DNA of 63,854 bases, taken from positions 1 through 63,854 of the forward strand of contig WQXN01000003.1 in NCBI GenBank assembly GCA_009784815.1, given 5' to 3'. Source of the stretch: Alphaproteobacteria bacterium. GTDB lineage: Bacteria; Pseudomonadota; Alphaproteobacteria; Rs-D84. This document shows, piece after piece, positions 1 to 63,854 of the stretch (position 1 is the first letter of the stretch; every line of letters starts with the position of its first letter). The position numbers and the translations under genes are program-made. The notes beneath the pieces were generated by a model. The model searched no databases. It was not told the origin of the DNA and saw only the letters and a program-made list of their open reading frames with translations.

Positions 1-125
1 AGGATAAATCATTCAATGCCTAGAAAAACCGACTGGAATGTGGACATCTAAGTCCCTGTAAGGAGGTTTTTCGACGGCAGTCAAGGATTTAGACCGATTT
101 GAAAAATATTTAAGAATTTTTTGTC
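1..125. repeat. Nested palindromic element, left end cut off by the window
   Basis: The right half of a terminator-type palindrome is present: the inner arm begins AAATCATTCAATGCCTAG, a GGAC/GTCC apical hairpin follows, and the element ends with AATTTTTTGTC, the right end shared by the other copies in this window. Its apical part (TGGACATCTAAGTCC) closely matches the copy at 31474-31636. It probably terminates alaS, which ends just downstream on the opposite strand. The left outer arm lies outside the window. Confidence 0.7.
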
Positions 126-131
126 TTTATA

Positions 132-1880
132 TTAACCTACCGCGGCTTTGATTCGGCGCACCCCGGCGGCGCAAGACTCTTCCTTCTGAATCTTGAAGGA
201 ACCAAGCTCGCGGGTGTTGCCCACGTGCGGCCCTCCGCAAATCTCTTTTGAAAAATCTCCTATGGTGTAAACTTTGACCTTTTCGGAATACTTGTCGTCG
301 AAAATTCCGATCGCGCCCGCGGCCTTGGCCTCCGCGACGGACATTTCTTCCATCACGACATCAACTTCGGCTTTGATCGCATCATTAACCAATCGTTCGA
401 CCTCGGCTATTTCTTCGAGTGCCATTTTGCGATCGAACGAGAAATCGAATCGCAACCGTTCGACGGTTATATTGCTGCCCTTTTGAAATACGCTTTCTCC
501 CAATACTTTTCGCAAAGCCGAATCCAACAAATGCGTCGCGGTATGAAGCTTGATTTTTTCTCCCGTCGGATCGTCTCCTTCTGCCATGCCGCCCTTAAAC
601 ACCTGCGATGACCGCGACCGTTCCTTCTGCTGTGCCATCGCGGCGTCAAAGCCCGGAACATCTACGCCGATTCCGCGTTCGCGCAAAATCTGCTGCGTAA
701 GATCAAGAGGAAATCCGTAAGTGTCGTACATCTTGAACGCCGCCTCGCCCGACATCACATTTCCGTTCATTGCCAAGATTTCTTTTTCCAACAATTTCAT
801 GCCGTTGGTCAGCATCTCGGCAAAAGCGTTTTCTTCTCGCTGAATAGTCTCGACCACGCGGCCGCTTTGCGTTATCAGTTCGGGATAAGCTTCGCCCATC
901 TGATCACACAAAGCTGGATACAACTTGGAAAGCAGCGCCCCCTTGTAACCCAGAACCTGGCCTTGGCGCATGGCGCGACGAAGTATGCGTCGCACTACGT
1001 AACCGCGCTCGACATTGCTTGGGATCACTCCGTCGGCTATGGTGAACCCGACCGCCCTAAGATGATCCGCTATGATTTTGAACGCCGGAGTATTTTCCTT
1101 GGTCTGGGTAACGCCGGTTACGTCGGATACTGCATTCCTCAAAGCTACGAACAAATCTGTGTCATAGTTGTCGTGAACTCCCTGCAGCATGGCGGCCCAA
1201 CGTTCCAAACCCGCTCCGGTATCGACATTTTGTTTTGGAAGATTGGCAAGCGATCCGTCCGCCTGCCGATCATACTGCATGAACACGTTGTTCCAAACTT
1301 CGACATATCGTCCCGCGTCTTCGTCGGCGCTTCCGGGCAAGCCGCCGGGAATATCGGCGCCGTGATCGTAAAATATCTCGGTGCAAGGTCCGCACGGCCC
1401 TGTGTCTCCCATGGCCCACCAGTTGTCTTTATCAAGGCGGATTGCGTCTTTTCCGGTAAGCTTTTTCCAAATTTCTGTCGATTCGTCGTCGGTTATATGA
1501 GTGGATACGATCAAGCGTCCGGGATCAATCCCTAATTCTTTGGTAAGCAATTCCCAAGAAAGCTCGATCGATCCTTCTTTGAAATAATCCCCGAACGACC
1601 AGTTTCCAAGCATCTCGAAAAACGTGTGGTGTCGGCCGTTGTGCCCGACGTCTTCAAGATCGTTGTGCTTTCCTCCGGCTCGCAGACATTTTTGAGAATC
1701 TGCGACTCGCGGCGCCGGGGCGGCCTCGATCCCTTGCAAAACCTTCTTGAACGGCACGACGCCCGCGACGGTGAACATCAGCGACGGGTCGTTTGGTATA
1801 AGCGACGCGCTTGGGACTATTTTATGCCCGTTTTTTTCCATAAACTTTAAGAATGACTTTCTAATATCGTTGAATTTCAT
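132..1880 (-). CDS. alaS: Alanine--tRNA ligase, short form
   Basis: Charges tRNA-Ala with alanine in the cytoplasm. The class II catalytic core is clear at the N-terminus (MKFNDIRKSFLKF, a TFFEMLGNWSFGDYFK stretch, GDTGPCGPCTEIFYDHG). An editing domain follows with HTATH at about residue 445 and CGGPHV near 549. The protein stops at 582 residues right after the editing domain, whereas bacterial AlaRS is usually about 870. The C-terminal oligomerisation/C-Ala domain is absent, and the linker between core and editing domain is also very short. The frame is open with no sign of a frameshift, so this looks like a natural compact enzyme rather than a broken gene. It is divergent from miaA, with overlapping promoters. 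Confidence 0.95.
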   Translation of the reverse strand: MKFNDIRKSFLKFMEKNGHKIVPSASLIPNDPSLMFTVAGVVPFKKVLQGIEAAPAPRVADSQKCLRAGGKHNDLEDVGHNGRHHTFFEMLGNWSFGDYFKEGSIELSWELLTKELGIDPGRLIVSTHITDDESTEIWKKLTGKDAIRLDKDNWWAMGDTGPCGPCTEIFYDHGADIPGGLPGSADEDAGRYVEVWNNVFMQYDRQADGSLANLPKQNVDTGAGLERWAAMLQGVHDNYDTDLFVALRNAVSDVTGVTQTKENTPAFKIIADHLRAVGFTIADGVIPSNVERGYVVRRILRRAMRQGQVLGYKGALLSKLYPALCDQMGEAYPELITQSGRVVETIQREENAFAEMLTNGMKLLEKEILAMNGNVMSGEAAFKMYDTYGFPLDLTQQILRERGIGVDVPGFDAAMAQQKERSRSSQVFKGGMAEGDDPTGEKIKLHTATHLLDSALRKVLGESVFQKGSNITVERLRFDFSFDRKMALEEIAEVERLVNDAIKAEVDVVMEEMSVAEAKAAGAIGIFDDKYSEKVKVYTIGDFSKEICGGPHVGNTRELGSFKIQKEESCAAGVRRIKAAVG

Positions 1881-1901
1881 AACCTGTCCTTTTGTCTCCC
1901 T

Positions 1902-1945
1902 ATTATATAAGTATAGATTGAAAAGTCAATAAACCTTGATATAAT
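1902..1945. promoter_or_regulatory. Overlapping divergent promoters for alaS and miaA
   Basis: On the + strand, TTGAAA (1918-1923) and TATAAT (1940-1945) are 16 bases apart and the miaA ATG begins only seven bases after the -10 box, so the transcript should be leaderless. On the - strand, TTGACT (1929-1924) and TATAAT (1907-1902) are 16 bases apart and read into alaS. The two -35 boxes are adjacent, so the promoters should compete. Confidence 0.7.
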
Positions 1946-1951
1946 CGACCT

Positions 1952-2800
1952 ATGATCAAAAAATCATTCATAATCTCTGGACCGACGGCAAGCGGTAAAT
2001 CCGACTTCGCGCATGAAATCGCACTTCGGCTGGGCGGCACAATCATCAACGCGGACAGCGTGCAAATCTACCGCGGAATCGAAACTTTGTCGGCCTCGCC
2101 CAAGCCTGCCGATAACTACCGGCTTTACTCTATAATTGATCCGGATGAAAAAATGTCGGCGGGCCTTTACGCCGAACTTGCGGCCAAAGAATACGATCTC
2201 GCAACTACCCCGATTTTTGTAGGCGGCACGGGCTTTTACCTAAAGGCTCTCACAAGCGGCTTTTCAAAACTTCCCACTATATCGAACGAAACCCGAACGG
2301 CGGCTCGCGCCGTTTTGAACAAATACCAAGAACTAAAAAAATACGACCCAGCCATGGCGGATAAACTGCATCCGAACGACGCTCAGCGCATAAGCCGCGC
2401 GTTGGAAGTGTTTATGGAAACGGGCAAGCCTATGTCGGAATGGCAAAACGCGCCGCTTCAACCCGCCCTGCCCTATACGCCCACAAAAATAGCGATTATT
2501 CCACCCCGCGAAGAACTGCTTGAACGCGCCGCGCAAAGACGCGAACAAATGCTTGCGGGCGGCGCTATTGAAGAAGTGCGTCGACTTATAAATTTCGACA
2601 TCCAAGCGAACGGTTTTATGGAAATCAAAAAATGGATCAACGGCGAAATATCAAAGGAAGAAATGCTGAAACTTTGGGAGATTTCGGACGCGCAGTACAT
2701 CAAACGTCAAATGACCTGGCTGCGTCATAAGTTCGGCGCCGACATAACGATCGACCATATACCGGCGTCAAAGGATATAGATCATGTTTGCGGCCTCTGA
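1952..2800 (+). CDS. miaA: tRNA dimethylallyltransferase MiaA
   Basis: Transfers a dimethylallyl group to N6 of A37 in tRNAs that read codons starting with U. The P-loop is visible at the N-terminus (SGPTASGKSDFAHE), followed by NADSVQIYRGIETLS, the GGTGFYLKAL motif and a C-terminal QYIKRQMTWLRHKF typical of the family. At 282 residues it is slightly short but complete. The ATG sits immediately after a strong -10 box, which suggests a leaderless message. The end overlaps the start of priA by 17 bases, so the two are co-transcribed. Confidence 0.95.
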   Translation: MIKKSFIISGPTASGKSDFAHEIALRLGGTIINADSVQIYRGIETLSASPKPADNYRLYSIIDPDEKMSAGLYAELAAKEYDLATTPIFVGGTGFYLKALTSGFSKLPTISNETRTAARAVLNKYQELKKYDPAMADKLHPNDAQRISRALEVFMETGKPMSEWQNAPLQPALPYTPTKIAIIPPREELLERAAQRREQMLAGGAIEEVRRLINFDIQANGFMEIKKWINGEISKEEMLKLWEISDAQYIKRQMTWLRHKFGADITIDHIPASKDIDHVCGL

Positions 2801-4733
2801 CATAGTGTGCGTGCTTTTACCGATAGTCCGCACCTCGGGCTTTGATTATTCGCTGCCCGCGCCTGCGAATATCGGCGACTTGGTGCAAGTGACGTTCCAA
2901 AATAAAAAAATTACTGGGGTGATAATAGGAAAAGGCGCAGCAAACCTTCCCGCCGAAAAAATAAAACCGATAGAAAAAATATTTGAAATTCCGGGCCTGA
3001 CCCAAACGGACATAGACTGGATCATCAAGATGTCGGACTGGACGCTGATGAACCCGGGCGCGGTGCTGCGCCTGATACTTAACGTGGACCTGGACGAAAA
3101 GCGCCCGTCTAAACCGCTTGAAATTCCGGCTTACCGCGACACGAATGCGATAACCCTGACGCCGGATCAACAAAAGGCTGCGGGCGCGATTCAAACGACG
3201 GCCCCGTTCAAAGTCCACCTTCTGGACGGAATCACGGGCAGCGGAAAAACGCAAGTATATTTTGACGTGGCGCTGCGCGTCTACAACGCTGGAAAGAATG
3301 TGCTGATCATGATGCCTGAAATCGCGCTGACCCAACAGTTCATCAAAAAATTTGAAAATAAATTCGGCGCCAAGCCGTTCGTATGGCATTCGAATCTGAC
3401 TCCCGCCGCCCGCAAAAAAATTTGGAAGGCCGTCGCCTCGTCACCGCGGCCGCTAATAATAATCGGCACCCGCTCGTCATTGTTTCTGCCGTGGAAAAAC
3501 CTAGGGCTGATAGTCGTCGATGAAGAGCATGACAGCTCGTACAAACAAGACGACCAAGGCAGCTACAACGCGCGCGACATGGCGATCCTGAAAGCGAAAA
3601 TGCTTAATATCCCGATAATTCTGGCCAGCGCCACGCCATCGGTCGAAACCTTGCGCAACGTAAGGGACGGGAAATATACGGCGTCATTATTGCCTTCTCG
3701 ATTCGGCGGGGCGCAACTTCCGGTGGTCGAAATAATAGACCTAAGGAAGAATAAACAAACCGGCGACATATCGGAAATTATGCTGTCCGAAATTTCAAAA
3801 ACTTTTGAATCGAATCAGCAAATAATGCTTTTTTTAAACCGCCGCGGATTTTCTCCGCACGTATTCTGCGCGGACTGCGGATCGCCAAGAACCTGCCCTG
3901 ACTGCTCGGTCGCGATGACCTACCACCAGCGATTCAAAAAAATTCTGTGCCATTATTGCGGCAGAAAATCGCAGGTTCCGTTGATCTGCCCGGACTGCGG
4001 AAAAGGCGAAATGCAAATGAATGGCAGCGGCGTGGAAAAAATAGAAAAAGAACTCCGTGAACGCTTTCCATCTGCGCGAATCGAAATTCTATCAAGCGAC
4101 ACGGCGGCGGACCTAAGCGGAATAATAGAACGCATAGAAAACGGCGAAACTGATATAATCGTCGGCACGCAGATCCTGGCCAAGGGACATCACTTTCCGA
4201 ACATTACTCTGGTCGGAGTGATCGACGCGGACGCGGGTCTGTACGGAAACGATTTCTTCGCGGCGGAGAAAACCTTCCAGCAATTGTTCAAAGTATCGCG
4301 CCGCGCTGGCCGCGGGGAAATTCCGGGACGCGTCCTGCTTCAAACTTACAATCCCGACCACCCGGTGCTAAGCGCGATCAAATGCAACAAGCGCGACGAT
4401 CTTATGAATACGGAACTTCAATCCCGCCAAGCGGCTAATATGCCTCCCTTCGGACAACTGATCGCAGTGATAGTGGAAAGCGACAAGGAAGCCAAGCTGA
4501 ATAAATTCTGCGAAGACCTAAAGGCCGCGGCGCCGAAAATAATCGGCGCGAAAATCGCTGGTCCCGTGCCGGCCGAAATGTACCAGATACGAAACTGGTA
4601 CCGCCAAAGGTTCCTGGTGCACGGAGGCGAAAAAGACAAGCTTCAGCCAATAATAAGGAAATGGATCGACAGCGTGAAAACGCCAAGCGACACGCGCGTC
4701 AAAATAGACGTCAACCCCCAGAATTTTTTATAA
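2784..4733 (+). CDS. priA: Primosomal replication helicase PriA
   Basis: ATP-dependent 3'-5' helicase that reloads the replisome at stalled forks. Visible parts are an N-terminal fork-binding domain, Walker A (GITGSGKTQVYFD, about residues 147-156), the DEEH box (IVVDEEHDSSYKQ), a zinc-binding insertion with paired cysteines (CADCG, CPDC, CHYCG, CPDCG, about 361-415) and a C-terminal helicase half. At 649 residues it is somewhat shorter than the E. coli enzyme (732). It overlaps miaA and is followed by a strong bidirectional terminator. Confidence 0.95.
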   Translation: MFAASDIVCVLLPIVRTSGFDYSLPAPANIGDLVQVTFQNKKITGVIIGKGAANLPAEKIKPIEKIFEIPGLTQTDIDWIIKMSDWTLMNPGAVLRLILNVDLDEKRPSKPLEIPAYRDTNAITLTPDQQKAAGAIQTTAPFKVHLLDGITGSGKTQVYFDVALRVYNAGKNVLIMMPEIALTQQFIKKFENKFGAKPFVWHSNLTPAARKKIWKAVASSPRPLIIIGTRSSLFLPWKNLGLIVVDEEHDSSYKQDDQGSYNARDMAILKAKMLNIPIILASATPSVETLRNVRDGKYTASLLPSRFGGAQLPVVEIIDLRKNKQTGDISEIMLSEISKTFESNQQIMLFLNRRGFSPHVFCADCGSPRTCPDCSVAMTYHQRFKKILCHYCGRKSQVPLICPDCGKGEMQMNGSGVEKIEKELRERFPSARIEILSSDTAADLSGIIERIENGETDIIVGTQILAKGHHFPNITLVGVIDADAGLYGNDFFAAEKTFQQLFKVSRRAGRGEIPGRVLLQTYNPDHPVLSAIKCNKRDDLMNTELQSRQAANMPPFGQLIAVIVESDKEAKLNKFCEDLKAAAPKIIGAKIAGPVPAEMYQIRNWYRQRFLVHGGEKDKLQPIIRKWIDSVKTPSDTRVKIDVNPQNFL

Positions 4734-4742
4734 TAAATAATC

Positions 4743-4787
4743 TCAAAAAATCCCGGCAAGGTCGCGGCCTTGCCGGGATTTTTTGTC
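4743..4787. terminator. Bidirectional intrinsic terminator, empty form
   Basis: A perfect stem, CAAAAAATCCCGGCAAGG paired with CCTTGCCGGGATTTTTTG, has a four-base loop. It has the same flanks (AATAATCT before, TCC then TTATT after) as the long nested palindromes elsewhere in the window, but nothing is inserted in the loop. It lies between convergent genes. Confidence 0.9.
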
Positions 4788-4789
4788 CC

Positions 4790-5104
4790 TTACTTATTCC
4801 CTGTGTACTTTTTAAGACATGACATCTCCCACCATATGGCAAGTCCCGGGACCAAGAAAAACACTACACCGGCTATCTTCGCGATACCGATCATGACATA
4901 CATATACGTTTCAAGCATCTTGGCGTCCCAAGCAACGAACATTCCCATGATCCAGTCGTAGAAACCGGTAAGCGTCAGCAGCCATGCGGCCGTGATCCAC
5001 ACTATGTTTATCAGGAACGCGCGAAAGTTTATATTACGTCTGTGATAAAGCTTCATCATCATGTGATCGACTTCGGTTTTGGACATTTTCGGCATATTAA
5101 TCAT
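4790..5104 (-). CDS. Small inner-membrane protein, two membrane helices
   Basis: A 104-residue protein not recognised beyond its topology. A basic N-terminal segment with many Met/His/Arg (VDHMMMKLYHRRNINF) precedes two hydrophobic segments (FLINIVWITAAWLLTLTGFY and MYVMIGIAKIAGVVFFLVPG). The layout resembles small 2TM-domain proteins, but I cannot assign a family. The start is supported by AAGGAG six bases upstream of the ATG. It converges on priA across a shared terminator. Confidence 0.7.
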   Translation of the reverse strand: MINMPKMSKTEVDHMMMKLYHRRNINFRAFLINIVWITAAWLLTLTGFYDWIMGMFVAWDAKMLETYMYVMIGIAKIAGVVFFLVPGLAIWWEMSCLKKYTGNK

Positions 5105-5173
5105 ATCAATCTCCTTTTGTTACAAGATTATTGTATCACAAGTCGATTATTTTTCTTAAAACATTTATTCCTA

Positions 5174-5336
5174 TAATAATCTCAAAACACATAAGGCAAA
5201 TCGCGTTTTAAATAAATAATCGTCCAATACCAAGAAACCCCGGGATGCGGTGTACGTCCAAGTACATAATTCCCGGGGTTTCGAAGCGCAGTGGACGATT
5301 AGGCGCGAAAACGAAAATTACCTTACGCGGTTTGTC
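5174..5336. repeat. Nested palindromic element overlapping the end of the DUF3015 gene
   Basis: The outer arms are CAAAACACATAAGG and CCTTACGCGGTTTG (imperfect), the middle arms TCGCGTTTT and CGCGAAAACGA, and the inner arms AATAATCGTCCA and TGGACGATTA. The internal loop has CCAATACCAAG on the left and CGAAGCGCAGTGG on the right, capped by the apical stem AAACCCCGGGA/TCCCGGGGTTT. The right outer arm supplies the last codons (IGQTA) of the neighbouring gene. The inner 90 bases are identical to the copy at 6690-6850. Confidence 0.85.
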
Positions 5337-5778
5337 CAATTAACTTGTAAATGCGGTCCGTGACTTCGGAAGCGTCGGCATTCAAAGCGAATATCGAATC
5401 GAAATTGTCATGCACAAGCGCTGTGAATTCGACCGAATCCATTCCGACTACGTGCGCGGCGGCTATCATTGCCTCGCCCCTTTCTCCGCTTGCGGCTTCC
5501 ATGGCGAACATTTCGAAGTTCCCGTGCACATACCCGAACAACTGACGGTTTGCGATCCTGGCTCCCTGCTTACAACCAAGGGTTCCCGAAGACATACCGA
5601 ACGCCTGGTTTATGAAAATCTGGTTGGTAAAGCTTGCTCCAAGATCAAACGCCAATCCGCGCTGTCCCGAGAATATAACGGATCCCAAACCGCAACCCGG
5701 GTTGTCCCTTGCTTCCACCGCGCCAGCCGAAGCCACGCATACGATAGCCGCGGCCATCGCTATTTTATTAAGTTTCAT
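5323..5778 (-). CDS. Secreted DUF3015 family protein
   Basis: 151 residues from the ATG at 5778, which has AGGAG seven bases upstream; a longer reading from 5838 has no such site. A signal peptide (MKLNKIAMAAAIVCVASAGAVEA) is followed by DNPGCGLGS and a SGTLGCKQG motif typical of DUF3015. The protein should be periplasmic; its function is unknown. The final codons lie inside the nested palindrome at 5174-5336, so the repeat contributes the C-terminus. Confidence 0.8.
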   Translation of the reverse strand: MKLNKIAMAAAIVCVASAGAVEARDNPGCGLGSVIFSGQRGLAFDLGASFTNQIFINQAFGMSSGTLGCKQGARIANRQLFGYVHGNFEMFAMEAASGERGEAMIAAAHVVGMDSVEFTALVHDNFDSIFALNADASEVTDRIYKLIGQTA

Positions 5779-5971
5779 TTTGCTTCTCCTTATTTTGATT
5801 TGATGTCCAATCCTATACTTATGTCCGCCATATATCAATAAAAAATTACATACGATTATTTTCCTCTTGCTTTTGAACTCGATTTGTGATATACTTGATC
5901 CATCAAAGCTAAAATATTATCCAATCCGCCCCCGGCGGTTTTTTTATTTCCCAAAATCAAGAGAACTCAAA

Positions 5972-6244
5972 ATGCACCTGGAATTAAAATGGTGGATCCA
6001 AGTAATAGTGATCCCGATAATCGGAGCGCTATTCATGTGGATCTCGCGCTTAAAATCGCACATGGATCTTTCCGACGAGAAAATCCGCGCGCACTTTTCG
6101 AACATACATAAAGATCTTGCCGACTACAAACTTGACGTCGCGCGGACCTACGCCTCGATCTCTTATATCAAGGACGTCGAAGCCCGCCTGACCCACCACC
6201 TGCTTCGCATAGAACGGAAACTGGAAAAAGGAGAACCAAAATGA
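5972..6244 (+). CDS. Phage membrane protein of the lysis region
   Basis: 90 residues from the ATG at 5972; an upstream in-frame extension to 5867 has no ribosome-binding site. One N-terminal membrane helix (WIQVIVIPIIGALFMWIS) is followed by a charged, coiled-coil-like cytoplasmic or periplasmic helix (LADYKLDVARTYASI, then LTHHLLRIERKLEKG). Phage proteins of this shape are common beside holins and endolysins. The stop overlaps the next start (ATGA), so it is translationally coupled to the SleB-like gene. It is the first gene of the dispersed phage set. Confidence 0.6.
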   Translation: MHLELKWWIQVIVIPIIGALFMWISRLKSHMDLSDEKIRAHFSNIHKDLADYKLDVARTYASISYIKDVEARLTHHLLRIERKLEKGEPK

Positions 6245-6690
6245 CCCAAGCCCTGACCGCCGCGCGAACCGCGCTTAACCCCGCCGCACACCTGACCGTC
6301 GAAGACAATCAAGACCTCTCGCGTCGAACATTGTACCGTCTTGCGCGCATAATCTACGCGGAAACCCACGCGGTGCTGCCTGATGCCGAAGCGCTGGCAA
6401 GCATGATCGCGAATCTGCGGCGCGCGAATAGCGCGCTTGAAGACATATCGGAAGATGCCGACCTGTTCGAATGCCTGAATAAAAAATCGGAACGCCACGC
6501 GGACCTATTAATAAGGTACGACTCGCGCGAACTTCAAATGTGCCTGCGCACCCTGTCGCGCGCGTTAAGCGGAGTTCTAAAAGATTCGACTCGCGGCGCG
6601 GTGCGATTTCACCGTGCCCAGCTTCTGCCCGACTGGGCTACAAGCGTCGGCTCGGTTTCCGAAATCGGCAACCTGCACTTTTATATTTAA
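6241..6690 (+). CDS. SleB-type cell-wall hydrolase of phage origin
   Basis: 149 residues. The segment LYRLARIIYAETHAVLPDAE matches the start of the Hydrolase_2 (SleB) domain, with the catalytic Glu in YAE. The C-terminal RFHRAQLLPDWA and IGNLHFYI correspond to the family's closing H-x-FY motif. It probably cleaves peptidoglycan during lysis or DNA entry. No signal peptide is visible, so export would need the holin-like protein downstream. The central part is divergent from SleB, so the activity is uncertain. It is coupled to the preceding gene. Confidence 0.65.
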   Translation: MTQALTAARTALNPAAHLTVEDNQDLSRRTLYRLARIIYAETHAVLPDAEALASMIANLRRANSALEDISEDADLFECLNKKSERHADLLIRYDSRELQMCLRTLSRALSGVLKDSTRGAVRFHRAQLLPDWATSVGSVSEIGNLHFYI

Positions 6691-6850
6691 TAATCAAAAA
6701 ACATAAGGCCGTCCGCAAATTCGATGAATAATCGTCCAATACCAAGAAACCCCGGGATGCGGTGTACGTCCAAGTACATAATTCCCGGGGTTTCGAAGCG
6801 CAGTGGACGATTAGGCGCGAATTTGAAAAGTGGCCAATATGTTTTTTACA
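6690..6850. repeat. Nested palindromic element between two phage genes
   Basis: The outer stem AAAAAACATAAGGCC pairs with GGCCAATATGTTTTTT. The middle arms are GCAAATTCGA and GCGAATTTG. The inner element is identical to that at 5216-5302, including CCAATACCAAG, the CCCCGGG stem and CGAAGCGCAGTGG. Two identical inner elements in different outer terminators suggest recent spread or gene conversion. It separates the SleB-like gene from the holin-like gene. Confidence 0.85.
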
Positions 6851-6867
6851 TTCAGTAAGACTAACTC

Positions 6868-7131
6868 ATGACTATAAATTCTGCTCTAAGCGGAGGATGC
6901 CTCCGCGGAAAAAAAACTTACATCACCGCAGTCACCGGGGTAATTTCGGCTATTGGAATGTACCTTGCCGGCGACGCGGATTTATTTTTAACGCTGCATA
7001 CTATATTCCCGATGCTGGGAATGTTGTTTTTGCGCACAAGCATAAAGGAAAGAAAACATGACGAACGAAATTGCGATACCGGAAAAATTCAAAACTGCGA
7101 CGGGCGAAGCGAACCTCGAAGCGATACTTAA
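6868..7131 (+). CDS. Holin-like small phage membrane protein
   Basis: 87 residues. After a short N-terminus comes LRGKKTYITAVTGVISAIG, then a second hydrophobic stretch (LFLTLHTIFPMLGMLFLRTS) and a basic tail. The 'GKKTY...' start and a terminal LR motif are seen in small phage proteins that act as holins or sit beside them. The last 74 bases overlap the scaffold gene in another frame, so the true C-terminus is less certain. No strong ribosome-binding site is visible. Confidence 0.5.
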   Translation: MTINSALSGGCLRGKKTYITAVTGVISAIGMYLAGDADLFLTLHTIFPMLGMLFLRTSIKERKHDERNCDTGKIQNCDGRSEPRSDT

Positions 7132-7672
7132 ATCCTACTCCGAACTTGAAAAAAAACTAAGCCAAGCTCCAAGCGCGCCGAAAGACGCCGCCGAATACGC
7201 GGCCCCCGGCTTTGGAGACAAAGACGACGACAATATAAGACAACAGTTTCTTGACATAGGCCTTACCAAAGACCAGGCCGAGAAAGTCTGCGCCCTTGCC
7301 GACTCTCTGATGAAGCCGATCGTAAGCGGTCTTATGGACGCTAACGGCGAAAGCTCCGAACTTGCCCAGCTGGAAAAGTTTTTCGGCGGCCCGGATAAAC
7401 TGGCGCCTGCATTGCAAGAGATCGAAGCGTTCGGGGCGAAATACCTGCCCGAAGACGCGTTCGAAACTCTCTGCTCGACGCATCAGGGAATCGTAAGCCT
7501 GTACAAGATGATGAAATCGCACGAGCCTGATATATCGACGAACAAGAACTCGTCGCAAAATTTATCCGAGAGCGAACTCAAAATAATGATGCGGGACCCG
7601 AAGTACTGGCGCGACCGCGATCCTGAATTCATACGTTCGATCGACACTGGATTCAAAAAACTATTTTCCTAA
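7058..7672 (+). CDS. Phage capsid assembly (scaffold) protein
   Basis: 204 residues, acidic and predicted mainly helical. The C-terminal segment LSESELKIMMRDPKYWRDRD followed by PEFI is the signature seen in scaffold proteins of short-tailed phages. The N-terminus (IPEKFKTATGEANLEAILKS) is also typical of that family. AAGGAAAG lies seven bases before the ATG. In related phages this gene lies directly upstream of the major capsid gene; here the capsid gene is 4.2 kb away, across host genes including tRNA-Tyr and RNase P RNA. Confidence 0.75.
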   Translation: MTNEIAIPEKFKTATGEANLEAILKSYSELEKKLSQAPSAPKDAAEYAAPGFGDKDDDNIRQQFLDIGLTKDQAEKVCALADSLMKPIVSGLMDANGESSELAQLEKFFGGPDKLAPALQEIEAFGAKYLPEDAFETLCSTHQGIVSLYKMMKSHEPDISTNKNSSQNLSESELKIMMRDPKYWRDRDPEFIRSIDTGFKKLFS

Positions 7673-7724
7673 ATGTGATTAAAAAAATAAATACAAATTT
7701 TTTATCATTATTTTCACTTTTCTC

Positions 7725-7753
7725 TTTACTTGGATTTTTATTTTTATTATAAT
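7725..7753 (+). promoter_or_regulatory. Promoter of the histone-like gene
   Basis: TTTACT (7725-7730) and TATAAT (7748-7753) are 17 bases apart in an AT-rich stretch. The leader of about 50 bases contains a small CAAAC/GTTTG hairpin and a GGAGAAGAGG ribosome-binding site. Confidence 0.5.
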
Positions 7754-7810
7754 GCACATAAGGAGCAAACAAAAAGTTTGTTCTTCATAAAAAGAAAATA
7801 GGAGAAGAGG

Positions 7811-8041
7811 ATGTCATTGTTCTCAAAAAAGCCGGCTAAGAAAGTCGTCGCGAAAAAACCTGCTGCGAAAAAGGTTGCTGTAAAGAAACCTGCTGCGAAG
7901 AAGGTTGCCGCGAAGAAACCAGCCGTCAAAAAAGCTGCGGTTAAAAAATCGGTCGCCAAAAAAGTAGTCGCGAAGAAAGTCGTGGCGAAAAAGCCGGCCG
8001 TTAAGAAAGCCGTGAAAAAGAAAGTTGCGAAGAAAAAGTAA
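7811..8041 (+). CDS. Histone H1-like lysine-rich DNA-binding protein
   Basis: 76 residues made almost entirely of Lys, Ala, Val and Pro, in repeats of KKPAAKKVA and KKVVAKK form. Such H1-like tails bind DNA non-specifically and condense the nucleoid. The repeats are degenerate at DNA level, so length changes by slippage are possible. It has its own promoter and a following terminator, and lies directly after the phage scaffold gene. Whether it serves the host nucleoid or packaged DNA cannot be told from sequence. Confidence 0.75.
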   Translation: MSLFSKKPAKKVVAKKPAAKKVAVKKPAAKKVAAKKPAVKKAAVKKSVAKKVVAKKVVAKKPAVKKAVKKKVAKKK

Positions 8042-8062
8042 TTTTTCTTAGCGTTTCTAAAT

Positions 8063-8090
8063 AGAAGGGCCACGGCCCTTTTATTTTTTG
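8063..8090 (+). terminator. Terminator of the histone-like gene
   Basis: An AAGGGCC/GGCCCTT stem with a two-base loop is followed by TTATTTTTT. Confidence 0.75.
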
Positions 8091-8096
8091 GCGGAA

Positions 8097-8123
8097 AAAT
8101 AAAAGACCCTGCGGGTCTTTAAT
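8097..8123. terminator. Terminator downstream of tRNA-Tyr
   Basis: AAAAGACCC pairs with GGGTCTTT around a TGC loop, giving a short hairpin at the 3' side of the tRNA gene on the - strand. Confidence 0.6.
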
Positions 8124-8127
8124 TCTT

Positions 8128-8214
8128 TGGTGGGAGTGGCTGGATTCGAACCAGCTCAGGCATAAGCCAACAGATTTACAGTCTGCCCCGGCTCTCCAAC
8201 TCCGGCGCACGCCC
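8128..8214 (-). tRNA. tRNA-Tyr (GTA)
   Basis: An 87-base class II tRNA with encoded CCA. The anticodon stem GCAGA/TCTGT encloses CTGTAAA, so the anticodon is GTA. A long variable arm and the T-arm GCTGG-TTCGAAT-CCAGC are clear. As read, the acceptor (GGGCGTG with CACTCCC) has one C-U mismatch at the fourth pair. It lies head to head with RNase P RNA. Confidence 0.9.
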
Positions 8215-8263
8215 AACGGTCGGTATTTTAGTTGATTTTTCGCAAAAGTCAATATATTATTGG

Positions 8264-8558
8264 AAAATCAGACTGGTAGGTCATAGCGAGGCGGGTAACC
8301 GCCGCGAGGAAAGTCCGGACTGCAAGGAACAGAATAGCGGCTAACGGCCGCCGGGGGCGACCCCAGGACAAGTGCCACAGAGACGAGCCTATTAAGTTAG
8401 GGTGAAACGCGGTAAACTCTATTCGCAGCAATCTCAAATAGGACGGTGTCGTGCGTTCCTCACAAACCGTCGGGTAGAGAGCTTGACCCTGGCAGCAATG
8501 CCAAAGGCAGACGAATTATGACCCAAGACAGAATCCGGCTTACCGCCAGTCTGATTTT
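8264..8558 (+). ncRNA. rnpB: RNase P RNA, bacterial class A
   Basis: The catalytic RNA that trims the 5' leader of tRNA precursors. The ends pair (AATCAGACTGG with CCAGTCTGATT). The universally conserved GAGGAAAGTCCGGACT and ACAGAATCCGGCTTA elements are present, together with the GGGTGAAACG-type region. The length of about 295 bases is on the short side for class A, consistent with reduced peripheral helices in alphaproteobacteria. Confidence 0.95.
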
Positions 8559-8601
8559 TCCTATCTATAAAACCCTTCGTTGACGAGGGGCGGCGTTGTG
8601 G

Positions 8602-8607
8602 TATAAT
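8602..8607 (+). promoter_or_regulatory. -10 box of the M48 protease gene
   Basis: TATAAT ends seven bases before the ATG at 8615, and no Shine-Dalgarno is present, so the transcript is probably leaderless. Confidence 0.55.
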
Positions 8608-8614
8608 TGCGCTG

Positions 8615-9931
8615 ATGAAGAAAATAATTCTGGCTTTGGTGGTGGCGTGCTTGTCAGGCGCAGCGAATGCGGCGCAGTCGTTGCGCATAATTCGCGACAC
8701 TGAAATCGAAGTCGTAATGCAAAAGCTTGTCGAACCAATAGCGCGGGCCGCAAAGATTCCTGACGGCCGCCTGCGCGTTCACATAGTTCACGGCAACGAT
8801 CTTAACGCTTTCGTATCCAGCGGCGAGGATATTTACATTTACGCCGGAACAATAATGAAAATCGAAAATCCAAACGCCGTTCAAGCCATAGTCGCTCACG
8901 AGCTTGGTCACATAATCGGCGGCCACTATGTCAACCGAATGGCTAGAATAGAAAAAGAAATGATCGGCGCGATCATAATGCAAAGCCTTGGAGTGGCTTT
9001 GATCGCTGCAAACCCCGAGATGGGAACCGGGGTTATGATGGGCGCTCATGGAATCACACGCGCAAACCTTATGTCGTTTTCGCGCGATGAAGAACGGCAG
9101 GCGGATACTTTGGGGCTTGGTTTGATGAAAAGCGCGCGACTTCCGCTTGGCGGATTCGTCGAAATGATGGAGCTGTTGCAAAGCCGGAGCATTCACATCG
9201 AAGGATCGATCAACACGTATGGAATAAGCCATCCAACCACCACGGAACGGTTGATGAACGCGCGCGAGTGGATCAGCAAGCACGGCGGCCACGGCGGAAA
9301 ACTTCCCGATGATCTAGTCGCCGAGTACGCCATGGTGCGCGCAAAGCTGGTCGGGTATTTGCAGTCTGAAAAAGTCGTCCAAGACATGTATCCGACGCAG
9401 ACGCTTCCTTCCAAATATGCCCATGCCATTTCGGCTTTGCGAGGAGATCGGCTGACCAAGGCGCTGCAGCTGACCAACGAATTGGTTGCAAGCGATCCGA
9501 AAAATCCGTATTTCCACGAGTTGGTCGGAGACATACAGGTCAGACGCGGAAAATATTCCGAAGCGGTGGCCGCATATCAGAAGGCTTTGGAACTTCTTGA
9601 TATAGAATCCGCCCAGATAAGCGCGGCAATAGCCATGGCTTTGATCGAACGAAAGGGCAAAGGCGACGCCGAGGAAGCGGTGCGTATAATCAAACGCGCG
9701 CTCATCTTGGGCAAAGCGGAAGCTGCCAAGACTCCGTTTTTATATTTCGTTTTGGCGCGCGCGTACGCCGCCAAGAAAAAGCATGGTTTGTCAGATTGGG
9801 CCATGGCCGAGTATAATTGGATTATAAATAAAAAGCCCGAAGCGAAAAAATTCGCCGAGCGAGCAAAGCGAAATTTGGACGGCAATTCACCAGAATATCA
9901 AAAGGTCCAAGACATACTCGCCAAGAAATGA
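8615..9931 (+). CDS. Periplasmic M48 metalloprotease with TPR domain (BepA-like)
   Basis: 438 residues. A signal peptide (MKKIILALVVACLSGAANA) is followed by an M48 domain with the zinc motif HELGH at about residue 95 and the third ligand in SRDEERQAD. A C-terminal half of tetratricopeptide-like repeats (LVGDIQVRRGKYSEAVAAYQ) follows. Proteins of this architecture degrade or assist misassembled outer-membrane proteins, so a role in envelope quality control alongside BamA is likely. The gene appears monocistronic and leaderless. Confidence 0.88.
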   Translation: MKKIILALVVACLSGAANAAQSLRIIRDTEIEVVMQKLVEPIARAAKIPDGRLRVHIVHGNDLNAFVSSGEDIYIYAGTIMKIENPNAVQAIVAHELGHIIGGHYVNRMARIEKEMIGAIIMQSLGVALIAANPEMGTGVMMGAHGITRANLMSFSRDEERQADTLGLGLMKSARLPLGGFVEMMELLQSRSIHIEGSINTYGISHPTTTERLMNAREWISKHGGHGGKLPDDLVAEYAMVRAKLVGYLQSEKVVQDMYPTQTLPSKYAHAISALRGDRLTKALQLTNELVASDPKNPYFHELVGDIQVRRGKYSEAVAAYQKALELLDIESAQISAAIAMALIERKGKGDAEEAVRIIKRALILGKAEAAKTPFLYFVLARAYAAKKKHGLSDWAMAEYNWIINKKPEAKKFAERAKRNLDGNSPEYQKVQDILAKK

Positions 9932-10057
9932 AATTATTAAAAAAGAGATTTTATGAAAATCTGCAACCAGTATATTTTGATTTCTGTGTCGTGAATATGT
10001 AGCGTGCCACGTCGCCCCATAATACATAAAAAGCCCCACTTTTTCCAACTATTTATG

Positions 10058-10723
10058 CTATATCAGTTTAATCGGTTCTATTTTTATGTCATCAAAATTG
10101 CCACGAGTGTTTGGGACATCTTTTATATATTCCGGCTTGCCCATCATGTCTTCCAATATCAGTCGTTGCGATCTGTAATGCCCCTCGCCAAATGCCGCGA
10201 GTACAACATCGTATTTGTTCAATGCCGCCGCGATATTATTTACCATATATGGGTCGCGCCCGTGCAGATTTATTAAGTGCGAGAAGAAATTGTATTCGCC
10301 TTTCTTGACGCTTGGGCCGCCGCAAGACAAAGATTTTCGCAAATCTTCTTCGGTGAATTCACGGTCGGGGCGATGCTCTCTTAAAACAGCCAACGTTTCC
10401 TCATCAGATAAATCTGCAAAGACAACAGGCAACCCACGTTTAGCGGCAACGGCGGCAACATACGCCAAATTATTGCCATGAATTTCGCGAGGCAATAAAT
10501 CACGTCCAGAATTGCGATATTCCACCACAGCAATTTGCGGTTTGGCTGGCGATTTGTCCGAGAAACAAAAATCAGTCATATCATACGATTTATTCGCGCC
10601 GTGGTCTTCTGCGATATAAATAAGAGTTTTTCCGTCTTTTTTGAATACGGCTATATACGGATACCGTCCGACATTTTCAGACTCTTCCCATGTTTTGTAT
10701 AAATCATGATTAGGCACAAACAT
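10058..10723 (-). CDS. Unknown protein with TraB/TIKI-like motifs
   Basis: 221 residues, not confidently assigned. YIAEDHGANKS near the N-terminus and AAFGEGHYRSQRL near the C-terminus look like the paired Glu/His motifs (ExxH and GxxH) of the TIKI/TraB/EreA/ChaN superfamily, a metal-dependent hydrolase fold. No signal peptide or membrane segment is visible. A good ribosome-binding site (AAAAGGA) precedes the ATG. The surroundings are AT-richer than the neighbouring genes, which may indicate acquisition. Confidence 0.55.
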   Translation of the reverse strand: MFVPNHDLYKTWEESENVGRYPYIAVFKKDGKTLIYIAEDHGANKSYDMTDFCFSDKSPAKPQIAVVEYRNSGRDLLPREIHGNNLAYVAAVAAKRGLPVVFADLSDEETLAVLREHRPDREFTEEDLRKSLSCGGPSVKKGEYNFFSHLINLHGRDPYMVNNIAAALNKYDVVLAAFGEGHYRSQRLILEDMMGKPEYIKDVPNTRGNFDDIKIEPIKLI

Positions 10724-10934
10724 TTGATATCCTTTTATTTTTTATCGTTAACTACGAACATTATATCATACAACAGCAGACATATTTGTATTATTTAAGT
10801 GCCATCGCCGCTTGGTTGCAGAATATCTTGCACGACATTTCCCAAGTATTGAAATCATACACCTTTAATTGTTCCTACCATAACAACCCATCTCGCCCCT
10901 TGTCGCCCCATATTGCCCCGAAATCGATGGAAAT

Positions 10935-10960
10935 AAAAACTCCCCTTTCGGGGAGTTGCA
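10935..10960 (-). terminator. Terminator of the membrane protein gene
   Basis: On the - strand, AACTCCCC-GAAA-GGGGAGTT is followed by TTTAT, just beyond the stop codon at 10962. Confidence 0.8.
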
Positions 10961-10961
10961 A

Positions 10962-11627
10962 TTACTCTCGGCTCCCGCTTAACATATAAGTCAGTTCTTT
11001 ATACAAACTAAGCACCGCAACCAGCGCCACGAACAACCCGGCTGTGATGTACAAAGTAGCGATCAGCAGGTTCATCATGGAAATCCCGACAAGCAGAGTA
11101 TTCGGTATTATCTTAAAAATGAACACACATCCAAGCAATCCGAATACTGCGCCTACTATCATGCTGCTTATCAAAGATTGCTTAACTACTCTCGGCATCT
11201 TTGGGCGTGCGGCGGCTGGCAGTCTCCAATTTACGAACATATAATGCATGGATATTACCAAAAACATCATAGGTATGAACGCAACCATGAATATCCTCGG
11301 AATTGTTGATATGCCGCCTACGATCCAGAAATACAACTTGTCGCCGATAGCCGGATAGAATTCCGCCTTTCCCGCGACCCAAGCCATGGGATACAACACC
11401 GCGACTACGACCGCGAATACGATCGACAAAGCGGCCCATATCCTAAGGAACCTGCGTCCTCCGACATACATGCCTATATTAACGAATTCGTTGCCGATAG
11501 TGGCCAAGGATTTTTCCGTCTTGTTGATTACGACCATCTTTGCGACCTTTGGCCTTGCTGCGGCAACCGGCCTTGACTTCAGCCCTATCTCTTTTGCTAT
11601 TGAATGTCTTTTTTCTTTTAATTTCAT
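10962..11627 (-). CDS. Multi-pass membrane protein of unknown function
   Basis: 221 residues from the ATG at 11627, chosen because GGAAAGGAGAGG lies just upstream; a longer open frame to 11831 lacks a start signal. A basic cytoplasmic N-terminus (MKLKEKRHSIAKEIGLKSRP) precedes four to five hydrophobic segments, for example LRIWAALSIVFAVVVAVLYP and MIVGAVFGLLGCVFIF. No family was recognised. It reads away from the capsid gene. Confidence 0.65.
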   Translation of the reverse strand: MKLKEKRHSIAKEIGLKSRPVAAARPKVAKMVVINKTEKSLATIGNEFVNIGMYVGGRRFLRIWAALSIVFAVVVAVLYPMAWVAGKAEFYPAIGDKLYFWIVGGISTIPRIFMVAFIPMMFLVISMHYMFVNWRLPAAARPKMPRVVKQSLISSMIVGAVFGLLGCVFIFKIIPNTLLVGISMMNLLIATLYITAGLFVALVAVLSLYKELTYMLSGSRE

Positions 11628-11706
11628 AACCCTCTCCTTTCCTCTTAATCCCAAGCCTACCGCATTCTTCGAACGAAAGTCAAGAAGGAAAAAAGTCTTC
11701 TGCTGA

Positions 11707-11796
11707 ACTATTCGCTTCGCGCAAAGCGAATAGTTTAACACAACACCGGACAATCGATCGCGCCGTAGTTCGCAAGAACCAAGGCGGATGACCCGA
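11707..11796. repeat. Small hairpin and interspersed repeat upstream of the capsid gene
   Basis: A perfect hairpin, CTATTCGCTT-CGCGC-AAAGCGAATAG, is followed by a REP-like unit: ACCGG, then CGCCGTAGTTCGCAAGAAC, AAGGCGGATGACCCG. The same unit recurs at 56007-56064 and 59996-60056. No promoter is obvious before the capsid gene. Confidence 0.6.
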
Positions 11797-11873
11797 CTAC
11801 CAACCCGTAACTGCCGGCGCTTTACGCACAACCAGCACTACGCAAAATCAACCCTCAAAAAAAAGGAAACAAT

Positions 11874-12692
11874 ATGTCTATTCACATAGAAAAAGCATTT
11901 GTTAAACAATTCGAAGCGGACGTGCACCTGGCCTACCAGCAAATGGGCACCAAGCTTCGCTCGACCATTCGCAGCAAAAGCGGCGTGATCGGAAGCTCGA
12001 CCACATTCCAGCGCGTCGGCAAAGGCTTGGCCAACACCAAGTCCCGCCACGGTCTGGTGCCGGTTATGAACTTAAACCACGAACCGATCGAATGTCCCCT
12101 AAGCGATTACTACGCGGGCGACTGGGTCGACGCTTTGGATGAACTGAAAACGAACATCGACGAGCGACGCGTGGTGGCATCAGCCGGAGCCTACGCATTG
12201 GGCAGAAAAACGGACGAGCTTATCATAAGCGCGCTTAACACGGCGAACCAGGAAATCGGCGACTACGACTCGGGCCTGACCAAGGAATTGGTCCTGGAAG
12301 CGATCGGCGTTTTGAATAAAAAAGACGTTCCGGACGACGGCCGCCGTTTCGCGGTAGTCGGAGTAAAACAGTGGAACGACCTTCTGTCGATGGAAGAATT
12401 CACTTCCGCGGAATACGTCGGCGACAACCTGCCGTTCGTATCCGGCACCGAAACCAAGAAATGGATGGGCGTGATCTGGGTGCTTCATAACAGCCTCCCG
12501 GGTTCAAGCGATGAAACCGACTGCTTCATCTATCACTCGTCGGCGATCGGCCATGCCTGCGGTCAGGACGTCAAGTCCGACATCAGCTGGCACGGCGAGC
12601 GTGCAGCGCACTTCATATCGAACAGCATGAGCCAAGGCGCGTGCCTGATCGACGCAGAAGGCATCGTCCGCGTCAAATGCGGCGAAGAATAA
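11874..12692 (+). CDS. Phage major capsid protein
   Basis: 272 residues. The N-terminal FVKQFEADVHLAYQQMGTKL, the GDWVDALDELKTNIDERRVV segment and a long central helix-rich part fit the capsid proteins of short-tailed phages (HK97-like fold by inference). The C-terminal half (HFISNSMSQGACLIDAEGIV) is typical of the last beta strands. AAAGGAAA lies upstream. The gene is complete and starts the second phage block, which continues without interruption to 15508. Confidence 0.8.
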   Translation: MSIHIEKAFVKQFEADVHLAYQQMGTKLRSTIRSKSGVIGSSTTFQRVGKGLANTKSRHGLVPVMNLNHEPIECPLSDYYAGDWVDALDELKTNIDERRVVASAGAYALGRKTDELIISALNTANQEIGDYDSGLTKELVLEAIGVLNKKDVPDDGRRFAVVGVKQWNDLLSMEEFTSAEYVGDNLPFVSGTETKKWMGVIWVLHNSLPGSSDETDCFIYHSSAIGHACGQDVKSDISWHGERAAHFISNSMSQGACLIDAEGIVRVKCGEE

Positions 12693-12711
12693 TCAACCAA
12701 AGGAGTAAATT

Positions 12712-12945
12712 ATGGCATATCAGAACAAAAACATGTCTGTGATCGCGTACGCGAACGGCTTTACGCTTTGGCATTACGCCGCTAACGACCCGATAGCTAC
12801 GGTCAACGGCAACGGGTACTTCATACCCGCGATCTCGATGATCAAAGCCGGCGACATGCTGTTGGTGTCCGATTCCAACGGAGGAGGAAGCCTAAGAACT
12901 TTCCGTTTCTCAGGCGGAGTTCCGACAACCACAGCCCTCGTCTAA
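12712..12945 (+). CDS. Small phage head-associated protein
   Basis: 77 residues with a strong AAAGGAG. The motif ANGFTLWHYAANDPIATVN followed by GYF is a recurring small protein found directly after the capsid gene in short-tailed phages of proteobacteria. It could be a head decoration or stabilisation protein; this role is inferred from position. A terminator-like hairpin follows it. Confidence 0.65.
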   Translation: MAYQNKNMSVIAYANGFTLWHYAANDPIATVNGNGYFIPAISMIKAGDMLLVSDSNGGGSLRTFRFSGGVPTTTALV

Positions 12946-12951
12946 CATAAA

Positions 12952-12988
12952 AGCCCAGATCCCTCGGCCTGCCCGGGGTATCTGGGCC
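12952..12988 (+). terminator. Hairpin between the head and tail genes
   Basis: GCCCAGATACC-type arms: GCCCAGATCCC pairs with GGGGTATCTGGGC, followed by TAATTAAAAAAA. It could attenuate rather than end transcription, since the genes continue in the same direction. Confidence 0.6.
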
Positions 12989-13010
12989 TAATTAAAAAAA
13001 GGACCCCTCC

Positions 13011-13385
13011 ATGCCAAACAAACTCGAAATCATCAATACCGCGTTGCTCAAAATCGGCGAAAACCCGATCGAATCTCTGACCGATCAATCGGCAAGCGCG
13101 ATCCTCGCCGACAAACTGTTCGAACCTGTGACTCGCAGCCTGCAGGACTCGTATAAATGGGAATTTATCGCGACGAAAGTCGAAGACTATCCCGACTATT
13201 TCTGCGGCGCGCTTGTCCTGAAACTTGCGGAAGAATTCTGCATACCGCTAACCGACAACCAAGCGCTTATGCGAACCCTGCGCGATCTATTTAAGGACGA
13301 ACTGAAACAAGCCAAACTCACCGATCTCCGCATATCTGGCCGCGCTCCGGTGAAAAATTTTTCTCTTATAAACGAGAGGTACTGA
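13011..13385 (+). CDS. Tail tubular protein A-like (adaptor)
   Basis: 124 residues. KLEIINTALLKIGENPIESL near the start, the SRSLQDSYKWEFIAT motif and the C-terminal half match gp11-type adaptors, which connect the portal to the tail nozzle. It is shorter than T7 gp11 (196 residues), as is common in related small phages. The stop is one base before the ATG of the next gene, so the two are coupled. Confidence 0.7.
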   Translation: MPNKLEIINTALLKIGENPIESLTDQSASAILADKLFEPVTRSLQDSYKWEFIATKVEDYPDYFCGALVLKLAEEFCIPLTDNQALMRTLRDLFKDELKQAKLTDLRISGRAPVKNFSLINERY

Positions 13386-13386
13386 A

Positions 13387-15117
13387 ATGAACGCCGGAAA
13401 ATTTACGCAAACCAATTCCAGCTTTTCGTTAGGCGTGGTGTCGCAGGACTTCTCAGGCCGCGGAGACCTTAAAACAGCGGCTCACGGCCTGTCGAAACTG
13501 GAAAACATGGACATAATATCGTCCGGCGGAATCAGCAGGCGCGCGGGCACAAGAGTCCTCGCCGCAAACCTGCCGGATGACGCAAAGATAATCCCTATGC
13601 GCCTTCGGTCCGGCGACGAATACATCATAGCCTTCGGCGACCGCACTATGCGCGTGTACAAGGACGGGGTCCAGCAAACCTCAAGAACTTCGCCCTGGTC
13701 GTCCGCCCAGCTCCCGAATATTCAAACGGCCCAGCTGGGAGACATGATGATTTTAACCCATCCCGACACCCACCCCCATCGTCTGCTTCTGAATATGGTG
13801 TGGCTTTTCGGTCCGCTAAGTTTTGCGATCGTGGACAACTGGTACCGCGAGCCTTACTTCAAATTCGAAAACTCGAACTATCCGTTCACGTTGCAAAACA
13901 TAACTGTGCCGGGCGCGACAAGACAAGCGCTGCTAACCGCGACCCACGATAACTGGACGCCGGAATCCGTGGGTTCCCGTATGCGCTTCGGCAACATCGA
14001 GTGGTGGATTTCGGAATACGTCAGCCCGACCCAAGTAAAAGTCTTTTCGAACAGCGCGTCTCCGGCTATGCCGACGGGAACGGTTACGGACTGGTCCGAA
14101 AGCGTGTTCAGCGACCGCCGCGGCTGGCCCAAAAGCATCGCCCTTCACCAGAACCGGCTTGTCTTCGGCGGAACAAAATCATTTCCGAACTTCGTATGGA
14201 TGTCCCGCACGGGGGACCACATGAACTTTGACGCGGGAACCGGTCTTGATAACCAAGCGGTGATCCTGTCCCTGCTTGCCGGCCGTCCTCAAAGCATCAC
14301 ATCTATCCAAAGCGGCGAGAATCTGGAAGTGCTGACCGACATGGGCGAATGGAGCATCAAAGGCGCGCCAATCACGCCAAGCGAAGCCCTGATCAGACAG
14401 CACACGGACATAGGATCAAGCATGGATATTCACGTACCTCCAAGCCGCGTCGACGGCGCGACGATATTCATCGGAAGAACCGGAAACGAACTGCGCGAAC
14501 TAAGGCTGGACAACCTAAGCGACTCGTACAGCGCGACGGATCTGTCGACCTTATCGCGCGACATCATGGGTACGGCGACGGGCATGACCTACCACCAGGA
14601 AACGAAAAGACTGCTGATAGTGATGCAAGACGGAACTATGGCCGTGCTGAAAAAAGACGACAACCTGGAAATACTTGGCTGGTCGACATACAAAACCGAC
14701 GGAGAATTCAAAAGCGTCGCGGTATCCAAGGGCCAAGTCCTTGCGGCCGTGAAACGCGGATCGGAAACTTTTATGGAAATCTTTGATGAAAATAAGATGA
14801 CGGACGGCGGCGCGAACTTTGCGTTCGAACATAAGGCGTCCGCAATGCCTATATTCGCGGACAGCGCCAAGGCCCGACTTGCGAAAGTAACGAAATGGAA
14901 AGCGCGGCTGAAAGACGCCGGCGCCCTGTCGGTGAAAATCAACGGCAACGCGGCTGAAGTGATACCGCTTCCCGAAACGCCATTCACGGGCGACGTTTCG
15001 GTGAACTCGCTTGGCACTACGCCGAACGGCCAATCTCCGCTGTGGGAAATCATAGGCAGCGAACCGCAACCTCTAACAGTGCTTTCGATCACGATCGAAG
15101 GCCGCCTCTCAACCTAA
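13387..15117 (+). CDS. Tail tubular protein B-like (nozzle)
   Basis: 576 residues. FTQTNSSFSLGVVSQDFSGR and GLSKLENMDIISSGGISRR at the N-terminus, then WPKSIALHQNRLVFGGT and VWMSRTGDHMNFD, are hallmarks of the tail nozzle proteins of short-tailed phages. It should form the end of the tail tube. The gene is full length with no frameshift and is directly coupled to the adaptor gene. Confidence 0.78.
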   Translation: MNAGKFTQTNSSFSLGVVSQDFSGRGDLKTAAHGLSKLENMDIISSGGISRRAGTRVLAANLPDDAKIIPMRLRSGDEYIIAFGDRTMRVYKDGVQQTSRTSPWSSAQLPNIQTAQLGDMMILTHPDTHPHRLLLNMVWLFGPLSFAIVDNWYREPYFKFENSNYPFTLQNITVPGATRQALLTATHDNWTPESVGSRMRFGNIEWWISEYVSPTQVKVFSNSASPAMPTGTVTDWSESVFSDRRGWPKSIALHQNRLVFGGTKSFPNFVWMSRTGDHMNFDAGTGLDNQAVILSLLAGRPQSITSIQSGENLEVLTDMGEWSIKGAPITPSEALIRQHTDIGSSMDIHVPPSRVDGATIFIGRTGNELRELRLDNLSDSYSATDLSTLSRDIMGTATGMTYHQETKRLLIVMQDGTMAVLKKDDNLEILGWSTYKTDGEFKSVAVSKGQVLAAVKRGSETFMEIFDENKMTDGGANFAFEHKASAMPIFADSAKARLAKVTKWKARLKDAGALSVKINGNAAEVIPLPETPFTGDVSVNSLGTTPNGQSPLWEIIGSEPQPLTVLSITIEGRLST

Positions 15118-15133
15118 TCCAAAAGGAAAAACC

Positions 15134-15508
15134 ATGTCCCAATACTCGAACGAAATCCAAGACATCATCGGTCTTAACAATAAAAAAGAAAATAAAAAAA
15201 TCCAATCCGAACGCGCGAAAGTCCTGGCTCAAATAGCCGAAGACAAGCGCACAAGATCGAACCTGGTGAAAAAAGCCCTGGCCGCGCAAAAGGCTAAATT
15301 CGGAGCCGGCGGCAGCGAAGGCAAATCCGACAGCGACCAAGCGGTGCTGAAACGTATCGAAGAGGAAACCGCAGAAGCCCTGGACGCCCAAATCGAGGCC
15401 AAGGAAGACAAGCTTTCGAAAATAAAGCGTCCGGCCCGCACCCGCGCCCCGCGCAACCTCTTAAAAAAACTTCTTAAACAATTTGAATCCGGTTTCTTAA
15501 ACGAATAA
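15134..15508 (+). CDS. Small charged coiled-coil phage protein
   Basis: 124 residues, strongly charged, with long helix-forming stretches (IQSERAKVLAQIAEDKRTRS, VLKRIEEETAEALDAQIEAK). No family recognised. Its place right after the nozzle gene, with an AAAAGGAAA ribosome-binding site, suggests an internal virion or ejection-related protein, but in related phages those are much larger. A terminator follows, ending this phage block. Confidence 0.5.
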   Translation: MSQYSNEIQDIIGLNNKKENKKIQSERAKVLAQIAEDKRTRSNLVKKALAAQKAKFGAGGSEGKSDSDQAVLKRIEEETAEALDAQIEAKEDKLSKIKRPARTRAPRNLLKKLLKQFESGFLNE

Positions 15509-15512
15509 TAAA

Positions 15513-15540
15513 TCACCCCGCACCCAGCGGGGTTTTTATA
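15513..15540. terminator. Terminator at the end of the tail block
   Basis: ACCCCGC-ACCCA-GCGGGGT is followed by TTTTATAA, between the phage gene and tRNA-Arg. Confidence 0.8.
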
Positions 15541-15544
15541 AACC

Positions 15545-15621
15545 TGGCGACCCGAGCAGGATTCGAACCTGCGACCTACTGATTAGAAATCAGTTGCTCT
15601 ATCCAGCTGAGCTACCGGGTC
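15545..15621 (-). tRNA. tRNA-Arg (TCT)
   Basis: 77 bases with encoded CCA. The anticodon loop (stem CTGAT/ATCAG) reads TTCTA, giving TCT. The acceptor GACCCGG pairs with TCGGGTC, with one G-T wobble. It lies on the - strand between the tail block and the terminase N-half, so it separates phage genes. Confidence 0.93.
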
Positions 15622-15691
15622 AACGCGGCCATTCTACAATAAATTTCCCAAAAATCAACGCATTTTTACAAACGCAACCGGATCAAAATAT

Positions 15692-16291
15692 ATGAAAAAT
15701 GAATCCTCGGCACTTGCCTTTATAGACGGCTGGAACAAGCTGCTTAATATGACGACTCCGCCGCACCACGCGGAAATGTCGCGGTTTTTCGTGCAAACGG
15801 TGTTTGGAAAAAATCCTCGCGGGCTGATGATGTGCTTCCGTCACTCGGGCAAATCGTCAGTAGTGGGAATTATGACGGCCTGGCTTCTGACGGCGCGCCC
15901 CGAAAGCAGAATCCTGATTTTATCGGCGGAACAAACACTATCGTCCCGCATGGTCTCGCACATAAAAAACATAATCGAAAATCACCCAAGCTGCAAAGGC
16001 ATGACTCCGGAAATAAAAAAAGAATGGGCCTCGCACCGCATCACTATCAACCGCCCGCTAAGCCACCGCGAGCCGTCAGTAATCTGCCAAGGAATACACG
16101 GCAACATAACGGGCATGCGCGCGGACCTGGTAATCTGCGACGACGTGGAAGTGCCCAACACCTCGAACACGGGCCAAAAGCGCGCCAAATTACGCGAACG
16201 CCTCCGCGAACTGGATTTTATACTTTCTCCAGGCGGAGCGATGCTCTACCTAGGCACGCCCCACGCCTCGGACACTATCTACCAAGTATAG
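15692..16291 (+). CDS. Large terminase, ATPase half only
   Basis: 199 residues. It carries the complete packaging-motor ATPase: a Walker A variant CFRHSGKSS (about residues 46-54), Walker B with ADLVICDDVE (about 143-152) and the coupling motif YLGTPHASDTIY. The reading frame then ends two codons later, exactly where the dnaB terminator begins. The nuclease half is found as a separate frame at 20898-21710 in the same direction. The stop arises at CTACCAAGTATAG, the same CCAAG-TATA junction seen in truncated palindromes. Either a split but working two-subunit terminase or a broken gene. Confidence 0.8.
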   Translation: MKNESSALAFIDGWNKLLNMTTPPHHAEMSRFFVQTVFGKNPRGLMMCFRHSGKSSVVGIMTAWLLTARPESRILILSAEQTLSSRMVSHIKNIIENHPSCKGMTPEIKKEWASHRITINRPLSHREPSVICQGIHGNITGMRADLVICDDVEVPNTSNTGQKRAKLRERLRELDFILSPGGAMLYLGTPHASDTIYQV

Positions 16292-16299
16292 CAATTAAC

Positions 16300-16344
16300 C
16301 CAAAAACCATTCGGTGTGTCGCGACACACCAAATGGTTTTTGTC
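16300..16344. terminator. Terminator of dnaB, empty form of the nested palindrome
   Basis: CAAAAACCATTCGGTGTGTCG pairs with CGACACACCAAATGGTTTTTG. The flanks are AATTAACC and TCCTTATT. The same outer arms recur at 18154-18329 and 34207-34387, where about 130 bases are inserted at the GTCGCGAC centre. This copy is therefore a natural empty site. Confidence 0.9.
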
Positions 16345-16345
16345 C

Positions 16346-17917
16346 TTATTCAAACTCTCCCGGCACATCATCTGGCACGGGCGCTTTTTCCATATGCGTA
16401 CCGACTGGATTATAAGCCTCCTGCTCGAACCTTCCCGCCTCGGGCAGCAGATCACTGAACCGGCTGTACTCTCCGCGCCATCCAAGATGTATTGTGCCGA
16501 TCGGTCCGTGTCGTTGCTTTGCGATGATAAGCTCGGCCTTATTTTTGTACCGCTCCATATCTTTCTGCCACCAGTCCTGCGCGACGCGTGACTTTTCTCC
16601 GTCTTTTTTGTTCAACTTTCCTGACGGATCCCTTCCCTGCAAATAATACTCGTGCCGATAAGTGAAAGCGACTATGTCGGCGTCCTGTTCGATTGATCCC
16701 GACTCGCGCAAATCGGAAAGTATTGGCCGCTTGTCGTCGCGCGATTCGACTGTTCTGGACAGCTGCGACAAAGCGATGACAGGAACGTTTAATTCTTTGG
16801 CCAGCATCTTAAGTCCACGGGTCATCTCGGACAACTCTTGAACTCGGTTGTCGTTTTTTCGTCCTCCGCCTGGGGCGGACAACAGCTGAATATAATCTAT
16901 GACTATCAAAGCGATCCCACCGTGCGACTTTTCATACTGTCGCTGCAACCTGCGGCACCGCGTGCGAATCATTGGCACTGATATGCCGGGGGTATCGTCC
17001 AAAACCAAAGGCAGCTTTTCAAGCTCTTTCGATTGTTCGGCCAACATCATAAGATCCGAATCGCTAAGAGTCCCGTTGCGCATGCTGCTGGACGGTATGT
17101 CGGACACCGAAGACAATATACGCGCGGCCAGCTGCGCGCTGCTCATTTCAAGGCTGAAAAATACGACCACACCGGACAGCTTTTTCGGAACCCTTCCGTG
17201 CGAAATCGCAAGCGCGGAATTAAAAGCCATGTTCATAGCGATCGCGGTTTTACCCATACCGGGGCGTCCGGCGATTATTATAAGATCGGAAGGATGAAGT
17301 CCGCCGATTGATCTGTCGACATCGGTGAACCCGCAAGTAAGCCCGGATAGATTTCCGTCGTTTTTCAAAGCGGCTTCGGTCTGTGACAAAGACTCGCGCA
17401 AAGCCTCTCCAATGGTCATGGACGCGCGTTCGGAACTTGCTCCGCTGTTGGCAAGTTCGAATAACTTCTGCTCAGCCAGCTCGATCTGAGCAACCGCAGG
17501 CAGATCAAGATTTTCGACTGTGGCGGTTTCCATGACTGACTGGCCTATGTCTATCAGCTGCCTACGCAAAGCGTTGTCGAATACTATTCGAGCATAATGC
17601 TCGACGTTCATAACCGAAGACCCCATACTGACCAGCTGATCAAGATATTCGGTGCCTCCTATATCTGTTAAAACTCCCTTCTGCTCCAGATAGTTGCGAA
17701 TTGTGACGACATCGGCCGGGAATCCTCTTGAAATCTGCTTATCTATAATATTGTAAATTTCTACGTGCGCGGGATGTGAAAAATGCTCACCCTTAAGGAA
17801 GTCCGACACTCGCTCGTGCGCGCGGTTATTCAGCAGAATAGCGGCCAATACGGCCTGCTCTGCCGCCGGATTGATAGGTAGATTTTTGTTTATGGAATCA
17901 TTGTTGGCTTGCGTCAT
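16346..17917 (-). CDS. dnaB: Replicative DNA helicase DnaB
   Basis: Hexameric 5'-3' helicase of the replication fork. 523 residues: an N-terminal primase-interaction domain (PAAEQAVLAAILLNNRAH), then the RecA-like domain with Walker A AGRPGMGKTAI (about residues 214-224), Walker B IALIVIDYIQLL and SQLSRTVESRDDKRP near motif H4. The C-terminal tail is acidic. It is an essential host gene, yet sits between the two halves of the phage terminase. Confidence 0.97.
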   Translation of the reverse strand: MTQANNDSINKNLPINPAAEQAVLAAILLNNRAHERVSDFLKGEHFSHPAHVEIYNIIDKQISRGFPADVVTIRNYLEQKGVLTDIGGTEYLDQLVSMGSSVMNVEHYARIVFDNALRRQLIDIGQSVMETATVENLDLPAVAQIELAEQKLFELANSGASSERASMTIGEALRESLSQTEAALKNDGNLSGLTCGFTDVDRSIGGLHPSDLIIIAGRPGMGKTAIAMNMAFNSALAISHGRVPKKLSGVVVFFSLEMSSAQLAARILSSVSDIPSSSMRNGTLSDSDLMMLAEQSKELEKLPLVLDDTPGISVPMIRTRCRRLQRQYEKSHGGIALIVIDYIQLLSAPGGGRKNDNRVQELSEMTRGLKMLAKELNVPVIALSQLSRTVESRDDKRPILSDLRESGSIEQDADIVAFTYRHEYYLQGRDPSGKLNKKDGEKSRVAQDWWQKDMERYKNKAELIIAKQRHGPIGTIHLGWRGEYSRFSDLLPEAGRFEQEAYNPVGTHMEKAPVPDDVPGEFE

Positions 17918-17934
17918 AATCCTTCCTTCCCCTG

Positions 17935-17970
17935 CTGTCGTCCCGGACTCTGATCCGGGATCTCCTTATC
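17935..17970. repeat. GTCATCCCGG-type interspersed palindrome
   Basis: GTCGTCCCGGACTCTGATCC with GGGATCTCCTTATCC: the CCCGGA/TCCGGG arms match similar short palindromes near 21725, 37697, 52957, 58627 and 59013. Repeats of this kind are frequent in alphaproteobacteria. Confidence 0.65.
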
Positions 17971-18038
17971 CTCGACTCCTCAGCTTGTGACATCCTACCC
18001 CATAAATTTCACATTTCAACCCCTAAATAATGATAAAA

Positions 18039-18148
18039 AAATAACCCAAAAACCACTAACGAAGTCGAAACCTAGGATAGACTAAATAAAAAATTTCAAA
18101 AAATCCTATCTCGGTCGCGTTTGCAAGGATAGATCATCCAACACCAAG
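18039..18148. repeat. Two truncated left halves of nested palindromes
   Basis: A first left arm (ATAACCCAAAAACCACTAACG) is followed by a second (AAAAAATCCTATCTCGGTCG, CGTTTGCAAGGATAGATCAT, CCAACACCAAG). Neither has its right arm. The second stops exactly at CCAAG, and TATAAATAATAATCCC of the next element follows. The 410 bases between dnaB and the next gene contain only these repeats and the complete copy that follows. Confidence 0.75.
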
Positions 18149-18153
18149 TATAA

Positions 18154-18329
18154 ATAATAATCCCAAAAACCATTAGGTGTGTCGCGACGTCGAGAAAAAA
18201 TCGCACAATACCAAGAAAGACCGACCGCCATAGGCCTTTATGGCTGCCACGGCGTGTCGGTCTTTCGAAGCGTAGTGGGTGATTTTATCCGACGGACGAA
18301 AAACACACCAAATGGTTTTTGTCCTTATT
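18154..18329. repeat. Complete nested palindrome, filled form of the dnaB terminator
   Basis: The outer arms CAAAAACCATTAGGTGTGTC and GACG...CACACCAAATGGTTTTTG enclose an inner element with ATCGCACAATACCAAG on the left and CGAAGCGTAGTGGGTGAT on the right. The apical stem is AAAGACCGACC/GTCGGTCTTT with a GGCCTTTATGGCTGCC loop region. It is nearly identical to 34207-34387 and shares the outer arms of the empty site at 16300-16344. Confidence 0.88.
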
Positions 18330-20832
18330 ACCTCAACTCGGGCACGGTAAAGGATTCGCCAAGCTCAAGGGTGCGCGTACGTCCCCCGACAAGACTGACG
18401 GTGCACCGCATAGCCTCTCCAATACGAACCTCAAACTCCTCTCGCGCGGTCAAAGCCTGGCCTTCCCGGGCATTCTTAAAGCTCTCATTTGCCAACCAAG
18501 TTCCGGCCCAAATACCTCCGGCAGCTCCAACGACCGTAGTAGTAGTCGTAATGCCCCTACCTCTATCGTTCAAATTACCGTCGGCGTTTTGCAACCTGTT
18601 GCGCTCGGCGTTCAGAAGCCCTCTCAGCTGATCAAAAGCTGCATTCGCCGTTTCAGCATTCGCCGTTTCAGCAACGGTGACACTAGCAACGCTGGCTTTG
18701 AATCCTTCAGTCAACGTGCTGTTTGCAATCATGGATTTGGCGGCATTTATTCTTCCTACAACCGATGCTGCCGTGACAGCACCACCATCGACAGCCCTTT
18801 GCGTACCCAAAGCGGTCAAAGCTGAACTTATTTCGCCAATCGCCGCGCTTTGATTATCTCTGCCTCCAGCTATGCCGGACAATGCCCGTCCTCCAAAATA
18901 TCCGGCGGTTCCGCCAACACCGGCACCTCCAACAATAGCGGCAACGTTTGTCCAAAGTCGCGCATTCTTTGTCGTATCCTTTATGCGATCTCTGGTGGTG
19001 TTTTGGAAGTTTCTCAACACCGTATTGAAAATATCCTGCCTCAGCCACTGCCCACAGATAATAGTCGTGCCGGCAGGAACATATACAGTATGCGCGTTAA
19101 GGGTGTTGCCAACCTGGCGTACAACTTCCTGATCTCCCTGCACGGCTATGCTCACGCGTGAGAAACATGTGTCCGTAATGCCGCGTGTTGCAATATTAAC
19201 CGGCTCGACTTCTTTCCACCATGGATTTTCGATGTCATCAAGCAAATCCCTAGCTCCCCACAAAGTGTTTCCTCCAACGGCCTGGCACATATTCATCTTT
19301 CGCTCGTACTCGGACTGACGCTGCGCCGTAGCATTGCGTTCCAACATCCCAAGCATATCCCTGAACACGGCATTCTTGTTGGCCTCGACCGCCACCTGAG
19401 CCTGCCTTTGAACCTCTGGATCATTTGCATCGGTATTGGTAAAATGCAAAGTTACGCCCGAAACATTTCCCCAAGCCCCCAGTATAGAGCTTCCAGCGCC
19501 TTTGGATGCACCCATTATCTGGAAATACATATCGCAGTTTTCATCCATTACTACGGGATTCCAGCAAAACGCTTTGACGGAATTTTCATTCAGCCTGACC
19601 TGCAGGCCGCGCGCGCCAGCCCCCGTGATCTGACTGCATCCGAACAAGTTTTCTCCGCATTTATCAGTTACGCAACTATCCAACACCTGCATACAAGCGA
19701 CTTCTACCCTTCTAGCCGAATTCGGATCGAACATGCCATTAAGCAAAGCTGCAATCCTGTCAAAATCCGAATTAGTCGGAGCCGGCCTTCCAACAAACAA
19801 GCAAGCTGCGCTTCCCCTGTTCATCTCGTTGCATGAAGTGCCTATGACTCTCTGAATTCCCGAACCGTCCACGCTTGTTCCTCCGGCCTTTGCATCGGTA
19901 TAGCAAACCAAAGCCGTTCCTCCGCCGCAGTTTCTTCTGATGCAACCGTCTATATCGGCATTGCACCTTGCTTCCTGGTTCGCGGTGAACTGTGACATCA
20001 TGCTTATAATGTCTATTCGGCTCATGTAATTGTCATAAGCCCATTCGGTTACCGAATCCGGATCGTTAAGCCCCGAAATTCTGCGGCATTCTCTGTTATG
20101 TCCGACCCTGTCGATACAAGCCGCGCGAACGACGCGAAGCGGCGAATGCCTTTCTTCCTGCGCCTCGCACGCCTGAATGGTCATGGTGATGTTTGCGGCC
20201 GAGGCTGTCGCCATGCACGCGTTTATGCGATCTTCATAAACGGCGGCGCGATCGCACCTGAATGGATTTTCCGAACAAACGTCTGTCGCGCAGCGCACAA
20301 AAGCTCGGGAACAAGCGGTGGCGGAATTTTGGACGGCCCAAGCGGCCCCCTGATCGATCCATCTCTTTATAAGACTTCCGTCTCCCAGCGCGGCCTCGTT
20401 GCTAAGCGCCTGCAGGTTTTGGTTTCCTGCGCCGAACAAAGCTATTCGTCCGTTGTTGTCGCACTCGCGGAATCCGTTTCTGCACGGTCCGTTGTTTGCG
20501 ATAAATTCTTCATAAGTTGTGCAAAGCTCGAACTCTTCTCCGCACGCGCTCTCGCGGAACAAACAGCGGCGCGCCTGATTGATGCACTCTGATTCGCTAA
20601 GCGAGCGCTCGCTAACAGCGGCGTCTCCCTGAACTATCGCGGCGTTGACGGCTCCCAATGCGACTCCCGGAGTGTTCCACAGCCTTGTGTTTGCGGCTCC
20701 CGCCAAAGTCCCGCGGGTTGCCATGGCAGCGTGCGGAGCAACGCTGGGCCTTCCGCTTGCGACTACGTTTGCGCCGGCTTCCGCTACTATAAGAACGGCG
20801 GCCAACACTGCAAAAATTCTAGCGAACATCAT
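18328..20832 (-). CDS. Large Cys-rich secreted protein, paralogue group A
   Basis: 834 residues. A signal peptide (MMFARIFAVLAAVLIVAEAGA) is followed by repeated cysteine clusters (CINQARRCLFRESACGEEF, CSRAFVRCATDVCSENPFRC, CVTDKCGENLFGC). Near the C-terminus are a glycine-rich hydrophobic segment (VAAIVGGAGVGGTAGYFGG), a helical region and a second hydrophobic stretch. The many evenly spaced cysteines suggest a disulphide-bonded periplasmic or surface protein. Two similar large proteins are at 53370-55496 and 61357-63438. No function can be assigned; a link with the dispersed secretion genes is possible. GGGAG precedes the ATG. Confidence 0.65.
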   Translation of the reverse strand: MMFARIFAVLAAVLIVAEAGANVVASGRPSVAPHAAMATRGTLAGAANTRLWNTPGVALGAVNAAIVQGDAAVSERSLSESECINQARRCLFRESACGEEFELCTTYEEFIANNGPCRNGFRECDNNGRIALFGAGNQNLQALSNEAALGDGSLIKRWIDQGAAWAVQNSATACSRAFVRCATDVCSENPFRCDRAAVYEDRINACMATASAANITMTIQACEAQEERHSPLRVVRAACIDRVGHNRECRRISGLNDPDSVTEWAYDNYMSRIDIISMMSQFTANQEARCNADIDGCIRRNCGGGTALVCYTDAKAGGTSVDGSGIQRVIGTSCNEMNRGSAACLFVGRPAPTNSDFDRIAALLNGMFDPNSARRVEVACMQVLDSCVTDKCGENLFGCSQITGAGARGLQVRLNENSVKAFCWNPVVMDENCDMYFQIMGASKGAGSSILGAWGNVSGVTLHFTNTDANDPEVQRQAQVAVEANKNAVFRDMLGMLERNATAQRQSEYERKMNMCQAVGGNTLWGARDLLDDIENPWWKEVEPVNIATRGITDTCFSRVSIAVQGDQEVVRQVGNTLNAHTVYVPAGTTIICGQWLRQDIFNTVLRNFQNTTRDRIKDTTKNARLWTNVAAIVGGAGVGGTAGYFGGRALSGIAGGRDNQSAAIGEISSALTALGTQRAVDGGAVTAASVVGRINAAKSMIANSTLTEGFKASVASVTVAETANAETANAAFDQLRGLLNAERNRLQNADGNLNDRGRGITTTTTVVGAAGGIWAGTWLANESFKNAREGQALTAREEFEVRIGEAMRCTVSLVGGRTRTLELGESFTVPELR

Positions 20833-20897
20833 AGAATACTCCCTCTATTACTAAACATTTTATCACATTTAGCCCAAGCCCGCAAGAGAAGAATAAG

Positions 20898-21710
20898 ATG
20901 TCCCCCTTTCTAAGAAATTACTCTTTGCTGAAAATTCCGATCCTCAGGGAGGACGGCAAACCGGCCTGGCCGGAATTATTTCCCGAAGAAGAAATCCAGC
21001 GCATAAGGGAAACGGTCGGCCCTCGTCACTTCATGGCGCAAATGATGATGGAGTTCATAGCCCCGGAACGTTCCCGCCTGGACCCGGCGGCATTGATCGA
21101 ATACGATCTGAACTTCGACGCAAGAAACTCCAAACTTGGTGAAATGCTGACCACGGGCTTTTCGGCTTACTGGGACCCAAGCTCGGCTCGCGGCAATGCT
21201 GACGGCAGCGTCTGCGCGCTTGTCCTGTTTCACGCGCCTACCAAGCGTGCCTTCATACACGACATAATGTATATGCGGGTAAGCGATCACGACCTCCACC
21301 CTATGGCGACCCAAGCGGGCCTTGTTCTGGATTTTCTGAACAAACATATGATAAGACACCTAAGCGTGGAAACTAACGGTCTTGGCAACGCGCTGCCTGA
21401 AATCCTGCGCAGCCTTGCGGCGGCAAGAAACCAACCTCTGACGATTAATAGGATTACAAGCCGCGAAAGGAAAGAAATCCGCATAATAGACGCGCTCGAA
21501 CCTCTGCTTGCTACCGGCCGCCTCTTTATCAACAAGCCCTTGCTCAACAGCGAGCTTATGGCCGAAATGCAGGACTGGACTCCGGTTGGAGCGAACGTTG
21601 ATGACGGCATAGACGCGGTCGCGGGCGCCCTAAGATCGCAACCGATAGCAACCCGCACCCGCTCGCAAATATTCCACTCCCGCACCGCGAACACGGAATT
21701 TAAGATTTAA
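20898..21710 (+). CDS. Large terminase, nuclease half only
   Basis: 270 residues. It starts at FLRNYSLLKIPILREDGKPA, the position that in whole terminases directly follows the ATPase domain. The RNase H-like nuclease residues are present: Asp in SAYWDPSS (about residue 91), Glu in LSVETNGLGNALPE (about 157) and the closing Asp pair in DDGIDAVAGAL (about 236). The frame remains open upstream to about 20860 without a stop or clear start, so the ATG is the first plausible one; AGAAGAATAAG is only a weak ribosome-binding site. It is the C-terminal partner of 15692-16291. Confidence 0.8.
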   Translation: MSPFLRNYSLLKIPILREDGKPAWPELFPEEEIQRIRETVGPRHFMAQMMMEFIAPERSRLDPAALIEYDLNFDARNSKLGEMLTTGFSAYWDPSSARGNADGSVCALVLFHAPTKRAFIHDIMYMRVSDHDLHPMATQAGLVLDFLNKHMIRHLSVETNGLGNALPEILRSLAAARNQPLTINRITSRERKEIRIIDALEPLLATGRLFINKPLLNSELMAEMQDWTPVGANVDDGIDAVAGALRSQPIATRTRSQIFHSRTANTEFKI

Positions 21711-21724
21711 TCCTTAACTCCCCC

Positions 21725-21763
21725 GCTGTCATCCCGTACTGCGACACGGGATCTCCTTATCCT
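21725..21763. repeat. GTCATCCCGG-type interspersed palindrome
   Basis: GTCATCCCGTACTGCGACAC followed by GGGATCTCCTTATCC; the arms CCCGT/ACGGG are shared with the 17935 copy. Confidence 0.65.
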
Positions 21764-21798
21764 AGCAAACAAACATTGCCCACATAATTTTTATATGC

Positions 21799-21804
21799 TA
21801 TAAT
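21799..21804 (+). promoter_or_regulatory. Extended -10 box of the pilin-like gene
   Basis: TATGCTATAAT carries an extended -10 (TGCTATAAT). The ATG follows the box by six bases with no Shine-Dalgarno, which suggests a leaderless message. The same TTATGCTATAAT string precedes mraY and the Cys-rich gene at 61357. Confidence 0.6.
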
Positions 21805-21810
21805 ACTTCC

Positions 21811-22278
21811 ATGAAAACAGAATACGGCAGATCATTACTGGAAATGGTTGGCGTCCTTGCAATCTCTGGAATACTCGCGGCGGCGGCGTTCCGCACATTC
21901 CAAGTGATACAAACGCGCCAGCACCGCGCGATCGCCGAAGACCAACTGCGCGAACTTGCTAACAACGCGAAAATCCTGTTCTCGGGCCGCCAAAGTTTTT
22001 CGGGGATTTCGACTAACTACCTGATAAAAGCGGGCGCGATCAAACATGATCGTTTTAGATTAGGAGGGCCGTTCACAGCAATGGCGCTTCCCAATACCCG
22101 CGACGGGATAAGATCGTTCGAAATCACGGTGCCGGACCTCAGCAATTCCGACTGCCTATATTTTGCGACGAAAAGATTCGACTTTGTGCACAGCGTAAAA
22201 GTCAACGGGTTCGAGCAAACCCCAACTTCCTACTGCCAACCCGGCACCACCAACGAACTAACCTTTATAATTAGATAA
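21811..22278 (+). CDS. Type IV pilin-like protein
   Basis: 155 residues. The N-terminus MKTEYGRSLLEMVGVLAISG is a class III prepilin signal: cleavage after Gly6 would leave Arg at +1 and the conserved Glu at +5, followed by a long hydrophobic helix. The globular part has two cysteines near the end (NSDCLYF, TSYCQPG) that could form the pilin disulphide loop. It may be a pilus or pseudopilus subunit, possibly tied to the dispersed secretion genes. It stands alone between the terminase half and ParA. Confidence 0.68.
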   Translation: MKTEYGRSLLEMVGVLAISGILAAAAFRTFQVIQTRQHRAIAEDQLRELANNAKILFSGRQSFSGISTNYLIKAGAIKHDRFRLGGPFTAMALPNTRDGIRSFEITVPDLSNSDCLYFATKRFDFVHSVKVNGFEQTPTSYCQPGTTNELTFIIR

Positions 22279-22336
22279 AATAAACAACTTGCAAAATCGC
22301 ATTTTAAGTATAAAATACACGAAACGGTGAGCTTCC

Positions 22337-23386
22337 ATGGTAAAAATAATTTCAATGTTCAATCACAAAGGCGGCGTCAGCAAAACTACGACCTGCTTTA
22401 ATCTTGGTTGGTCTTTGGCCCAAAAAGGATACAGAACGCTATTAGTTGATGCTGATCCACAAAGCAACTTAACATCGTTATCTCTGTCATTACCCGATGA
22501 AGATTCATTCGAGCGTCTTTACGAGAACAAAAATTCAAACGATATATTTTCCCTGGCAACAAGTGTTATGGCCAATAAAGTCGTTGAAGGCCCGAACTCT
22601 ACAATAATACCAACTGCTCAAGCTAACTTATTTTTACTACCCGGAAACTTGCAAATAGAAGGTTTTTCGAATCAAATTACTGTTGCCCTAAAGATGGCAG
22701 GCGGGATATTTCCAGAAACAAGGAACTACCCAGGGCTGTTATCGTTTGCCTTTAAGCGACTAGCCGACATACATAATCTTGATTTTATAATAATAGACAT
22801 GGCTCCTAGCCTCAGTGGATTAAATGAAGTTCTGCTTATGGGCTCTGATTTTTTCATTGCTCCTTGTAGTCCGGACTTCTTTTCAGAAATAGCAATTAAA
22901 AATTTAGCCAAGATAATCCCCGAATGGCATGCGGAAATTAAAGGATTTGCGTCAAATTATCCTCTTTCTAATACGCCAAAATTTTTGGGAATAATCCAAC
23001 AAAAATACCGGCCTCGCAGAAAAAAAGACTCCGACGATAGAAATCGTCCAGCAGAATCATTTCAAAAATGGATCGATCGCATAAGAAAATCTACTAATTC
23101 TATTTTAGTTCCTCAGCTATCTACTTTAGGATTAGCTATATCTCCCGAAAAATTTAGAGAAGTCATTGCCGACAATGAAGCCTACGACATTGCATATATT
23201 TCTGACTTCAACTCTTTGGTAGCCGTATCCCAGATGGAGAACAAACCCGTATTTGAGTTAACGGAAGAAGATATAAAATCCATGTCAAATCGTTTTGGAA
23301 AATCAATGGAATCAGCATTAAATGACGTGCAAAAGTTTAAAGACACTTTTTCAAAACTTGCTGATAATATCTTAGCGCTTACGTAA
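22337..23386 (+). CDS. Solitary ParA-family ATPase
   Basis: 349 residues. The deviant Walker A (FNHKGGVSKTTTCFNLG) and LVDADPQSNLTSLS are ParA hallmarks, and DFIIIDMAPSLSGLNE is the Walker B region. The C-terminal part is long and helical. There is no ParB partner or centromere-like repeat nearby. The gene is visibly AT-richer than its neighbours, with TTA/AAT-rich codons, so it was probably acquired separately. It could partition a mobile element, position a protein complex or belong to a defence module. Confidence 0.8.
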   Translation: MVKIISMFNHKGGVSKTTTCFNLGWSLAQKGYRTLLVDADPQSNLTSLSLSLPDEDSFERLYENKNSNDIFSLATSVMANKVVEGPNSTIIPTAQANLFLLPGNLQIEGFSNQITVALKMAGGIFPETRNYPGLLSFAFKRLADIHNLDFIIIDMAPSLSGLNEVLLMGSDFFIAPCSPDFFSEIAIKNLAKIIPEWHAEIKGFASNYPLSNTPKFLGIIQQKYRPRRKKDSDDRNRPAESFQKWIDRIRKSTNSILVPQLSTLGLAISPEKFREVIADNEAYDIAYISDFNSLVAVSQMENKPVFELTEEDIKSMSNRFGKSMESALNDVQKFKDTFSKLADNILALT

Positions 23387-23410
23387 AGTTTTTATTCACA
23401 TTCCATAAAA

Positions 23411-23441
23411 ACCATCGCCGCTTTCGCGGCGATTTTCATTT
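23411..23441 (+). terminator. Terminator after parA
   Basis: CATCGCCG-CTTT-CGGCGATTTTCATTTT lies just before the portal gene. Confidence 0.75.
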
Positions 23442-23460
23442 TCAACCAAAAGGATAAATA

Positions 23461-24816
23461 ATGAACACACTAGACCTTTATAAAAAGGCCATATCCGAGC
23501 GCGCCGAATGGAGCGCCCGCTGGACCAACTGCAAAAAATATACGCTTCCCGAAAGCGAATCCGACCAAGCCCAACTGTTTGACTCAACGGCAAGCGACGC
23601 GGCGGAATTACTGGCGGGCGCGATGTTCGGCATGATCACTCCGCCGGAAAGCGAATGGCTGAACCTGACGAACGACAATCCCGAATGCATGGCGGAACAG
23701 CAAGCGCAAAGCCTGCTGCGCCAGCATCTGAACAACTCGAACTTTTACACGACCGCGCACCAATGCTATCTGGATTTGGTGGTGCTTGGAACCGCCTGCC
23801 TGCTCTTCTCGGAAAACCCGATCGGCAGCGCAAGCGCATTCAACTTCCAAGCCCTGCCGATGAAGGATATAGCGATACTCCGCGACGCGTCCGACAACGT
23901 AAGCTCGGTGTTCTACACGACGTCTATGACGGCGCAAAGCCTGACGCAAAAATATCCGACATTCACCCTGCCCTCGGCGATTAAATCGAATCCGGAAACG
24001 CAAATACGAATAATCCAAAGCGTCGTGAATACGAACGGAAAATGGATTATGACATCGTGGGCGGACCTTGAAGGCAAATTTGAAAACAACACGCTCGAAA
24101 CGGGCGAGTTCAAAACAAATCCGTTCATAATATTCAGATGGTCTGCTGCCACGGGCGAGACCTACGGACGAAGCCCGATAATGCGGGCCTTACCCGACAT
24201 CAGAACCGCGAACAAAGTTGTGGAACTGATCTTAAAAAACGCAAGCATCGCGGCGGCGGGAATCTGGCAGGCGGATGACGACGGAGTGATCAACCTCTCG
24301 AACATAAATCTGACTCCCGGCGCGATAATCCCGAAAGCCGTCGGCTCTCAGGGCCTGACGCCGCTCCGTAGCGGAGCGGATTTCGACGTCTCGCAACTGG
24401 TGCTAAGCGACCTACGTGCGCGCATCAGGACGGCGCTTCTTACCGACAAATTATCGGCTATGACCGACAAGGTCATGACGGCGACGGAAGTGATCGCAAG
24501 GAACATGGATATGCTTCGGGTGCTTGGCGCGACCTACGGAAGAATGCTGTTCGAAATGATGACGCCATTAGTTGACCGCGGATTATATATCCTCTCGCGC
24601 CGCGGCCTGATTTCGGATGTAAAACTGGGCGGTGAAACGAAACTAAGATGCACTTCTCCGATTTCGAAAATATCGAACTCGGAACACGCGGCCCAAGTCA
24701 TGACCTGGATGGCGGAAGCTACCGCCGCGGGCATGGGCCACAAGATTAATTCTGACGCGGCCTTTAACTACATTGCCGACACTCTCCACATACCGAAACA
24801 ACTGATCGAGGCGTAA
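23461..24816 (+). CDS. Phage portal (head-to-tail connector) protein
   Basis: 451 residues. The start (LDLYKKAISERAEWSARWTN), the TASDAAELLAGAMFGMITPP motif and the stretch ETYGRSPIMRALPDIRTANK are typical of head-tail connector proteins of short-tailed phages. The protein would form the ring through which terminase pumps DNA. AAAAGGATAA precedes the ATG. It is a little shorter than T7 gp8 (536). In related phages it directly follows the terminase; here pilin and parA lie between. Confidence 0.82.
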   Translation: MNTLDLYKKAISERAEWSARWTNCKKYTLPESESDQAQLFDSTASDAAELLAGAMFGMITPPESEWLNLTNDNPECMAEQQAQSLLRQHLNNSNFYTTAHQCYLDLVVLGTACLLFSENPIGSASAFNFQALPMKDIAILRDASDNVSSVFYTTSMTAQSLTQKYPTFTLPSAIKSNPETQIRIIQSVVNTNGKWIMTSWADLEGKFENNTLETGEFKTNPFIIFRWSAATGETYGRSPIMRALPDIRTANKVVELILKNASIAAAGIWQADDDGVINLSNINLTPGAIIPKAVGSQGLTPLRSGADFDVSQLVLSDLRARIRTALLTDKLSAMTDKVMTATEVIARNMDMLRVLGATYGRMLFEMMTPLVDRGLYILSRRGLISDVKLGGETKLRCTSPISKISNSEHAAQVMTWMAEATAAGMGHKINSDAAFNYIADTLHIPKQLIEA

Positions 24817-25014
24817 ATGGAGAAAAACTTCGCTCAATGCTTTTCGACAAATACCGGAGCGCAGGTGCTAAAACACCTGCGCTCTATAACGATCGAAAGA
24901 TACCTGGGACCGAACGCGACCGAGGCCCAGCTCCGAAGCCTCGAAGCCCAGCGCGCTCTGGTGCATCAAATCCTAAACCTTGTCGAAAGGGGGAAAAATG
25001 CAAACAAGCCCTAA
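24817..25014 (+). CDS. Bbp19-like phage protein
   Basis: 65 residues. FAQCFSTNTGAQVLKHLRSI followed by an Ala/Glu-rich helix matches the small Bbp19-like phage proteins (named from Bordetella phage BPP-1), which commonly sit next to the portal gene. Its role is unknown. The ATG immediately follows the portal stop codon, so translation is coupled, and the end overlaps the lysozyme start by 17 bases. Confidence 0.7.
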   Translation: MEKNFAQCFSTNTGAQVLKHLRSITIERYLGPNATEAQLRSLEAQRALVHQILNLVERGKNANKP

Positions 25015-25444
25015 TGGCCTAACCCTCATAAAAAAACACGAAGGCCTCCGCCTGACCCGCTACAAATGCCCGGCTAACTTATGGACGATCGGCTACGGCC
25101 ACCTGATCCAGCCGGGCGAAATTTTCGACGAACCGTTGGCAAAGGCCGCGGCCTCGGCCCTCCTGAAAAAAGACGTACGCATAGCGGAAGACGCTATAAA
25201 ACGAAACGTCATTGTGCCGCTGAATCAAAATCAGTTCGACGCGCTTGTGTCGTTGATATTTAATATCGGCGCAACCGCATTCCGTAATTCTACAGCGCTA
25301 AGATACGTGAACAATCCCGACTTCAAAAGCGGAACTTACCCGACGATGGAACAAGCGTGGAAAGCCTGGAACCGCGGAGGCGGCAGAATCCTGCCGGGCC
25401 TGGTCGCCCGCCGCTCCGACGAATGGAATCTTTATAATTCCTAG
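24998..25444 (+). CDS. Phage GH24 lysozyme (endolysin)
   Basis: 148 residues from the ATG at 24998 behind GAAAGGGGG; an upstream TTG is less likely. The catalytic Glu lies in LIKKHEGLRLTRY and the second motif WTIGYGHLIQPGE contains the Thr of the T4-lysozyme triad. PLNQNQFDALVSLIFNIG and the final RILPGLVARRSDEWNLY are family hallmarks. It should cleave peptidoglycan during lysis. No signal-anchor is present, so release depends on a holin; the candidate holin is 18 kb away at 6868. It overlaps the end of the opposite-strand gene by four bases. Confidence 0.88.
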   Translation: MQTSPNGLTLIKKHEGLRLTRYKCPANLWTIGYGHLIQPGEIFDEPLAKAAASALLKKDVRIAEDAIKRNVIVPLNQNQFDALVSLIFNIGATAFRNSTALRYVNNPDFKSGTYPTMEQAWKAWNRGGGRILPGLVARRSDEWNLYNS

Positions 25445-27300
25445 AAATGCTGCGTGAACACGGCGCTCACTCCGGTCCCGAATCTATCCAACTGATAATA
25501 ATACCCGACATCGATCCGCGCATCTATCTGCTGATCGCGATTTAAAAACCAAGTGAACCTATCCATAACGCCAACTGAACCATAGCGTCTCGTCGCGACA
25601 TTCGCAAATATTTCTACATTGTTTTTCGCTCGCGGCATAAAAGCCTGCGCCAACCCGATCTTCGCTCCGACGGCCTGATACTTGGTGTTCAAATCCAAAG
25701 TGGAAAATACATACTTCAAATCGTTCCCGTTTCCAAAGGCATAGCTTTTACCGAATCCCCCGGACACACCGAAAGCATACCCGTCGCGCTCCCAAGTCTT
25801 GACGTTCTTGAAAGACCATACGCGCGCGTCTGCCTCCCACGACCATCCGTCGAATACGGCTACGACCGGGTTCATGGACACCAAACTGGCGGCGGTAAAG
25901 TTTTCTAAATTGATCCCGTCGGTGCCGAATGACAATTCCAAAACTCCGGCCCGTATCTCGGACCATTTGTTCATGCCGAAATCATCGTCCATGAATTTGT
26001 GATAAGCGGGGGCGAATCCGGCTACGGCGCGTCCGCCGAAGTTATCTGCGGAAATCCCGCCCCATGCGGACATGACCTTGTGCGTGTAAAAAGCGGCCTC
26101 AAGCTCGGCGTTATCGTCGAACAAATCGCGCGCGCGCATCTGGCGGCGAATATGCAGCAACTCGAAACTTTTTTCGCGCATCGCTTCTTCGGAAATCTTT
26201 CCATGCGCCAATTTATACTGGTTTACGTCGAACAATATCTCGACCACCCGCGCCTTGGACCTGTTGTCGGGTAATTTTTCCAAGTCGTCCGCGCCGGACC
26301 AGTTTTTAACGACCGCCTTTTCGTCATCACTTAACTGCCTCCACCTGTGAACGATTCTGCTCTGCATTGACAATCGCAAGTTTCCGCTTTCGACCAAAGG
26401 ATAAATCGCCCTCATCGCGTCGGTCGGAAACACTGCGAATTTATAATTTTCTTGAATTACCTCGGGCGCTGCTACCCGTATAAGATCGATCATTGCGCTG
26501 GAACAGTTCACGTTAAGGAAGTAATAGTCGGCGTACACATAAGCGATCTCCCACAAATGCTTCTTAAGGAATTCGACGCGGTCCGGCGTCAACCCAAGCC
26601 GGAATTCCTGCAGGTTTCGGTTGTCGATGACTCCGTATATTTTTATCTTTTCGAAATAAGGTTCGAAAGTCCACAATCCCGGATACCCTCCGGTGAACCC
26701 CTGAACCGCAAAAGCCAGTCCTGCGTCCTGCTCGGGAGATATGGCGGCAAAGTTAACGGTCTGCGATCCAAGAACATTATCCTCGTGATCTATGCGGATG
26801 AATGTATGACCGAACATACTGGACGGATTGTTTAGTGTGTTTGAAGCGAAGATTACGGAAATGGAATCTCCGATCATGCGTGATCTCCAGCGTTCGAAAT
26901 CATGGCAGTTCATGCGCGGAAATTCCACGCCAAGCTTGTCCTCTAAAAACTCGCGCCTGGCGGGGTAAGCGCAAACCGGATGCTGTTTAAGAAAGAAAGA
27001 CTTAAACCCGTTTTTGAATTCGCGCTCTATTCGCTGCGTTGCGGAATACGGCTTGAAAAATCCTCGGATCGTGGCTTCCATCTCGGCGCCCGGATCAAAT
27101 CGTCCGTTCTCGGACAGCCAGAACATACGATCTGTTATGACGGACTTATCTCCGTTGAAATGCAGCAAAGCGCGCCAAGCTGGGCTGCTTGCAATATCCA
27201 TTTCCTTTGCCTGCGCGACCAATCTGTCCGCCCGAACGTTTGCCTGCGCCGCCACCGGCAAAACAATCAACATAAAAATAGCTAAAATAATCTTTTTCAT
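25441..27300 (-). CDS. Periplasmic DUF4105 (Lnb-type) protein
   Basis: 619 residues with a signal peptide (MKKIILAIFMLIVLPVAAQA). The core motif SSMFGHTFIRIDHEDNVLG and VNCSSAMIDLIRVA, with the latter's Cys, are characteristic of DUF4105, a predicted thiol-type hydrolase or acyltransferase family. The C-terminal 200 residues form beta-strand-rich repeats ending in F, as in outer-membrane proteins, so the protein may be anchored in the outer membrane. Single gene with no operon partner. Confidence 0.8.
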   Translation of the reverse strand: MKKIILAIFMLIVLPVAAQANVRADRLVAQAKEMDIASSPAWRALLHFNGDKSVITDRMFWLSENGRFDPGAEMEATIRGFFKPYSATQRIEREFKNGFKSFFLKQHPVCAYPARREFLEDKLGVEFPRMNCHDFERWRSRMIGDSISVIFASNTLNNPSSMFGHTFIRIDHEDNVLGSQTVNFAAISPEQDAGLAFAVQGFTGGYPGLWTFEPYFEKIKIYGVIDNRNLQEFRLGLTPDRVEFLKKHLWEIAYVYADYYFLNVNCSSAMIDLIRVAAPEVIQENYKFAVFPTDAMRAIYPLVESGNLRLSMQSRIVHRWRQLSDDEKAVVKNWSGADDLEKLPDNRSKARVVEILFDVNQYKLAHGKISEEAMREKSFELLHIRRQMRARDLFDDNAELEAAFYTHKVMSAWGGISADNFGGRAVAGFAPAYHKFMDDDFGMNKWSEIRAGVLELSFGTDGINLENFTAASLVSMNPVVAVFDGWSWEADARVWSFKNVKTWERDGYAFGVSGGFGKSYAFGNGNDLKYVFSTLDLNTKYQAVGAKIGLAQAFMPRAKNNVEIFANVATRRYGSVGVMDRFTWFLNRDQQIDARIDVGYYYQLDRFGTGVSAVFTQHF

Positions 27301-27338
27301 TCTCCGATTATAAACCTGCCTTTCGATTTCGACAAGTA

Positions 27339-27368
27339 TAAAAAATGTCGCGCCTTTCGGCGCGACAC
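27339..27368 (-). terminator. Terminator of dapB
   Basis: GTCGCGCC-GAAA-GGCGCGAC is followed by ATTTTTTATAC on the - strand. Confidence 0.8.
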
Positions 27369-27404
27369 AACACTTTTTCCATTTACCTTTTTATTTATGC
27401 TCTC

Positions 27405-28259
27405 TTATCCTTTCACAATCCCGGCGAATTTTTCCTTAACCAAATCCTTCATAGTGAAAATCCCGCTTTTTCCCCGAATAAACTCCACTGCTTCTCCGGC
27501 TCCCGCTGCGAAATGCGTGCGTCCCAAGGACTCGTGTATGATTATTATGCGCTGCATACCGTCATCGAATGTTATTGTGTGCTTTCCAAAAACGCTTCCA
27601 AAGCGTCCCGATACTATCTGAATCTGACACGGCTTTATCTTGTCTTTTCCGTTGGTGTTTCCTTCCAACACTTCGGTCTTGCTCGTCATGCCCCCCATAA
27701 TTACATTGGCCATTTCATTGGCGGTACCGGAAGGGTTGTCCACTTTGTCTTTGTGATGTTCTTCTAAAATCTGCACATCGAAACCTCCGACTGCGTTCAC
27801 AAGCTTCGCGGCCACCTCAAGAATTGAATACGCAGCCTGCGTTCCTATGGAAAAGTTTCCTGCATATATAAGACCGACACCGGCGTCGTTTACGGTTTTG
27901 ACCACTTGCTCAAGCTTTTCTTTCTTCTTGAACCAACCGGTGGTACCGACTACTACCTGCTTTTTGAACTTTGCATAAAGATTTATATTTTCCATAAACG
28001 CATCCTCGGACGAGAAATCGACTATCGCCGCATAACGATTTTGGCACGCGGAATCATACGAATCTCTTTCGACATAAAGCGCGTTCTCAAGATATTTTAT
28101 AGACTGTTCCTGACCTGCGGACGCGGTATATTTTGGATCAAACCCATTTACATAGTACCCGTTTTTCTTGGCATATTCTGCAAACGCGCCGCCCATTCTT
28201 CCGGCAGCTCCAACCACTATAATTTCTTTATTAAGCTCTTGATTGTTAACATCCGTCAT
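27405..28259 (-). CDS. dapB: 4-hydroxy-tetrahydrodipicolinate reductase
   Basis: Reduces the dihydrodipicolinate precursor in lysine and diaminopimelate synthesis, so it feeds peptidoglycan. 284 residues: the dinucleotide-binding start (IIVVGAAGRMGGAFAEYAKK), VVGTTGWFKKKE, and the catalytic EEHHKDKVDNPSGTA are clear. Codon use is somewhat AT-richer than in adjacent genes. Its promoter contains a run of nine G between -35 and -10 (28296-28325). Confidence 0.93.
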   Translation of the reverse strand: MTDVNNQELNKEIIVVGAAGRMGGAFAEYAKKNGYYVNGFDPKYTASAGQEQSIKYLENALYVERDSYDSACQNRYAAIVDFSSEDAFMENINLYAKFKKQVVVGTTGWFKKKEKLEQVVKTVNDAGVGLIYAGNFSIGTQAAYSILEVAAKLVNAVGGFDVQILEEHHKDKVDNPSGTANEMANVIMGGMTSKTEVLEGNTNGKDKIKPCQIQIVSGRFGSVFGKHTITFDDGMQRIIIIHESLGRTHFAAGAGEAVEFIRGKSGIFTMKDLVKEKFAGIVKG

Positions 28260-28295
28260 GACCGATCCTTTTGATTTTTTGTTTTACACAAGGCC

Positions 28296-28325
28296 AGTCT
28301 ACCCCCCCCCGCAACGTTTTGTCAA
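28296..28325 (-). promoter_or_regulatory. dapB promoter with a G9 tract in the spacer
   Basis: On the - strand, TTGACA (28325-28320) and TAGACT (28301-28296) are separated by 18 bases, of which the last nine are G. A homopolymer in this position can change spacer length by slippage. The box is followed by GGCC. A second promoter of the same design is at 43522-43548. Confidence 0.7.
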
Positions 28326-28330
28326 TCAAT

Positions 28331-28681
28331 TTATAAATAATTCTTAAAATGCTTAACGCGCCATCCGCTAACTACGATCACATCAAACCTAGCATTAAAC
28401 CCGCGCCCATTCCTTGCCATCCAAACTTCCGCCGCCCGTCGCAATCTAGTCCTCCCGGTCGGCGTCACCGCAAACAATCCTTCATTGACCGAGCGTCGAC
28501 TCTTGACCTCGACAAAAACTATAACATCGCCGCGCCGTGCGATTATGTCGATTTCGCTACATCCCAAGCCTGCGCCAGTCTGAAACCTTCTTTCTAAAAT
28601 CGAATATCCCTTTAGCCGCAACAACCCTACGGCCACCCGCTCTGCCCACAAACCCTTTTTATATCTCTTCAACCTATCCAT
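28331..28681 (-). CDS. yraN: UPF0102 (YraN) nuclease-fold protein
   Basis: 116 residues from the ATG at 28681, with GGAG five bases upstream. The restriction-endonuclease-like core is visible: GLGCSEIDIIARRGDVIVFV followed by EVKSR (Asp and Glu-x-Lys). KGLWAERVAVGLLRLKGY is the standard N-terminal helix. The cellular role is not settled. It ends near the G-tract promoter of dapB, so read-through into dapB is possible. Confidence 0.88.
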   Translation of the reverse strand: MDRLKRYKKGLWAERVAVGLLRLKGYSILERRFQTGAGLGCSEIDIIARRGDVIVFVEVKSRRSVNEGLFAVTPTGRTRLRRAAEVWMARNGRGFNARFDVIVVSGWRVKHFKNYL

Positions 28682-28691
28682 ATATATCTCC

Positions 28692-28873
28692 AATAAATAA
28701 TCTCAAAACCCATTAGTCGCATCGCGTTTTCGATGAATAATCGTCCAATACCAAGGAAAACGAACCCGCGCCTGGACTGTAATGCCTCCGCAAGGGTTCG
28801 TTTTCCGAAGCGTAGTGGATGATTAGGCGCGAAAACGAAATATGCGACTTATGGGTTTTGACCTTCTTTATTT
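28692..28873. repeat. Complete nested palindrome
   Basis: Outer arms: CAAAACCCATTAGTCGCAT with ATGCGACTTATGGGTTTTG. Middle: CGCGTTTTCG with GCGAAAACG. Inner: AATAATCGTCCAATACCAAG with CGAAGCGTAGTGGATGATTA. The apical stem GAAAACGAACCC pairs with GGGTTCGTTTTC; the loop region GCGCCTGGACTGTAATGCC is shared with the 43648 copy. Confidence 0.88.
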
Positions 28874-29741
28874 AGAAAGAATAAGGTCTCGACCTGAACC
28901 TATCGCGCGAATCCTCCCAATTCCTGATTTCATCTTCGCTATTAGCCGCTGGGTCAACCAATATAAGTTCGCCATACAAAGCCGTCATAAAAGGATCCGA
29001 AGGGTTATCTGACGATACCCACCTGTTGTTTCCCGAATTCGGCGGGCCGTATTTTTCCAACACCATCTGCCAAAACGCAAGTATCTTTTTGTCTCGCTGA
29101 TTTGCGAATTTCGGATCGTCTCCCGGAATAAGATCGACATCGTTGGAATAGTGAATCTTCCACACGACGTTTCCTGTGGCGTTGGAAGTAAAATACACGT
29201 TTATCTTTTCGCCGGTCGAAGGCCTCTCAAGCCTCATTTCTGACGGATACAGAAATCCGCGTTTTCGTGCGGCGGTATTTATGCACATTTCCAATTCTGC
29301 GGGCGCAAAAACCCGTTGCAATCGGCATTCGTAATCCAAATTGAACCGCCATTCTTTCGGGATGGAATATATTATGGAACTGCGCCTCGCTGGGGAATAA
29401 ATTGCCGCCTCGCGGAAGAATAATATGCGAACGGACTCGAAAGTCATTCCGATCATTATGCCGGATATGTCGAAATCGTTTACGTTTATAAATGACGAGT
29501 TTGCATTAAGAGCAAACCTTGTGGGCAAAGCTTCGAAATCGAAGGCGCGGTCTTGCGTTGAAATATCTCCGGTCAATAAATCATCGGCGGGCGCGCCGAA
29601 AAAGGACGGGGCGGCAAACAGCCCGGCATCTCCAAGCCACGGGTCGCTTCCATCGTCCCAAAATTCTTCCGCGCGCGGCGCCGCGGCGATAAAAACCACC
29701 ATAACAAATATGCTAAAAAACTTCACCAATCCCTTACCCAT
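28872..29741 (-). CDS. Secreted protein of unknown function
   Basis: 289 residues. A signal peptide (MGKGLVKFFSIFVMVVFIAAAP) precedes a mature part without membrane segments. NVNDFDISGIMIGMTFESVR and a later FWQMVLEKYGPPN look like periplasmic 'PepSY/outer-membrane-assembly lipoprotein' type modules, but I cannot assign a family. Two cysteines (YECRLQ, LEMCINT) could pair. It lies between two nested palindromes, beside the VirB8-like genes, so a role in the same envelope machine is possible. Confidence 0.6.
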   Translation of the reverse strand: MGKGLVKFFSIFVMVVFIAAAPRAEEFWDDGSDPWLGDAGLFAAPSFFGAPADDLLTGDISTQDRAFDFEALPTRFALNANSSFINVNDFDISGIMIGMTFESVRILFFREAAIYSPARRSSIIYSIPKEWRFNLDYECRLQRVFAPAELEMCINTAARKRGFLYPSEMRLERPSTGEKINVYFTSNATGNVVWKIHYSNDVDLIPGDDPKFANQRDKKILAFWQMVLEKYGPPNSGNNRWVSSDNPSDPFMTALYGELILVDPAANSEDEIRNWEDSRDRFRSRPYSF

Positions 29742-29782
29742 AATCCTATACTATCTTTTTTACCTTTCCCTTTGCAACCCAT

Positions 29783-29865
29783 AATCATCTCAAAAAATCC
29801 CATCTCGGTCGCAACGCCAACTAATAATAAATCCCAAAAACCATTCGTCGCATCGCGTTTTCGAT
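29783..29865. repeat. Truncated left halves of nested palindromes
   Basis: AATCATCTCAAAAAATCCC then ATCTCGGTCGCAACGCCAA is cut at CCAA and followed by CTAATAATAAATCCC, the start of another left arm (CAAAAACCATTCGTCGCAT, CGCGTTTTCGATGAATAA). No right arms are present for either. Confidence 0.75.
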
Positions 29866-29867
29866 GA

Positions 29868-30034
29868 ATAATAATCTCAAAAAATCCCATCTCGGTCGCG
29901 TTTGCGAGGATAGATCGTCCAATACCAAGGAAAACGAACCCGCGCGTGTACGTCCAAGTACATAAGGGTTCGTTTTCCGAAGCGTAGTGGACGATCTAGA
30001 CCGCAAACGAAAAACCGAGATTGGATTTTTTGTC
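29868..30034. repeat. Complete nested palindrome
   Basis: Outer: CAAAAAATCCCATCTCGGT with ACCGAGATTGGATTTTTTG. Middle: CGCGTTTGCGA with CCGCAAACGA. Inner: TAGATCGTCCAATACCAAG with CGAAGCGTAGTGGACGATCTA. The apical stem is GAAAACGAACCC/GGGTTCGTTTTC with a GTACGTCCAAGTAC hairpin loop. This is the cleanest copy of the family. Confidence 0.9.
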
Positions 30035-30644
30035 ATCTCCTCACCCTAAAATCGCTGACCCTGAATTTGAATATGCGGGCGGCGTCACTACTTCTCCGCA
30101 ACTCTCTCTCCCAATTCTCGATCAACCCCGGCTCATACCTGACTTTTACATAAGCGACGCGAACTTCGGACCGCATACTATCGGGCCCGTCCCAAGTATC
30201 CAACCTGAATTCTACGCGGTAATATTCACCTTCCTGCGCAACGCTTATTACATGAACTGCGCGCATCCCCCGGCGGCTTGCTATGTCCTGAACCTCGGGC
30301 AATACTTCTTCGCGCCACACCCGTTCACCGCCCGAATCGGACATGAATCCTATGAACGAAGCCCGCCCTCCTGCCATACGCTCGGCGGCGTCCTGATTGT
30401 CTGGGATTACGCGATAAGCCTCAACGAACCAGCGCCGTATCAGCCAATCGATCATAGCATCATCGGAAATGTCGTCCAAAGGAACTATATCGGGCCGTCC
30501 CTCGGGATAGTTTGCGACCTGAAATACTACCGGCTCGACATCGGCCTTTGTTGAATAGGAATAAACAAAAGCAGCCAGCAGCATCGCGCCGATCGCCAAC
30601 GCGATTATGAATATATATATAAAAAACCTCACCAACCCGCTCAT
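30033..30644 (-). CDS. VirB8-like inner-membrane protein 1
   Basis: 203 residues from the ATG at 30644 behind TTTGGAG. A single N-terminal membrane helix (FFIYIFIIALAIGAMLLAAF) is followed by a periplasmic domain of about 150 residues with helix-then-strand layout (WLIRRWFVEAYRVIPD, YYRVEFRLDTWDG, VRVAYVKVRYEPG). That is the NTF2-like pattern of VirB8/TrbF, which bridges the inner-membrane complex of type IV secretion systems. The match is by architecture, not strong sequence identity. It is in line with a second such gene upstream at 30712. Confidence 0.55.
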   Translation of the reverse strand: MSGLVRFFIYIFIIALAIGAMLLAAFVYSYSTKADVEPVVFQVANYPEGRPDIVPLDDISDDAMIDWLIRRWFVEAYRVIPDNQDAAERMAGGRASFIGFMSDSGGERVWREEVLPEVQDIASRRGMRAVHVISVAQEGEYYRVEFRLDTWDGPDSMRSEVRVAYVKVRYEPGLIENWERELRRSSDAARIFKFRVSDFRVRR

Positions 30645-30669
30645 TCTCTTCAACTCCAAATTCTAATAG

Positions 30670-30713
30670 TCCCAAAAAATCCTAGAAATATCGCGTTTGC
30701 AGGATTTTTTGTC
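30670..30713. terminator. Terminator, nearly empty form
   Basis: CAAAAAATCCT pairs with AGGATTTTTTG. The loop still contains ATCGCGTTTGC, the middle segment of the nested element, so this may be a deletion product of a filled copy. Confidence 0.8.
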
Positions 30714-31458
30714 ATTCCGACTCCTTATAAAAGTATCTAAACTCACTAACGAACTGCCCCATGCTTCGGGGATATATATTATTGTTCGTGCTTACTCGAA
30801 CAAACGCAACTACCGGCCTTCGGCCTGCGGGAACCAACCGCGATCCTCCCTGGACGGAATATTCGGCGACTTCGAAATCAAGCCTCCACAAAGTCCCGCT
30901 TCCGGTAAATTCCGGGGCGGACAAAGGCGCGGCATATATTATTGCCTCTCCGGTCCTGCTGTCGACAGGAATGGACTGCGCCCTCCGTTCGTCGAACATC
31001 CGGCGCCAAGCGACAACTTCGCGGTTCATGAATCCGGCGAATATTTCGCTTGTGGTCATACAGCACAACTCGCCCTGAATATTTTCTTCAACCATCCCGC
31101 ATTTGTTAAGAACGCAAGTGCGCCAAAAAGCCTCGTTTGCGGCATGAAGATGAGATACGGAAAACCAGCGCCTAACAAATTCCCGCGCCACGAATTCCTG
31201 AGCGACATACTGCATCATGTTTCCGCTTTTTTGATCGTCCATTACGCGCCATACGCCGTCGTCCTTTGGCAGAATTACAACCATTGGATAAGACGATTTG
31301 TAAGACTTCGCAAAATATACGGCACCGGCCAGCGCGGCGGCCAGCGCGGCCAATCCAAGCAGCGCGATCGCGAACACGCGCGACAATTCTATATATTTAT
31401 TTTCCGGAGCGGTGGCAATATCATACCTCTGCGGATACTCCGGGCTTTCCCAAGCCAT
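30712..31458 (-). CDS. VirB8-like inner-membrane protein 2
   Basis: 248 residues from the ATG at 31458 behind GGGAG. A cytoplasmic N-terminus is followed by one membrane helix (FAIALLGLAALAAALAGAVY) and a periplasmic domain. VAREFVRRWFSVSHLHAANE, LWRLDFEVAEYSVQG and PVVAFVRVSTNNNIYP fit a VirB8/TrbF-like domain. Three to four cysteines in the middle (RTCVLNKCGM, LCCMTT) are unusual for VirB8. Two adjacent VirB8-like genes may form a heteromeric periplasmic platform. A terminator lies between them. Confidence 0.55.
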   Translation of the reverse strand: MAWESPEYPQRYDIATAPENKYIELSRVFAIALLGLAALAAALAGAVYFAKSYKSSYPMVVILPKDDGVWRVMDDQKSGNMMQYVAQEFVAREFVRRWFSVSHLHAANEAFWRTCVLNKCGMVEENIQGELCCMTTSEIFAGFMNREVVAWRRMFDERRAQSIPVDSRTGEAIIYAAPLSAPEFTGSGTLWRLDFEVAEYSVQGGSRLVPAGRRPVVAFVRVSTNNNIYPRSMGQFVSEFRYFYKESE

Positions 31459-31473
31459 TTTTTCTCCCTCCAA

Positions 31474-31636
31474 AATAACTCAAAAAATGCTAGGAAATCA
31501 GAGCCTATGAAAAATCATTCAGAACCAAGAAAACCCGACCGGAACGTGGACGCCTAAGTCCCTGTAGGGAGGGCTTTCGAAGGTAATCAATGATTTTTCA
31601 TGGCGATTGAAATTTCCAGCATTTTTTGTCCTTTAT
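31474..31636. repeat. Complete nested palindrome, second sequence type
   Basis: Outer CAAAAAATGCTAGGAAAT with ATTTCCAGCATTTTTTG. Next level CCTATGAAAAATCATT with AATGATTTTTCATGG. The internal loop has CAGAACCAAG on the left and CGAAGGTAATC on the right, so CCAAG and CGAAG are kept while the rest varies. The apical TGGACGCCTAAGTCC hairpin matches the copy at the window start. Confidence 0.85.
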
Positions 31637-31779
31637 CCTTGGAACACTCTCAAGCACGCGCACGGGGATATTTTCATCTCGTCCCGTCCTGGCCCTATTC
31701 CGACCGGATCTTTTTCATAAATCGTTCCGCATCCTGCAACCAAAGCACCCAACAAAAGCACTAATAGAAATCTTTTCAT
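31633..31779 (-). CDS. Small lipoprotein, VirB7-like by context
   Basis: 48 residues from the ATG at 31779. MKRFLLVLLLGALVAGC is a lipoprotein signal with lipobox LVAGC; the mature part is 32 residues with two further cysteines (PCACLRVF). Small lipoproteins of this size act as VirB7 in type IV secretion systems, and this one lies between VirB8-like and VirD4-like genes. Sequence alone does not prove the assignment. Its stop codon lies inside the end of a nested palindrome. Confidence 0.55.
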   Translation of the reverse strand: MKRFLLVLLLGALVAGCGTIYEKDPVGIGPGRDEMKISPCACLRVFQG

Positions 31780-31839
31780 TTTGATTACTCCTTGACCCTT
31801 TCGTCCATTATAGAAATTCCACACAACCCGGTCAATTTA

Positions 31840-32000
31840 AAAAACTCAAAAAATGCTAGGAAATCCATAGCCTATGAAAAATCGTTCAGCGCCAAGAAAA
31901 AACCGACCCGAGTAGGCCTTATAGGTCGCCGCGACGGTCGGTTTCTTGCCGGCGATCAATGATTTTTCATGGCGATTGAAATTTCCAGCATTTTTTGTCA
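31840..32000. repeat. Complete nested palindrome, second sequence type
   Basis: Outer arms CAAAAAATGCTAGGAAAT and ATTTCCAGCATTTTTTG are identical to the copy 370 bases away. The inner left arm ends TTCAGCGCCAAG and the apical stem is AAACCGACC/GGTCGGTTT with GGCCTTATAGGTCGCC. The right end TTTTTTGTCATAAT runs into a CATAAT -10-like box in front of the VirD4-like gene. Confidence 0.85.
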
Positions 32001-32010
32001 TAATAGCACC

Positions 32011-34161
32011 ATGGCGAAGCTAAGTCTATTTTCAGCGTCCGGCAAAGGCAAAGGCCTGGGTATTTTCTCAAGCAAGAAATACGACGAGCACAAGCGCGCC
32101 CCAATGGCGCAAATGTTCTGGCGCGGCCGCTTTACGGTTACTATGCTTCTTCTTTTATTCGGAATGCTTGCGGCAAGCTTTGCGGCGGAACACGTGCTTC
32201 GTTACGGCTGGACTCCTGCGACGCAAGCCTGGCTAAGAATCTACATGGACAATTTCATAGGCTCGTTCGGTCTAAGCGTGTTTGCTGAATTCCCAAGCTG
32301 GGCTACGCGCACATTGCTAAGAACGGACATCTACACAATATTTCCTGTGATCTCGTTCATAGCGTTTTTCGCTTTGCATAACAATGCGTTTATCTCTGAA
32401 TTTAATCCTTATGACGGAGATGCGCTATCCAAAAAATCCAGTCGCAAAGCCACCGAAGCGGACGTGAAAAAAATGGGCACCAAGGGCGGCAGTCTGTTCG
32501 AAGGCTTTATGATGGTGCTGGGCAAATTCAAAGGCAAGTTTGTAAAGCTGAACGAAACCTTGTCCGTGCTTTGCGTCGCGCCTCCTGGAACTGGTAAAAC
32601 TACCGGTATCGTTATGCCGACTCTGTTTGAATGCGACACGGTTTCTATGATAGTGAACGATCCAAAGCCTGAAATCGCGAAATTAACAAGCGGCTATCGT
32701 TCGACTATCGGCCCTGTGTTTATAATAGACTGGGCTGGCCAGGACGATCCGTCCCGGGGAATATACTACCCGTCGTGGAATCCTCTTTCTCCGTCGCACA
32801 TCCCAACCGACATGTCCGAGCGCGAGCTCTACGTAGACACGATCTGCAACGTCATGATCGGCGAAACCTCCAAAGAAATGCACTGGACTCTGACCGGCCG
32901 CGCGGCGCTAAGCGGATTTATACACTTCATGGTGTCCAAGATCGAACGTGCCCGCGCCAACGACTGGTTCCTTGCCAGAATCCGAAGCCAAACTTTTGAC
33001 GCCGAGGACGCCGACCTTCTGGCCACCTACTACGAGCCTATGTTCGACCCAAACTCTCAAGCGGCGCTGAACGCGCTCCAAGCGGGGCAAAAAATGACCG
33101 AAGCGAATTACGTCCCGATCGGAACCTGGGCCTCGATCCCGAAACAGTGGCTGGGAAAAGAAGCCTCTCTTTCGATGATTTTTGACTGGATCAACACGTC
33201 CCAGCTGGAAGTCGCCGCCAAAATGGAGGCGCGAAGGAAACAAGGCGACCAAATGGTTGCGTTGGAAGACAGCATGAAGGAAGTGTTTCAAATTGCCGTG
33301 AACGAGGCTCGTCAGTTTAACTACGCGCACCGCGCGGTGCTGGAACTTACGCAGATCGCTAACACTCCTGACAAGGAACGTGGTTCTATCCTGTCTACGG
33401 TCTTCTCAAGCCTTGGCATATTCAGGAACTCTGCGGTGCGTGCAAGAACCAGTCACTCGGACTTCAACTTCAGGGATCTGCGCGGCATGGTGGACCCGAA
33501 GGACGGCAAAATGAAGCCCGTTACGGTCTACCTTTCGGTTAATCAGGTGGACGCTCTTGCGCTTAATCCGATCACTGGAATATTTGTGGAATTGATGTCG
33601 AACTTTCTTATTTCGAATCCGCCTGAAACTCCGACGGCGGAAGGCAAGCTGGGTCCGACTCCGGTGCTGTTTGTCTTGGACGAATTTCCGAAAATGGTGA
33701 AACTGAACGCGGTCGTCGAAGGTCCTTCGGTCGGCCGCGGCCAGCAGGTTTCGTACCTTATGATCGGCCAGGATTTGGAACAGATTGCGGCTGGCTACAG
33801 CCGCGAAGCGATGGAAACTTTGATGTCCACTACTGCGGCGAAAATCGTGCTTCGCCAGAACAGCATGAAGACGGCGGAATTCTTCTCGCACATGATGGGC
33901 GACAAGGTCGAACTGGACGACGAAGGCAAAGCGAAAACCCCCTCTCCTCTCTATTCTCCGATGGACATAATAACGCTGGATCCGAAAAAGGAAATTATCA
34001 TAGTGCAGGGCCACGCGAACAGACCTATCGAAGCGGATCTTGCCTATTGGTTTAACGACGACGGTCTTAAGAAAAAACAGGCAGTCCCGGCCAGCAGCGC
34101 GCTTCCCGAATTTCTTATCGACAGTCACCGTCGCGCGATCGGCCTCCCCCCATTAAAATGA
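32011..34161 (+). CDS. VirD4/TraG-type coupling ATPase
   Basis: 716 residues from the ATG at 32011; a longer frame to 31969 lies in the palindrome. The coupling protein brings substrates to a type IV secretion channel. Two to three N-terminal membrane helices (VTMLLLLFGMLAASFA, IFPVISFIAFFAL), Walker A VAPPGTGKTTGIVMPTL (about residue 190), MIVNDPKPEIAKLTSGYR and Walker B PVLFVLDEFPKMVKL are clear. The ATG follows CATAAT by six bases without a Shine-Dalgarno, so the message may be leaderless. No relaxase is nearby. Confidence 0.88.
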   Translation: MAKLSLFSASGKGKGLGIFSSKKYDEHKRAPMAQMFWRGRFTVTMLLLLFGMLAASFAAEHVLRYGWTPATQAWLRIYMDNFIGSFGLSVFAEFPSWATRTLLRTDIYTIFPVISFIAFFALHNNAFISEFNPYDGDALSKKSSRKATEADVKKMGTKGGSLFEGFMMVLGKFKGKFVKLNETLSVLCVAPPGTGKTTGIVMPTLFECDTVSMIVNDPKPEIAKLTSGYRSTIGPVFIIDWAGQDDPSRGIYYPSWNPLSPSHIPTDMSERELYVDTICNVMIGETSKEMHWTLTGRAALSGFIHFMVSKIERARANDWFLARIRSQTFDAEDADLLATYYEPMFDPNSQAALNALQAGQKMTEANYVPIGTWASIPKQWLGKEASLSMIFDWINTSQLEVAAKMEARRKQGDQMVALEDSMKEVFQIAVNEARQFNYAHRAVLELTQIANTPDKERGSILSTVFSSLGIFRNSAVRARTSHSDFNFRDLRGMVDPKDGKMKPVTVYLSVNQVDALALNPITGIFVELMSNFLISNPPETPTAEGKLGPTPVLFVLDEFPKMVKLNAVVEGPSVGRGQQVSYLMIGQDLEQIAAGYSREAMETLMSTTAAKIVLRQNSMKTAEFFSHMMGDKVELDDEGKAKTPSPLYSPMDIITLDPKKEIIIVQGHANRPIEADLAYWFNDDGLKKKQAVPASSALPEFLIDSHRRAIGLPPLK

Positions 34162-34206
34162 TAATAATTTTATCCATCCGTAAGGAACACTCCGCCCTTC
34201 CCACGC

Positions 34207-34387
34207 ACCAATAAACAATCCCAAAAACCATTCGGTGTGTCGCGACGTCGAGAAAAAATCGCACAATACCAAGAAAGACCGACTGCCATAGGCCTTTATG
34301 GCTGCCATGGCGTGTCGGTCTTTCGAAGCGTAGTGGGTGATTTTATCCGACGGACGAAAAACACACCAAATGGTTTTTGTCCTTATT
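34207..34387. repeat. Complete nested palindrome, near-copy of 18154-18329
   Basis: The same outer arms, inner element and GGCCTTTATGGCTGCC loop as the dnaB-side copy, with only a few substitutions (for example CGACTGCC for CGACCGCC). It is preceded by CACCAATAAACAATCCC. Near-identity over 170 bases between sites 16 kb apart indicates recent copying or conversion. Confidence 0.9.
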
Positions 34388-34390
34388 CTG

Positions 34391-35455
34391 TTACCCTAAA
34401 AACACTCCCAAACCTCTGGCGGCTTTAAGGAAAGGATCATCCTCGGATACTACGTCATACGTGACGGTCATATTGGAAACGTTGGGATCGTTAGTGGTGA
34501 TTCCGGCGTCATAAAGCTCGTCTATTCCGACGGTGGTTATCTCGCTGGTTTCGTCGCGTCGAACCATGACCATGGTCTCTCCGCGATCCAAAGCGTCCAA
34601 AGCTGCGGTTGCGAACTCGGCGGCCAACAATCGGTCCGAAGCTACGCTTATGCCGCCGCGCTGAAAGTAATCGGCGTTGCAAGCCCGTCCCTGGAATCCG
34701 GCGCCTTCCAGCGCGGCGGCTATCTCTTCAACCTTAAGATCGCTTCCCTCGGCTACGACTATTATGCCGAAACTGCGCCCTGTGCCTTTTACGAACGACA
34801 CAAGATCTCTCAGCTGCACGTCTATCTCGGGCAATATTATTGCGTCGGCGCCTGCGGCCATTCCTCCGCGCAAAGCCAAATGCCCCGAGTTACGTCCCAT
34901 AGCCTTCACAACGAACCACCGGCGATGGCTGCGCGCGGATTGTGCTATGCCGTCTATATACAAGGACAATTGATTGACTGCCGTATTGAACCCGACGGTG
35001 TTTTTGGTCATGGGAACATCCATGTCTATCGTCTTGGGAATATATACGGTCTGCATACCGGCGAACAGCTCGGGCGCGGAATGAAGCCACGACACGGACC
35101 CGTTTCCTCCGATCATTACAACGCAATCGGCCTTGATTTTTGCAATGCCTTCCTTTAACTTGAAGTACACAGGGGTAGTCTTGCTTCCGTCCCAAGTCAT
35201 TTCCTTCCTAGCGCAAACGTCTTTGTACACGACGCTTCCTATGAACGATCCGGCCATATTGATCGCGGAATAAGGAAATGTTTCGCGGTTAAGCGGAATA
35301 TTTTCTCCGGTAATGAATCCGTCCGTGCCGTTCATTATGCCGACAAGCTCCCAGTTCCGCACCTCGCAGGCGCGAATTAAACTGAACAGCGTCGAATTAA
35401 GACCGGAACAATCTCCTCCGGTAGTAAGCACCGCCACCCTTTTTCTTTTACCCAT
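34391..35455 (-). CDS. pfkA: 6-phosphofructokinase with altered nucleotide-site residues
   Basis: Phosphorylates fructose 6-phosphate in glycolysis. 354 residues: AVLTTGGDCSGLNSTLFSL, KTIDMDVPMTKNTVGFNTAV and MGRNSGHLALRGGMAAGAD are family motifs. The phosphate-donor loop reads IGGNGSVSW, with Asn where ATP-type enzymes have Asp (GGDGS) and PPi-type enzymes have GGDD. The following motif has Lys (PKTID), which is typical of PPi-type or mixed-type enzymes. The phosphoryl donor therefore cannot be inferred. AAGGAG precedes the ATG. Confidence 0.85.
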   Translation of the reverse strand: MGKRKRVAVLTTGGDCSGLNSTLFSLIRACEVRNWELVGIMNGTDGFITGENIPLNRETFPYSAINMAGSFIGSVVYKDVCARKEMTWDGSKTTPVYFKLKEGIAKIKADCVVMIGGNGSVSWLHSAPELFAGMQTVYIPKTIDMDVPMTKNTVGFNTAVNQLSLYIDGIAQSARSHRRWFVVKAMGRNSGHLALRGGMAAGADAIILPEIDVQLRDLVSFVKGTGRSFGIIVVAEGSDLKVEEIAAALEGAGFQGRACNADYFQRGGISVASDRLLAAEFATAALDALDRGETMVMVRRDETSEITTVGIDELYDAGITTNDPNVSNMTVTYDVVSEDDPFLKAARGLGVFLG

Positions 35456-35513
35456 TTCTATTTCTCCTTAAATCGTATCATTTTCCATCCTACCACATTT
35501 CACTTGACAAAAC

Positions 35514-35543
35514 GTCATATTTTTGTGAAACTGTGGCTATAAT
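35514..35543 (+). promoter_or_regulatory. Consensus promoter of the LysM gene
   Basis: TTGACA (35514-35519) and TATAAT (35538-35543) are 18 bases apart, in a divergent region shared with pfkA. Confidence 0.75.
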
Positions 35544-35567
35544 TCAAACGAATCGAAGGGACCGATC

Positions 35568-36707
35568 ATGACCTCAACCAATAATAACAACAACGGCAAA
35601 CAGTTTAACGCGCGCCTTCTTCAAACTCGCCTTGCCGCGATGAAGGCCGAAAACAAACAACCCGCCGCCCAGACCGCTGCTCCGAAACCGGAAGCGAAAG
35701 ATACAAAGGACGCCAAGCCGGAAACGAAAACGGCTGCTCCGGCGCAACCTAAAGAAATTCGCGTGAACCCGCTTACGCAGGCTTTGCGCAAAGCGCATAT
35801 CAATCCTAAATCCTGGCGCAACATTTTGGCCTACTGGTTTCCGATAGTCATAGTTGTCGGCCTTGCTGCTTTTGCGATTTATCATTTCAGCGGCTGCCAG
35901 CGCAAACCGTCTGACAACGTGACCGTTATGAACGAACAACAGCTTCCCGAATTCGACATGGTCCGCACTCAGCCGGGCGGCGGCCTTGTTGTCGCTGGAA
36001 GATTTATCCCTGGCGCGGTCGTCCAGATTGAAGTTAACAAGAAAGTTATCGGTCGTGAAACCTGCAGCAGGAAAGGCGAATTCGCATTCAGCACTTCGTC
36101 CAAGTTCAAGCCGGGCAACTACATAGTAAGACTTCTCTCGGAAGATGGCAATCTCGCCAGCAAAGACTCGGTGTTCGTATACATCGCGTCTGAAAAGGAC
36201 GGAGCAAGCCTGTCCCTGCTAATGACGGAAAGCGGATCGAAATTCCTGCAAGCTCCGAAATCCAGCGACAACGCGCTAAGCATCACCAAGATCGACTACT
36301 TCGCTCGCGGCCGCCTGCGCATCCAGGGTCAGGGCCTCCCAAGGCTGAACGTCGGCGCGACTTTCAACGGTCAACCGATCGGCGCCGGCAAAGTTGCGGA
36401 CAACAGAACCTTTGGTTTCGACGCGACCTTCAACGACTTCCAGGCGAACAAGAACTACACCATCGAAATTAAAATGACGGACGATCTTGGGAACGTTGTG
36501 GACGTGGTAAGCCACAGCTTCAATATGCCTGAAAGCAAACCGGGCGAAGCGGCCTACTACACGGTCAAAAAAGGCGACAACCTCTGGGTCATCTCTCGCC
36601 GTCATTACGGACGCGGAATCCTGTACACGCAGATCTTTGACGCGAACAGGAAAAAGATCAAAGATCCTCACTGGATCTTCCCGAAACAGATCTTCCTAAT
36701 CCCGTAA
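35568..36707 (+). CDS. Membrane-anchored LysM-domain protein
   Basis: 379 residues. An N-terminal Ala/Pro/Lys-rich cytoplasmic stretch (PKPEAKDTKDAKPETKTAAP) precedes one membrane helix (AYWFPIVIVVGLAAFAIYHF). A periplasmic part with Ig-like repeats (VVAGRFIPGAVVQIEVNKKV) follows, and a C-terminal LysM domain (YYTVKKGDNLWVISRRHYGR). It probably binds peptidoglycan and links it to the inner membrane. Proteins of this layout are common in alphaproteobacteria. A good ribosome-binding site (GAAGGG) lies upstream. Confidence 0.82.
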   Translation: MTSTNNNNNGKQFNARLLQTRLAAMKAENKQPAAQTAAPKPEAKDTKDAKPETKTAAPAQPKEIRVNPLTQALRKAHINPKSWRNILAYWFPIVIVVGLAAFAIYHFSGCQRKPSDNVTVMNEQQLPEFDMVRTQPGGGLVVAGRFIPGAVVQIEVNKKVIGRETCSRKGEFAFSTSSKFKPGNYIVRLLSEDGNLASKDSVFVYIASEKDGASLSLLMTESGSKFLQAPKSSDNALSITKIDYFARGRLRIQGQGLPRLNVGATFNGQPIGAGKVADNRTFGFDATFNDFQANKNYTIEIKMTDDLGNVVDVVSHSFNMPESKPGEAAYYTVKKGDNLWVISRRHYGRGILYTQIFDANRKKIKDPHWIFPKQIFLIP

Positions 36708-36724
36708 TGGATCAAGCACAAAAA

Positions 36725-36762
36725 ATAAGACCCTGCGGCTTGACCGCGGGGTCTTGTCATTT
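36725..36762 (+). terminator. Terminator of the LysM gene
   Basis: AAGACCCTGCGG-CTTGA-CCGCGGGGTCTTG is followed by TCATTTT. Confidence 0.8.
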
Positions 36763-36791
36763 TATAATCTCCTCCACACGAAGGAACTTTA

Positions 36792-37691
36792 ATGATATAC
36801 GCACTAGGTCACAAAAATCCGGATACTGATTCAATAATAGCGGCGATAGCCCAAGCTCACCGCATCGGCGCAACCCCCGCGGCTCAAAGCGACCCGAACC
36901 CCGAAACCCAATTTGTGCTGGATAAATTCGGCCTTAATGCGCCGAAAATCCTAACCTCGGTCGCGGGAAAAAATATATTCATAGTGGATACGAACGACCC
37001 GGCGCAACTACCGGACGACATAGACCAGGCGAACATAATAGGAATAGTCGACCACCACCAATTGGTCGGGAAATTAAAAACTCCCGGCCCGATCGAGGTT
37101 ACAATAAGACCCTACGGCTGCACCTGCACCATCATCGCGAAAAGATTCATGCGAAGAAGAATCGATATTCCTCAAAACCTTGCCGGCGCTATGCTTTGCG
37201 CGATACTGTCTGATACCGTTATGTTCAAATCTCCGACTTCGACGAAATCCGACCGCGAAATGGCGGAAATGCTGGCCCTGATCGCGGACCTCGACATAAA
37301 CGAAATAGGCTTGGAAATAATGAAAATTAAATCGGATATATCAAACGAAACGTCAAACTCTCTGCTTAACCGCGACATCAAGGAATTCGACATCAACGGC
37401 AAACGCTTCGCCATCGCCCAGGTCGAGCTGGTAAATGGAAAAATGATTGAACCGTTTGTCACGGAACTGCGTCACGAAATGGCCGAATTGAAACACGGCA
37501 AAAAACTGGACGGAGTCATAATGATAATAACGGACATAATGAAGGACGGCTCGACCCTAATACTCGAGACGAACGACAACAAAAAAATTCAATCCCTTTT
37601 CAAGGCGCTTACCAAAGACGAATCTGCCTTCGTCCCCGGCCTTTTATCCCGGAAAAAACAAGTTATTCCCGTATTGACGGCCAATTTATAA
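36792..37691 (+). CDS. ppaC: Manganese-dependent (family II) inorganic pyrophosphatase
   Basis: Hydrolyses pyrophosphate to phosphate. 299 residues of the DHH superfamily: YALGHKNPDTDSIIAAIA, IVDTND, GIVDHHQL and the C-terminal SRKKQVIP substrate-binding motif are all present. CBS insertions are absent, so this is the constitutive type. Family II enzymes are typical of Firmicutes and less common in alphaproteobacteria. With the unusual phosphofructokinase next door, it suggests special handling of pyrophosphate. Confidence 0.93.
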   Translation: MIYALGHKNPDTDSIIAAIAQAHRIGATPAAQSDPNPETQFVLDKFGLNAPKILTSVAGKNIFIVDTNDPAQLPDDIDQANIIGIVDHHQLVGKLKTPGPIEVTIRPYGCTCTIIAKRFMRRRIDIPQNLAGAMLCAILSDTVMFKSPTSTKSDREMAEMLALIADLDINEIGLEIMKIKSDISNETSNSLLNRDIKEFDINGKRFAIAQVELVNGKMIEPFVTELRHEMAELKHGKKLDGVIMIITDIMKDGSTLILETNDNKKIQSLFKALTKDESAFVPGLLSRKKQVIPVLTANL

Positions 37692-37696
37692 AAAAT

Positions 37697-37729
37697 TGTC
37701 ATTCCCCGGCTTGACCGGGGAATCTCGGC
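37697..37729. repeat. GTCATTCCCCGG-type interspersed palindrome
   Basis: GTCATTCCCCGGCTTGACCGG then GGAATCTCGGC; the CCCCGG/CCGGGG arms form a hairpin just before frr. Confidence 0.65.
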
Positions 37730-37757
37730 GCATTATAATTCCGAAAAAGGAGAACAA

Positions 37758-38318
37758 ATGGAATACCAAGCGTTACAAACGGAAGCCTCGACAAAAACTG
37801 CGGCTACTATAGAAGTGCTGAAAACCAACTTCGCGGGCCTCAGAACCGGCCGCGCAAGCGTAACCCTGCTTGACCCGATCCGCGTTGAAGCTTACGGCGG
37901 CATGATGCCTCTGTCCCAGCTTGCGAACATATCTACTCCCGAAGCGCAAACGATTTCTATTTCGGTATGGGACATGGACGTGGTGTCCAAAGTTGAAAAG
38001 GCGATCCTTGAAAGCAAACTTGGCCTGAATCCTCAAACCAGCGGCACTTCGATCAGACTGAATCTTCCTCCGCTAACCGAAGAACGCCGCAAAGAACTGA
38101 CCAAGGTCGCGGGCACTTACGCCGAAGATGCAAAAATAGCGATCCGCAACATAAGGCAGGAACTGTTCCAAAAAATAAAGAAAGCGGAAGAAGACAAGCA
38201 GATTTCGGAAGATGATAAACATAGGTTTCAGGAAGACCTTCAGAAAATCTTCGACGCAAAAACTGCGGAAGTCGGAACCTTGCTGACCGGCAAGGAAAAA
38301 GACATCATGAGCATATAA
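37758..38318 (+). CDS. frr: Ribosome-recycling factor
   Basis: Splits post-termination ribosomes with EF-G. 186 residues, the usual length. NFAGLRTGRASVTLLDPIRV followed by EAYG, then LGLNPQTSGTSIRLNLPPLT and the terminal DAKTAEVGTLLTGKEKDIMS are clear family features. AAAAAGGAG precedes the ATG. It is the first gene of the frr-uppS-cdsA-rseP-bamA operon, whose order is conserved across many proteobacteria. Confidence 0.97.
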   Translation: MEYQALQTEASTKTAATIEVLKTNFAGLRTGRASVTLLDPIRVEAYGGMMPLSQLANISTPEAQTISISVWDMDVVSKVEKAILESKLGLNPQTSGTSIRLNLPPLTEERRKELTKVAGTYAEDAKIAIRNIRQELFQKIKKAEEDKQISEDDKHRFQEDLQKIFDAKTAEVGTLLTGKEKDIMSI

Positions 38319-38321
38319 CCT

Positions 38322-39074
38322 ATGTCTCTCCTCTCAAAAATCTTTAAATCAAAAACTGTCGGGGAAATCGAAAATTCGACAGGCAATCATTCCATACCCG
38401 GCCACGTGGCGATCATGATGGACGGCAACGGCCGATGGGCGACCAAACGCGGCCTACCCAGAACCGCGGGCCACGCGAACGCTGCCGGGAAATTGGAAAA
38501 TTTGATGACCTATCTTCTTGACCGTGGCGTGCATACGGTTTCTCTATACGCCTTTTCGACCGAGAATTGGAAAAGATCGAAACAAGAAGTCGACTTCCTG
38601 ATGAACCTTATGACCAAGGAACTTAAACGCGGCAAAAAAAGATTTATGGAAATGAACGTCCGAATAAAAGCGATCGGCCGCCGCGACAACATTCCGACGA
38701 AACTCCTTGACGCGATCGAAGACTTGGAACTTGCGACCTTCGGCAACACAAGGGGAACTTTATGCCTTGCGATTGACTACGGCGGCCAGGACGAAATTGT
38801 GCGCGCGGCGCAGGCTGCGATCGACGAAGGCGTCGAAAACCTTACTAAGGAAGCCTTTAACTCGTACCTCGACTCGGGCGAGCTGACACCAATAGATTTA
38901 GTGATCAGAACCAGCGGCGAGTTTCGCTTATCGAACTTCATGCTCTGGCAAATGGCCTATTCCGAGTTTGCGTTTATTCCGGAAATGTGGCCCGACATGA
39001 CGCCCAAAATTTTGGAAAAAATATTAAAGGACTACTCAACCCGCAACCGCCGGTTCGGAGGAACTAAAAAATGA
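38322..39074 (+). CDS. uppS: Isoprenyl (undecaprenyl) diphosphate synthase
   Basis: Builds the C55 lipid carrier for cell-wall precursors. 250 residues: VAIMMDGNGRWATKRGLPRT with the catalytic Asp, then SLYAFSTENWKRSKQEVDFL and PIDLVIRTSGEFRLSNFMLW. It starts three bases after frr and overlaps cdsA by four bases, so it is translated as part of the operon. A few residues at the N-terminus resemble a charged extension. Confidence 0.97.
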   Translation: MSLLSKIFKSKTVGEIENSTGNHSIPGHVAIMMDGNGRWATKRGLPRTAGHANAAGKLENLMTYLLDRGVHTVSLYAFSTENWKRSKQEVDFLMNLMTKELKRGKKRFMEMNVRIKAIGRRDNIPTKLLDAIEDLELATFGNTRGTLCLAIDYGGQDEIVRAAQAAIDEGVENLTKEAFNSYLDSGELTPIDLVIRTSGEFRLSNFMLWQMAYSEFAFIPEMWPDMTPKILEKILKDYSTRNRRFGGTKK

Positions 39075-39685
39075 ATAAAAACACCGCCGTCCGCATACTC
39101 TCCTCGTTCGGCATCCTTGCCGCGATCGCAGCTGCGGCAATCATCGGCCCCTTGGGAATTTTGGTCCTTTCATCAATAATAATAATACTCATGTCGTTCG
39201 AATGGCTAAGAATGTCTCGCGGCGCAACGCGAATTCTCGGCGTATTGTGGCTCCTTATAATGCTCGCCAGCGCGATCGCGCTATCAACTAAGCTCTGGGT
39301 GATGCTGCTCTTGCTGATAACCATAAGCGCAACCGACATCGGCGCCTGGTTTTTCGGCGGCAGAATAAAGTCATCTAAACTATGGCCGACTGTGACCGCG
39401 AACAAAACATGGGGCGGCCACATATCCGGCATGATCTGCGGAACTGCCGCGTGCGTTCTGCTGGGCTTTTTTATGATGGGCGAATTTCTTCCTCAAATGA
39501 TCTGGATCGGCATGGGCGTCTCGACTCTGTCGCAATACGGCGATCTGACGGAAAGTTACATGAAAAGAAAATTCGGCGTCAAAGACTCGTCCAACCTGAT
39601 CCCCGGCCACGGTGGATTTTTGGACCGCTTCGACGGCTGGATCTACGCGCTTCCGCTGATGGCCCTAATATCAAAGGTTTTATAA
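39071..39685 (+). CDS. cdsA: Phosphatidate cytidylyltransferase
   Basis: Makes CDP-diacylglycerol, the precursor of membrane phospholipids. 204 residues, shorter than E. coli CdsA (285), with fewer predicted helices. The signature near the C-terminus is intact: QYGDLTESYMKRKFGVKDSS followed by NLIPGHGGFLDRFDGW. It overlaps uppS by four bases and is followed by rseP after one base. Confidence 0.93.
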   Translation: MNKNTAVRILSSFGILAAIAAAAIIGPLGILVLSSIIIILMSFEWLRMSRGATRILGVLWLLIMLASAIALSTKLWVMLLLLITISATDIGAWFFGGRIKSSKLWPTVTANKTWGGHISGMICGTAACVLLGFFMMGEFLPQMIWIGMGVSTLSQYGDLTESYMKRKFGVKDSSNLIPGHGGFLDRFDGWIYALPLMALISKVL

Positions 39686-39686
39686 A

Positions 39687-40700
39687 ATGACAAGCTTCAT
39701 AGGTTTGATAATAGTCCTGGGCCTGGTGGTCCTAGTCCACGAACTGGGCCATTTCCTAGCCGCAAGAAAATTCGGGGTGAAAGTTGTGGCGTTTTCGATC
39801 GGCTTCGGTCTTGGCAAACCGCTTCTAAAATGGAAGGACAAGCGGGGCACGGAATGGCGTCTAGGCTGGCTGCCCCTTGGCGGCTACGTCGAATTATACG
39901 AGGATAAGGATAACAAAGGCAAAAAAGGTTCTCTATCCGCCGCGCCTAATTGGAAGAAAGCGATCATCATGGTCTCGGGCGTTGCGCTGAATTTTTTACT
40001 GGCCTGGGTTATATTCCTATTTCTATTTGCGGCTAAACCGGAACAAATAATCAAACCTACCATAGGAACTGTGGTCGAAAATTCTTTGGCCGAACGTGCG
40101 GGCGTGCAGCCTGGCTGGACGGTCCGCAGCATATCCGGCAACCCGATAAACGAATGGTCTGATCTGATAAAAACTAAAACCTACGCCGGGAATAAAATCG
40201 TAAGAATCGATTTTGATAACGGTGAAACGGTAAGGCTTCTTGCGGACAAGCCCTGGGGAATCATCCCGCAAATTCCGGAAAATCCCGAATTCAAAAAACG
40301 TACGCCGCTTGGAGTGATCTCGCGCGCTACGACCGAAACTTATCAGCAGTCGAAATTACTGTTCATAGTGATAAGACAATTGATAACTGGCGACCGCGAC
40401 AGCAAACAACTTGGCAGCTTTATAATGATAGCTGAAATGGCGGGCATGGCGCTAAACGCGGGAATATTCGCTCTGCTTGCCATGATCGCAATGCTAAGTA
40501 TAAATTTGGGGGTCATAAACCTTCTTCCAATACCGGCTCTGGACGGCGGGCATCTTTTGATAATACTGATCGAAAGCGTAACGCGAAGAAAGCTGAACGA
40601 AAAAGCGAAAAACTACGTGATCCTTGCGGGCTGGGCCGTCATAATCGCACTAATGGCGCTTGCCCTAAAAAACGATATAATGAGAGTCCTCGGCCTATAA
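39687..40700 (+). CDS. rseP: Site-2 intramembrane metalloprotease RseP
   Basis: Cleaves membrane-bound anti-sigma factors and signal-peptide remnants. 337 residues with LVHELGHFLAARKFGVKV containing the zinc HExxH, one PDZ domain (VVENSLAERAGVQPGWTVRS) rather than two, and the second metal site in LLPIPALDGGHLL. Multiple membrane helices are visible. It sits between cdsA and bamA as usual. Confidence 0.96.
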   Translation: MTSFIGLIIVLGLVVLVHELGHFLAARKFGVKVVAFSIGFGLGKPLLKWKDKRGTEWRLGWLPLGGYVELYEDKDNKGKKGSLSAAPNWKKAIIMVSGVALNFLLAWVIFLFLFAAKPEQIIKPTIGTVVENSLAERAGVQPGWTVRSISGNPINEWSDLIKTKTYAGNKIVRIDFDNGETVRLLADKPWGIIPQIPENPEFKKRTPLGVISRATTETYQQSKLLFIVIRQLITGDRDSKQLGSFIMIAEMAGMALNAGIFALLAMIAMLSINLGVINLLPIPALDGGHLLIILIESVTRRKLNEKAKNYVILAGWAVIIALMALALKNDIMRVLGL

Positions 40701-40701
40701 A

Positions 40702-42969
40702 ATGAGTTTTCGTTACTTTTACCTTTTACCCTTTACCCTTTTGCTTCTCGCGCCCTTGGCTCGGGCCGAACCCATCCGCAGCATCGAAGTGGTAGGCAAC
40801 CGCCGCATCGACAGTGAATCGGTAATGCTGATGATCCCGGCGAAACCTGGTGACAACGCATCACCGGAACGCCTGAATCAAATTACCAAAACTCTTCAGC
40901 GCAGCGGTTATTTTGAACAAGTCTCGACCAGCGTGTCGAACGGCGTGCTTCGCGTGAACATATCGGAAACTCCCGTGGTGGGAAGAATAACGGTTGAAGG
41001 CAACGACGCGATCAGCACCGAAGACCTGAAAAAAGAAATCCGCCTGACCGAACGCGCTCCGTTCTCGGCCGCTTTGATCGGCGCGGACACGCAAAGAATA
41101 CTGACGCTTTACCAGCGCCAGGGCTTCTTCAATACGCGGGTGGAACCGCAAAGAATAAACACGGACGACCACCGCGTGGACGTGGTGTTCCAAATCACCG
41201 AAGGCCACAAGACAAGAATCCGCAGCATCAGCTTTGAAGGCAACCGCGCCTTCAGCAGCCGCACATTGCGCGGCGCTATAATTTCTCAGGAACACGCCTG
41301 GTGGCGCTTCATGGCCTCGTTCGACAACTTCGACGCGGACCGTATCGAATTTGATATGCAGCAACTTCGTCAGTTTTATATGAAAAACGGTTTCGCGGAC
41401 GTAAGCGTCTCGCGCGTCTACAGCCGGCTAAGCGCGGACCGTCGCGACTACTCTGTAAGATTCAAAATAGTCGAAGGCCCAAGATATAGATTCGGTGCGA
41501 TAGACATAGAAAATCCGTTCCCGGATGTGGATATGCAGGACCTAAGGCGCGCCGTCCAGTTCCGCGCGGGCGACATATATAACATAGAAAAAGTCGAACA
41601 AACTACGGCAAAACTTCGTCAGGTCGTGGCCGAACGCGGCTACGCGTTTATCAACGTGGACATAGAACCGAAAAAGAACGAAGATTCGTTAACGATCGAC
41701 CTAAGGTTTAACATCCGCCCGGCGCAAAGAATGTACCTGAACGACATAATCATCTCGGGCAACTCGCGCACGTTCGACTTCGTTATCAACCGTCACCTGA
41801 TGATGCGTCCGAAAGACCCGTTTTCCCTACAATCGATCGAGCAGTCGCGCCAAAGACTGATGCGCACGGGCTTTTTCAAATCGGTGGATATGTCCCCTAC
41901 AAGGATCGAAGATACAAACCTAATGAACCTGAACGTGAACGTCCAGGAACAGCCGACGGGCGAATTATCTGGCGGAGTCGGCTGGTCGAACATAAACGGA
42001 TTTATGGTGGACGCCGGAATTACCGAGCGGAACTTCATGGGCCGCGGCCAGATCGTGTCTATCCGCGCTCAAGTTGCGCAATATCAGGACATGGTCTCGT
42101 TCAGCTTTACGGAACCGTACCTGTTCAAGCGCGCCCTCTCGGGAGGGTTCGACGTTAATTACGTTGTGTACGATTACTCGAAACTTGGCTCGTTCGGATA
42201 TAACAGAGACACGTTCGGAGTAGCAGGGCGCCTAGGCTGGCTTCTTACGGACAACCTTTCTCAACAGTTAAGGCTTTCGGCTACCTGGGATACGATAAGC
42301 GATCTTCTTGCGAACCGCCGTGATACTAATCTGTACACGGCCTCGACTTCGCTAAGATACTCGAAACTGGACACGGACTTCACGCAGAACACCCACACGG
42401 GGGTCATAGGATCGCTAAGCCTGGCCTACACCGGCTTCGGCGGCACGGAAACCTTTTTGCGTACGGACTCGTCGCTTACCGGTATGGTGAACTTTTTGGA
42501 AAACAGATGGCAGCTAAGATCGACGATCGAAGCCGGATTCATCCAGCCGATTCAGGATGATTATATTTCAAGACCGTACAGATACTTCCTTGGCGGCGAA
42601 AGTTTGCGGGGCTTTGATAACGCTGGTATCGGATCAAGAAACTGGATGAACAGGAACTACGCCTACGGCGGCTTGTGGAAAATGAACGGCACGACCCAGC
42701 TGAACTTTCCCGTGTTTATCCCGGACGAATACCAGGTGAAAGGATTTCTGTTTTTGGATTACGGAATCTTGGGCAAACCTCCCAAAAGCGATTTAACCTT
42801 TTTCGGACAACCCAATCTTGTGGACGAAAGCCTAAGGGCTTCTTACGGATTCGGAATCTATTGGAACACTCCGATGGGCCCGATGAATTTTTCATGGGGC
42901 TACCCGATCCTAAGAAAAGACTACGACCGCGAGCGTAGATTCCTTCTCTCCTTCGAAACCCAATTCTAA
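40702..42969 (+). CDS. bamA: Outer-membrane assembly factor BamA
   Basis: Core of the BAM complex that folds outer-membrane proteins. 755 residues: signal peptide (LLPFTLLLLAPLARA), five POTRA-type repeats (IRSIEVVGNRRIDSESVML is the first) and a C-terminal 16-strand barrel ending in the terminal aromatic signature FETQF. It is separated from rseP by one base. The DNA encoding the signal sequence is a pyrimidine-rich run (TTTTACCTTTTACCC repeated) resembling tracts seen in several intergenic regions. Confidence 0.96.
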   Translation: MSFRYFYLLPFTLLLLAPLARAEPIRSIEVVGNRRIDSESVMLMIPAKPGDNASPERLNQITKTLQRSGYFEQVSTSVSNGVLRVNISETPVVGRITVEGNDAISTEDLKKEIRLTERAPFSAALIGADTQRILTLYQRQGFFNTRVEPQRINTDDHRVDVVFQITEGHKTRIRSISFEGNRAFSSRTLRGAIISQEHAWWRFMASFDNFDADRIEFDMQQLRQFYMKNGFADVSVSRVYSRLSADRRDYSVRFKIVEGPRYRFGAIDIENPFPDVDMQDLRRAVQFRAGDIYNIEKVEQTTAKLRQVVAERGYAFINVDIEPKKNEDSLTIDLRFNIRPAQRMYLNDIIISGNSRTFDFVINRHLMMRPKDPFSLQSIEQSRQRLMRTGFFKSVDMSPTRIEDTNLMNLNVNVQEQPTGELSGGVGWSNINGFMVDAGITERNFMGRGQIVSIRAQVAQYQDMVSFSFTEPYLFKRALSGGFDVNYVVYDYSKLGSFGYNRDTFGVAGRLGWLLTDNLSQQLRLSATWDTISDLLANRRDTNLYTASTSLRYSKLDTDFTQNTHTGVIGSLSLAYTGFGGTETFLRTDSSLTGMVNFLENRWQLRSTIEAGFIQPIQDDYISRPYRYFLGGESLRGFDNAGIGSRNWMNRNYAYGGLWKMNGTTQLNFPVFIPDEYQVKGFLFLDYGILGKPPKSDLTFFGQPNLVDESLRASYGFGIYWNTPMGPMNFSWGYPILRKDYDRERRFLLSFETQF

Positions 42970-43007
42970 AAAACAACGTTGCCTGCTTCCATAGGCGATC
43001 CATTTAT

Positions 43008-43490
43008 TTACCTTTTCGCAACCCTTGCCATTTCCAACGCCTCAACCAAAGCATTTTGAAAATTTGGACAATCACGTATACTGTCAGTAACTCCGGATAT
43101 CTGAATCGCCAGGCTGATATCTTTATAATACCAACTGTCTCTGGAAACCCATTTTGATTCTACCAATTCTCCCGAATCTATATGCAAAGCCACCAACTGG
43201 CAAACTCCATATCCCATTTCCAACTTTGTTTTCGGAGCCTCGTTATAAATCTTGCATCCTCTCCCAAATCTATCGTATTCTTCGGTATACTTTGATCTGA
43301 CTTCTATCAATTTCCAATCTGGAAATTTTTTATTAAATACTCCGTCTGTGCGCGGCACACAATTGGGATAATGCAACTTGGGCCCCACAGGAAAATCCAA
43401 GTTAAAGCTACATGTCTCGAAATTATAAGCCATATAATCGACACCACCCAATCCGATCTTCCCATAATTGTATCGTTTTTCAATAATCAT
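43008..43490 (-). CDS. Unknown soluble protein behind a G-tract promoter
   Basis: 160 residues, not recognised. There is no signal peptide; several cysteines (ETCSFNL, PNCVPR, RGCKIYN, GVCQLV, RDCPNF) are spread along it. The sequence is rather hydrophilic, AT-richer than neighbouring genes, and lies at the end of bamA in the opposite direction. Its promoter has nine G in the spacer, so expression may vary. AAAAGGTG precedes the ATG. Confidence 0.5.
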   Translation of the reverse strand: MIIEKRYNYGKIGLGGVDYMAYNFETCSFNLDFPVGPKLHYPNCVPRTDGVFNKKFPDWKLIEVRSKYTEEYDRFGRGCKIYNEAPKTKLEMGYGVCQLVALHIDSGELVESKWVSRDSWYYKDISLAIQISGVTDSIRDCPNFQNALVEALEMARVAKR

Positions 43491-43521
43491 GCTTACACCT
43501 TTTTCTAGTTTACCTGGGCCA

Positions 43522-43548
43522 ATTCTACCCCCCCCCTCATTTTGTCAA
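43522..43548 (-). promoter_or_regulatory. Promoter with a G9 tract in the spacer
   Basis: On the - strand, TTGACA (43548-43543) and TAGAAT (43527-43522) are 15 bases apart, with nine consecutive G directly before the -10 box and TGGCCC after it. This is the same design as the dapB promoter, but with a shorter (suboptimal) spacer. Confidence 0.7.
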
Positions 43549-43558
43549 ACACTTTTTA

Positions 43559-43647
43559 TAATAATCCCAAAACCCATTAGCCGCATCGCAACGCCAAGTA
43601 TAAATAATAACCTCAAAAACCATTCGGCGCATCGCGTTTTCGATGAT
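43559..43647. repeat. Two truncated left halves of nested palindromes
   Basis: AATCCCAAAACCCATTAGCC then GCATCGCAACGCCAAG is cut at CCAAG and joined to TATAAATAATAACCTC, a new left arm (CAAAAACCATTCGGCGCAT, CGCGTTTTCGATGA). No matching right arms exist. The 420 bases between genes here hold these and the next copy, plus the G-tract promoter. Confidence 0.75.
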
Positions 43648-43819
43648 AAATAATCCCAAAAATCCCATCTCGGTCGCGTTTGCGAGGATAGATCGTTCAG
43701 TATCCAGGAAACCCGACCCGCGCCTGGACTGTAATGCCTCCGCAAGGGTCGGGTTTCCGAAGATAATGGACGATATAGACCGCAAACGAAAAACCGAGAT
43801 TGGATTTTTTGTCTTTATT
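43648..43819. repeat. Complete nested palindrome
   Basis: Outer CAAAAATCCCATCTCGGT with ACCGAGATTGGATTTTTTG. Middle CGCGTTTGCGA with CCGCAAACGA. Inner ATCGTTCAGTATCCAG with CGAAGATAATGGACGAT. The apical stem is GAAACCCGACCC/GGGTCGGGTTTC with the same CTGGACTGTAATGCC loop as 28692-28873. The left internal loop differs (TATCCAG for TACCAAG). Confidence 0.88.
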
Positions 43820-43835
43820 TTTTATCCTTATATAA

Positions 43836-43866
43836 AAATATGCCGCCCGCTTTCGCGGACGACACA
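43836..43866 (-). terminator. Weak terminator of the following small gene
   Basis: On the - strand GTCCGCGAAAGCGGGCGGC forms a short hairpin followed by ATATTTTTATA. Confidence 0.5.
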
Positions 43867-43913
43867 CTCCCATCCTTCCCAAACGGGAAACCTTCAAAGA
43901 ACCAACTGGCCCC

Positions 43914-44234
43914 TTACGCGGCTCTGACCGTGGCCTTGCTTGTCGCCGACTGCGCATCAATAATCTTCTTTGCCTCCGAAAATACCATCGCCTTAACGCG
44001 CAAAGCCAAATCTTCGTCGCTTAATCCCTCGACTGCCACCTCGAAATTATCAGTCTTGATCTGCAAAGCTATATAAGCTCCGGTCAAAGCGTCTCGCGGC
44101 AACTTGTCCAAACTATCGGCGCCTTCTTGCAACCTGTCCTTCAAGCTTTCTATCCTTCCGTCTGCCCCAAGCCACGCTGTGCTTGCCATAACATTATCCA
44201 ACGCGGACATTATCTGTATTAAGTTCTGTGTCAT
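43914..44234 (-). CDS. Small hypothetical helical protein
   Basis: 106 residues from the ATG at 44234; AGGGGGAAACC upstream is the ribosome-binding site, and a longer reading from 44300 lacks one. NLIQIMSALDNVMASTAWLG and AYIALQIKTDNFEVAVEGLS suggest an all-helical acidic protein. There is no signal peptide. No family recognised. It is divergent from mraZ. Confidence 0.6.
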   Translation of the reverse strand: MTQNLIQIMSALDNVMASTAWLGADGRIESLKDRLQEGADSLDKLPRDALTGAYIALQIKTDNFEVAVEGLSDEDLALRVKAMVFSEAKKIIDAQSATSKATVRAA

Positions 44235-44392
44235 AGTGGTTTCCCCCTGTTTTTTGGTTCCTCTGTCCGAATCATAACTAATAACGAATCGGCAGGTCAA
44301 GTAAAAAATATAACTTTATTTAATTATTTTCATTTTTGGCTGATTTTATTGCCTTTTCCCATATTTCCCCACATTATAACATAAGTTTGTCA

Positions 44393-44421
44393 TTGACAGG
44401 CATAAAGATAAAGTCTAAAAT
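44393..44421 (+). promoter_or_regulatory. mraZ promoter
   Basis: TTGACA (44393-44398) and TAAAAT (44416-44421) are 17 bases apart; the ATG begins seven bases after the -10 box, so mraZ is probably leaderless. Confidence 0.7.
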
Positions 44422-44427
44422 CACTTT

Positions 44428-44871
44428 ATGGCACTGTTTTTATCATCTTTTACGAACCATATAGACGCCAAAGGCCGCATCTCTGTACCGGCGACTTTCC
44501 GCACGGCGGTTGGCGGCGACCCGTTTGCGGGCATAGTGCTGTTCAGATCATTCACAAGCAACTGTATCGAGGGGTTTTCGATGCAACGGATGGAGAAAAT
44601 GGCAGCGGCGACGGACCAGCTTGGCGCGTTTGATAAAACTCAGGATGATTTGACCGCAATGCTGTTTGCGGACGCAAGACCGCTTCAGTTCGACGTCTCG
44701 GGCCGCGTGGTAATACCGGAAGATTTATTGAAACACGCGGGCATATCGGACGACGCGGTTTTTGTGGGCCGCGGAAACAGTTTTCAAATCTGGAATCCGG
44801 CGGAATTTGCAAAAGCCCAAAACGAATCTCTTGCCCGTCTTCAAAAAACCCACCCGACCCTTAAACTTTAA
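44428..44871 (+). CDS. mraZ: Transcriptional regulator MraZ
   Basis: AbrB-fold DNA-binding protein that normally heads the division and cell-wall cluster and represses it. 147 residues with two repeats: NHIDAKGRISVPATFRTA and QFDVSGRVVIPEDLLKHA. Here it stands alone, converging on yidC with six bases between stops, and no rsmH/ftsL follows. Its regulatory target must therefore be elsewhere, or its own promoter. Confidence 0.93.
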   Translation: MALFLSSFTNHIDAKGRISVPATFRTAVGGDPFAGIVLFRSFTSNCIEGFSMQRMEKMAAATDQLGAFDKTQDDLTAMLFADARPLQFDVSGRVVIPEDLLKHAGISDDAVFVGRGNSFQIWNPAEFAKAQNESLARLQKTHPTLKL

Positions 44872-44877
44872 TGAATT

Positions 44878-46356
44878 TTACCTCATGCTCCTGACCACAA
44901 GCCATTGCTGAGCTATACCGAACAAGTTCGAAACCGTCCAATATAAAATCAAACCGGCGGGCAATCCTGAAAACAGTACTACGAACACAACGGGCAGCCA
45001 CTTTATGATCCCCATTCCTGGCGTCGCGGCGGTGGCCTTTGACGAAGAAATCTTTTGCTGCAGCCACATAGTTGCGCCCATCATTATGGGAAGCAACCCT
45101 ATCACAGGCATCCACGAAGGCACGTTAAAAGGCAGCAAACCGAACAAGTTGAACAAGCTGACGGGATCAGCGCTGGCCAAATCATTGACCCACAGGAATC
45201 CTGAATTACGCATATCGACGGCGATCACCAAAGCCTTATACAAAGCGAAGAATATCGGAATCTGCAATATCAGCGGCAGAAACCCGGACAGCGGGCTGAC
45301 CTTTGATTTTGAATACAACGCCATCATCTCTTGCTGAAGCCGCACCTTGTCGTCGCGATACAGTTTTTGGATACGCTGCATCTCGGGCTGCAAACGTTGC
45401 ATGGCGGCCATTGATCGGTACGATTTTCGTGTTAAAGGAATCAGCAAAGCACGCAATATCAAAGTCAATATTATGATCGCCAAACCATAGTTTCCCGTAA
45501 GCTCATGAAGCGCGGTCAGCGCCCACAAAAACGGCCTGGACAGAAAAGAAAACCAACCGTAATCCATTGTGCGCGCTATTCCGGGCATAACGGAATCCGC
45601 GGCATCAAGTATGGACTGAACCTTTGGCCCGGTGTAAATATGGAATACGAATTCTGCTGCCTGCCCGCCTGGAATTATCTTTTCCCTCAGCGATATGTCG
45701 GACTGGAATCTTTCTCCTTCGATTGTGCGCAACCGCATGGTGCGCGGGGAGTTTCCGGCGGAATCTATGGAAAGAATGGTCTGCCAATACCTGTCCTCGA
45801 ATCCGACAAAAGCCCCTGCTCCGGCTTCGAATATCGCGGACTTTGATTTTATATCGGACCAGTCTTCGCGCTTGACCCGGCTGTCCACCATGGCTATTCC
45901 TCCGCCGGACCCGATCATCATCATGCTGCCGCTCTCGCCCTTTTCGCGTGCGATCCTGGCATACGGGGCGACTGCGCGCGCGCCCTCGGAAACATCGGAC
46001 ACCATGCGAACGGTTATTATATAGTCTTCGACGGTCACGACTTTATTAAAACTTCCGCCAACCAAACCGAATTCGATAAACTCGCCGTCGCGCCCAAGCA
46101 ATTCAACCGGCTCTCCGCTATCCATATAGTTAGAAAGACGTACGCGTGAAATTCTGTTTCCCGCCATCTCGAACGAAATACTATCCGAAACTACATTTTC
46201 TTTTACGTCATTCCTGACTTCCATGACTATGTTATCCCCGGCTTGTCCGGTGATTCCATCCGCTTTCTTAGACGGCATCAGCCAAGTTATCAAAAGATAA
46301 TTCAGCGCCAAGAATCCTGCCATCAACACAGCTATATCAAGATACTTTCTTTTCAT
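44878..46356 (-). CDS. yidC: Membrane protein insertase YidC
   Basis: Inserts and folds inner-membrane proteins. 492 residues: an N-terminal helix, a large periplasmic beta domain and the conserved C-terminal core (YGLAIIILTLILRALLIPLT with RKSYRSMAAMQ following; IFFALYKALVIAVDMRNSGF). The start overlaps lspA by 20 bases. It is the last gene of the recF-ruvC-lspA-yidC operon, an order that is not the common rnpA-yidC arrangement. Confidence 0.95.
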   Translation of the reverse strand: MKRKYLDIAVLMAGFLALNYLLITWLMPSKKADGITGQAGDNIVMEVRNDVKENVVSDSISFEMAGNRISRVRLSNYMDSGEPVELLGRDGEFIEFGLVGGSFNKVVTVEDYIITVRMVSDVSEGARAVAPYARIAREKGESGSMMMIGSGGGIAMVDSRVKREDWSDIKSKSAIFEAGAGAFVGFEDRYWQTILSIDSAGNSPRTMRLRTIEGERFQSDISLREKIIPGGQAAEFVFHIYTGPKVQSILDAADSVMPGIARTMDYGWFSFLSRPFLWALTALHELTGNYGLAIIILTLILRALLIPLTRKSYRSMAAMQRLQPEMQRIQKLYRDDKVRLQQEMMALYSKSKVSPLSGFLPLILQIPIFFALYKALVIAVDMRNSGFLWVNDLASADPVSLFNLFGLLPFNVPSWMPVIGLLPIMMGATMWLQQKISSSKATAATPGMGIIKWLPVVFVVLFSGLPAGLILYWTVSNLFGIAQQWLVVRSMR

Positions 46357-46855
46357 TTTTCCTCTCGATTATCAAAACCCACATATAAATTACAATACCC
46401 AGACTGATGCAAACATCGGCCAAGTTGAAAGCGGGCCAGTGCCATCCGAAGGCGTGAAAGTCCAAGAAATCCACGACGGCTCCGAACCGAACGCGATCGA
46501 TAAGATTACCCAAAGCTCCGCCGACTATAAGCGTCAGCGCCACAGCCTCGATCTTTGAAATTTTTCTTGCGAACAATCTGTACCCCAAATATCCTATAAT
46601 CGCGCCCGTCAAAAATATTATAACCAGCGGAGCGGCCACACCGATATTCCGAAACATGGAAAAACTTGTGCCGGGGTTCCAAGTGAAAATAAGATTAAAG
46701 AAACTTGTAACGCGCGAGAATAGAATCGGATACGGCACTACTTCATAGAATCGTCCGAACGCGAACGCCTGTCCGGTCAGCAGATATAAGAAATATCCCT
46801 TTGATACCTGATCCGCCGCCACAATCCCGAAAATCGCCAATATCTTTTTTATCAT
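46337..46855 (-). CDS. lspA: Lipoprotein signal peptidase
   Basis: Removes signal peptides from prolipoproteins, such as the lipoproteins in this window. 172 residues, four membrane helices, catalytic Asp residues in GGALGNLIDRVRFGAVVDFL and FNLADVCISLGI. It overlaps ruvC by four bases. Typical length. Confidence 0.95.
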   Translation of the reverse strand: MIKKILAIFGIVAADQVSKGYFLYLLTGQAFAFGRFYEVVPYPILFSRVTSFFNLIFTWNPGTSFSMFRNIGVAAPLVIIFLTGAIIGYLGYRLFARKISKIEAVALTLIVGGALGNLIDRVRFGAVVDFLDFHAFGWHWPAFNLADVCISLGIVIYMWVLIIERKNEKKVS

Positions 46856-47334
46856 CCGACCAATATACTTGAAGTGTTGGCATGTGTCAACGCAATAGCA
46901 ATCGCATCCGCCTCGTCCGACTTAGAAACCTCGGCGCCCGGCACAATGATCTTTATCATGCGAAGTACCTGAGACTTATCAGCGTGCCCGGCTCCGGCTA
47001 TTGCCTTTTTGATCTTGTTTGGTTCGTACTCGAAAACTGGAACGCCCGCCTTGGCCAAAGCGACTATGGCGGCGGCTCGACCATGCCCAAGCAATAAAGT
47101 CGAGGTCGGATTTTTATTCACGAAAGTTATCTCAATCGCCGCCTCATCGGGAACAAACTTTACAACCACTGCCTGCAGTTCGTCGAATATCGTCTTCAAC
47201 CGTTCCGACAACTCCAATCCCGACTTCGGCTTTATGACACCCGAAGCTACAAACTTACGCTGATTTCCCGCAACCTCGATCACGGCCCAACCGGTATTAA
47301 CCAATCCCGGATCTATTCCTATAATTCGTTTCAT
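46852..47334 (-). CDS. ruvC: Holliday junction resolvase RuvC
   Basis: Cuts Holliday junctions with RuvAB. 160 residues: IIGIDPGLVNTGWAVIEV with the first catalytic Asp, the Glu in AAIEITFVNKNPTST, and SDEADAIAIALTH with the last Asp. Start and end overlap recF and lspA by four bases each. ruvA and ruvB are not adjacent. Confidence 0.95.
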   Translation of the reverse strand: MKRIIGIDPGLVNTGWAVIEVAGNQRKFVASGVIKPKSGLELSERLKTIFDELQAVVVKFVPDEAAIEITFVNKNPTSTLLLGHGRAAAIVALAKAGVPVFEYEPNKIKKAIAGAGHADKSQVLRMIKIIVPGAEVSKSDEADAIAIALTHANTSSILVG

Positions 47335-48371
47335 TTTACCTCCGCCATCACCTTCTCCTCCAACCCTTCGAATTTCGCAGAATCAACTCCCGTCATCCAA
47401 ACCTGCGCATCGATACGACCCAACTCATCAAACAACCTCGCCCTCGCGCCATCGTCCAAATGCGCGACAACTTCATCAAGCAGAATAATCGGTTTAACTC
47501 CGACAACAGCGGCAACTAACCTGGCATGAGCCAGCGCAAGCGCAAGCAAAATGCTTTTCTGCTGCCCGGTCGAGCATAAATTCGCCGCCCTGCCCAAACT
47601 CGAACTCGCAACCTTAAAGTCGGACTTTTGCGGCCCGTCGAATATCTGCCGGTCGCCTATCAAAGCGCGATTCTCGGACAAATATTTCAAATACTCGTTT
47701 TCGATCTCCGAGATAGGCTCTCCCGCGATGATCCTGTCTTCGATCCACCCCGCCACAGTTATGGTATTGTCTTTAAAGAAATAATTCAACTCGCCGCAAT
47801 ACTTGACTCGTTCGGCGGCGACGGCGGAAGCCGTCTGCATAAGGTTTTCCTCGATCGCCGACAACCAGCCCTCATCTCCGCCCGACTTTATCGCGGCGGC
47901 CCTCTCGGATATTAATTTTACCATCCGCGACAACCGTCCGGCATGAGCGGGCGAAAATCCGGAAATCAAATGATCAAAGAAAGCGCGCCGGTCGCTTGCT
48001 GCGCCGTAAAACAAACCGTCCTCGCGCGGAGTGATCCATAAAGGCTTCACGATCCTAAGAAGCTCGGCGAAACTTGAATCCTGGCCATTGACTTTTACGG
48101 CGCGCCGCTCGGCATTGCAAGCCGTCGCGACAACATCGCCTGAATCCAACTCGGCATGCACGCCAAACCCTTCGACCGATCCAAAGCCCGATAACTCGGA
48201 CAACTCGCTACGCCGCAAACCGGATCCGGAACCCAACAAAGAAATCGCTTCGATTACGTTGGTCTTTCCGGCTCCGTTAGCGCCATATAATACGATATGC
48301 TTGGCGCCGCCGACGCTAACCCTAAGCGACTTATGGTTTCTAAAATTCGTAAGCGTCAGCGTAGTTATCAT
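47331..48371 (-). CDS. recF: DNA replication and repair protein RecF
   Basis: SMC-like ATPase that helps load RecA at gaps. 346 residues: LTNFRNHKSLRVSVG, Walker A LYGANGAGKTNVIEAISLLG, the signature LCSTGQQKSILLALALAHAR and Walker B KPIILLDEVVAHLDD. It usually lies near dnaA/dnaN; here it heads a small operon with ruvC, lspA and yidC. Confidence 0.95.
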   Translation of the reverse strand: MITTLTLTNFRNHKSLRVSVGGAKHIVLYGANGAGKTNVIEAISLLGSGSGLRRSELSELSGFGSVEGFGVHAELDSGDVVATACNAERRAVKVNGQDSSFAELLRIVKPLWITPREDGLFYGAASDRRAFFDHLISGFSPAHAGRLSRMVKLISERAAAIKSGGDEGWLSAIEENLMQTASAVAAERVKYCGELNYFFKDNTITVAGWIEDRIIAGEPISEIENEYLKYLSENRALIGDRQIFDGPQKSDFKVASSSLGRAANLCSTGQQKSILLALALAHARLVAAVVGVKPIILLDEVVAHLDDGARARLFDELGRIDAQVWMTGVDSAKFEGLEEKVMAEVK

Positions 48372-48394
48372 ATCGCATCGATTTCCGGCCTACC

Positions 48395-49297
48395 TTACGC
48401 CGCCTGCCTCGCCGCTTGCCTGGCCACACTCACGACGTTTCCGGCAAAGATATTGTGCGACGTCACCAAGTCCAGCATTTCGTCTTTTTCATCGGTTTTA
48501 GGAACGCTGTTTATATACCTGTTCACGCCTCGAACTCTTTCCTTGGACAATACCGTCATCATGGCTTCCCACACCGCCTCCGGGCTGTCATTCCTGACAA
48601 GCGCGGCCAAAGCCACCTCGGTTACCTTATCGCGATGCCTTTCTAAAATCCGTCCCTTTTTTATAAGCTTGTTAAACAGGCTCGTGCTTTTTACGCCACC
48701 TCCCACTAAATCTGCCGTGACCCTTGTTTCTGAATACCACTCGTTCATCAAAGCATGAACGGCGGCCTTGTCAAACGCGCCCGACTGGCACGACATCCCA
48801 AGATAAACGAAAAGAATCCTCAGCATTTCGCGATTGCTTTCTTTTGTTGCTTTACGGCTTATCTGCAGCTCATCGCATTTTTTGACATACTGCGCGAATT
48901 CGCCTTCGGAAAACTCGCGTCCAAGGTTTTTCCCAAGCTGCCTTCTGCGTCTCGCCTCGATCCTCTCGGCGTCGTTTTTATAAACGCGTCTGCCTTTCTT
49001 TTCGATTACCGACGTAACCGGGACCGGCTTGGACTGTTCTTCCGAAACCGACTGCTCGGCCTGCCTTTTTTCCCTATCCGATACTATAGGCGAAATAATG
49101 CTATAAGCCAAGGCCGCCGAAGGATCTTCCCTTAATACGTTCTTTGCATTGGCAAGCCACTCGGCAAACTCGACATCTCCCATTCCCATAAGTGCGTTGT
49201 TAATCGCATCTGTCCTAGCTTGCCCCCTCAAAGCGTCATCCGGAACCAATCCATCGTCCCATCTTACTTTTCTGTTTTCTACTGCCACCATCGTCAT
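48395..49297 (-). CDS. Hypothetical protein upstream of recF
   Basis: 300 residues, soluble, rich in Arg/Lys in the middle (YKNDAERIEARRRRQLGKNL), helix-rich at the C-terminus (EAVWEAMMTVLSKERVRGVN). No recognised domain. It ends 23 bases before recF and probably belongs to the same transcript. AAAAAGGAATAG precedes the ATG. A nucleic-acid or DNA-damage role would fit the neighbours but is speculation. Confidence 0.6.
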   Translation of the reverse strand: MTMVAVENRKVRWDDGLVPDDALRGQARTDAINNALMGMGDVEFAEWLANAKNVLREDPSAALAYSIISPIVSDREKRQAEQSVSEEQSKPVPVTSVIEKKGRRVYKNDAERIEARRRRQLGKNLGREFSEGEFAQYVKKCDELQISRKATKESNREMLRILFVYLGMSCQSGAFDKAAVHALMNEWYSETRVTADLVGGGVKSTSLFNKLIKKGRILERHRDKVTEVALAALVRNDSPEAVWEAMMTVLSKERVRGVNRYINSVPKTDEKDEMLDLVTSHNIFAGNVVSVARQAARQAA

Positions 49298-49331
49298 ATT
49301 CTATTCCTTTTTTGTTTTTAATTATCAATAC

Positions 49332-49408
49332 TGGTCGGGGTGACATGACTCGAACATGCGACCTCTTGCACCCCATGCAAGCACTCTACCAGGCTGAGCT
49401 ACACCCCG
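49332..49408 (-). tRNA. tRNA-Pro (GGG)
   Basis: 77 bases with encoded CCA. The anticodon stem CTTGC/GCAAG encloses ATGGGGT, so the anticodon is GGG. The acceptor CGGGGTG pairs perfectly with CACCCCG, and it begins with C as tRNA-Pro does. Confidence 0.93.
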
Positions 49409-49502
49409 ACTATCCGTCGACTATAGCCCACCGTTTCCGATTTTTCAAGCCTTTTCCTAACATCAAAGCTTTTACCATTTACCTTTTGCCTTCTTCCTTT
49501 TT

Positions 49503-49512
49503 ATGCTATAAT
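49503..49512 (+). promoter_or_regulatory. Extended -10 box of the mraY-ftsW operon
   Basis: ATGCTATAAT preceded by a pyrimidine-rich run (TTTACCTTTTGCC). The leader of about 14 bases has AAGGAG. The same TTTTTATGCTATAAT string precedes 61357. Confidence 0.55.
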
Positions 49513-49532
49513 GCACAAACAAGGAGCCCTAA

Positions 49533-50606
49533 ATGATCCCGCAATTTCTATCAAGCCTAGGAATAAACGTGCTAAACAGCGGTATGAGCCAGTTTATAGC
49601 AAGCTTCGCGGTGTCCCTGGCTATTATGCTGGCCTTTGGTAACGGCTTCATAGCTGGCATGAGAAAACTCCAAGGCAAAGGCCAGCCGATCCGCACCGAC
49701 GGTCCGAAAGCGCACCAAGCCAAATCCGGCACTCCGACTATGGGCGGTCTTCTGGTTATTACGGCGATCTTAGTTTCCAGCGCACTGTTTATGGACCTTG
49801 GCAATTCAATACCCTACATCGCTCTGGCGGCCTTGGTCTCGTTCGGAGTCATAGGATTTATAGACGATTTCGGCAAAATAAAAAGAAAAACCAGCGACAG
49901 CAGCTTCGCAATACTCTCCGGCCGTTCTCGCCTGATAATCCAAGGATTTTTGGCGGTGGCCCTGGCCTTTGCGGTCGACGCGTCGTTCCCGGCCTTTGTG
50001 CCAAGCACAAGCCTCTTGATTCCGTCATTACAGCTGATCATTCCTCTTGGCATCTTCTATTTTATATTTGCGTTTTTCGTGATCGCGGGAACCGCTAACG
50101 CGGCTAACATTACGGACGGTCTGGACGGTATGTTCTCGAAAATATTCCTAACGATAATGTTTGTTATGATGACCGCGCTCATAGCGATCACAAGGCTGGA
50201 CTTCATGCTTATGGCGCCCTACCTGCCTGAAACCGCGGCCCTGTTCCCAGTATTCGGAGCAGTAATGGGAGCAACCCTAGGCTTCCTCTGGTTCAATTCC
50301 GCGCCGGCGCAAATCTTCATGGGCGACACCGGAAGCCTGGCCTTGGGCGGATTTTTAGGCACCAGCGCAATGCTTATGAAAAGCGAAATCATAATGGGCG
50401 TCGCGGCATTAATGATGGTCGCGATCCTTGCTTCATCTTTCCTGCAGATTTTTTATTACAAGTTTACGGGCAAAAGACTGTTCAAAATGGCGCCTCTTCA
50501 TCATCACTTTGAACTGTCGGGCTGGAAGGAAAGCAAAGTCGCGGAACGTTTTTGGATTATCACGATCCTGTTCGGCGGCCTTGCTCTGGCCCTCCTGCGG
50601 GGATAG
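49533..50606 (+). CDS. mraY: Phospho-MurNAc-pentapeptide transferase MraY
   Basis: Makes lipid I on the inner membrane from UDP-MurNAc-pentapeptide and undecaprenyl phosphate. 357 residues, about ten helices; DGPKAHQAKSGTPTMGGLLV, the Asp pair in GFIDDFGKIKRKTSD, and MAPLHHHFELSGWKESKV are signature motifs. The next gene begins four bases later. murD and murF, usual neighbours, are missing here. Confidence 0.96.
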   Translation: MIPQFLSSLGINVLNSGMSQFIASFAVSLAIMLAFGNGFIAGMRKLQGKGQPIRTDGPKAHQAKSGTPTMGGLLVITAILVSSALFMDLGNSIPYIALAALVSFGVIGFIDDFGKIKRKTSDSSFAILSGRSRLIIQGFLAVALAFAVDASFPAFVPSTSLLIPSLQLIIPLGIFYFIFAFFVIAGTANAANITDGLDGMFSKIFLTIMFVMMTALIAITRLDFMLMAPYLPETAALFPVFGAVMGATLGFLWFNSAPAQIFMGDTGSLALGGFLGTSAMLMKSEIIMGVAALMMVAILASSFLQIFYYKFTGKRLFKMAPLHHHFELSGWKESKVAERFWIITILFGGLALALLRG

Positions 50607-50610
50607 CCCG

Positions 50611-51789
50611 ATGCGTTTCCAAAGGCGCGACCCAAGCTTTTTAACCAAATGGTTTTTTCAGACTGACCGAACAATACTGTACATAGTTTTCGGCCTGATC
50701 GCGGTGGGAATATATATGCTTATCTCGGCCGGAGGCTACGCGGCGGGCCGCATAGGCCAGCCGCCCCTGTATTTTTTCTGGAAGGCGCTTCCACTTATGG
50801 CGGCAGGCGTCACCGCGCTGTTCTTTTTTTCATTCCTGAATAAGAAACAAATCATATACATATCGGCAATCCTAGGGGCAATCTCGGCCCTGCTCGTGCT
50901 TATGACGTTAATATCTCCGACCTGCATCAAAGGTTCTTGCAGATGGATAACCTTGGCGGGCTTTCAACTCCATCCGTCCGAACTGCTAAAGCCTTTCTTC
51001 ATAGTCCTCACCGCCACCTTCTTCTCATTCGTCACCTCGCGACTTGATCGCGGGATTTCGGTCACCAAATACTGGACCCTCTATCTTACCATCACCCTTC
51101 CCCTGCTTGCCACTATACTAATACGCAAAGACCTTGGCATGACTATGATTTACCTTGCGGTGTTCACCTCGATGTGGTTTTTTTCGGGCGCGAAACTAAG
51201 GTACATATTCATGCTGGGCGCTGCGGGCGGCGGCATAGTTGGCGCTGCGTTTATGCTTTGGTCTCACGTCAGAATAAGAATCATGGGAACTGGGGACCAA
51301 TTCCAAGTGGGCAAGGCTCTGGACTCGATAAGGAACGGCGGCTTCATAGGCCAAAGCAACAGCAGCTTCGTCAAATCGGACTTACCCGACAGTCATACGG
51401 ACTTCGTGTTCGCAGCCTTTACGGAAGACCGCGGAGTTATATTCGGAATCCTGCTTCTTGCGCTTTACTTTTGGCTGATGTTTAGAATCTTGAACCTGAT
51501 GCAAACTATCAAAGACCCTATGACGAAACTAGTGTGCGGAGGAACGGTTGCATTGATAGCGATCCACCTGCTTCTAAATATAGGCACTACCCTGAATCTG
51601 ACTCCGGCCAAAGGCACAATCCTGCCGTTTATTTCTTACGGAGGCTCGGCGTTTATAACAATGTGCGCAGTCTTTGGCATTCTCCTGGGCCTCCTCCGCA
51701 GTTATAAATTTGACTACAATTTCAAAAAATGCCTAGCAACCAAAGCCTCTGAGAAATCGTCCAATACCAAGGAAAACCGACCGACGTAG
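50611..51789 (+). CDS. ftsW: SEDS-family glycosyltransferase FtsW, C-terminus from a repeat
   Basis: Polymerises peptidoglycan glycan strands at the septum. 392 residues from the ATG at 50611; an upstream in-frame extension overlaps mraY and is not real. GFQLHPSELLKPFFIVLTAT, LIRKDLGMTMIYLAVF and LPFISYGGSAFITMCAVFG are SEDS motifs. The last 22 residues (from FKKCLATKASEKSSN) are encoded by the left half of the nested palindrome at 51722, and the stop lies in its loop. The FtsW call rather than RodA rests on the mraY-murG neighbourhood. Confidence 0.9.
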   Translation: MRFQRRDPSFLTKWFFQTDRTILYIVFGLIAVGIYMLISAGGYAAGRIGQPPLYFFWKALPLMAAGVTALFFFSFLNKKQIIYISAILGAISALLVLMTLISPTCIKGSCRWITLAGFQLHPSELLKPFFIVLTATFFSFVTSRLDRGISVTKYWTLYLTITLPLLATILIRKDLGMTMIYLAVFTSMWFFSGAKLRYIFMLGAAGGGIVGAAFMLWSHVRIRIMGTGDQFQVGKALDSIRNGGFIGQSNSSFVKSDLPDSHTDFVFAAFTEDRGVIFGILLLALYFWLMFRILNLMQTIKDPMTKLVCGGTVALIAIHLLLNIGTTLNLTPAKGTILPFISYGGSAFITMCAVFGILLGLLRSYKFDYNFKKCLATKASEKSSNTKENRPT

Positions 51790-51876
51790 GCCTCTAAGGC
51801 TGCCGCGGCGCGTCAGTTTCTCCGACGGTAGTGGGCGATTTAACAAGGCGATTGAAGTTGCTCGCATTTTTTGTCA
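51722..51876. repeat. Nested palindrome forming the end of ftsW
   Basis: Outer CAAAAAATGC with GCATTTTTTG. Next level GCAAC-C-AAAGCCT with AGGCGATTGAAGTTGC. Inner AAATCGTCCAATACCAAG with CCGACGGTAGTGGGCGATTT. The apical stem is GAAAACCGACC with GCGTCAGTTTCTC and a GGCCTCTAAGGCTGCC loop. It is both coding and terminator-like. Confidence 0.82.
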
Positions 51877-51904
51877 TATTTATAACAATATAAGAGGTAC
51901 ATAC

Positions 51905-52933
51905 ATGAGAATTTGGATAGCAACCGGCGGCACAGGGGGCCACATTTTCCCCGCCCTATCAGTTGCGCAAGCCCTAAACGTCCGCATAACCATCTCGACC
52001 GACTCTCGCGGCTACGACCTTGTCCGCAAAAACGCTCCCGAAAACGCGCGCATCGTTCGCATCTGGGCGTCAGGTGTCGGCAACCGCGGCAAGCTCGGCA
52101 AAATCTTCGCTCTGACCAAAATCGCGCTCAGCACTGTCCTACTGACGCTCCGCTTCACCATCTCTCGTCCAACAAAAATTATCGCATTCGGAGGCTATTC
52201 GTCAGTCCCTCCCGTCCTCGCCGGAAAGCTTTGGCGCATCCCAATCTTCCTTCACGAACAAAACGCGGCGGCGGGCAAAGCCAACGCCCTAAGCGCGCGC
52301 TTCGCAACCAAGATCCTAACCTCGTTCCCGAACACCACCGGCTTACCCAAGAATGCACAAATCGAACTAACGGGCCTTCCTGTCCGCTCCGACTTCAAGC
52401 CCTCCCCCTTTCAATTCAATCACACTATTTTCATCACCGGCGGCAGCCTCGGCGCGTCCATACTTCTGGAAGTAGTGCCTCAAGCGATCGCCCTTCTCCC
52501 GGCCGCCATAAAAAAGAATTTAAAGATCGTGCAACAGGTGAACGAACTCCACACGCACGCTCTAAGCAAGTTTTATACAAGGGAAGGAATCAAGCACAGA
52601 CTCGCTCCCTTCTTCAAAGATATGGCGTCAGAAATCACGAACTCGTCGCTGGTGATCGGCCGAAGCGGAGCCAGCACTGTGGTGGAATTGATGACGATAG
52701 GCCGCCCTGCAATTTTAATTCCCTTAAATATAAACCCCGATCAATTAGCGAACGCGCGCGCATTTGAAAAACAATGCCAAGGAATAGTGATAGAACAGAA
52801 AAACTTCACGCCCAAACTCTTATCGAAAACCATAGCGGAACTTTTTTCGAATCCCGCCCGTCTTGAAAAAATGGCCGCGGCGGCGCGGACTCCCAACCAC
52901 GCGATCCAAAACATTTTATCCGCCATAAAATAA
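51905..52933 (+). CDS. murG: UDP-GlcNAc:lipid I transferase MurG
   Basis: Adds GlcNAc to lipid I to make lipid II. 342 residues of GT-B fold: IATGGTGGHIFPALSVAQAL, FGGYSSVPPVLAGKLW, FITGGSLGAS and the donor-site RSGASTVVELMTIGRPAILI are present. AAGAGG lies upstream. It is separated from ftsW by the nested palindrome, so it may have its own start of transcription. Confidence 0.96.
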   Translation: MRIWIATGGTGGHIFPALSVAQALNVRITISTDSRGYDLVRKNAPENARIVRIWASGVGNRGKLGKIFALTKIALSTVLLTLRFTISRPTKIIAFGGYSSVPPVLAGKLWRIPIFLHEQNAAAGKANALSARFATKILTSFPNTTGLPKNAQIELTGLPVRSDFKPSPFQFNHTIFITGGSLGASILLEVVPQAIALLPAAIKKNLKIVQQVNELHTHALSKFYTREGIKHRLAPFFKDMASEITNSSLVIGRSGASTVVELMTIGRPAILIPLNINPDQLANARAFEKQCQGIVIEQKNFTPKLLSKTIAELFSNPARLEKMAAAARTPNHAIQNILSAIK

Positions 52934-52956
52934 CATTGCCACCCACCCCCTCATTT

Positions 52957-53069
52957 GTCATCCCGGGCGAATTTATACTGTCATCCCGGGCGAAGACCCG
53001 GGACCTCCCACCATCTCCTCCCTTGTCATCCCGGGCGAAGACCCGGGACCTCCCAACACAAGCAGAGCC
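52957..53069. repeat. Tandem GTCATCCCGGG-type repeats
   Basis: Three units: GTCATCCCGGGCGAATTTA, then twice GTCATCCCGGGCGAAGACCC with GGGACCTCCCA; the CCCGGG arms are palindromic. The tail CACAAGCAGAGCCT recurs after the units at 59013 and 59996, so it is part of a compound repeat. Confidence 0.75.
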
Positions 53070-53353
53070 TCACAAACCTTCAAACAAATCCAACCATTTA
53101 GAATTCATTTTTTCAACCAACTCAACTTTCCATTCTTTTCTCCATCGCTTAATCAACTTTTCTCTTTTTATCGCAACACATGAGTCTTCATGCAATTCAT
53201 ACCACACTAATTTTCTGCATTGTATTTTTCTGTAAAACCCTCAACTAAATGATTTTTATGTTCGTAAATTCGTTTTTTAAGATCACTCGTAACACCAGTG
53301 TACATAACATTATTGTATTTATTCGTCACTATATAAACGTAATAGTATTTCAT
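53070..53353 (-). pseudogene. GIY-YIG nuclease gene with a frameshift
   Basis: The first frame from the ATG at 53353 gives MKYYYVYIVTNKYNNVMYTG, then VTSDLKKRIYEHKNH...EKYNAEN and a stop at 53207. Shifting frame at GCAGAAAATTAG restores the rest of the family: KLVWYELHEDSCVAIKREKL, IKRWRKEWKVELVEKMNSKW, ending LDLFEGL. So one base has been lost (or a sequencing error exists). Such small UPF0213-type nucleases are about 90 residues. AT-rich, probably acquired. Not functional as read. Confidence 0.8.
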
Positions 53354-53369
53354 AAAATCATTAATCGAA

Positions 53370-55496
53370 CTACTGCGCCGGCTGCTGCGGCCGATCAAAT
53401 CCCGTCATACCACCGGCTCCGGCTATAGCCCTGTTATTTCTAAGCGTCTCTGCGGCGTTTCTAAACCCGTCCTGCAAGTTCACCAACCCTTCCGTCATAG
53501 TCCTCCCGCTCGCTCCGCAAATAGTAGTCGGAACCTTGATGGCAATACTCGATGGCTGCCTATTAACCAAAGCGTTACACATATCTATCATGGCTCTTTC
53601 TGGCCTCGCCGCACTGCTTACCTGCGCCAAGAGATTGCCGGTTTCTCTAACCAAACAGTTAAGATTATCCAGCTGATCGGCCTCGTTGCAAATGGTATGA
53701 GCGTTAACAGCTGATCCGCCTGCGCTCGCCCCGGCCTGCTCGCTTGCGGCGGTCAGAACGGCTGCATGAGTCATAGTGCGAATCTGCTTTGCGATTATTT
53801 CAAGCTGATTATACTGTCTGAACATCTCACCTGTGATCGCCGACGCTCGCCTTACGATCAATTCCTTATCCGGCTCCGTCCCCTGACTGAAACATATCCC
53901 CACATTTTTCATGCCTTCATCCGCTTCGGTCCTGTTATTCGCATGCACCGGACACATTGCGAACCTCACATTTATATTATTTCTAACACAGCGTCCCGTT
54001 TCTATATCTATGCCGCCAATGCAAATATTCCTAGAATCCTCTTCCTTTCCAGCACAATGGCAAGCGTTGTTTCTATCAACAAGACTCAACGCATGACGAA
54101 GCGGTTCGATATCTATAGCGTCCGCGCGCGCGCGCCTGCGCCCGAACATTCCGCGTGAAGTGGCGGATTCTGACATACACCCGACTACCATATTGTCATT
54201 ACGTCTTTGCAACCCGTTTTTTTCCGAAGCGGGAATAGCAAATTCGGCGAACACCTCTTCTCCTGAATTTATCGGCCTTATCAACCTATTCGTAATTCTT
54301 CCATGTATATTTGTTTTGTCCGGCTGCGTCATGCAAAGCCCGTGCGCTGTAACTGTCTGCCCTGACGGGCAACTATCCATAGCCATATAAAGTCCCCACC
54401 TTGAACAAGCCCCTTCCAGCAGCATATAAATATTGTTCATGTCGGCGCCAAGCGCCATGCCCATATCTACGACATCCATGATACGATCGATCGCTTCGTC
54501 AAACGGGTGGAAAAATCTATTAGTCTTTTCGCGGAACGCGGCTATGCGCCTTACCTCGCCGCAATTCTCGCCGCGATAATCACACTTGGCGTAATCGAAT
54601 ACGGTTGTCATGGATTTTTTAAGCGCGGCAAGCGCGCCTTCCATGCGCTGAATTTCGGACATGATCTGACCTGATGCCTGCTCTCGCGCCAACAATTCGG
54701 CGCGCCGGGCATCGACGGGCATGGTGGCGACCTGAACCGCTGCGGCCTGCGCCTGCTGCTGCGCGGCGGTCATTTCTTGAATCAAAGCCTGCTGTTGCTG
54801 CGCGGCTGCGGCCTGCTGTGCGGCCATCTGCTGCTGCATTGCCATCATCTGCTGCTGCATTGCGTCGGCCTGTGCATTGTTGGTGGCTTGCGCTGCTGCA
54901 GCCGCCTGCGCTTCAGCGGCGGCGCGCTGCTGGGCGGCCAATCCCATATTGGCTATCTCGGCGGCCAGCGCGCCAGGCAAAGCGGGGAATTGACGGCAAC
55001 CCAAAGCCATTACGGGTTGTAACCCTGACATGCATCCTTCTATTATACTAAGAACCAAATTCGCATCGGGACAACCCGCCGAACACCTAGGCAGAACACA
55101 ACGGCGCAACATGGCGTCGCAGTTTCGATAACTAACGCCGGACTGAGCGAAACAGTTAACAAGAACTTCAGTGCATCGCGGCATGTCTGCCCCGCCGGGA
55201 CGTTCGCGTGCCTGTACTCTTCCCGCGGCCAAAGCTTCCATATCTATATGGCGGGCGCACTCGTCGAATCGGGCGCATACGGCCTGCTCCAAAGCCATTG
55301 TCCGCTGAGGCATGGACAAATTATTGAATCGGTTTGCATCGACCACCCCGCCTCCGCGAAGCCCGGTAATATTTCCGCCGCCGCCCATTATTGCCGGACC
55401 CGGACCCGCAATATTCGGATTCGCGTGCGCGGATAATGTTGCGATCACTGCAACCATCGGCATTAAACCAACAAAACCTACTAACTTTCTAAAAAT
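53370..55496 (-). CDS. Large Cys-rich secreted protein, paralogue group B, possible ATT start
   Basis: 697 residues from the ATG at 55463, but that leaves a signal peptide without a charged start. The frame is open upstream to ATT at 55496 and gives IFRKLVGFVGLMPMVAVIAT then LSAHA, a proper signal peptide, with GAGAGGTGG placed correctly before ATT. No ATG, GTG or TTG lies in that stretch. The mature part has cysteine clusters (CARFDECARHIDM, CTEVLVNCFAQSG, CDAMLRRCVLPRCSAGC), a long Gln/Ala-rich coiled coil (QQQMMAMQQQMAAQQAAAAQ) and a C-terminal helical part. Related in style to 18328-20832 and 61357-63438. Confidence 0.65.
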   Translation of the reverse strand: MFRKLVGFVGLMPMVAVIATLSAHANPNIAGPGPAIMGGGGNITGLRGGGVVDANRFNNLSMPQRTMALEQAVCARFDECARHIDMEALAAGRVQARERPGGADMPRCTEVLVNCFAQSGVSYRNCDAMLRRCVLPRCSAGCPDANLVLSIIEGCMSGLQPVMALGCRQFPALPGALAAEIANMGLAAQQRAAAEAQAAAAAQATNNAQADAMQQQMMAMQQQMAAQQAAAAQQQQALIQEMTAAQQQAQAAAVQVATMPVDARRAELLAREQASGQIMSEIQRMEGALAALKKSMTTVFDYAKCDYRGENCGEVRRIAAFREKTNRFFHPFDEAIDRIMDVVDMGMALGADMNNIYMLLEGACSRWGLYMAMDSCPSGQTVTAHGLCMTQPDKTNIHGRITNRLIRPINSGEEVFAEFAIPASEKNGLQRRNDNMVVGCMSESATSRGMFGRRRARADAIDIEPLRHALSLVDRNNACHCAGKEEDSRNICIGGIDIETGRCVRNNINVRFAMCPVHANNRTEADEGMKNVGICFSQGTEPDKELIVRRASAITGEMFRQYNQLEIIAKQIRTMTHAAVLTAASEQAGASAGGSAVNAHTICNEADQLDNLNCLVRETGNLLAQVSSAARPERAMIDMCNALVNRQPSSIAIKVPTTICGASGRTMTEGLVNLQDGFRNAAETLRNNRAIAGAGGMTGFDRPQQPAQ

Positions 55497-55654
55497 AACC
55501 CACCTCTCTCATTCCCTTATTTTACCACATTCCATCCCAACTATCAAATCAAAAAAGCCGTCGCACCTTGCTGGGTCCCACCATTTTTCCGCTTTCCTTT
55601 TATCTTTTTACTTCTTGTTATAAGCCAATTTTTCGTCAATCTACTCATGAAAAC

Positions 55655-55683
55655 TTGACATTCCGTTCAAACCCTGTTAAAGT
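55655..55683 (+). promoter_or_regulatory. acpP promoter
   Basis: TTGACA (55655-55660) and TAAAGT (55678-55683), 17 bases apart. The 160 bases further upstream hold a pyrimidine-rich stretch and no gene. Confidence 0.55.
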
Positions 55684-55745
55684 TCACCCCATAGCCGTCG
55701 CAAAATAAACCGCGACGCAAAGATAACCGAAACAAAGGGAAATAA

Positions 55746-55985
55746 ATGTCAAACACTTTTGAAACCATGAAACAAGTCATAGTCGAAAAACTTAATGTTA
55801 AACCGGAAGACGTAACCCCGGAAAAATCTTTCCAGCAGGACTTGGGCGCCGACAGCCTCGATTTGGTCGAGCTGATAATGGAGCTAGAAAGCAAATGGAA
55901 CATCACCATTCCCGATGAAGACGCGGCGAAACTTCTGACCGTCGGCAACGCGGTTGAATACATTGACGCCAAGCTGAACAAGTAA
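55746..55985 (+). CDS. acpP: Acyl carrier protein
   Basis: Carries growing fatty acids on a phosphopantetheine arm attached to Ser in LGADSLDLVELIMELE. 79 residues, acidic. KPEDVTPEKSFQQD and WNITIPDEDAAKLLTVGNAV are typical. fabF follows after 150 bases that contain a REP-like hairpin. Confidence 0.97.
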   Translation: MSNTFETMKQVIVEKLNVKPEDVTPEKSFQQDLGADSLDLVELIMELESKWNITIPDEDAAKLLTVGNAVEYIDAKLNK

Positions 55986-56006
55986 TAGATTTAACAACTA
56001 TTAAAC

Positions 56007-56064
56007 GTCACCCCCGGTGGTTCGCGCCGTAGTTCGCAAGAACGAAGGCGGATAACCGGGGGTC
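56007..56064. repeat. REP-like repeat between acpP and fabF
   Basis: GTCACCCCCGG pairs with CCGGGGGTC. The centre GCGCCGTAGTTCGCAAGAAC, then GAAGGCGGAT is shared with 11745-11796 and 59996-60056. It may act as a processing or attenuation hairpin between the two genes. Confidence 0.7.
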
Positions 56065-56138
56065 TCTTCATTATTTCTTGAACTATCCCCTAAAATTTCC
56101 TATAATTCCAAAGATTTAACAAATCAAAGGAATTAAAT

Positions 56139-57380
56139 ATGAACGCGCGACGCGTAGTAATAACCGGCATGGGCATAATAAGCCCGGTCGGCAGCGACCT
56201 TGAAACCGCCTGGGACGCAATAAAATCCGGCAAATCCGGTATAAAACAAATAACCGAATTCGATGTATCGGACCTTCCCAGCAAAATCGCGGGCATCCCG
56301 ACTGACTTCGACAAAGACAAATGGATCGACCCTAACCTCTCGCGCAAAATGGACAACAGCGTAGTCTACGGAGTCGCCGCGGCCGCCCAAGCGATCAAGG
56401 ACGCCAACTTCGGCGAGCTGACCCAGGAACAAAAAGACAAAACCGGAGTCCTGATAGGCTCGGGCATAGGCGGTCTCCATACGATCTACGAAAACTGCGT
56501 GGCTATGGAAACCCAAGGCCCGCGCCGCGTCTCGCCGTTCTTTATGCCCAAAGCCCTGATCAACATGGCCTCGGGACAAGTCTCGATGATCTACGGCTTC
56601 CGCGGTCCCAACAGTTCGTTATCAACCGCCTGCGCGACCGGCACTCACGCGATCGGCGACGCGGCAAGAATGATTTCCTACGGCGACGCGGACATAATGA
56701 TCGCGGGCGGCTCCGAAGCGGCGGTCTGCCGCATCGGTCTCGCGGGCTTTTCATCCATGCACGCGCTCTGCACTAAATACAACGAAGAACCGACCAAAGC
56801 CTCTCGTCCCTGGGATAAAAATAGAAACGGATTCGTAATGTCCGAAGGCGCGGGGGCGATGGTGCTGGAAGAATACGAACACGCAAAAGCGCGCGGAGCG
56901 AAAATCTACGGCGAAATCGTGGGCTACGGGATGAGCGGCGACGCGCATCACATAACGGCCCCGGCGGAAGACGGCAACGGTGGCCGCCGCGCTATGGAAG
57001 CCGCTATCCGCGACGCGAAATTGAAACCGTCCGACATAGGCTACGTAAACGCGCACGGCACTTCGACGCCGCTTGGAGACCTGGCGGAACTTAACGCGGT
57101 TAAAACTCTGTTCGCGGGAACTGACATATCTATGTCCTCGACTAAATCTATGACGGGGCATTTACTCGGGGCGGCCGGCGCAGTCGAAGCAATCTTCACG
57201 ACTCTGGCTATCCGTGACGGCATACTTCCTCCGACAATAAATTTGGACGAACCCGCTGATGAAATCGGCGACCTGGACCTGGTGCCGGGCAAAGCGAAAA
57301 ATAAAGATATTAAATACGCGCTGTCTAATTCTTTCGGCTTCGGCGGCACGAACGCAACCGTCATCATAGGCAAAATCTAA
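56139..57380 (+). CDS. fabF: 3-oxoacyl-ACP synthase II
   Basis: Elongates acyl chains on ACP by condensation with malonyl-ACP. 413 residues: the catalytic Cys in SLSTACATGTHAIGDA (about residue 164), His in NAHGTSTPLGDLAE (about 305) and His in MTGHLLGAAGAVEA (about 340). AAAGGAATT precedes the ATG. The stop shares a base with the mltG start. Confidence 0.97.
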   Translation: MNARRVVITGMGIISPVGSDLETAWDAIKSGKSGIKQITEFDVSDLPSKIAGIPTDFDKDKWIDPNLSRKMDNSVVYGVAAAAQAIKDANFGELTQEQKDKTGVLIGSGIGGLHTIYENCVAMETQGPRRVSPFFMPKALINMASGQVSMIYGFRGPNSSLSTACATGTHAIGDAARMISYGDADIMIAGGSEAAVCRIGLAGFSSMHALCTKYNEEPTKASRPWDKNRNGFVMSEGAGAMVLEEYEHAKARGAKIYGEIVGYGMSGDAHHITAPAEDGNGGRRAMEAAIRDAKLKPSDIGYVNAHGTSTPLGDLAELNAVKTLFAGTDISMSSTKSMTGHLLGAAGAVEAIFTTLAIRDGILPPTINLDEPADEIGDLDLVPGKAKNKDIKYALSNSFGFGGTNATVIIGKI

Positions 57381-58504
57381 TGCCCGCCAAAAAGAAAAAA
57401 AAACCTTTACATAAATCGTCACCCCCGCGACCTGTCCACCGTAGCCCAAAGGGCGAAGGAGGAAGGCGGGGGCCCGTCGCACAAAGCTCGTCGCGCAAAG
57501 CGCGGCGCCGCACTTTTTCCTTCAAAAAACGTAACTTCGCCGCACATATACTGATCGCAATAATCGCGCTGATCGGTTTATTCTTTTCGTACAAACTTTG
57601 GATCCAATCGCCAATCGCGGAACCGACGGAAATAAACGTCCCGGGCGGCGCGTCAATAATCCAAACCGGCCGTATACTGCAGGAACAAAATCTTATCAAC
57701 AACCAACATCTGTTCCGCGCATCTGTGCATCTGTGGGGCGGCAGAATCCACACGGGCCTGTACGACATAAGACCCGGGCAATCGGTCTGGACTATCGCAA
57801 GAAACATGACCCGCGGCCGCGTCGCGATGATCGCGATCACAATCCCCGAAGGCCTGACTGTAAAACAGATTTATGAAATCATAGGCCACCACCCGCATCT
57901 GACTGGCCAAGTCAGAATCCTTTTCAAAAATGGCGAATTGTTTCCCGAAACCTACCATTTCCCAAAGGGCGCGGACAGGAACGCAGTCTTAACCGCAATG
58001 GCGAATAAAATGGAAACCATAAGGAAAAGATTCGAAGACAAACCTTTTCCTCACCCGATCCAAAACTGGAATGAATTGCTGTCGCTGGCCGCGATAATCC
58101 AAAAAGAAACGCCGAAAAAACACGAAATGCCGCAAGTGTCCGGGGTCTTCGTGAACCGCCTTCGCCGCGGAATGCTGCTGCAAGCGGACCCGACGGTTGT
58201 GTACGCGATAACGGATGGTTTCGGCCATATGCAGGGTCGCGGCATAACTCGAAGACATCTCCAAATCGACAGTCCGTATAACACGTACCGTTACCGCGGC
58301 CTGCCTCCGACTCCGATCGCGAACCCTGGGCTTGCTGCAATCCAAGCGGCGTTTGAACCCGAACAACACAACCTTTATTATTTCGTGGCGGACGGCACTG
58401 GCGGGCATATCTTCGCCGAAACTTACGAACAGCATCGCGAAAACCACGCCCAGTGGCGCATCATCCGCGCCCGCATAAACTCCGGGGATTCTCCTAATCC
58501 TTGA
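57380..58504 (+). CDS. mltG: Endolytic murein transglycosylase MltG, with a repeat in its N-terminus
   Basis: Cuts nascent glycan strands and sets their length. 374 residues: a basic cytoplasmic tail, one membrane helix (ILIAIIALIGLFFSYKLWI), a LysM-like part and the catalytic domain with Glu in LAAIIQKETPKKHEMPQVSG, then NRLRRGMLLQADPTVVYAI. Codons 14-32 (PPRPVHRSPKGEGGRRGPV) are encoded by a REP-like palindrome at 57419-57472, so the cytoplasmic tail was extended by repeat insertion. Coupled to fabF. Confidence 0.93.
   Translation: MPAKKKKKPLHKSSPPRPVHRSPKGEGGRRGPVAQSSSRKARRRTFSFKKRNFAAHILIAIIALIGLFFSYKLWIQSPIAEPTEINVPGGASIIQTGRILQEQNLINNQHLFRASVHLWGGRIHTGLYDIRPGQSVWTIARNMTRGRVAMIAITIPEGLTVKQIYEIIGHHPHLTGQVRILFKNGELFPETYHFPKGADRNAVLTAMANKMETIRKRFEDKPFPHPIQNWNELLSLAAIIQKETPKKHEMPQVSGVFVNRLRRGMLLQADPTVVYAITDGFGHMQGRGITRRHLQIDSPYNTYRYRGLPPTPIANPGLAAIQAAFEPEQHNLYYFVADGTGGHIFAETYEQHRENHAQWRIIRARINSGDSPNP
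57419..57472. repeat. REP-like palindrome inside the mltG coding region
   Basis: TCACCCCCGCGACC, then CACCGTAGCCCAAAGGGCGA, then AAGGCGGGGGCC. CCCCCGC pairs with GCGGGGG, and the centre (CCGTAGCCC-AAAGGGCGAAGG) is of the same type as the intergenic units at 56007 and 59996. Confidence 0.7.
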
Positions 58505-58529
58505 CTACCGTGATTTTACATAGTATAAA
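58501..58529 (+). promoter_or_regulatory. tRNA-Thr promoter
   Basis: TTGACT and TATAAA are 17 bases apart and directly precede the tRNA; TTGACT overlaps the mltG stop codon. Confidence 0.7.
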
Positions 58530-58538
58530 CTGAACCAT

Positions 58539-58614
58539 GCCGACTTAGCTCAGCTGGTAGAGCACCTCATTCGTAATGAGGGGGTCGGAGGTTCGAATCC
58601 TCTAGTCGGCACCA
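58539..58614 (+). tRNA. tRNA-Thr (CGT)
   Basis: 76 bases with encoded CCA. The stem CCTCA/TGAGG encloses TTCGTAA, so the anticodon is CGT. The acceptor GCCGACT pairs with AGTCGGC. Confidence 0.95.
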
Positions 58615-58626
58615 CCTAAACATAGC

Positions 58627-58660
58627 TGTCATTTCCCGGCTACAACCGTGGAATCTCGGC
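58627..58660. repeat. GTCATTTCCCGG-type interspersed unit
   Basis: GTCATTTCCCGGCTACAACC with GTGGAATCTCGG; a degenerate copy of the 37697 unit. Confidence 0.55.
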
Positions 58661-58679
58661 CACTAAAAAAGGAGAGAAC

Positions 58680-59000
58680 ATGAAAAAACTATTCGCAACC
58701 GCCGCCGTCGCCGCCAGCCTCGCGGCCTGCTCGGACTCTAACGCGCTGGAAGCCAAAATGGGCGACACGGTCGTGATCTATTTCGAAGGCTACCTGGACG
58801 GTGTGCAATTCGAAGGAGGTACTGGCACGCATCCCCTCACCTTGGGAAGCGGCCAGTTCGTACCCGGTTTTGAAGAGCAGGTGGTCGGCATGAAAGTCGG
58901 CGATGAAAAAGATGTGTTTATTACGTTCCCGACCAACTACGTTCCGCATCTTGCCGGCAAGGACGTCGTCTTCAAAGTCTCGGTCCAAGAAATAAAATAA
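58680..59000 (+). CDS. FKBP-type peptidyl-prolyl isomerase, lipoprotein
   Basis: 106 residues. The lipoprotein signal MKKLFATAAVAASLAAC has lipobox LAAC. The mature part is a minimal FKBP domain: GDTVVIYFEGYLDGVQFEGG, then LGSGQFVPGFEEQVVGMKVG and DVVFKVSVQEI. It probably helps fold periplasmic proteins. It is shorter than usual FKBPs in one loop; the YFPPSLAYG-type segment is TFPTNYVPHLAG. AAAAGGAG upstream. Confidence 0.85.
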   Translation: MKKLFATAAVAASLAACSDSNALEAKMGDTVVIYFEGYLDGVQFEGGTGTHPLTLGSGQFVPGFEEQVVGMKVGDEKDVFITFPTNYVPHLAGKDVVFKVSVQEIK

Positions 59001-59012
59001 ATAATATTACAC

Positions 59013-59068
59013 TGTCATCCCCGGCAAGCGAAGCGCGACCGGGGACCTCCTACCACAAGCAGAGCCTA
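59013..59068. repeat. GTCATCCCCGG-type repeat with CACAAGCAGAGCC tail
   Basis: GTCATCCCCGGCAAGCGAAG with CGACCGGGGACCTCC, then the TACCACAAGCAGAGCCT tail shared with 53056-53070 and 60056-60071. Confidence 0.65.
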
Positions 59069-59214
59069 AAATAAAACTGTCGTCGGCTTCATCCGGCGAC
59101 TCATTACTTTTACTATTTACCCTCTTCCTTTCATTCCTAGGAACACCCACTTATAGTTTTTCTCCGCGCTCTGTTCCACTCTCCTCTCGCTAAACCAACT
59201 CAAAAGGAGAGAAT

Positions 59215-59718
59215 ATGGAACCGGCAAAAATACTTCAAGGATTCAAAGATGTCGCGGACACTCAGGCGCTGCTTCACGAAGAAGCCATGATGTGCGCGCA
59301 CCGCGAAAACCTTAACGGCGTGAAACGTCTTCACAGACATCTTGCAAAAACATTTCAACATCACGGGATCTGTCTTCTGAACTTCGGCATGGACTTTGGA
59401 TTTTACGAAATGAAAAAACCTGATGTAAAAAAAGGCTTCGACGCCAAGAACCTGAAAGACCACCTGAATAAGATGGTTCCGCGCCTTGAACAAGACATAG
59501 AAAAACTTAAAAAACTGAACGGTGATTTTATAAAATTCTACGGCATGCCCTGTCCCGAGGGAATCCAAATGCAGGACTGCCTGGTGCGCAAATGGGCGAA
59601 AATAAAGTTCCGCTGGATACCGCGCTTCGAATTCACGAAGTGGGACCCGCTGGATATAGTGCAATGGGACAAATGGCTGCATGATAAAATCCGCGACGAA
59701 CACGACGGCGGCAAATAG
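59215..59718 (+). CDS. Hypothetical helical protein, ferritin-like pattern
   Basis: 167 residues. AAAAGGAGAG precedes the ATG. The N-terminal half has a His/Glu-rich helix pair (LLHEEAMMCAHRENLNGVKR, LHRHLAKTFQHHGICLLNFG) that resembles ferritin-like four-helix proteins, but the metal motif is not exact. The C-terminal half is basic and Trp-rich (WAKIKFRWIPRFEFTKWDP). No family assigned and no signal peptide. Confidence 0.55.
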   Translation: MEPAKILQGFKDVADTQALLHEEAMMCAHRENLNGVKRLHRHLAKTFQHHGICLLNFGMDFGFYEMKKPDVKKGFDAKNLKDHLNKMVPRLEQDIEKLKKLNGDFIKFYGMPCPEGIQMQDCLVRKWAKIKFRWIPRFEFTKWDPLDIVQWDKWLHDKIRDEHDGGK

Positions 59719-59745
59719 TCGCTACGAATAGTAGTGCGCCAAATT

Positions 59746-59771
59746 AATAATGCCGTTATCGCGGCATTATT
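59746..59771. terminator. Perfect hairpin terminator
   Basis: AATAATGCCG-TTATCG-CGGCATTATT, directly followed by a longer palindrome. Confidence 0.7.
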
Positions 59772-59904
59772 AAATAAATCGATTTAGACATGCCAGATAC
59801 TGCGTATTTGAAGTTTTTTAATTCCGCGCTAATGTACCCATAAGTACATGCCGGAATTAAAAAACGAAAAACGCCAAGTAGATGGCGTGTATAAATCGAT
59901 TTAT
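59772..59904. repeat. Variant nested palindrome
   Basis: Outer AATAAATCGATTTA with TAAATCGATTTATT. Next ACATGCCAG with AGATGGCGTGT. An internal region has ATACTGCGTATTTGAAG on the left and CGAAAAACGCCAAGTAG on the right. The apical stem TTTTTTAATTCCG pairs with CGGAATTAAAAAA, with a GTAC/GTAC loop. It has the same tiered design, with GAAG and CCAAG on swapped sides, suggesting the inner element lies in the opposite orientation. Confidence 0.7.
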
Positions 59905-59981
59905 TGGCGCGCCCGAGAGGAGTCGAACCCCTAACCTTCTGATCCGTAGTCAAACGCTCTATCCAATTGAGCTACGGGCGC
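59905..59981 (-). tRNA. tRNA-Arg (ACG)
   Basis: 77 bases with encoded CCA. The stem TTTGA/TCAGA encloses CTACGGA; the anticodon ACG is expected to be edited to ICG. The acceptor GCGCCCG pairs with CGGGCGC. The nested palindrome abuts its 3' end. Confidence 0.94.
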
Positions 59982-59995
59982 AATCTTCTGTAATT

Positions 59996-60071
59996 GTCAT
60001 CCCGGGCGGTTCGCGCCATAGTTCGCAAGAACAAAGGCGGATGACCCGGAACTTCCTACCACAAGCAGAGC
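59996..60071. repeat. REP-like repeat downstream of rpmA
   Basis: GTCATCCCGGGCGGTTCGCG, CCATAGTTCGCAAGAACAAA, GGCGGATGACCCGG, then the CACAAGCAGAGC tail. It is a hybrid of the two short repeat types of this window. Confidence 0.7.
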
Positions 60072-60077
60072 TTAAAA

Positions 60078-60332
60078 CTACTCTGCAACCACCGACACCG
60101 TAGTGCGTCCGCCGGTGCCCTTTTTGAATTTTACATGTCCTTCAGCGGTCGCAAAGATCGTGTGATCGCGTCCCATTCCGACATTTACTCCGGGGTGAAC
60201 TTTCGTTCCCCTCTGGCGAACTATTATATTGCCCGACACGACTTTCTGCATACCGCCTTTCTTAACTCCAAGCCTTCTTCCGGCTGAATCGCGATTATTA
60301 TTAGTTGATCCGCCGCCTTTTTTATGTGCCAT
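60078..60332 (-). CDS. rpmA: 50S ribosomal protein L27
   Basis: Reaches into the peptidyl-transferase centre. 84 residues: [20 protein letters not shown] then [20 protein letters not shown], with the full conserved N-terminal tail. It follows rplU after 80 bases, as in most bacteria. Confidence 0.98.
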
Positions 60333-60375
60333 TTCCTTATCCCTTTTCTAACTTTGTCGTTCCTCGGTCCCATAC

Positions 60376-60408
60376 TGTCATGCCACGGCTTGACCGGGGC
60401 ATTCCGGC
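60376..60408. repeat. GTCATGCCACGG-type interspersed unit
   Basis: GTCATGCCACGGCTTGACCG then GGGCATTCCGG, lying between rplU and rpmA; a further copy of the 37697 type. Confidence 0.55.
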
Positions 60409-60411
60409 CCA

Positions 60412-60708
60412 TTAAACCTTTATTTCCTTTATCCTGCAAACCGTGACGGCCTGCTTATGTCCGCGCGTACGGCGGTAGTTGTGACGACGTTTCTTCTTGA
60501 ATACAAGAACCTTGTCCAACTTATCCTGAGCCACGACATCGGCCACAACCTTCGCGCCCTTCACAAGCGGGTTTCCGATTTTATCCCCTGCCAGCAGCAC
60601 TTCCGTGAATTCGACAGTCTTATCTGCATCCAGTTTTTCGACTTTTACAACATCGCCGACTTTGACGCGATACTGTTTTCCGCCTGTTTGAAATATAGCG
60701 AATGACAT
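60412..60708 (-). CDS. rplU: 50S ribosomal protein L21
   Basis: 98 residues: [20 protein letters not shown] at the start and [20 protein letters not shown] near the end, the standard L21 signature. First gene of the rplU-rpmA operon. Confidence 0.97.
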
Positions 60709-60863
60709 GACTACACCTTATGATTGTGATTTGGTACCCGCCAAGGATATACCCGCCCCGCGCAAAAGTCAAGACCGAAATCTCAATACTTTCTATCCCC
60801 TAGGCATTTTTCCCTTTTCCCTACTCTTGACTCTTCTGTTATAATCCGTTATAGTCTTTAATT

Positions 60864-61304
60864 ATGAAGAAATTCACAAAAAAAGACATCGAAAACATAA
60901 TCCCGCACCGCGGCTCCATGCTGCTGATCGACGAAGTCCGCGACCTAACCCCGACCTCCGGCACGGGCATCCGCCGCGTACAAAGCGATGAATTCTGGTG
61001 CGCGGGACACTTCCCCGGCAAACCCATAATGCCCGGAGTAATCCAGCTGGAATCAATGGCCCAAACCGCCTGTTTCGTGATTTTAAAGGACCTGTTTGAT
61101 AAAACCGGCAACAAAGGCTTTGGGTTTTTCACAAACATCGACAAATGCAAATTCGTGAAAATGGTGCAACCCGGCGACATCTTAGAGCTAAAAGTGGAAC
61201 TTGCCATGCAAAAATTGACCATGCACAAGTTCCGCGGCCAAGCCTTCGTCAAAGGTGAACTTGCCTGCGAAGCCACCTTCTCCGCCATTATGCAATTATC
61301 TTAA
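60864..61304 (+). CDS. fabZ: 3-hydroxyacyl-ACP dehydratase FabZ-like
   Basis: Dehydrates 3-hydroxyacyl-ACP in fatty-acid synthesis. 146 residues of hotdog fold: DIENIIPHRGSMLLIDEV and the catalytic HFPGKPIMPGVIQLESMAQT (His, and Glu further on). A -10-like TATAGT lies eight bases before the ATG and TATAAT ten bases further up, with no Shine-Dalgarno, so it may be leaderless. Confidence 0.92.
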   Translation: MKKFTKKDIENIIPHRGSMLLIDEVRDLTPTSGTGIRRVQSDEFWCAGHFPGKPIMPGVIQLESMAQTACFVILKDLFDKTGNKGFGFFTNIDKCKFVKMVQPGDILELKVELAMQKLTMHKFRGQAFVKGELACEATFSAIMQLS

Positions 61305-61341
61305 TCTTTCCTTTTACCTTTTCCCTTCTATCTTTTTATGC

Positions 61342-61347
61342 TATAAT
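61342..61347 (+). promoter_or_regulatory. Extended -10 box of the third Cys-rich gene
   Basis: TTTTTATGCTATAAT, preceded by a pyrimidine-rich run; the ATG starts nine bases after the box with no Shine-Dalgarno. Confidence 0.55.
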
Positions 61348-61356
61348 GATCTACTA

Positions 61357-63438
61357 ATGATTAAACTCATCGCGATCTTTTTCGTACTTGTCGCGGCGTT
61401 CTCGCATACGTCGCACGCCTCGCGCAGCGCCGACGTCCGCGACTCCGGCCGCGCCCGCACAACCCATGAAGAATCTCGCCGAACCGCCGAATCCCGTGAC
61501 CTAACGCCCCGCGCCGCAACTATATCCGGCCGCACTCCTGGCGCCCCCGCTCGAAGTGCGACAATACAGCAACAGCAAAGAACCACAGCCCGCAGCGCAA
61601 CCCAGCAGCAGTCGGCTCGCAATATATCTCGCGCCGCGGTGACCCCGGGCCAACAGCGCTCTCCCGCCCGCAGCGCAACGACCCCGCGCGACCAAAACCG
61701 AACTGCGCGAAGCGCGACCCAGCTCGGTAGAATCGTAGCTCCCGTGGGCGGCGCGCGCTCCGCAAGATCAGCCGAAGCCCTTGGCGGGGACTACGCCCGC
61801 TGTCGTGACGCTTACACGCAATGCATGGACCAGTTCTGCGCGGCGGCGAATGAAACTTACCGGAAATGTATCTGTTCGGACACTTACATAGACCTTGCGG
61901 CTCAACGCGAAGCCCTTGAATCCGCGCAGAACGCGCTGCAAGAATTTCTGGCGTTTAATCTTACTATGGTCACTATGACCGGCTCGGAAGTCCAAGCCGC
62001 TTTAACCGGTACCGAAGGCGAACTCTCAATGCGCGAGGATACAAGCGCGAACCGTCAAAGACTGGACGACATTTTGAACAGCCTGAACAATCCTCCGTCG
62101 GGATCGTCCGGCAACCGCCGTCAATCCCCAAGCTTCGGCAGCATTGCGGATTTTTCCTGGGACATGGACGACATATGGGGAGGGGGCGCAACCCAAGGCG
62201 CGATCAGCAACGACGTCCGCGGCCGCCAGCTGTTCACTACGATCAACAGCCAGTGCCAGCAAATGCTGCGCGACACCTGCCGCAACACTAACATGTCTAT
62301 GATAGTCTCGACCTACACGCTTTCGATCGACGTCGACTGTCAAACTTTTCAAAACTCTCTGGACCGTCTTCGCCGCGACGTCCAAGGCAGAATCCGCGAA
62401 GCCAACCTTCGCCTGATGCAGGAACGCCTGAATGATTTTGACAGCAGGAATTCTCTTACCACGATCGAATGCCTGCAAAACGTTATGAGTGACCTCCGCA
62501 GCGACCTTGTCTGCGGCAACCAGTGGGAAAGATGCCTGGACTTCACGGGCCAATTTTTGGATCAAGGCCGCCCGATTATGACCGAACATTTCGGAGAACT
62601 GGCCAGCGTGCTGAATTTCGGCAGCGGCAACACAAGCCTTCTGGAAGCCAACCGCGGCAGTCCCTTCGTGCGTTCACTGGAAGAAAAACGCATCTTCGCG
62701 GCCGGCTCTCTCAGAACCTGCGAGCAAGAGCAGGAAATAGTCTGGCGCGAAGCCCTGAACAGATCGCTGATGGAAATATTCCAATCCCAAAGGCGCAAAA
62801 TCGACGACGTCAAGAACGAGTGTCTGGAAAAGCTTGCCGAATGCAGCGAAACCCAAACCGAATCCCTCGGCCGCTTCGGCATCGCCGGCGAGGAAGAGCT
62901 TGACGCGTCCGGCCAGCTGATAGTGATGGAGGTCTGCAGCGACATCCAGCGCGCGTGCGAAAGCGTCTTCGGCAGCGACACTCTGAACAATCTTCTTGAA
63001 CTTAAAAGACAAGGCCTTATGGATGAAAGCTGCGCGGACCGCGGCGGAGTTGTCGTGTACCACGACGATTACGAGCGCTGCGTAACAAACCAAGACGAAT
63101 GTACTGCGGTCGGCTGGAACTGGATCCCAAGCCCGACCACTCCGGGAACCGACGGCATAACCCACAGGCGCGGCACCTGCTCGATGTACCCGAACAGAAA
63201 TACGGACGACGTCTGCCGCAACGCTGGCGGACGCGTCGAAGGCCAGCAGTGCGTGTTTGCAAACATCTGGCACCGCCTGCCCAATACCAGACCTCTATGC
63301 GAAACCGATCGCGCGCTAATATGGCACAACGACAAATGCTGGCGAAGCTTTGACGCGGCGGCGGATATATGCCGCATCGCGGGCGGCGCGGTCGAAAATG
63401 GCAACTGCGTGTTTGAAACCCGTTTCAGACGCCCCTAA
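61357..63438 (+). CDS. Large Cys-rich secreted protein, paralogue group C
   Basis: 693 residues from the ATG at 61357, which follows the -10 box; a longer frame to 61255 overlaps fabZ. A signal peptide (MIKLIAIFFVLVAAFSHTSHA) is followed by an Arg/Ser/Ala/Thr-rich low-complexity region with SARSATxx repeats, about residues 40-140. Next come cysteine clusters (CRDAYTQCMDQFCAAANETY followed by RKCICSD; CGNQWERCLDF; CLEKLAECSE) and C-terminal repeats of the form CR-AGG-VE-G-CVF. It is probably a periplasmic or surface protein of the same machine as the other two large Cys-rich proteins. Function unknown. Confidence 0.65.
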   Translation: MIKLIAIFFVLVAAFSHTSHASRSADVRDSGRARTTHEESRRTAESRDLTPRAATISGRTPGAPARSATIQQQQRTTARSATQQQSARNISRAAVTPGQQRSPARSATTPRDQNRTARSATQLGRIVAPVGGARSARSAEALGGDYARCRDAYTQCMDQFCAAANETYRKCICSDTYIDLAAQREALESAQNALQEFLAFNLTMVTMTGSEVQAALTGTEGELSMREDTSANRQRLDDILNSLNNPPSGSSGNRRQSPSFGSIADFSWDMDDIWGGGATQGAISNDVRGRQLFTTINSQCQQMLRDTCRNTNMSMIVSTYTLSIDVDCQTFQNSLDRLRRDVQGRIREANLRLMQERLNDFDSRNSLTTIECLQNVMSDLRSDLVCGNQWERCLDFTGQFLDQGRPIMTEHFGELASVLNFGSGNTSLLEANRGSPFVRSLEEKRIFAAGSLRTCEQEQEIVWREALNRSLMEIFQSQRRKIDDVKNECLEKLAECSETQTESLGRFGIAGEEELDASGQLIVMEVCSDIQRACESVFGSDTLNNLLELKRQGLMDESCADRGGVVVYHDDYERCVTNQDECTAVGWNWIPSPTTPGTDGITHRRGTCSMYPNRNTDDVCRNAGGRVEGQQCVFANIWHRLPNTRPLCETDRALIWHNDKCWRSFDAAADICRIAGGAVENGNCVFETRFRRP

Positions 63439-63449
63439 AGGAGAACATC

Positions 63450-63707
63450 ATGGCAAAAGTAAAATCTTGGATAAGCATCTTGGGCGGTTTCGTAATGGCC
63501 CTGCTGTTCGTGAACGAAAGCGACGCGAACGTTCGCCACGCATCGGTAAGCGAGAATAGAATAGTCTACCGCCTAAGCGATCTCGAAGCCTGCCGTGACA
63601 GAACCTCGCAGGCGGACATAAGGAACTGCATGAATTTCACCGCGGCGCAAAATGCGTCGCGCGACCGTTGCCAAAGCTACGGCTGGCCCGACCGCTGCGC
63701 CTATTAA
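63450..63707 (+). CDS. Small Cys-rich secreted protein
   Basis: 85 residues with AAAGGAG before the ATG. The signal peptide-like start (WISILGGFVMALLFVNESDA) is followed by a mature part with four cysteines (EACRDRTSQ, RNCMNF, DRCQSYGWPDRC). It follows the large Cys-rich gene after 11 bases and is probably co-transcribed and functionally linked. No family recognised. Confidence 0.65.
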   Translation: MAKVKSWISILGGFVMALLFVNESDANVRHASVSENRIVYRLSDLEACRDRTSQADIRNCMNFTAAQNASRDRCQSYGWPDRCAY

Positions 63708-63712
63708 TCATC

Positions 63713-63788
63713 CCAAAAAATTCTATAAATATCGCAAACCAAGCTTATAAGCATACAAAAAATTCGCGTTATTAGCGGATTTTTTGAT
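63713..63788. terminator. Terminator with a truncated repeat in front
   Basis: A left half (CAAAAAATTCTATAAATATC, GCAAACCAAG) stops at CCAAG and is followed by CTTATAAGCATA and a complete small terminator CAAAAAATTCGC-GTTATTA-GCGGATTTTTTG. The remaining 66 bases of the window show nothing recognisable. Confidence 0.75.
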
Positions 63789-63854
63789 ATGTGCATTAGC
63801 GAGGTTGCAGCGGTCAGCGCACACAATAATTTACCAACAAGCCAACCCAGTCGA

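Follow-up and report, generated by a model that had tools for sequence, protein, structure and literature searches.

Promoters upstream of dapB and of a second gene in the window

The window (the whole stretch of 63,854 nucleotides analysed here) carries dapB and a further gene, called here the 43008 gene, each preceded by a promoter with nine consecutive G in its spacer (Table 1). On the minus strand the dapB promoter reads TTGACA-AAACGTTGC-G9-TAGACT (28325-28296), with a spacer of 18 bp, and that of the 43008 gene reads TTGACA-AAATGA-G9-TAGAAT (43548-43522), with a spacer of 15 bp. In both the tract adjoins the -10 box, as the original prediction had described. The start codons are at 28259 and 43490, respectively. 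On the plus strand the tracts appear as C9 runs (28302-28310 and 43528-43536), and they are indeed the only long C/G runs of the window: besides two C6 runs, no other run exceeds 6, and the expectation for G/C runs of at least 9 in the window is 0.37. The pentamer TGGCC, also pointed out after both promoters, does occur at both, yet its distance from the -10 box differs by one base between them (TAGAC-TGGCC, TAGAAT-TGGCC), and it was not found after the -10 box at the other G-tract promoter sites of the genome. We therefore rejected it as a common element, and its presence at the two window promoters looks like a coincidence.

Table 1. Positions of the promoter elements and genes in the window, and loci of a secreted-protein gene family in genome G050
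Feature	Position	Strand	Basis
-35 box TTGACA, dapB promoter	28320..28325	-	pattern search
G9 tract within 18-bp spacer, adjoining -10 box, dapB promoter	28302..28310	-	
-10 box TAGACT, dapB promoter	28296..28301	-	pattern search
dapB, dihydrodipicolinate reductase, 284 aa	27405..28259	-	Pfam PF01113 (DapB_N) and PF05173 (DapB_C)
-35 box TTGACA, 43008-gene promoter	43543..43548	-	pattern search
G9 tract within 15-bp spacer, adjoining -10 box, 43008-gene promoter	43528..43536	-	
-10 box TAGAAT, 43008-gene promoter	43522..43527	-	pattern search
43008 gene, 160-aa protein	43008..43490	-	no Pfam, NCBIfam or PHROG match
G050 family loci	L290-L295, L285 (contigs C35, C4, C41, C3, C17)		

The protein encoded by the 43008 gene is distantly paralogous (24% over 145 aa, E 8e-10) to the product of another G9-promoter gene of the same genome, at locus L016 on contig C8. 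Two G9 promoters lie about 660 nt apart at this locus, one of them driving the paralogue. Elsewhere in the window, a TTGACA-17-TAAAAT promoter without G tract (44393-44421, plus strand) ends only 6 nt before mraZ, which suggests that the mraZ transcript is near-leaderless.

A genome-wide set of poly-G promoters

Genome-wide counts were obtained from pattern searches and from stretches around tracts. The genome search suggested by the original prediction, run with the pattern TTGACA-N-G6+-TANNNT, gave 21 exact sites in this genome (828 kb, 12 contigs, 87% complete) and 0 with a reversed-pattern control. Relaxed -35 boxes (TTGACT, TTGAAA, TTGATA) raise the set to about 25-26 promoters, which are typically located 25-50 nt 5' of an ATG, mostly ahead of single genes. 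All 51 tracts of at least eight G were enumerated in the genome, and about half of them lie in the spacers of TTGACA-type promoters. The window pair represents 2 of the 21 exact sites and 2 of these 51 tracts; to regard them as two special promoters was too narrow, since they are members of a genome-wide architecture. Among GTDB contigs, at least 117 matching sites were found across phyla, with tract lengths of 9-14 among the matches listed. A literature search on nine-G motifs in alphaproteobacterial promoters found nothing relevant.

Most genes downstream of the tracts are orphans, and most of those scanned have no Pfam match. Besides dapB, those with a match include RpiB-like, radical SAM, formyltransferase, histidine phosphatase and glycosyltransferase genes. 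A common function was rejected, as the genes mostly lack a Pfam match and few are shared between genomes: only dapB and one pair of orthologues of genomes G038 and G042 are common to different genomes, with a few within-genome paralogues besides. The dapB homologue of G048, a genome of another family, is about 30% identical and has TTGACA-AAATGTCGC-G9-TAGAAG upstream; the dapB gene of G003, of the same genus as the window, has an ordinary 16-bp promoter without G run. Two families could share the dapB G9 promoter by chance, since a tract is found at several percent of the genes of G048. In the genome of the window itself, a DAP-dehydrogenase-like gene (L018; 61.6 bits with NCBIfam TIGR01921, below the curated cut-off, and E 1e-12 with solved DAP dehydrogenases) has a G8 promoter with a 17-bp spacer. 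Thus dapB does not stand alone. A conserved G tract for ddh was rejected, the G002 homologue following its upstream gene with no tract in between.

Spacer length, tract length and a putative promoter switch

The spacers of the G-tract promoters avoid 16-17 bp. Such spacers occur in 6 of 80 G-tract promoters versus 64 of 83 other TTGACA-TAWAAT promoters in genomes G000, G048 and G050 (p=8e-21), the two sets having been found with different -10 patterns. When only the same -10 class is considered, the proportion is 1/12 against 64/83 (p=7e-6), and it becomes 1/17 once this class is widened to tracts located at the -35 end or on the other strand. G-tract spacers cluster at 15 or 18/19 bp, 18 bp being the commonest, and this preference persists when the tract is at the -35 end or on the opposite strand; length, not position, therefore matters. 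Outside the tract, G048 spacers have 6 or 9-10 nt, seldom 7-8 nt, so that the geometry itself avoids 16-17 bp at G9. In the two orthologues of G038 and G042, which are 71% identical, G9 is combined with N6 and with N10, respectively, which gives spacers of 15 and 19 bp. Across phyla, poly-G promoters are again mainly off 16-17 bp (28 of 117 have such a spacer among the GTDB matches listed).

Differences in tract length were observed between genomes and between copies, in relatives and among G050 paralogues rather than at the two window sites. Poly-G tracts in relatives have lengths of 8-17, and in sister genomes those of comparable promoters range from 8 to 12. In G050, which belongs to the same order, a family of roughly 40 secreted-protein genes has a poly-G tract just 3' of the ATG (Table 1). 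Among four members with near-identical upstream sequences, the three G9 copies stop after 10 aa and the G8 copy is open for 181 aa, through the signal peptide; in two related genes the frame after a G10 tract stays open, over 246 and 263 aa. From its sequences, this family looks like a large phase-variable surface repertoire. The G050 genes at L056 and L296 each combine a tract at the -35 end of the spacer in their promoter with a second tract directly behind the start codon. Glycosyltransferase-like frames of G001 are broken at G10 tracts. In the genome of the window, G9 tracts are the exact points at which a GNAT-like frame (L045) and one of 297 aa (L049), on contigs C4 and C5, are interrupted; the labels GNAT and glycosyltransferase come from motifs seen by eye, not from a profile search. 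Translational contingency loci that are switched off would be expected to look like L045 and L049. MutS was found in 48 of the 54 genomes searched, including G048, G050 and G042, so that a general loss of mismatch repair was rejected as the cause; it was not found in the assembly of the window, which is 87% complete.

Transcriptional phase variation by poly-G slippage, raised by the original prediction, is in our judgement the probable explanation and, given the avoidance of 16-17 bp, the best supported. The architecture, its number, the spacer bias and the tract-length differences between genomes and paralogues are direct observations; we infer that the two window tracts would slip as well, with an effect on transcription. 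In these sigma70-type promoters, with a pure poly-G tract inside the -35/-10 spacer, slipped-strand mispairing would add or remove one G, making the spacer 1 bp longer or shorter and shifting promoter strength. At the usual G9 the spacer would be just off its optimum, on one of two sides. Promoters with 18/19 bp, such as that of dapB, would then be raised by loss of a G and lowered by a gain, and 15-bp promoters, such as that of the 43008 gene, would be raised by a gain and lowered by a loss. The outcome would be a mixed population, with the level of each gene high in some cells and low in others, irrespective of the other genes. The suggestion that a change of length could benefit both promoters agrees, as far as geometry goes, with the marked scarcity of 16-17 bp spacers, since from 15 or 18/19 bp at G9 such changes move the spacer toward or away from the 17-bp optimum; the change in strength is presumed.

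A more tentative proposal, which we put forward without favouring it, is that the non-G part of the spacer may be selected so that G9, the mutational rest length, sets the promoters just off optimum, with low expression as the default and rare high cells arising by opposite slips in the two classes. The frame family of G050 follows the same rule: it is shut at G9, and opening takes -1 in one subtype and, apparently, +1 in others.

Poly-G promoters of this type are known from other bacteria. In Treponema pallidum, tp0126 (an OmpW homologue) has a poly-G between -35 and -10 and is transcribed best with a 17-bp spacer, and in Neisseria meningitidis the length of the spacer poly-G of porA sets spacing and expression (PMC7864442). 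Here, too, the poly-G lies between -35 and -10, and the tracts in promoter spacers are pure homopolymers of at least 8. However, the tp0126 kind concerns a handful of outer-membrane genes, whereas the present set comprises about 25 promoters in 0.83 Mb, including those of biosynthetic genes, in two spacer classes; porA is a single locus, without the fixed G9 directly before the -10 box found here across many genes. The poly-G of T. pallidum tprL is mostly 9 long (PMC7864442), and Campylobacter tracts have 9 in 53% and 10 in 26% of cases (PMC6321876). The Campylobacter phasome is similar in its many pure poly-G tracts in a small genome with a modal length of 9, but about 80% of its tracts are in reading frames, whereas about half are in promoter spacers here. 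The best reading of these sequences would be a switch like those of porA and tp0126, extended over the whole genome and falling into two spacer classes that flank 17 bp.

If this is true, an uncultured alphaproteobacterium (gut) with a reduced genome would set dozens of genes by random spacer slips, not by regulators, with cell-wall precursor synthesis among them. The spacer statistic would provide a simple means of recognising transcriptional phase variation in genome scans, where phasome surveys based on reading frames may under-call it, and one could test directly why 9 is the length at which poly-G tracts settle.

Run lengths, the adjoining TA and alternative explanations

In the loci fetched around tracts, G-run lengths of the genome are sharply bimodal (G5 92, G6 4, G7 1, G8 8, G9 39, G10 4), the low-end counts being under-sampled because the loci were fetched for their tracts. 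The trough at 6-7 and the peak at 9 are nevertheless conspicuous, chance giving 3.6 exact G9 runs in the whole genome, and slippage-born repeats should show such a distribution. G9 makes up 39 of the 51 tracts of at least eight G, a uniformity that counts against slippage; interrupted or one-mismatch versions are rare, which counts for slippage-born repeats. TA directly follows 37 of the 39 exact-G9 tracts, including 14 of the 16 coding tracts of at least 9, on either strand, and it follows about 5% of the G runs of 3-5 outside such promoters. It is less dominant in G001 and G050; for G048 and G042/G038 no rate is claimed, part of this material having been fetched with a pattern that already required TA. 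Slippage gives no account of the TA after coding tracts, which counts against it, as does the presence of some tracts in genes that should require steady expression (ThyX, thymidylate kinase-like, dapB). The TA after G9 leaves some weight to a recognition site or to mutational drive.

G9TA could be the fixed recognition site of a DNA-binding regulator acting on these promoters, the tract being no switch. This would suit a tract length near-invariant at 9, TA next to the run both within promoters and outside, the near absence of one-mismatch variants and the G9 promoter kept on dapB in two families. However, the tract is found at either spacer end and on either strand, with spacers varying by 3-4 bp, and therefore offers no fixed geometry for such a site; similar promoters of sister genomes have tracts of 8-12, and there is no dyad symmetry. 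We consider this reading unlikely. MerR-type activated promoters (19-20 bp spacer, dyad operator) were rejected, the spacers being of 15 or 18/19 bp and G9 having no dyad.

It is also rather improbable that the promoters are static, with poly-G (A-like, undertwisted) tuning their strength and shifting the optimum from 17 to about 18 bp. G runs distort DNA, and 18 bp is the commonest spacer, but both the 15-bp class, present in several genomes and in both families, and the gap at 16-17 bp are left unaccounted for. Accumulation of G9TA through mutation or a molecular drive (a DNA-uptake-like word, for instance), with promoters as just one of the places that tolerate it, appears very improbable. 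G9TA does occur in coding sequence and on both strands, its abundance is lineage-specific, and exact matches are many where near matches are few. In a comparison with DNA uptake sequences, which are over-represented throughout a genome on both strands, the word is over-represented yet rare and concentrated in promoters. Against a drive, more than half of its copies in this genome are at set distances from TTGACA, and with about 40 per 0.8 Mb it is much sparser than known uptake sequences. An assembly or sequencing artefact can practically be dismissed: the genomes with names are metagenome draft assemblies and errors are common in long homopolymers, but the same architecture recurs in independent assemblies and many phyla, with the tract fixed in position relative to the promoter boxes.

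Within coding sequence, G9 followed by TA is found on either strand at L005, L033, L036, L040, L080, L083, L087 and L089. It is read there as Gly-Gly-Gly or Pro-Pro, and the genes concerned include one that is thymidylate-kinase-like and one for a ThyX homologue. We rejected the insertion of a G9TA unit of 11 bp, since the ThyX homologue of G013 aligns gap-free at the tract and there is thus no insertion there. Five viral contigs (L224-L228) also carry TTGACAAA-G9+-TANNNT sites, with tracts of 9-12.
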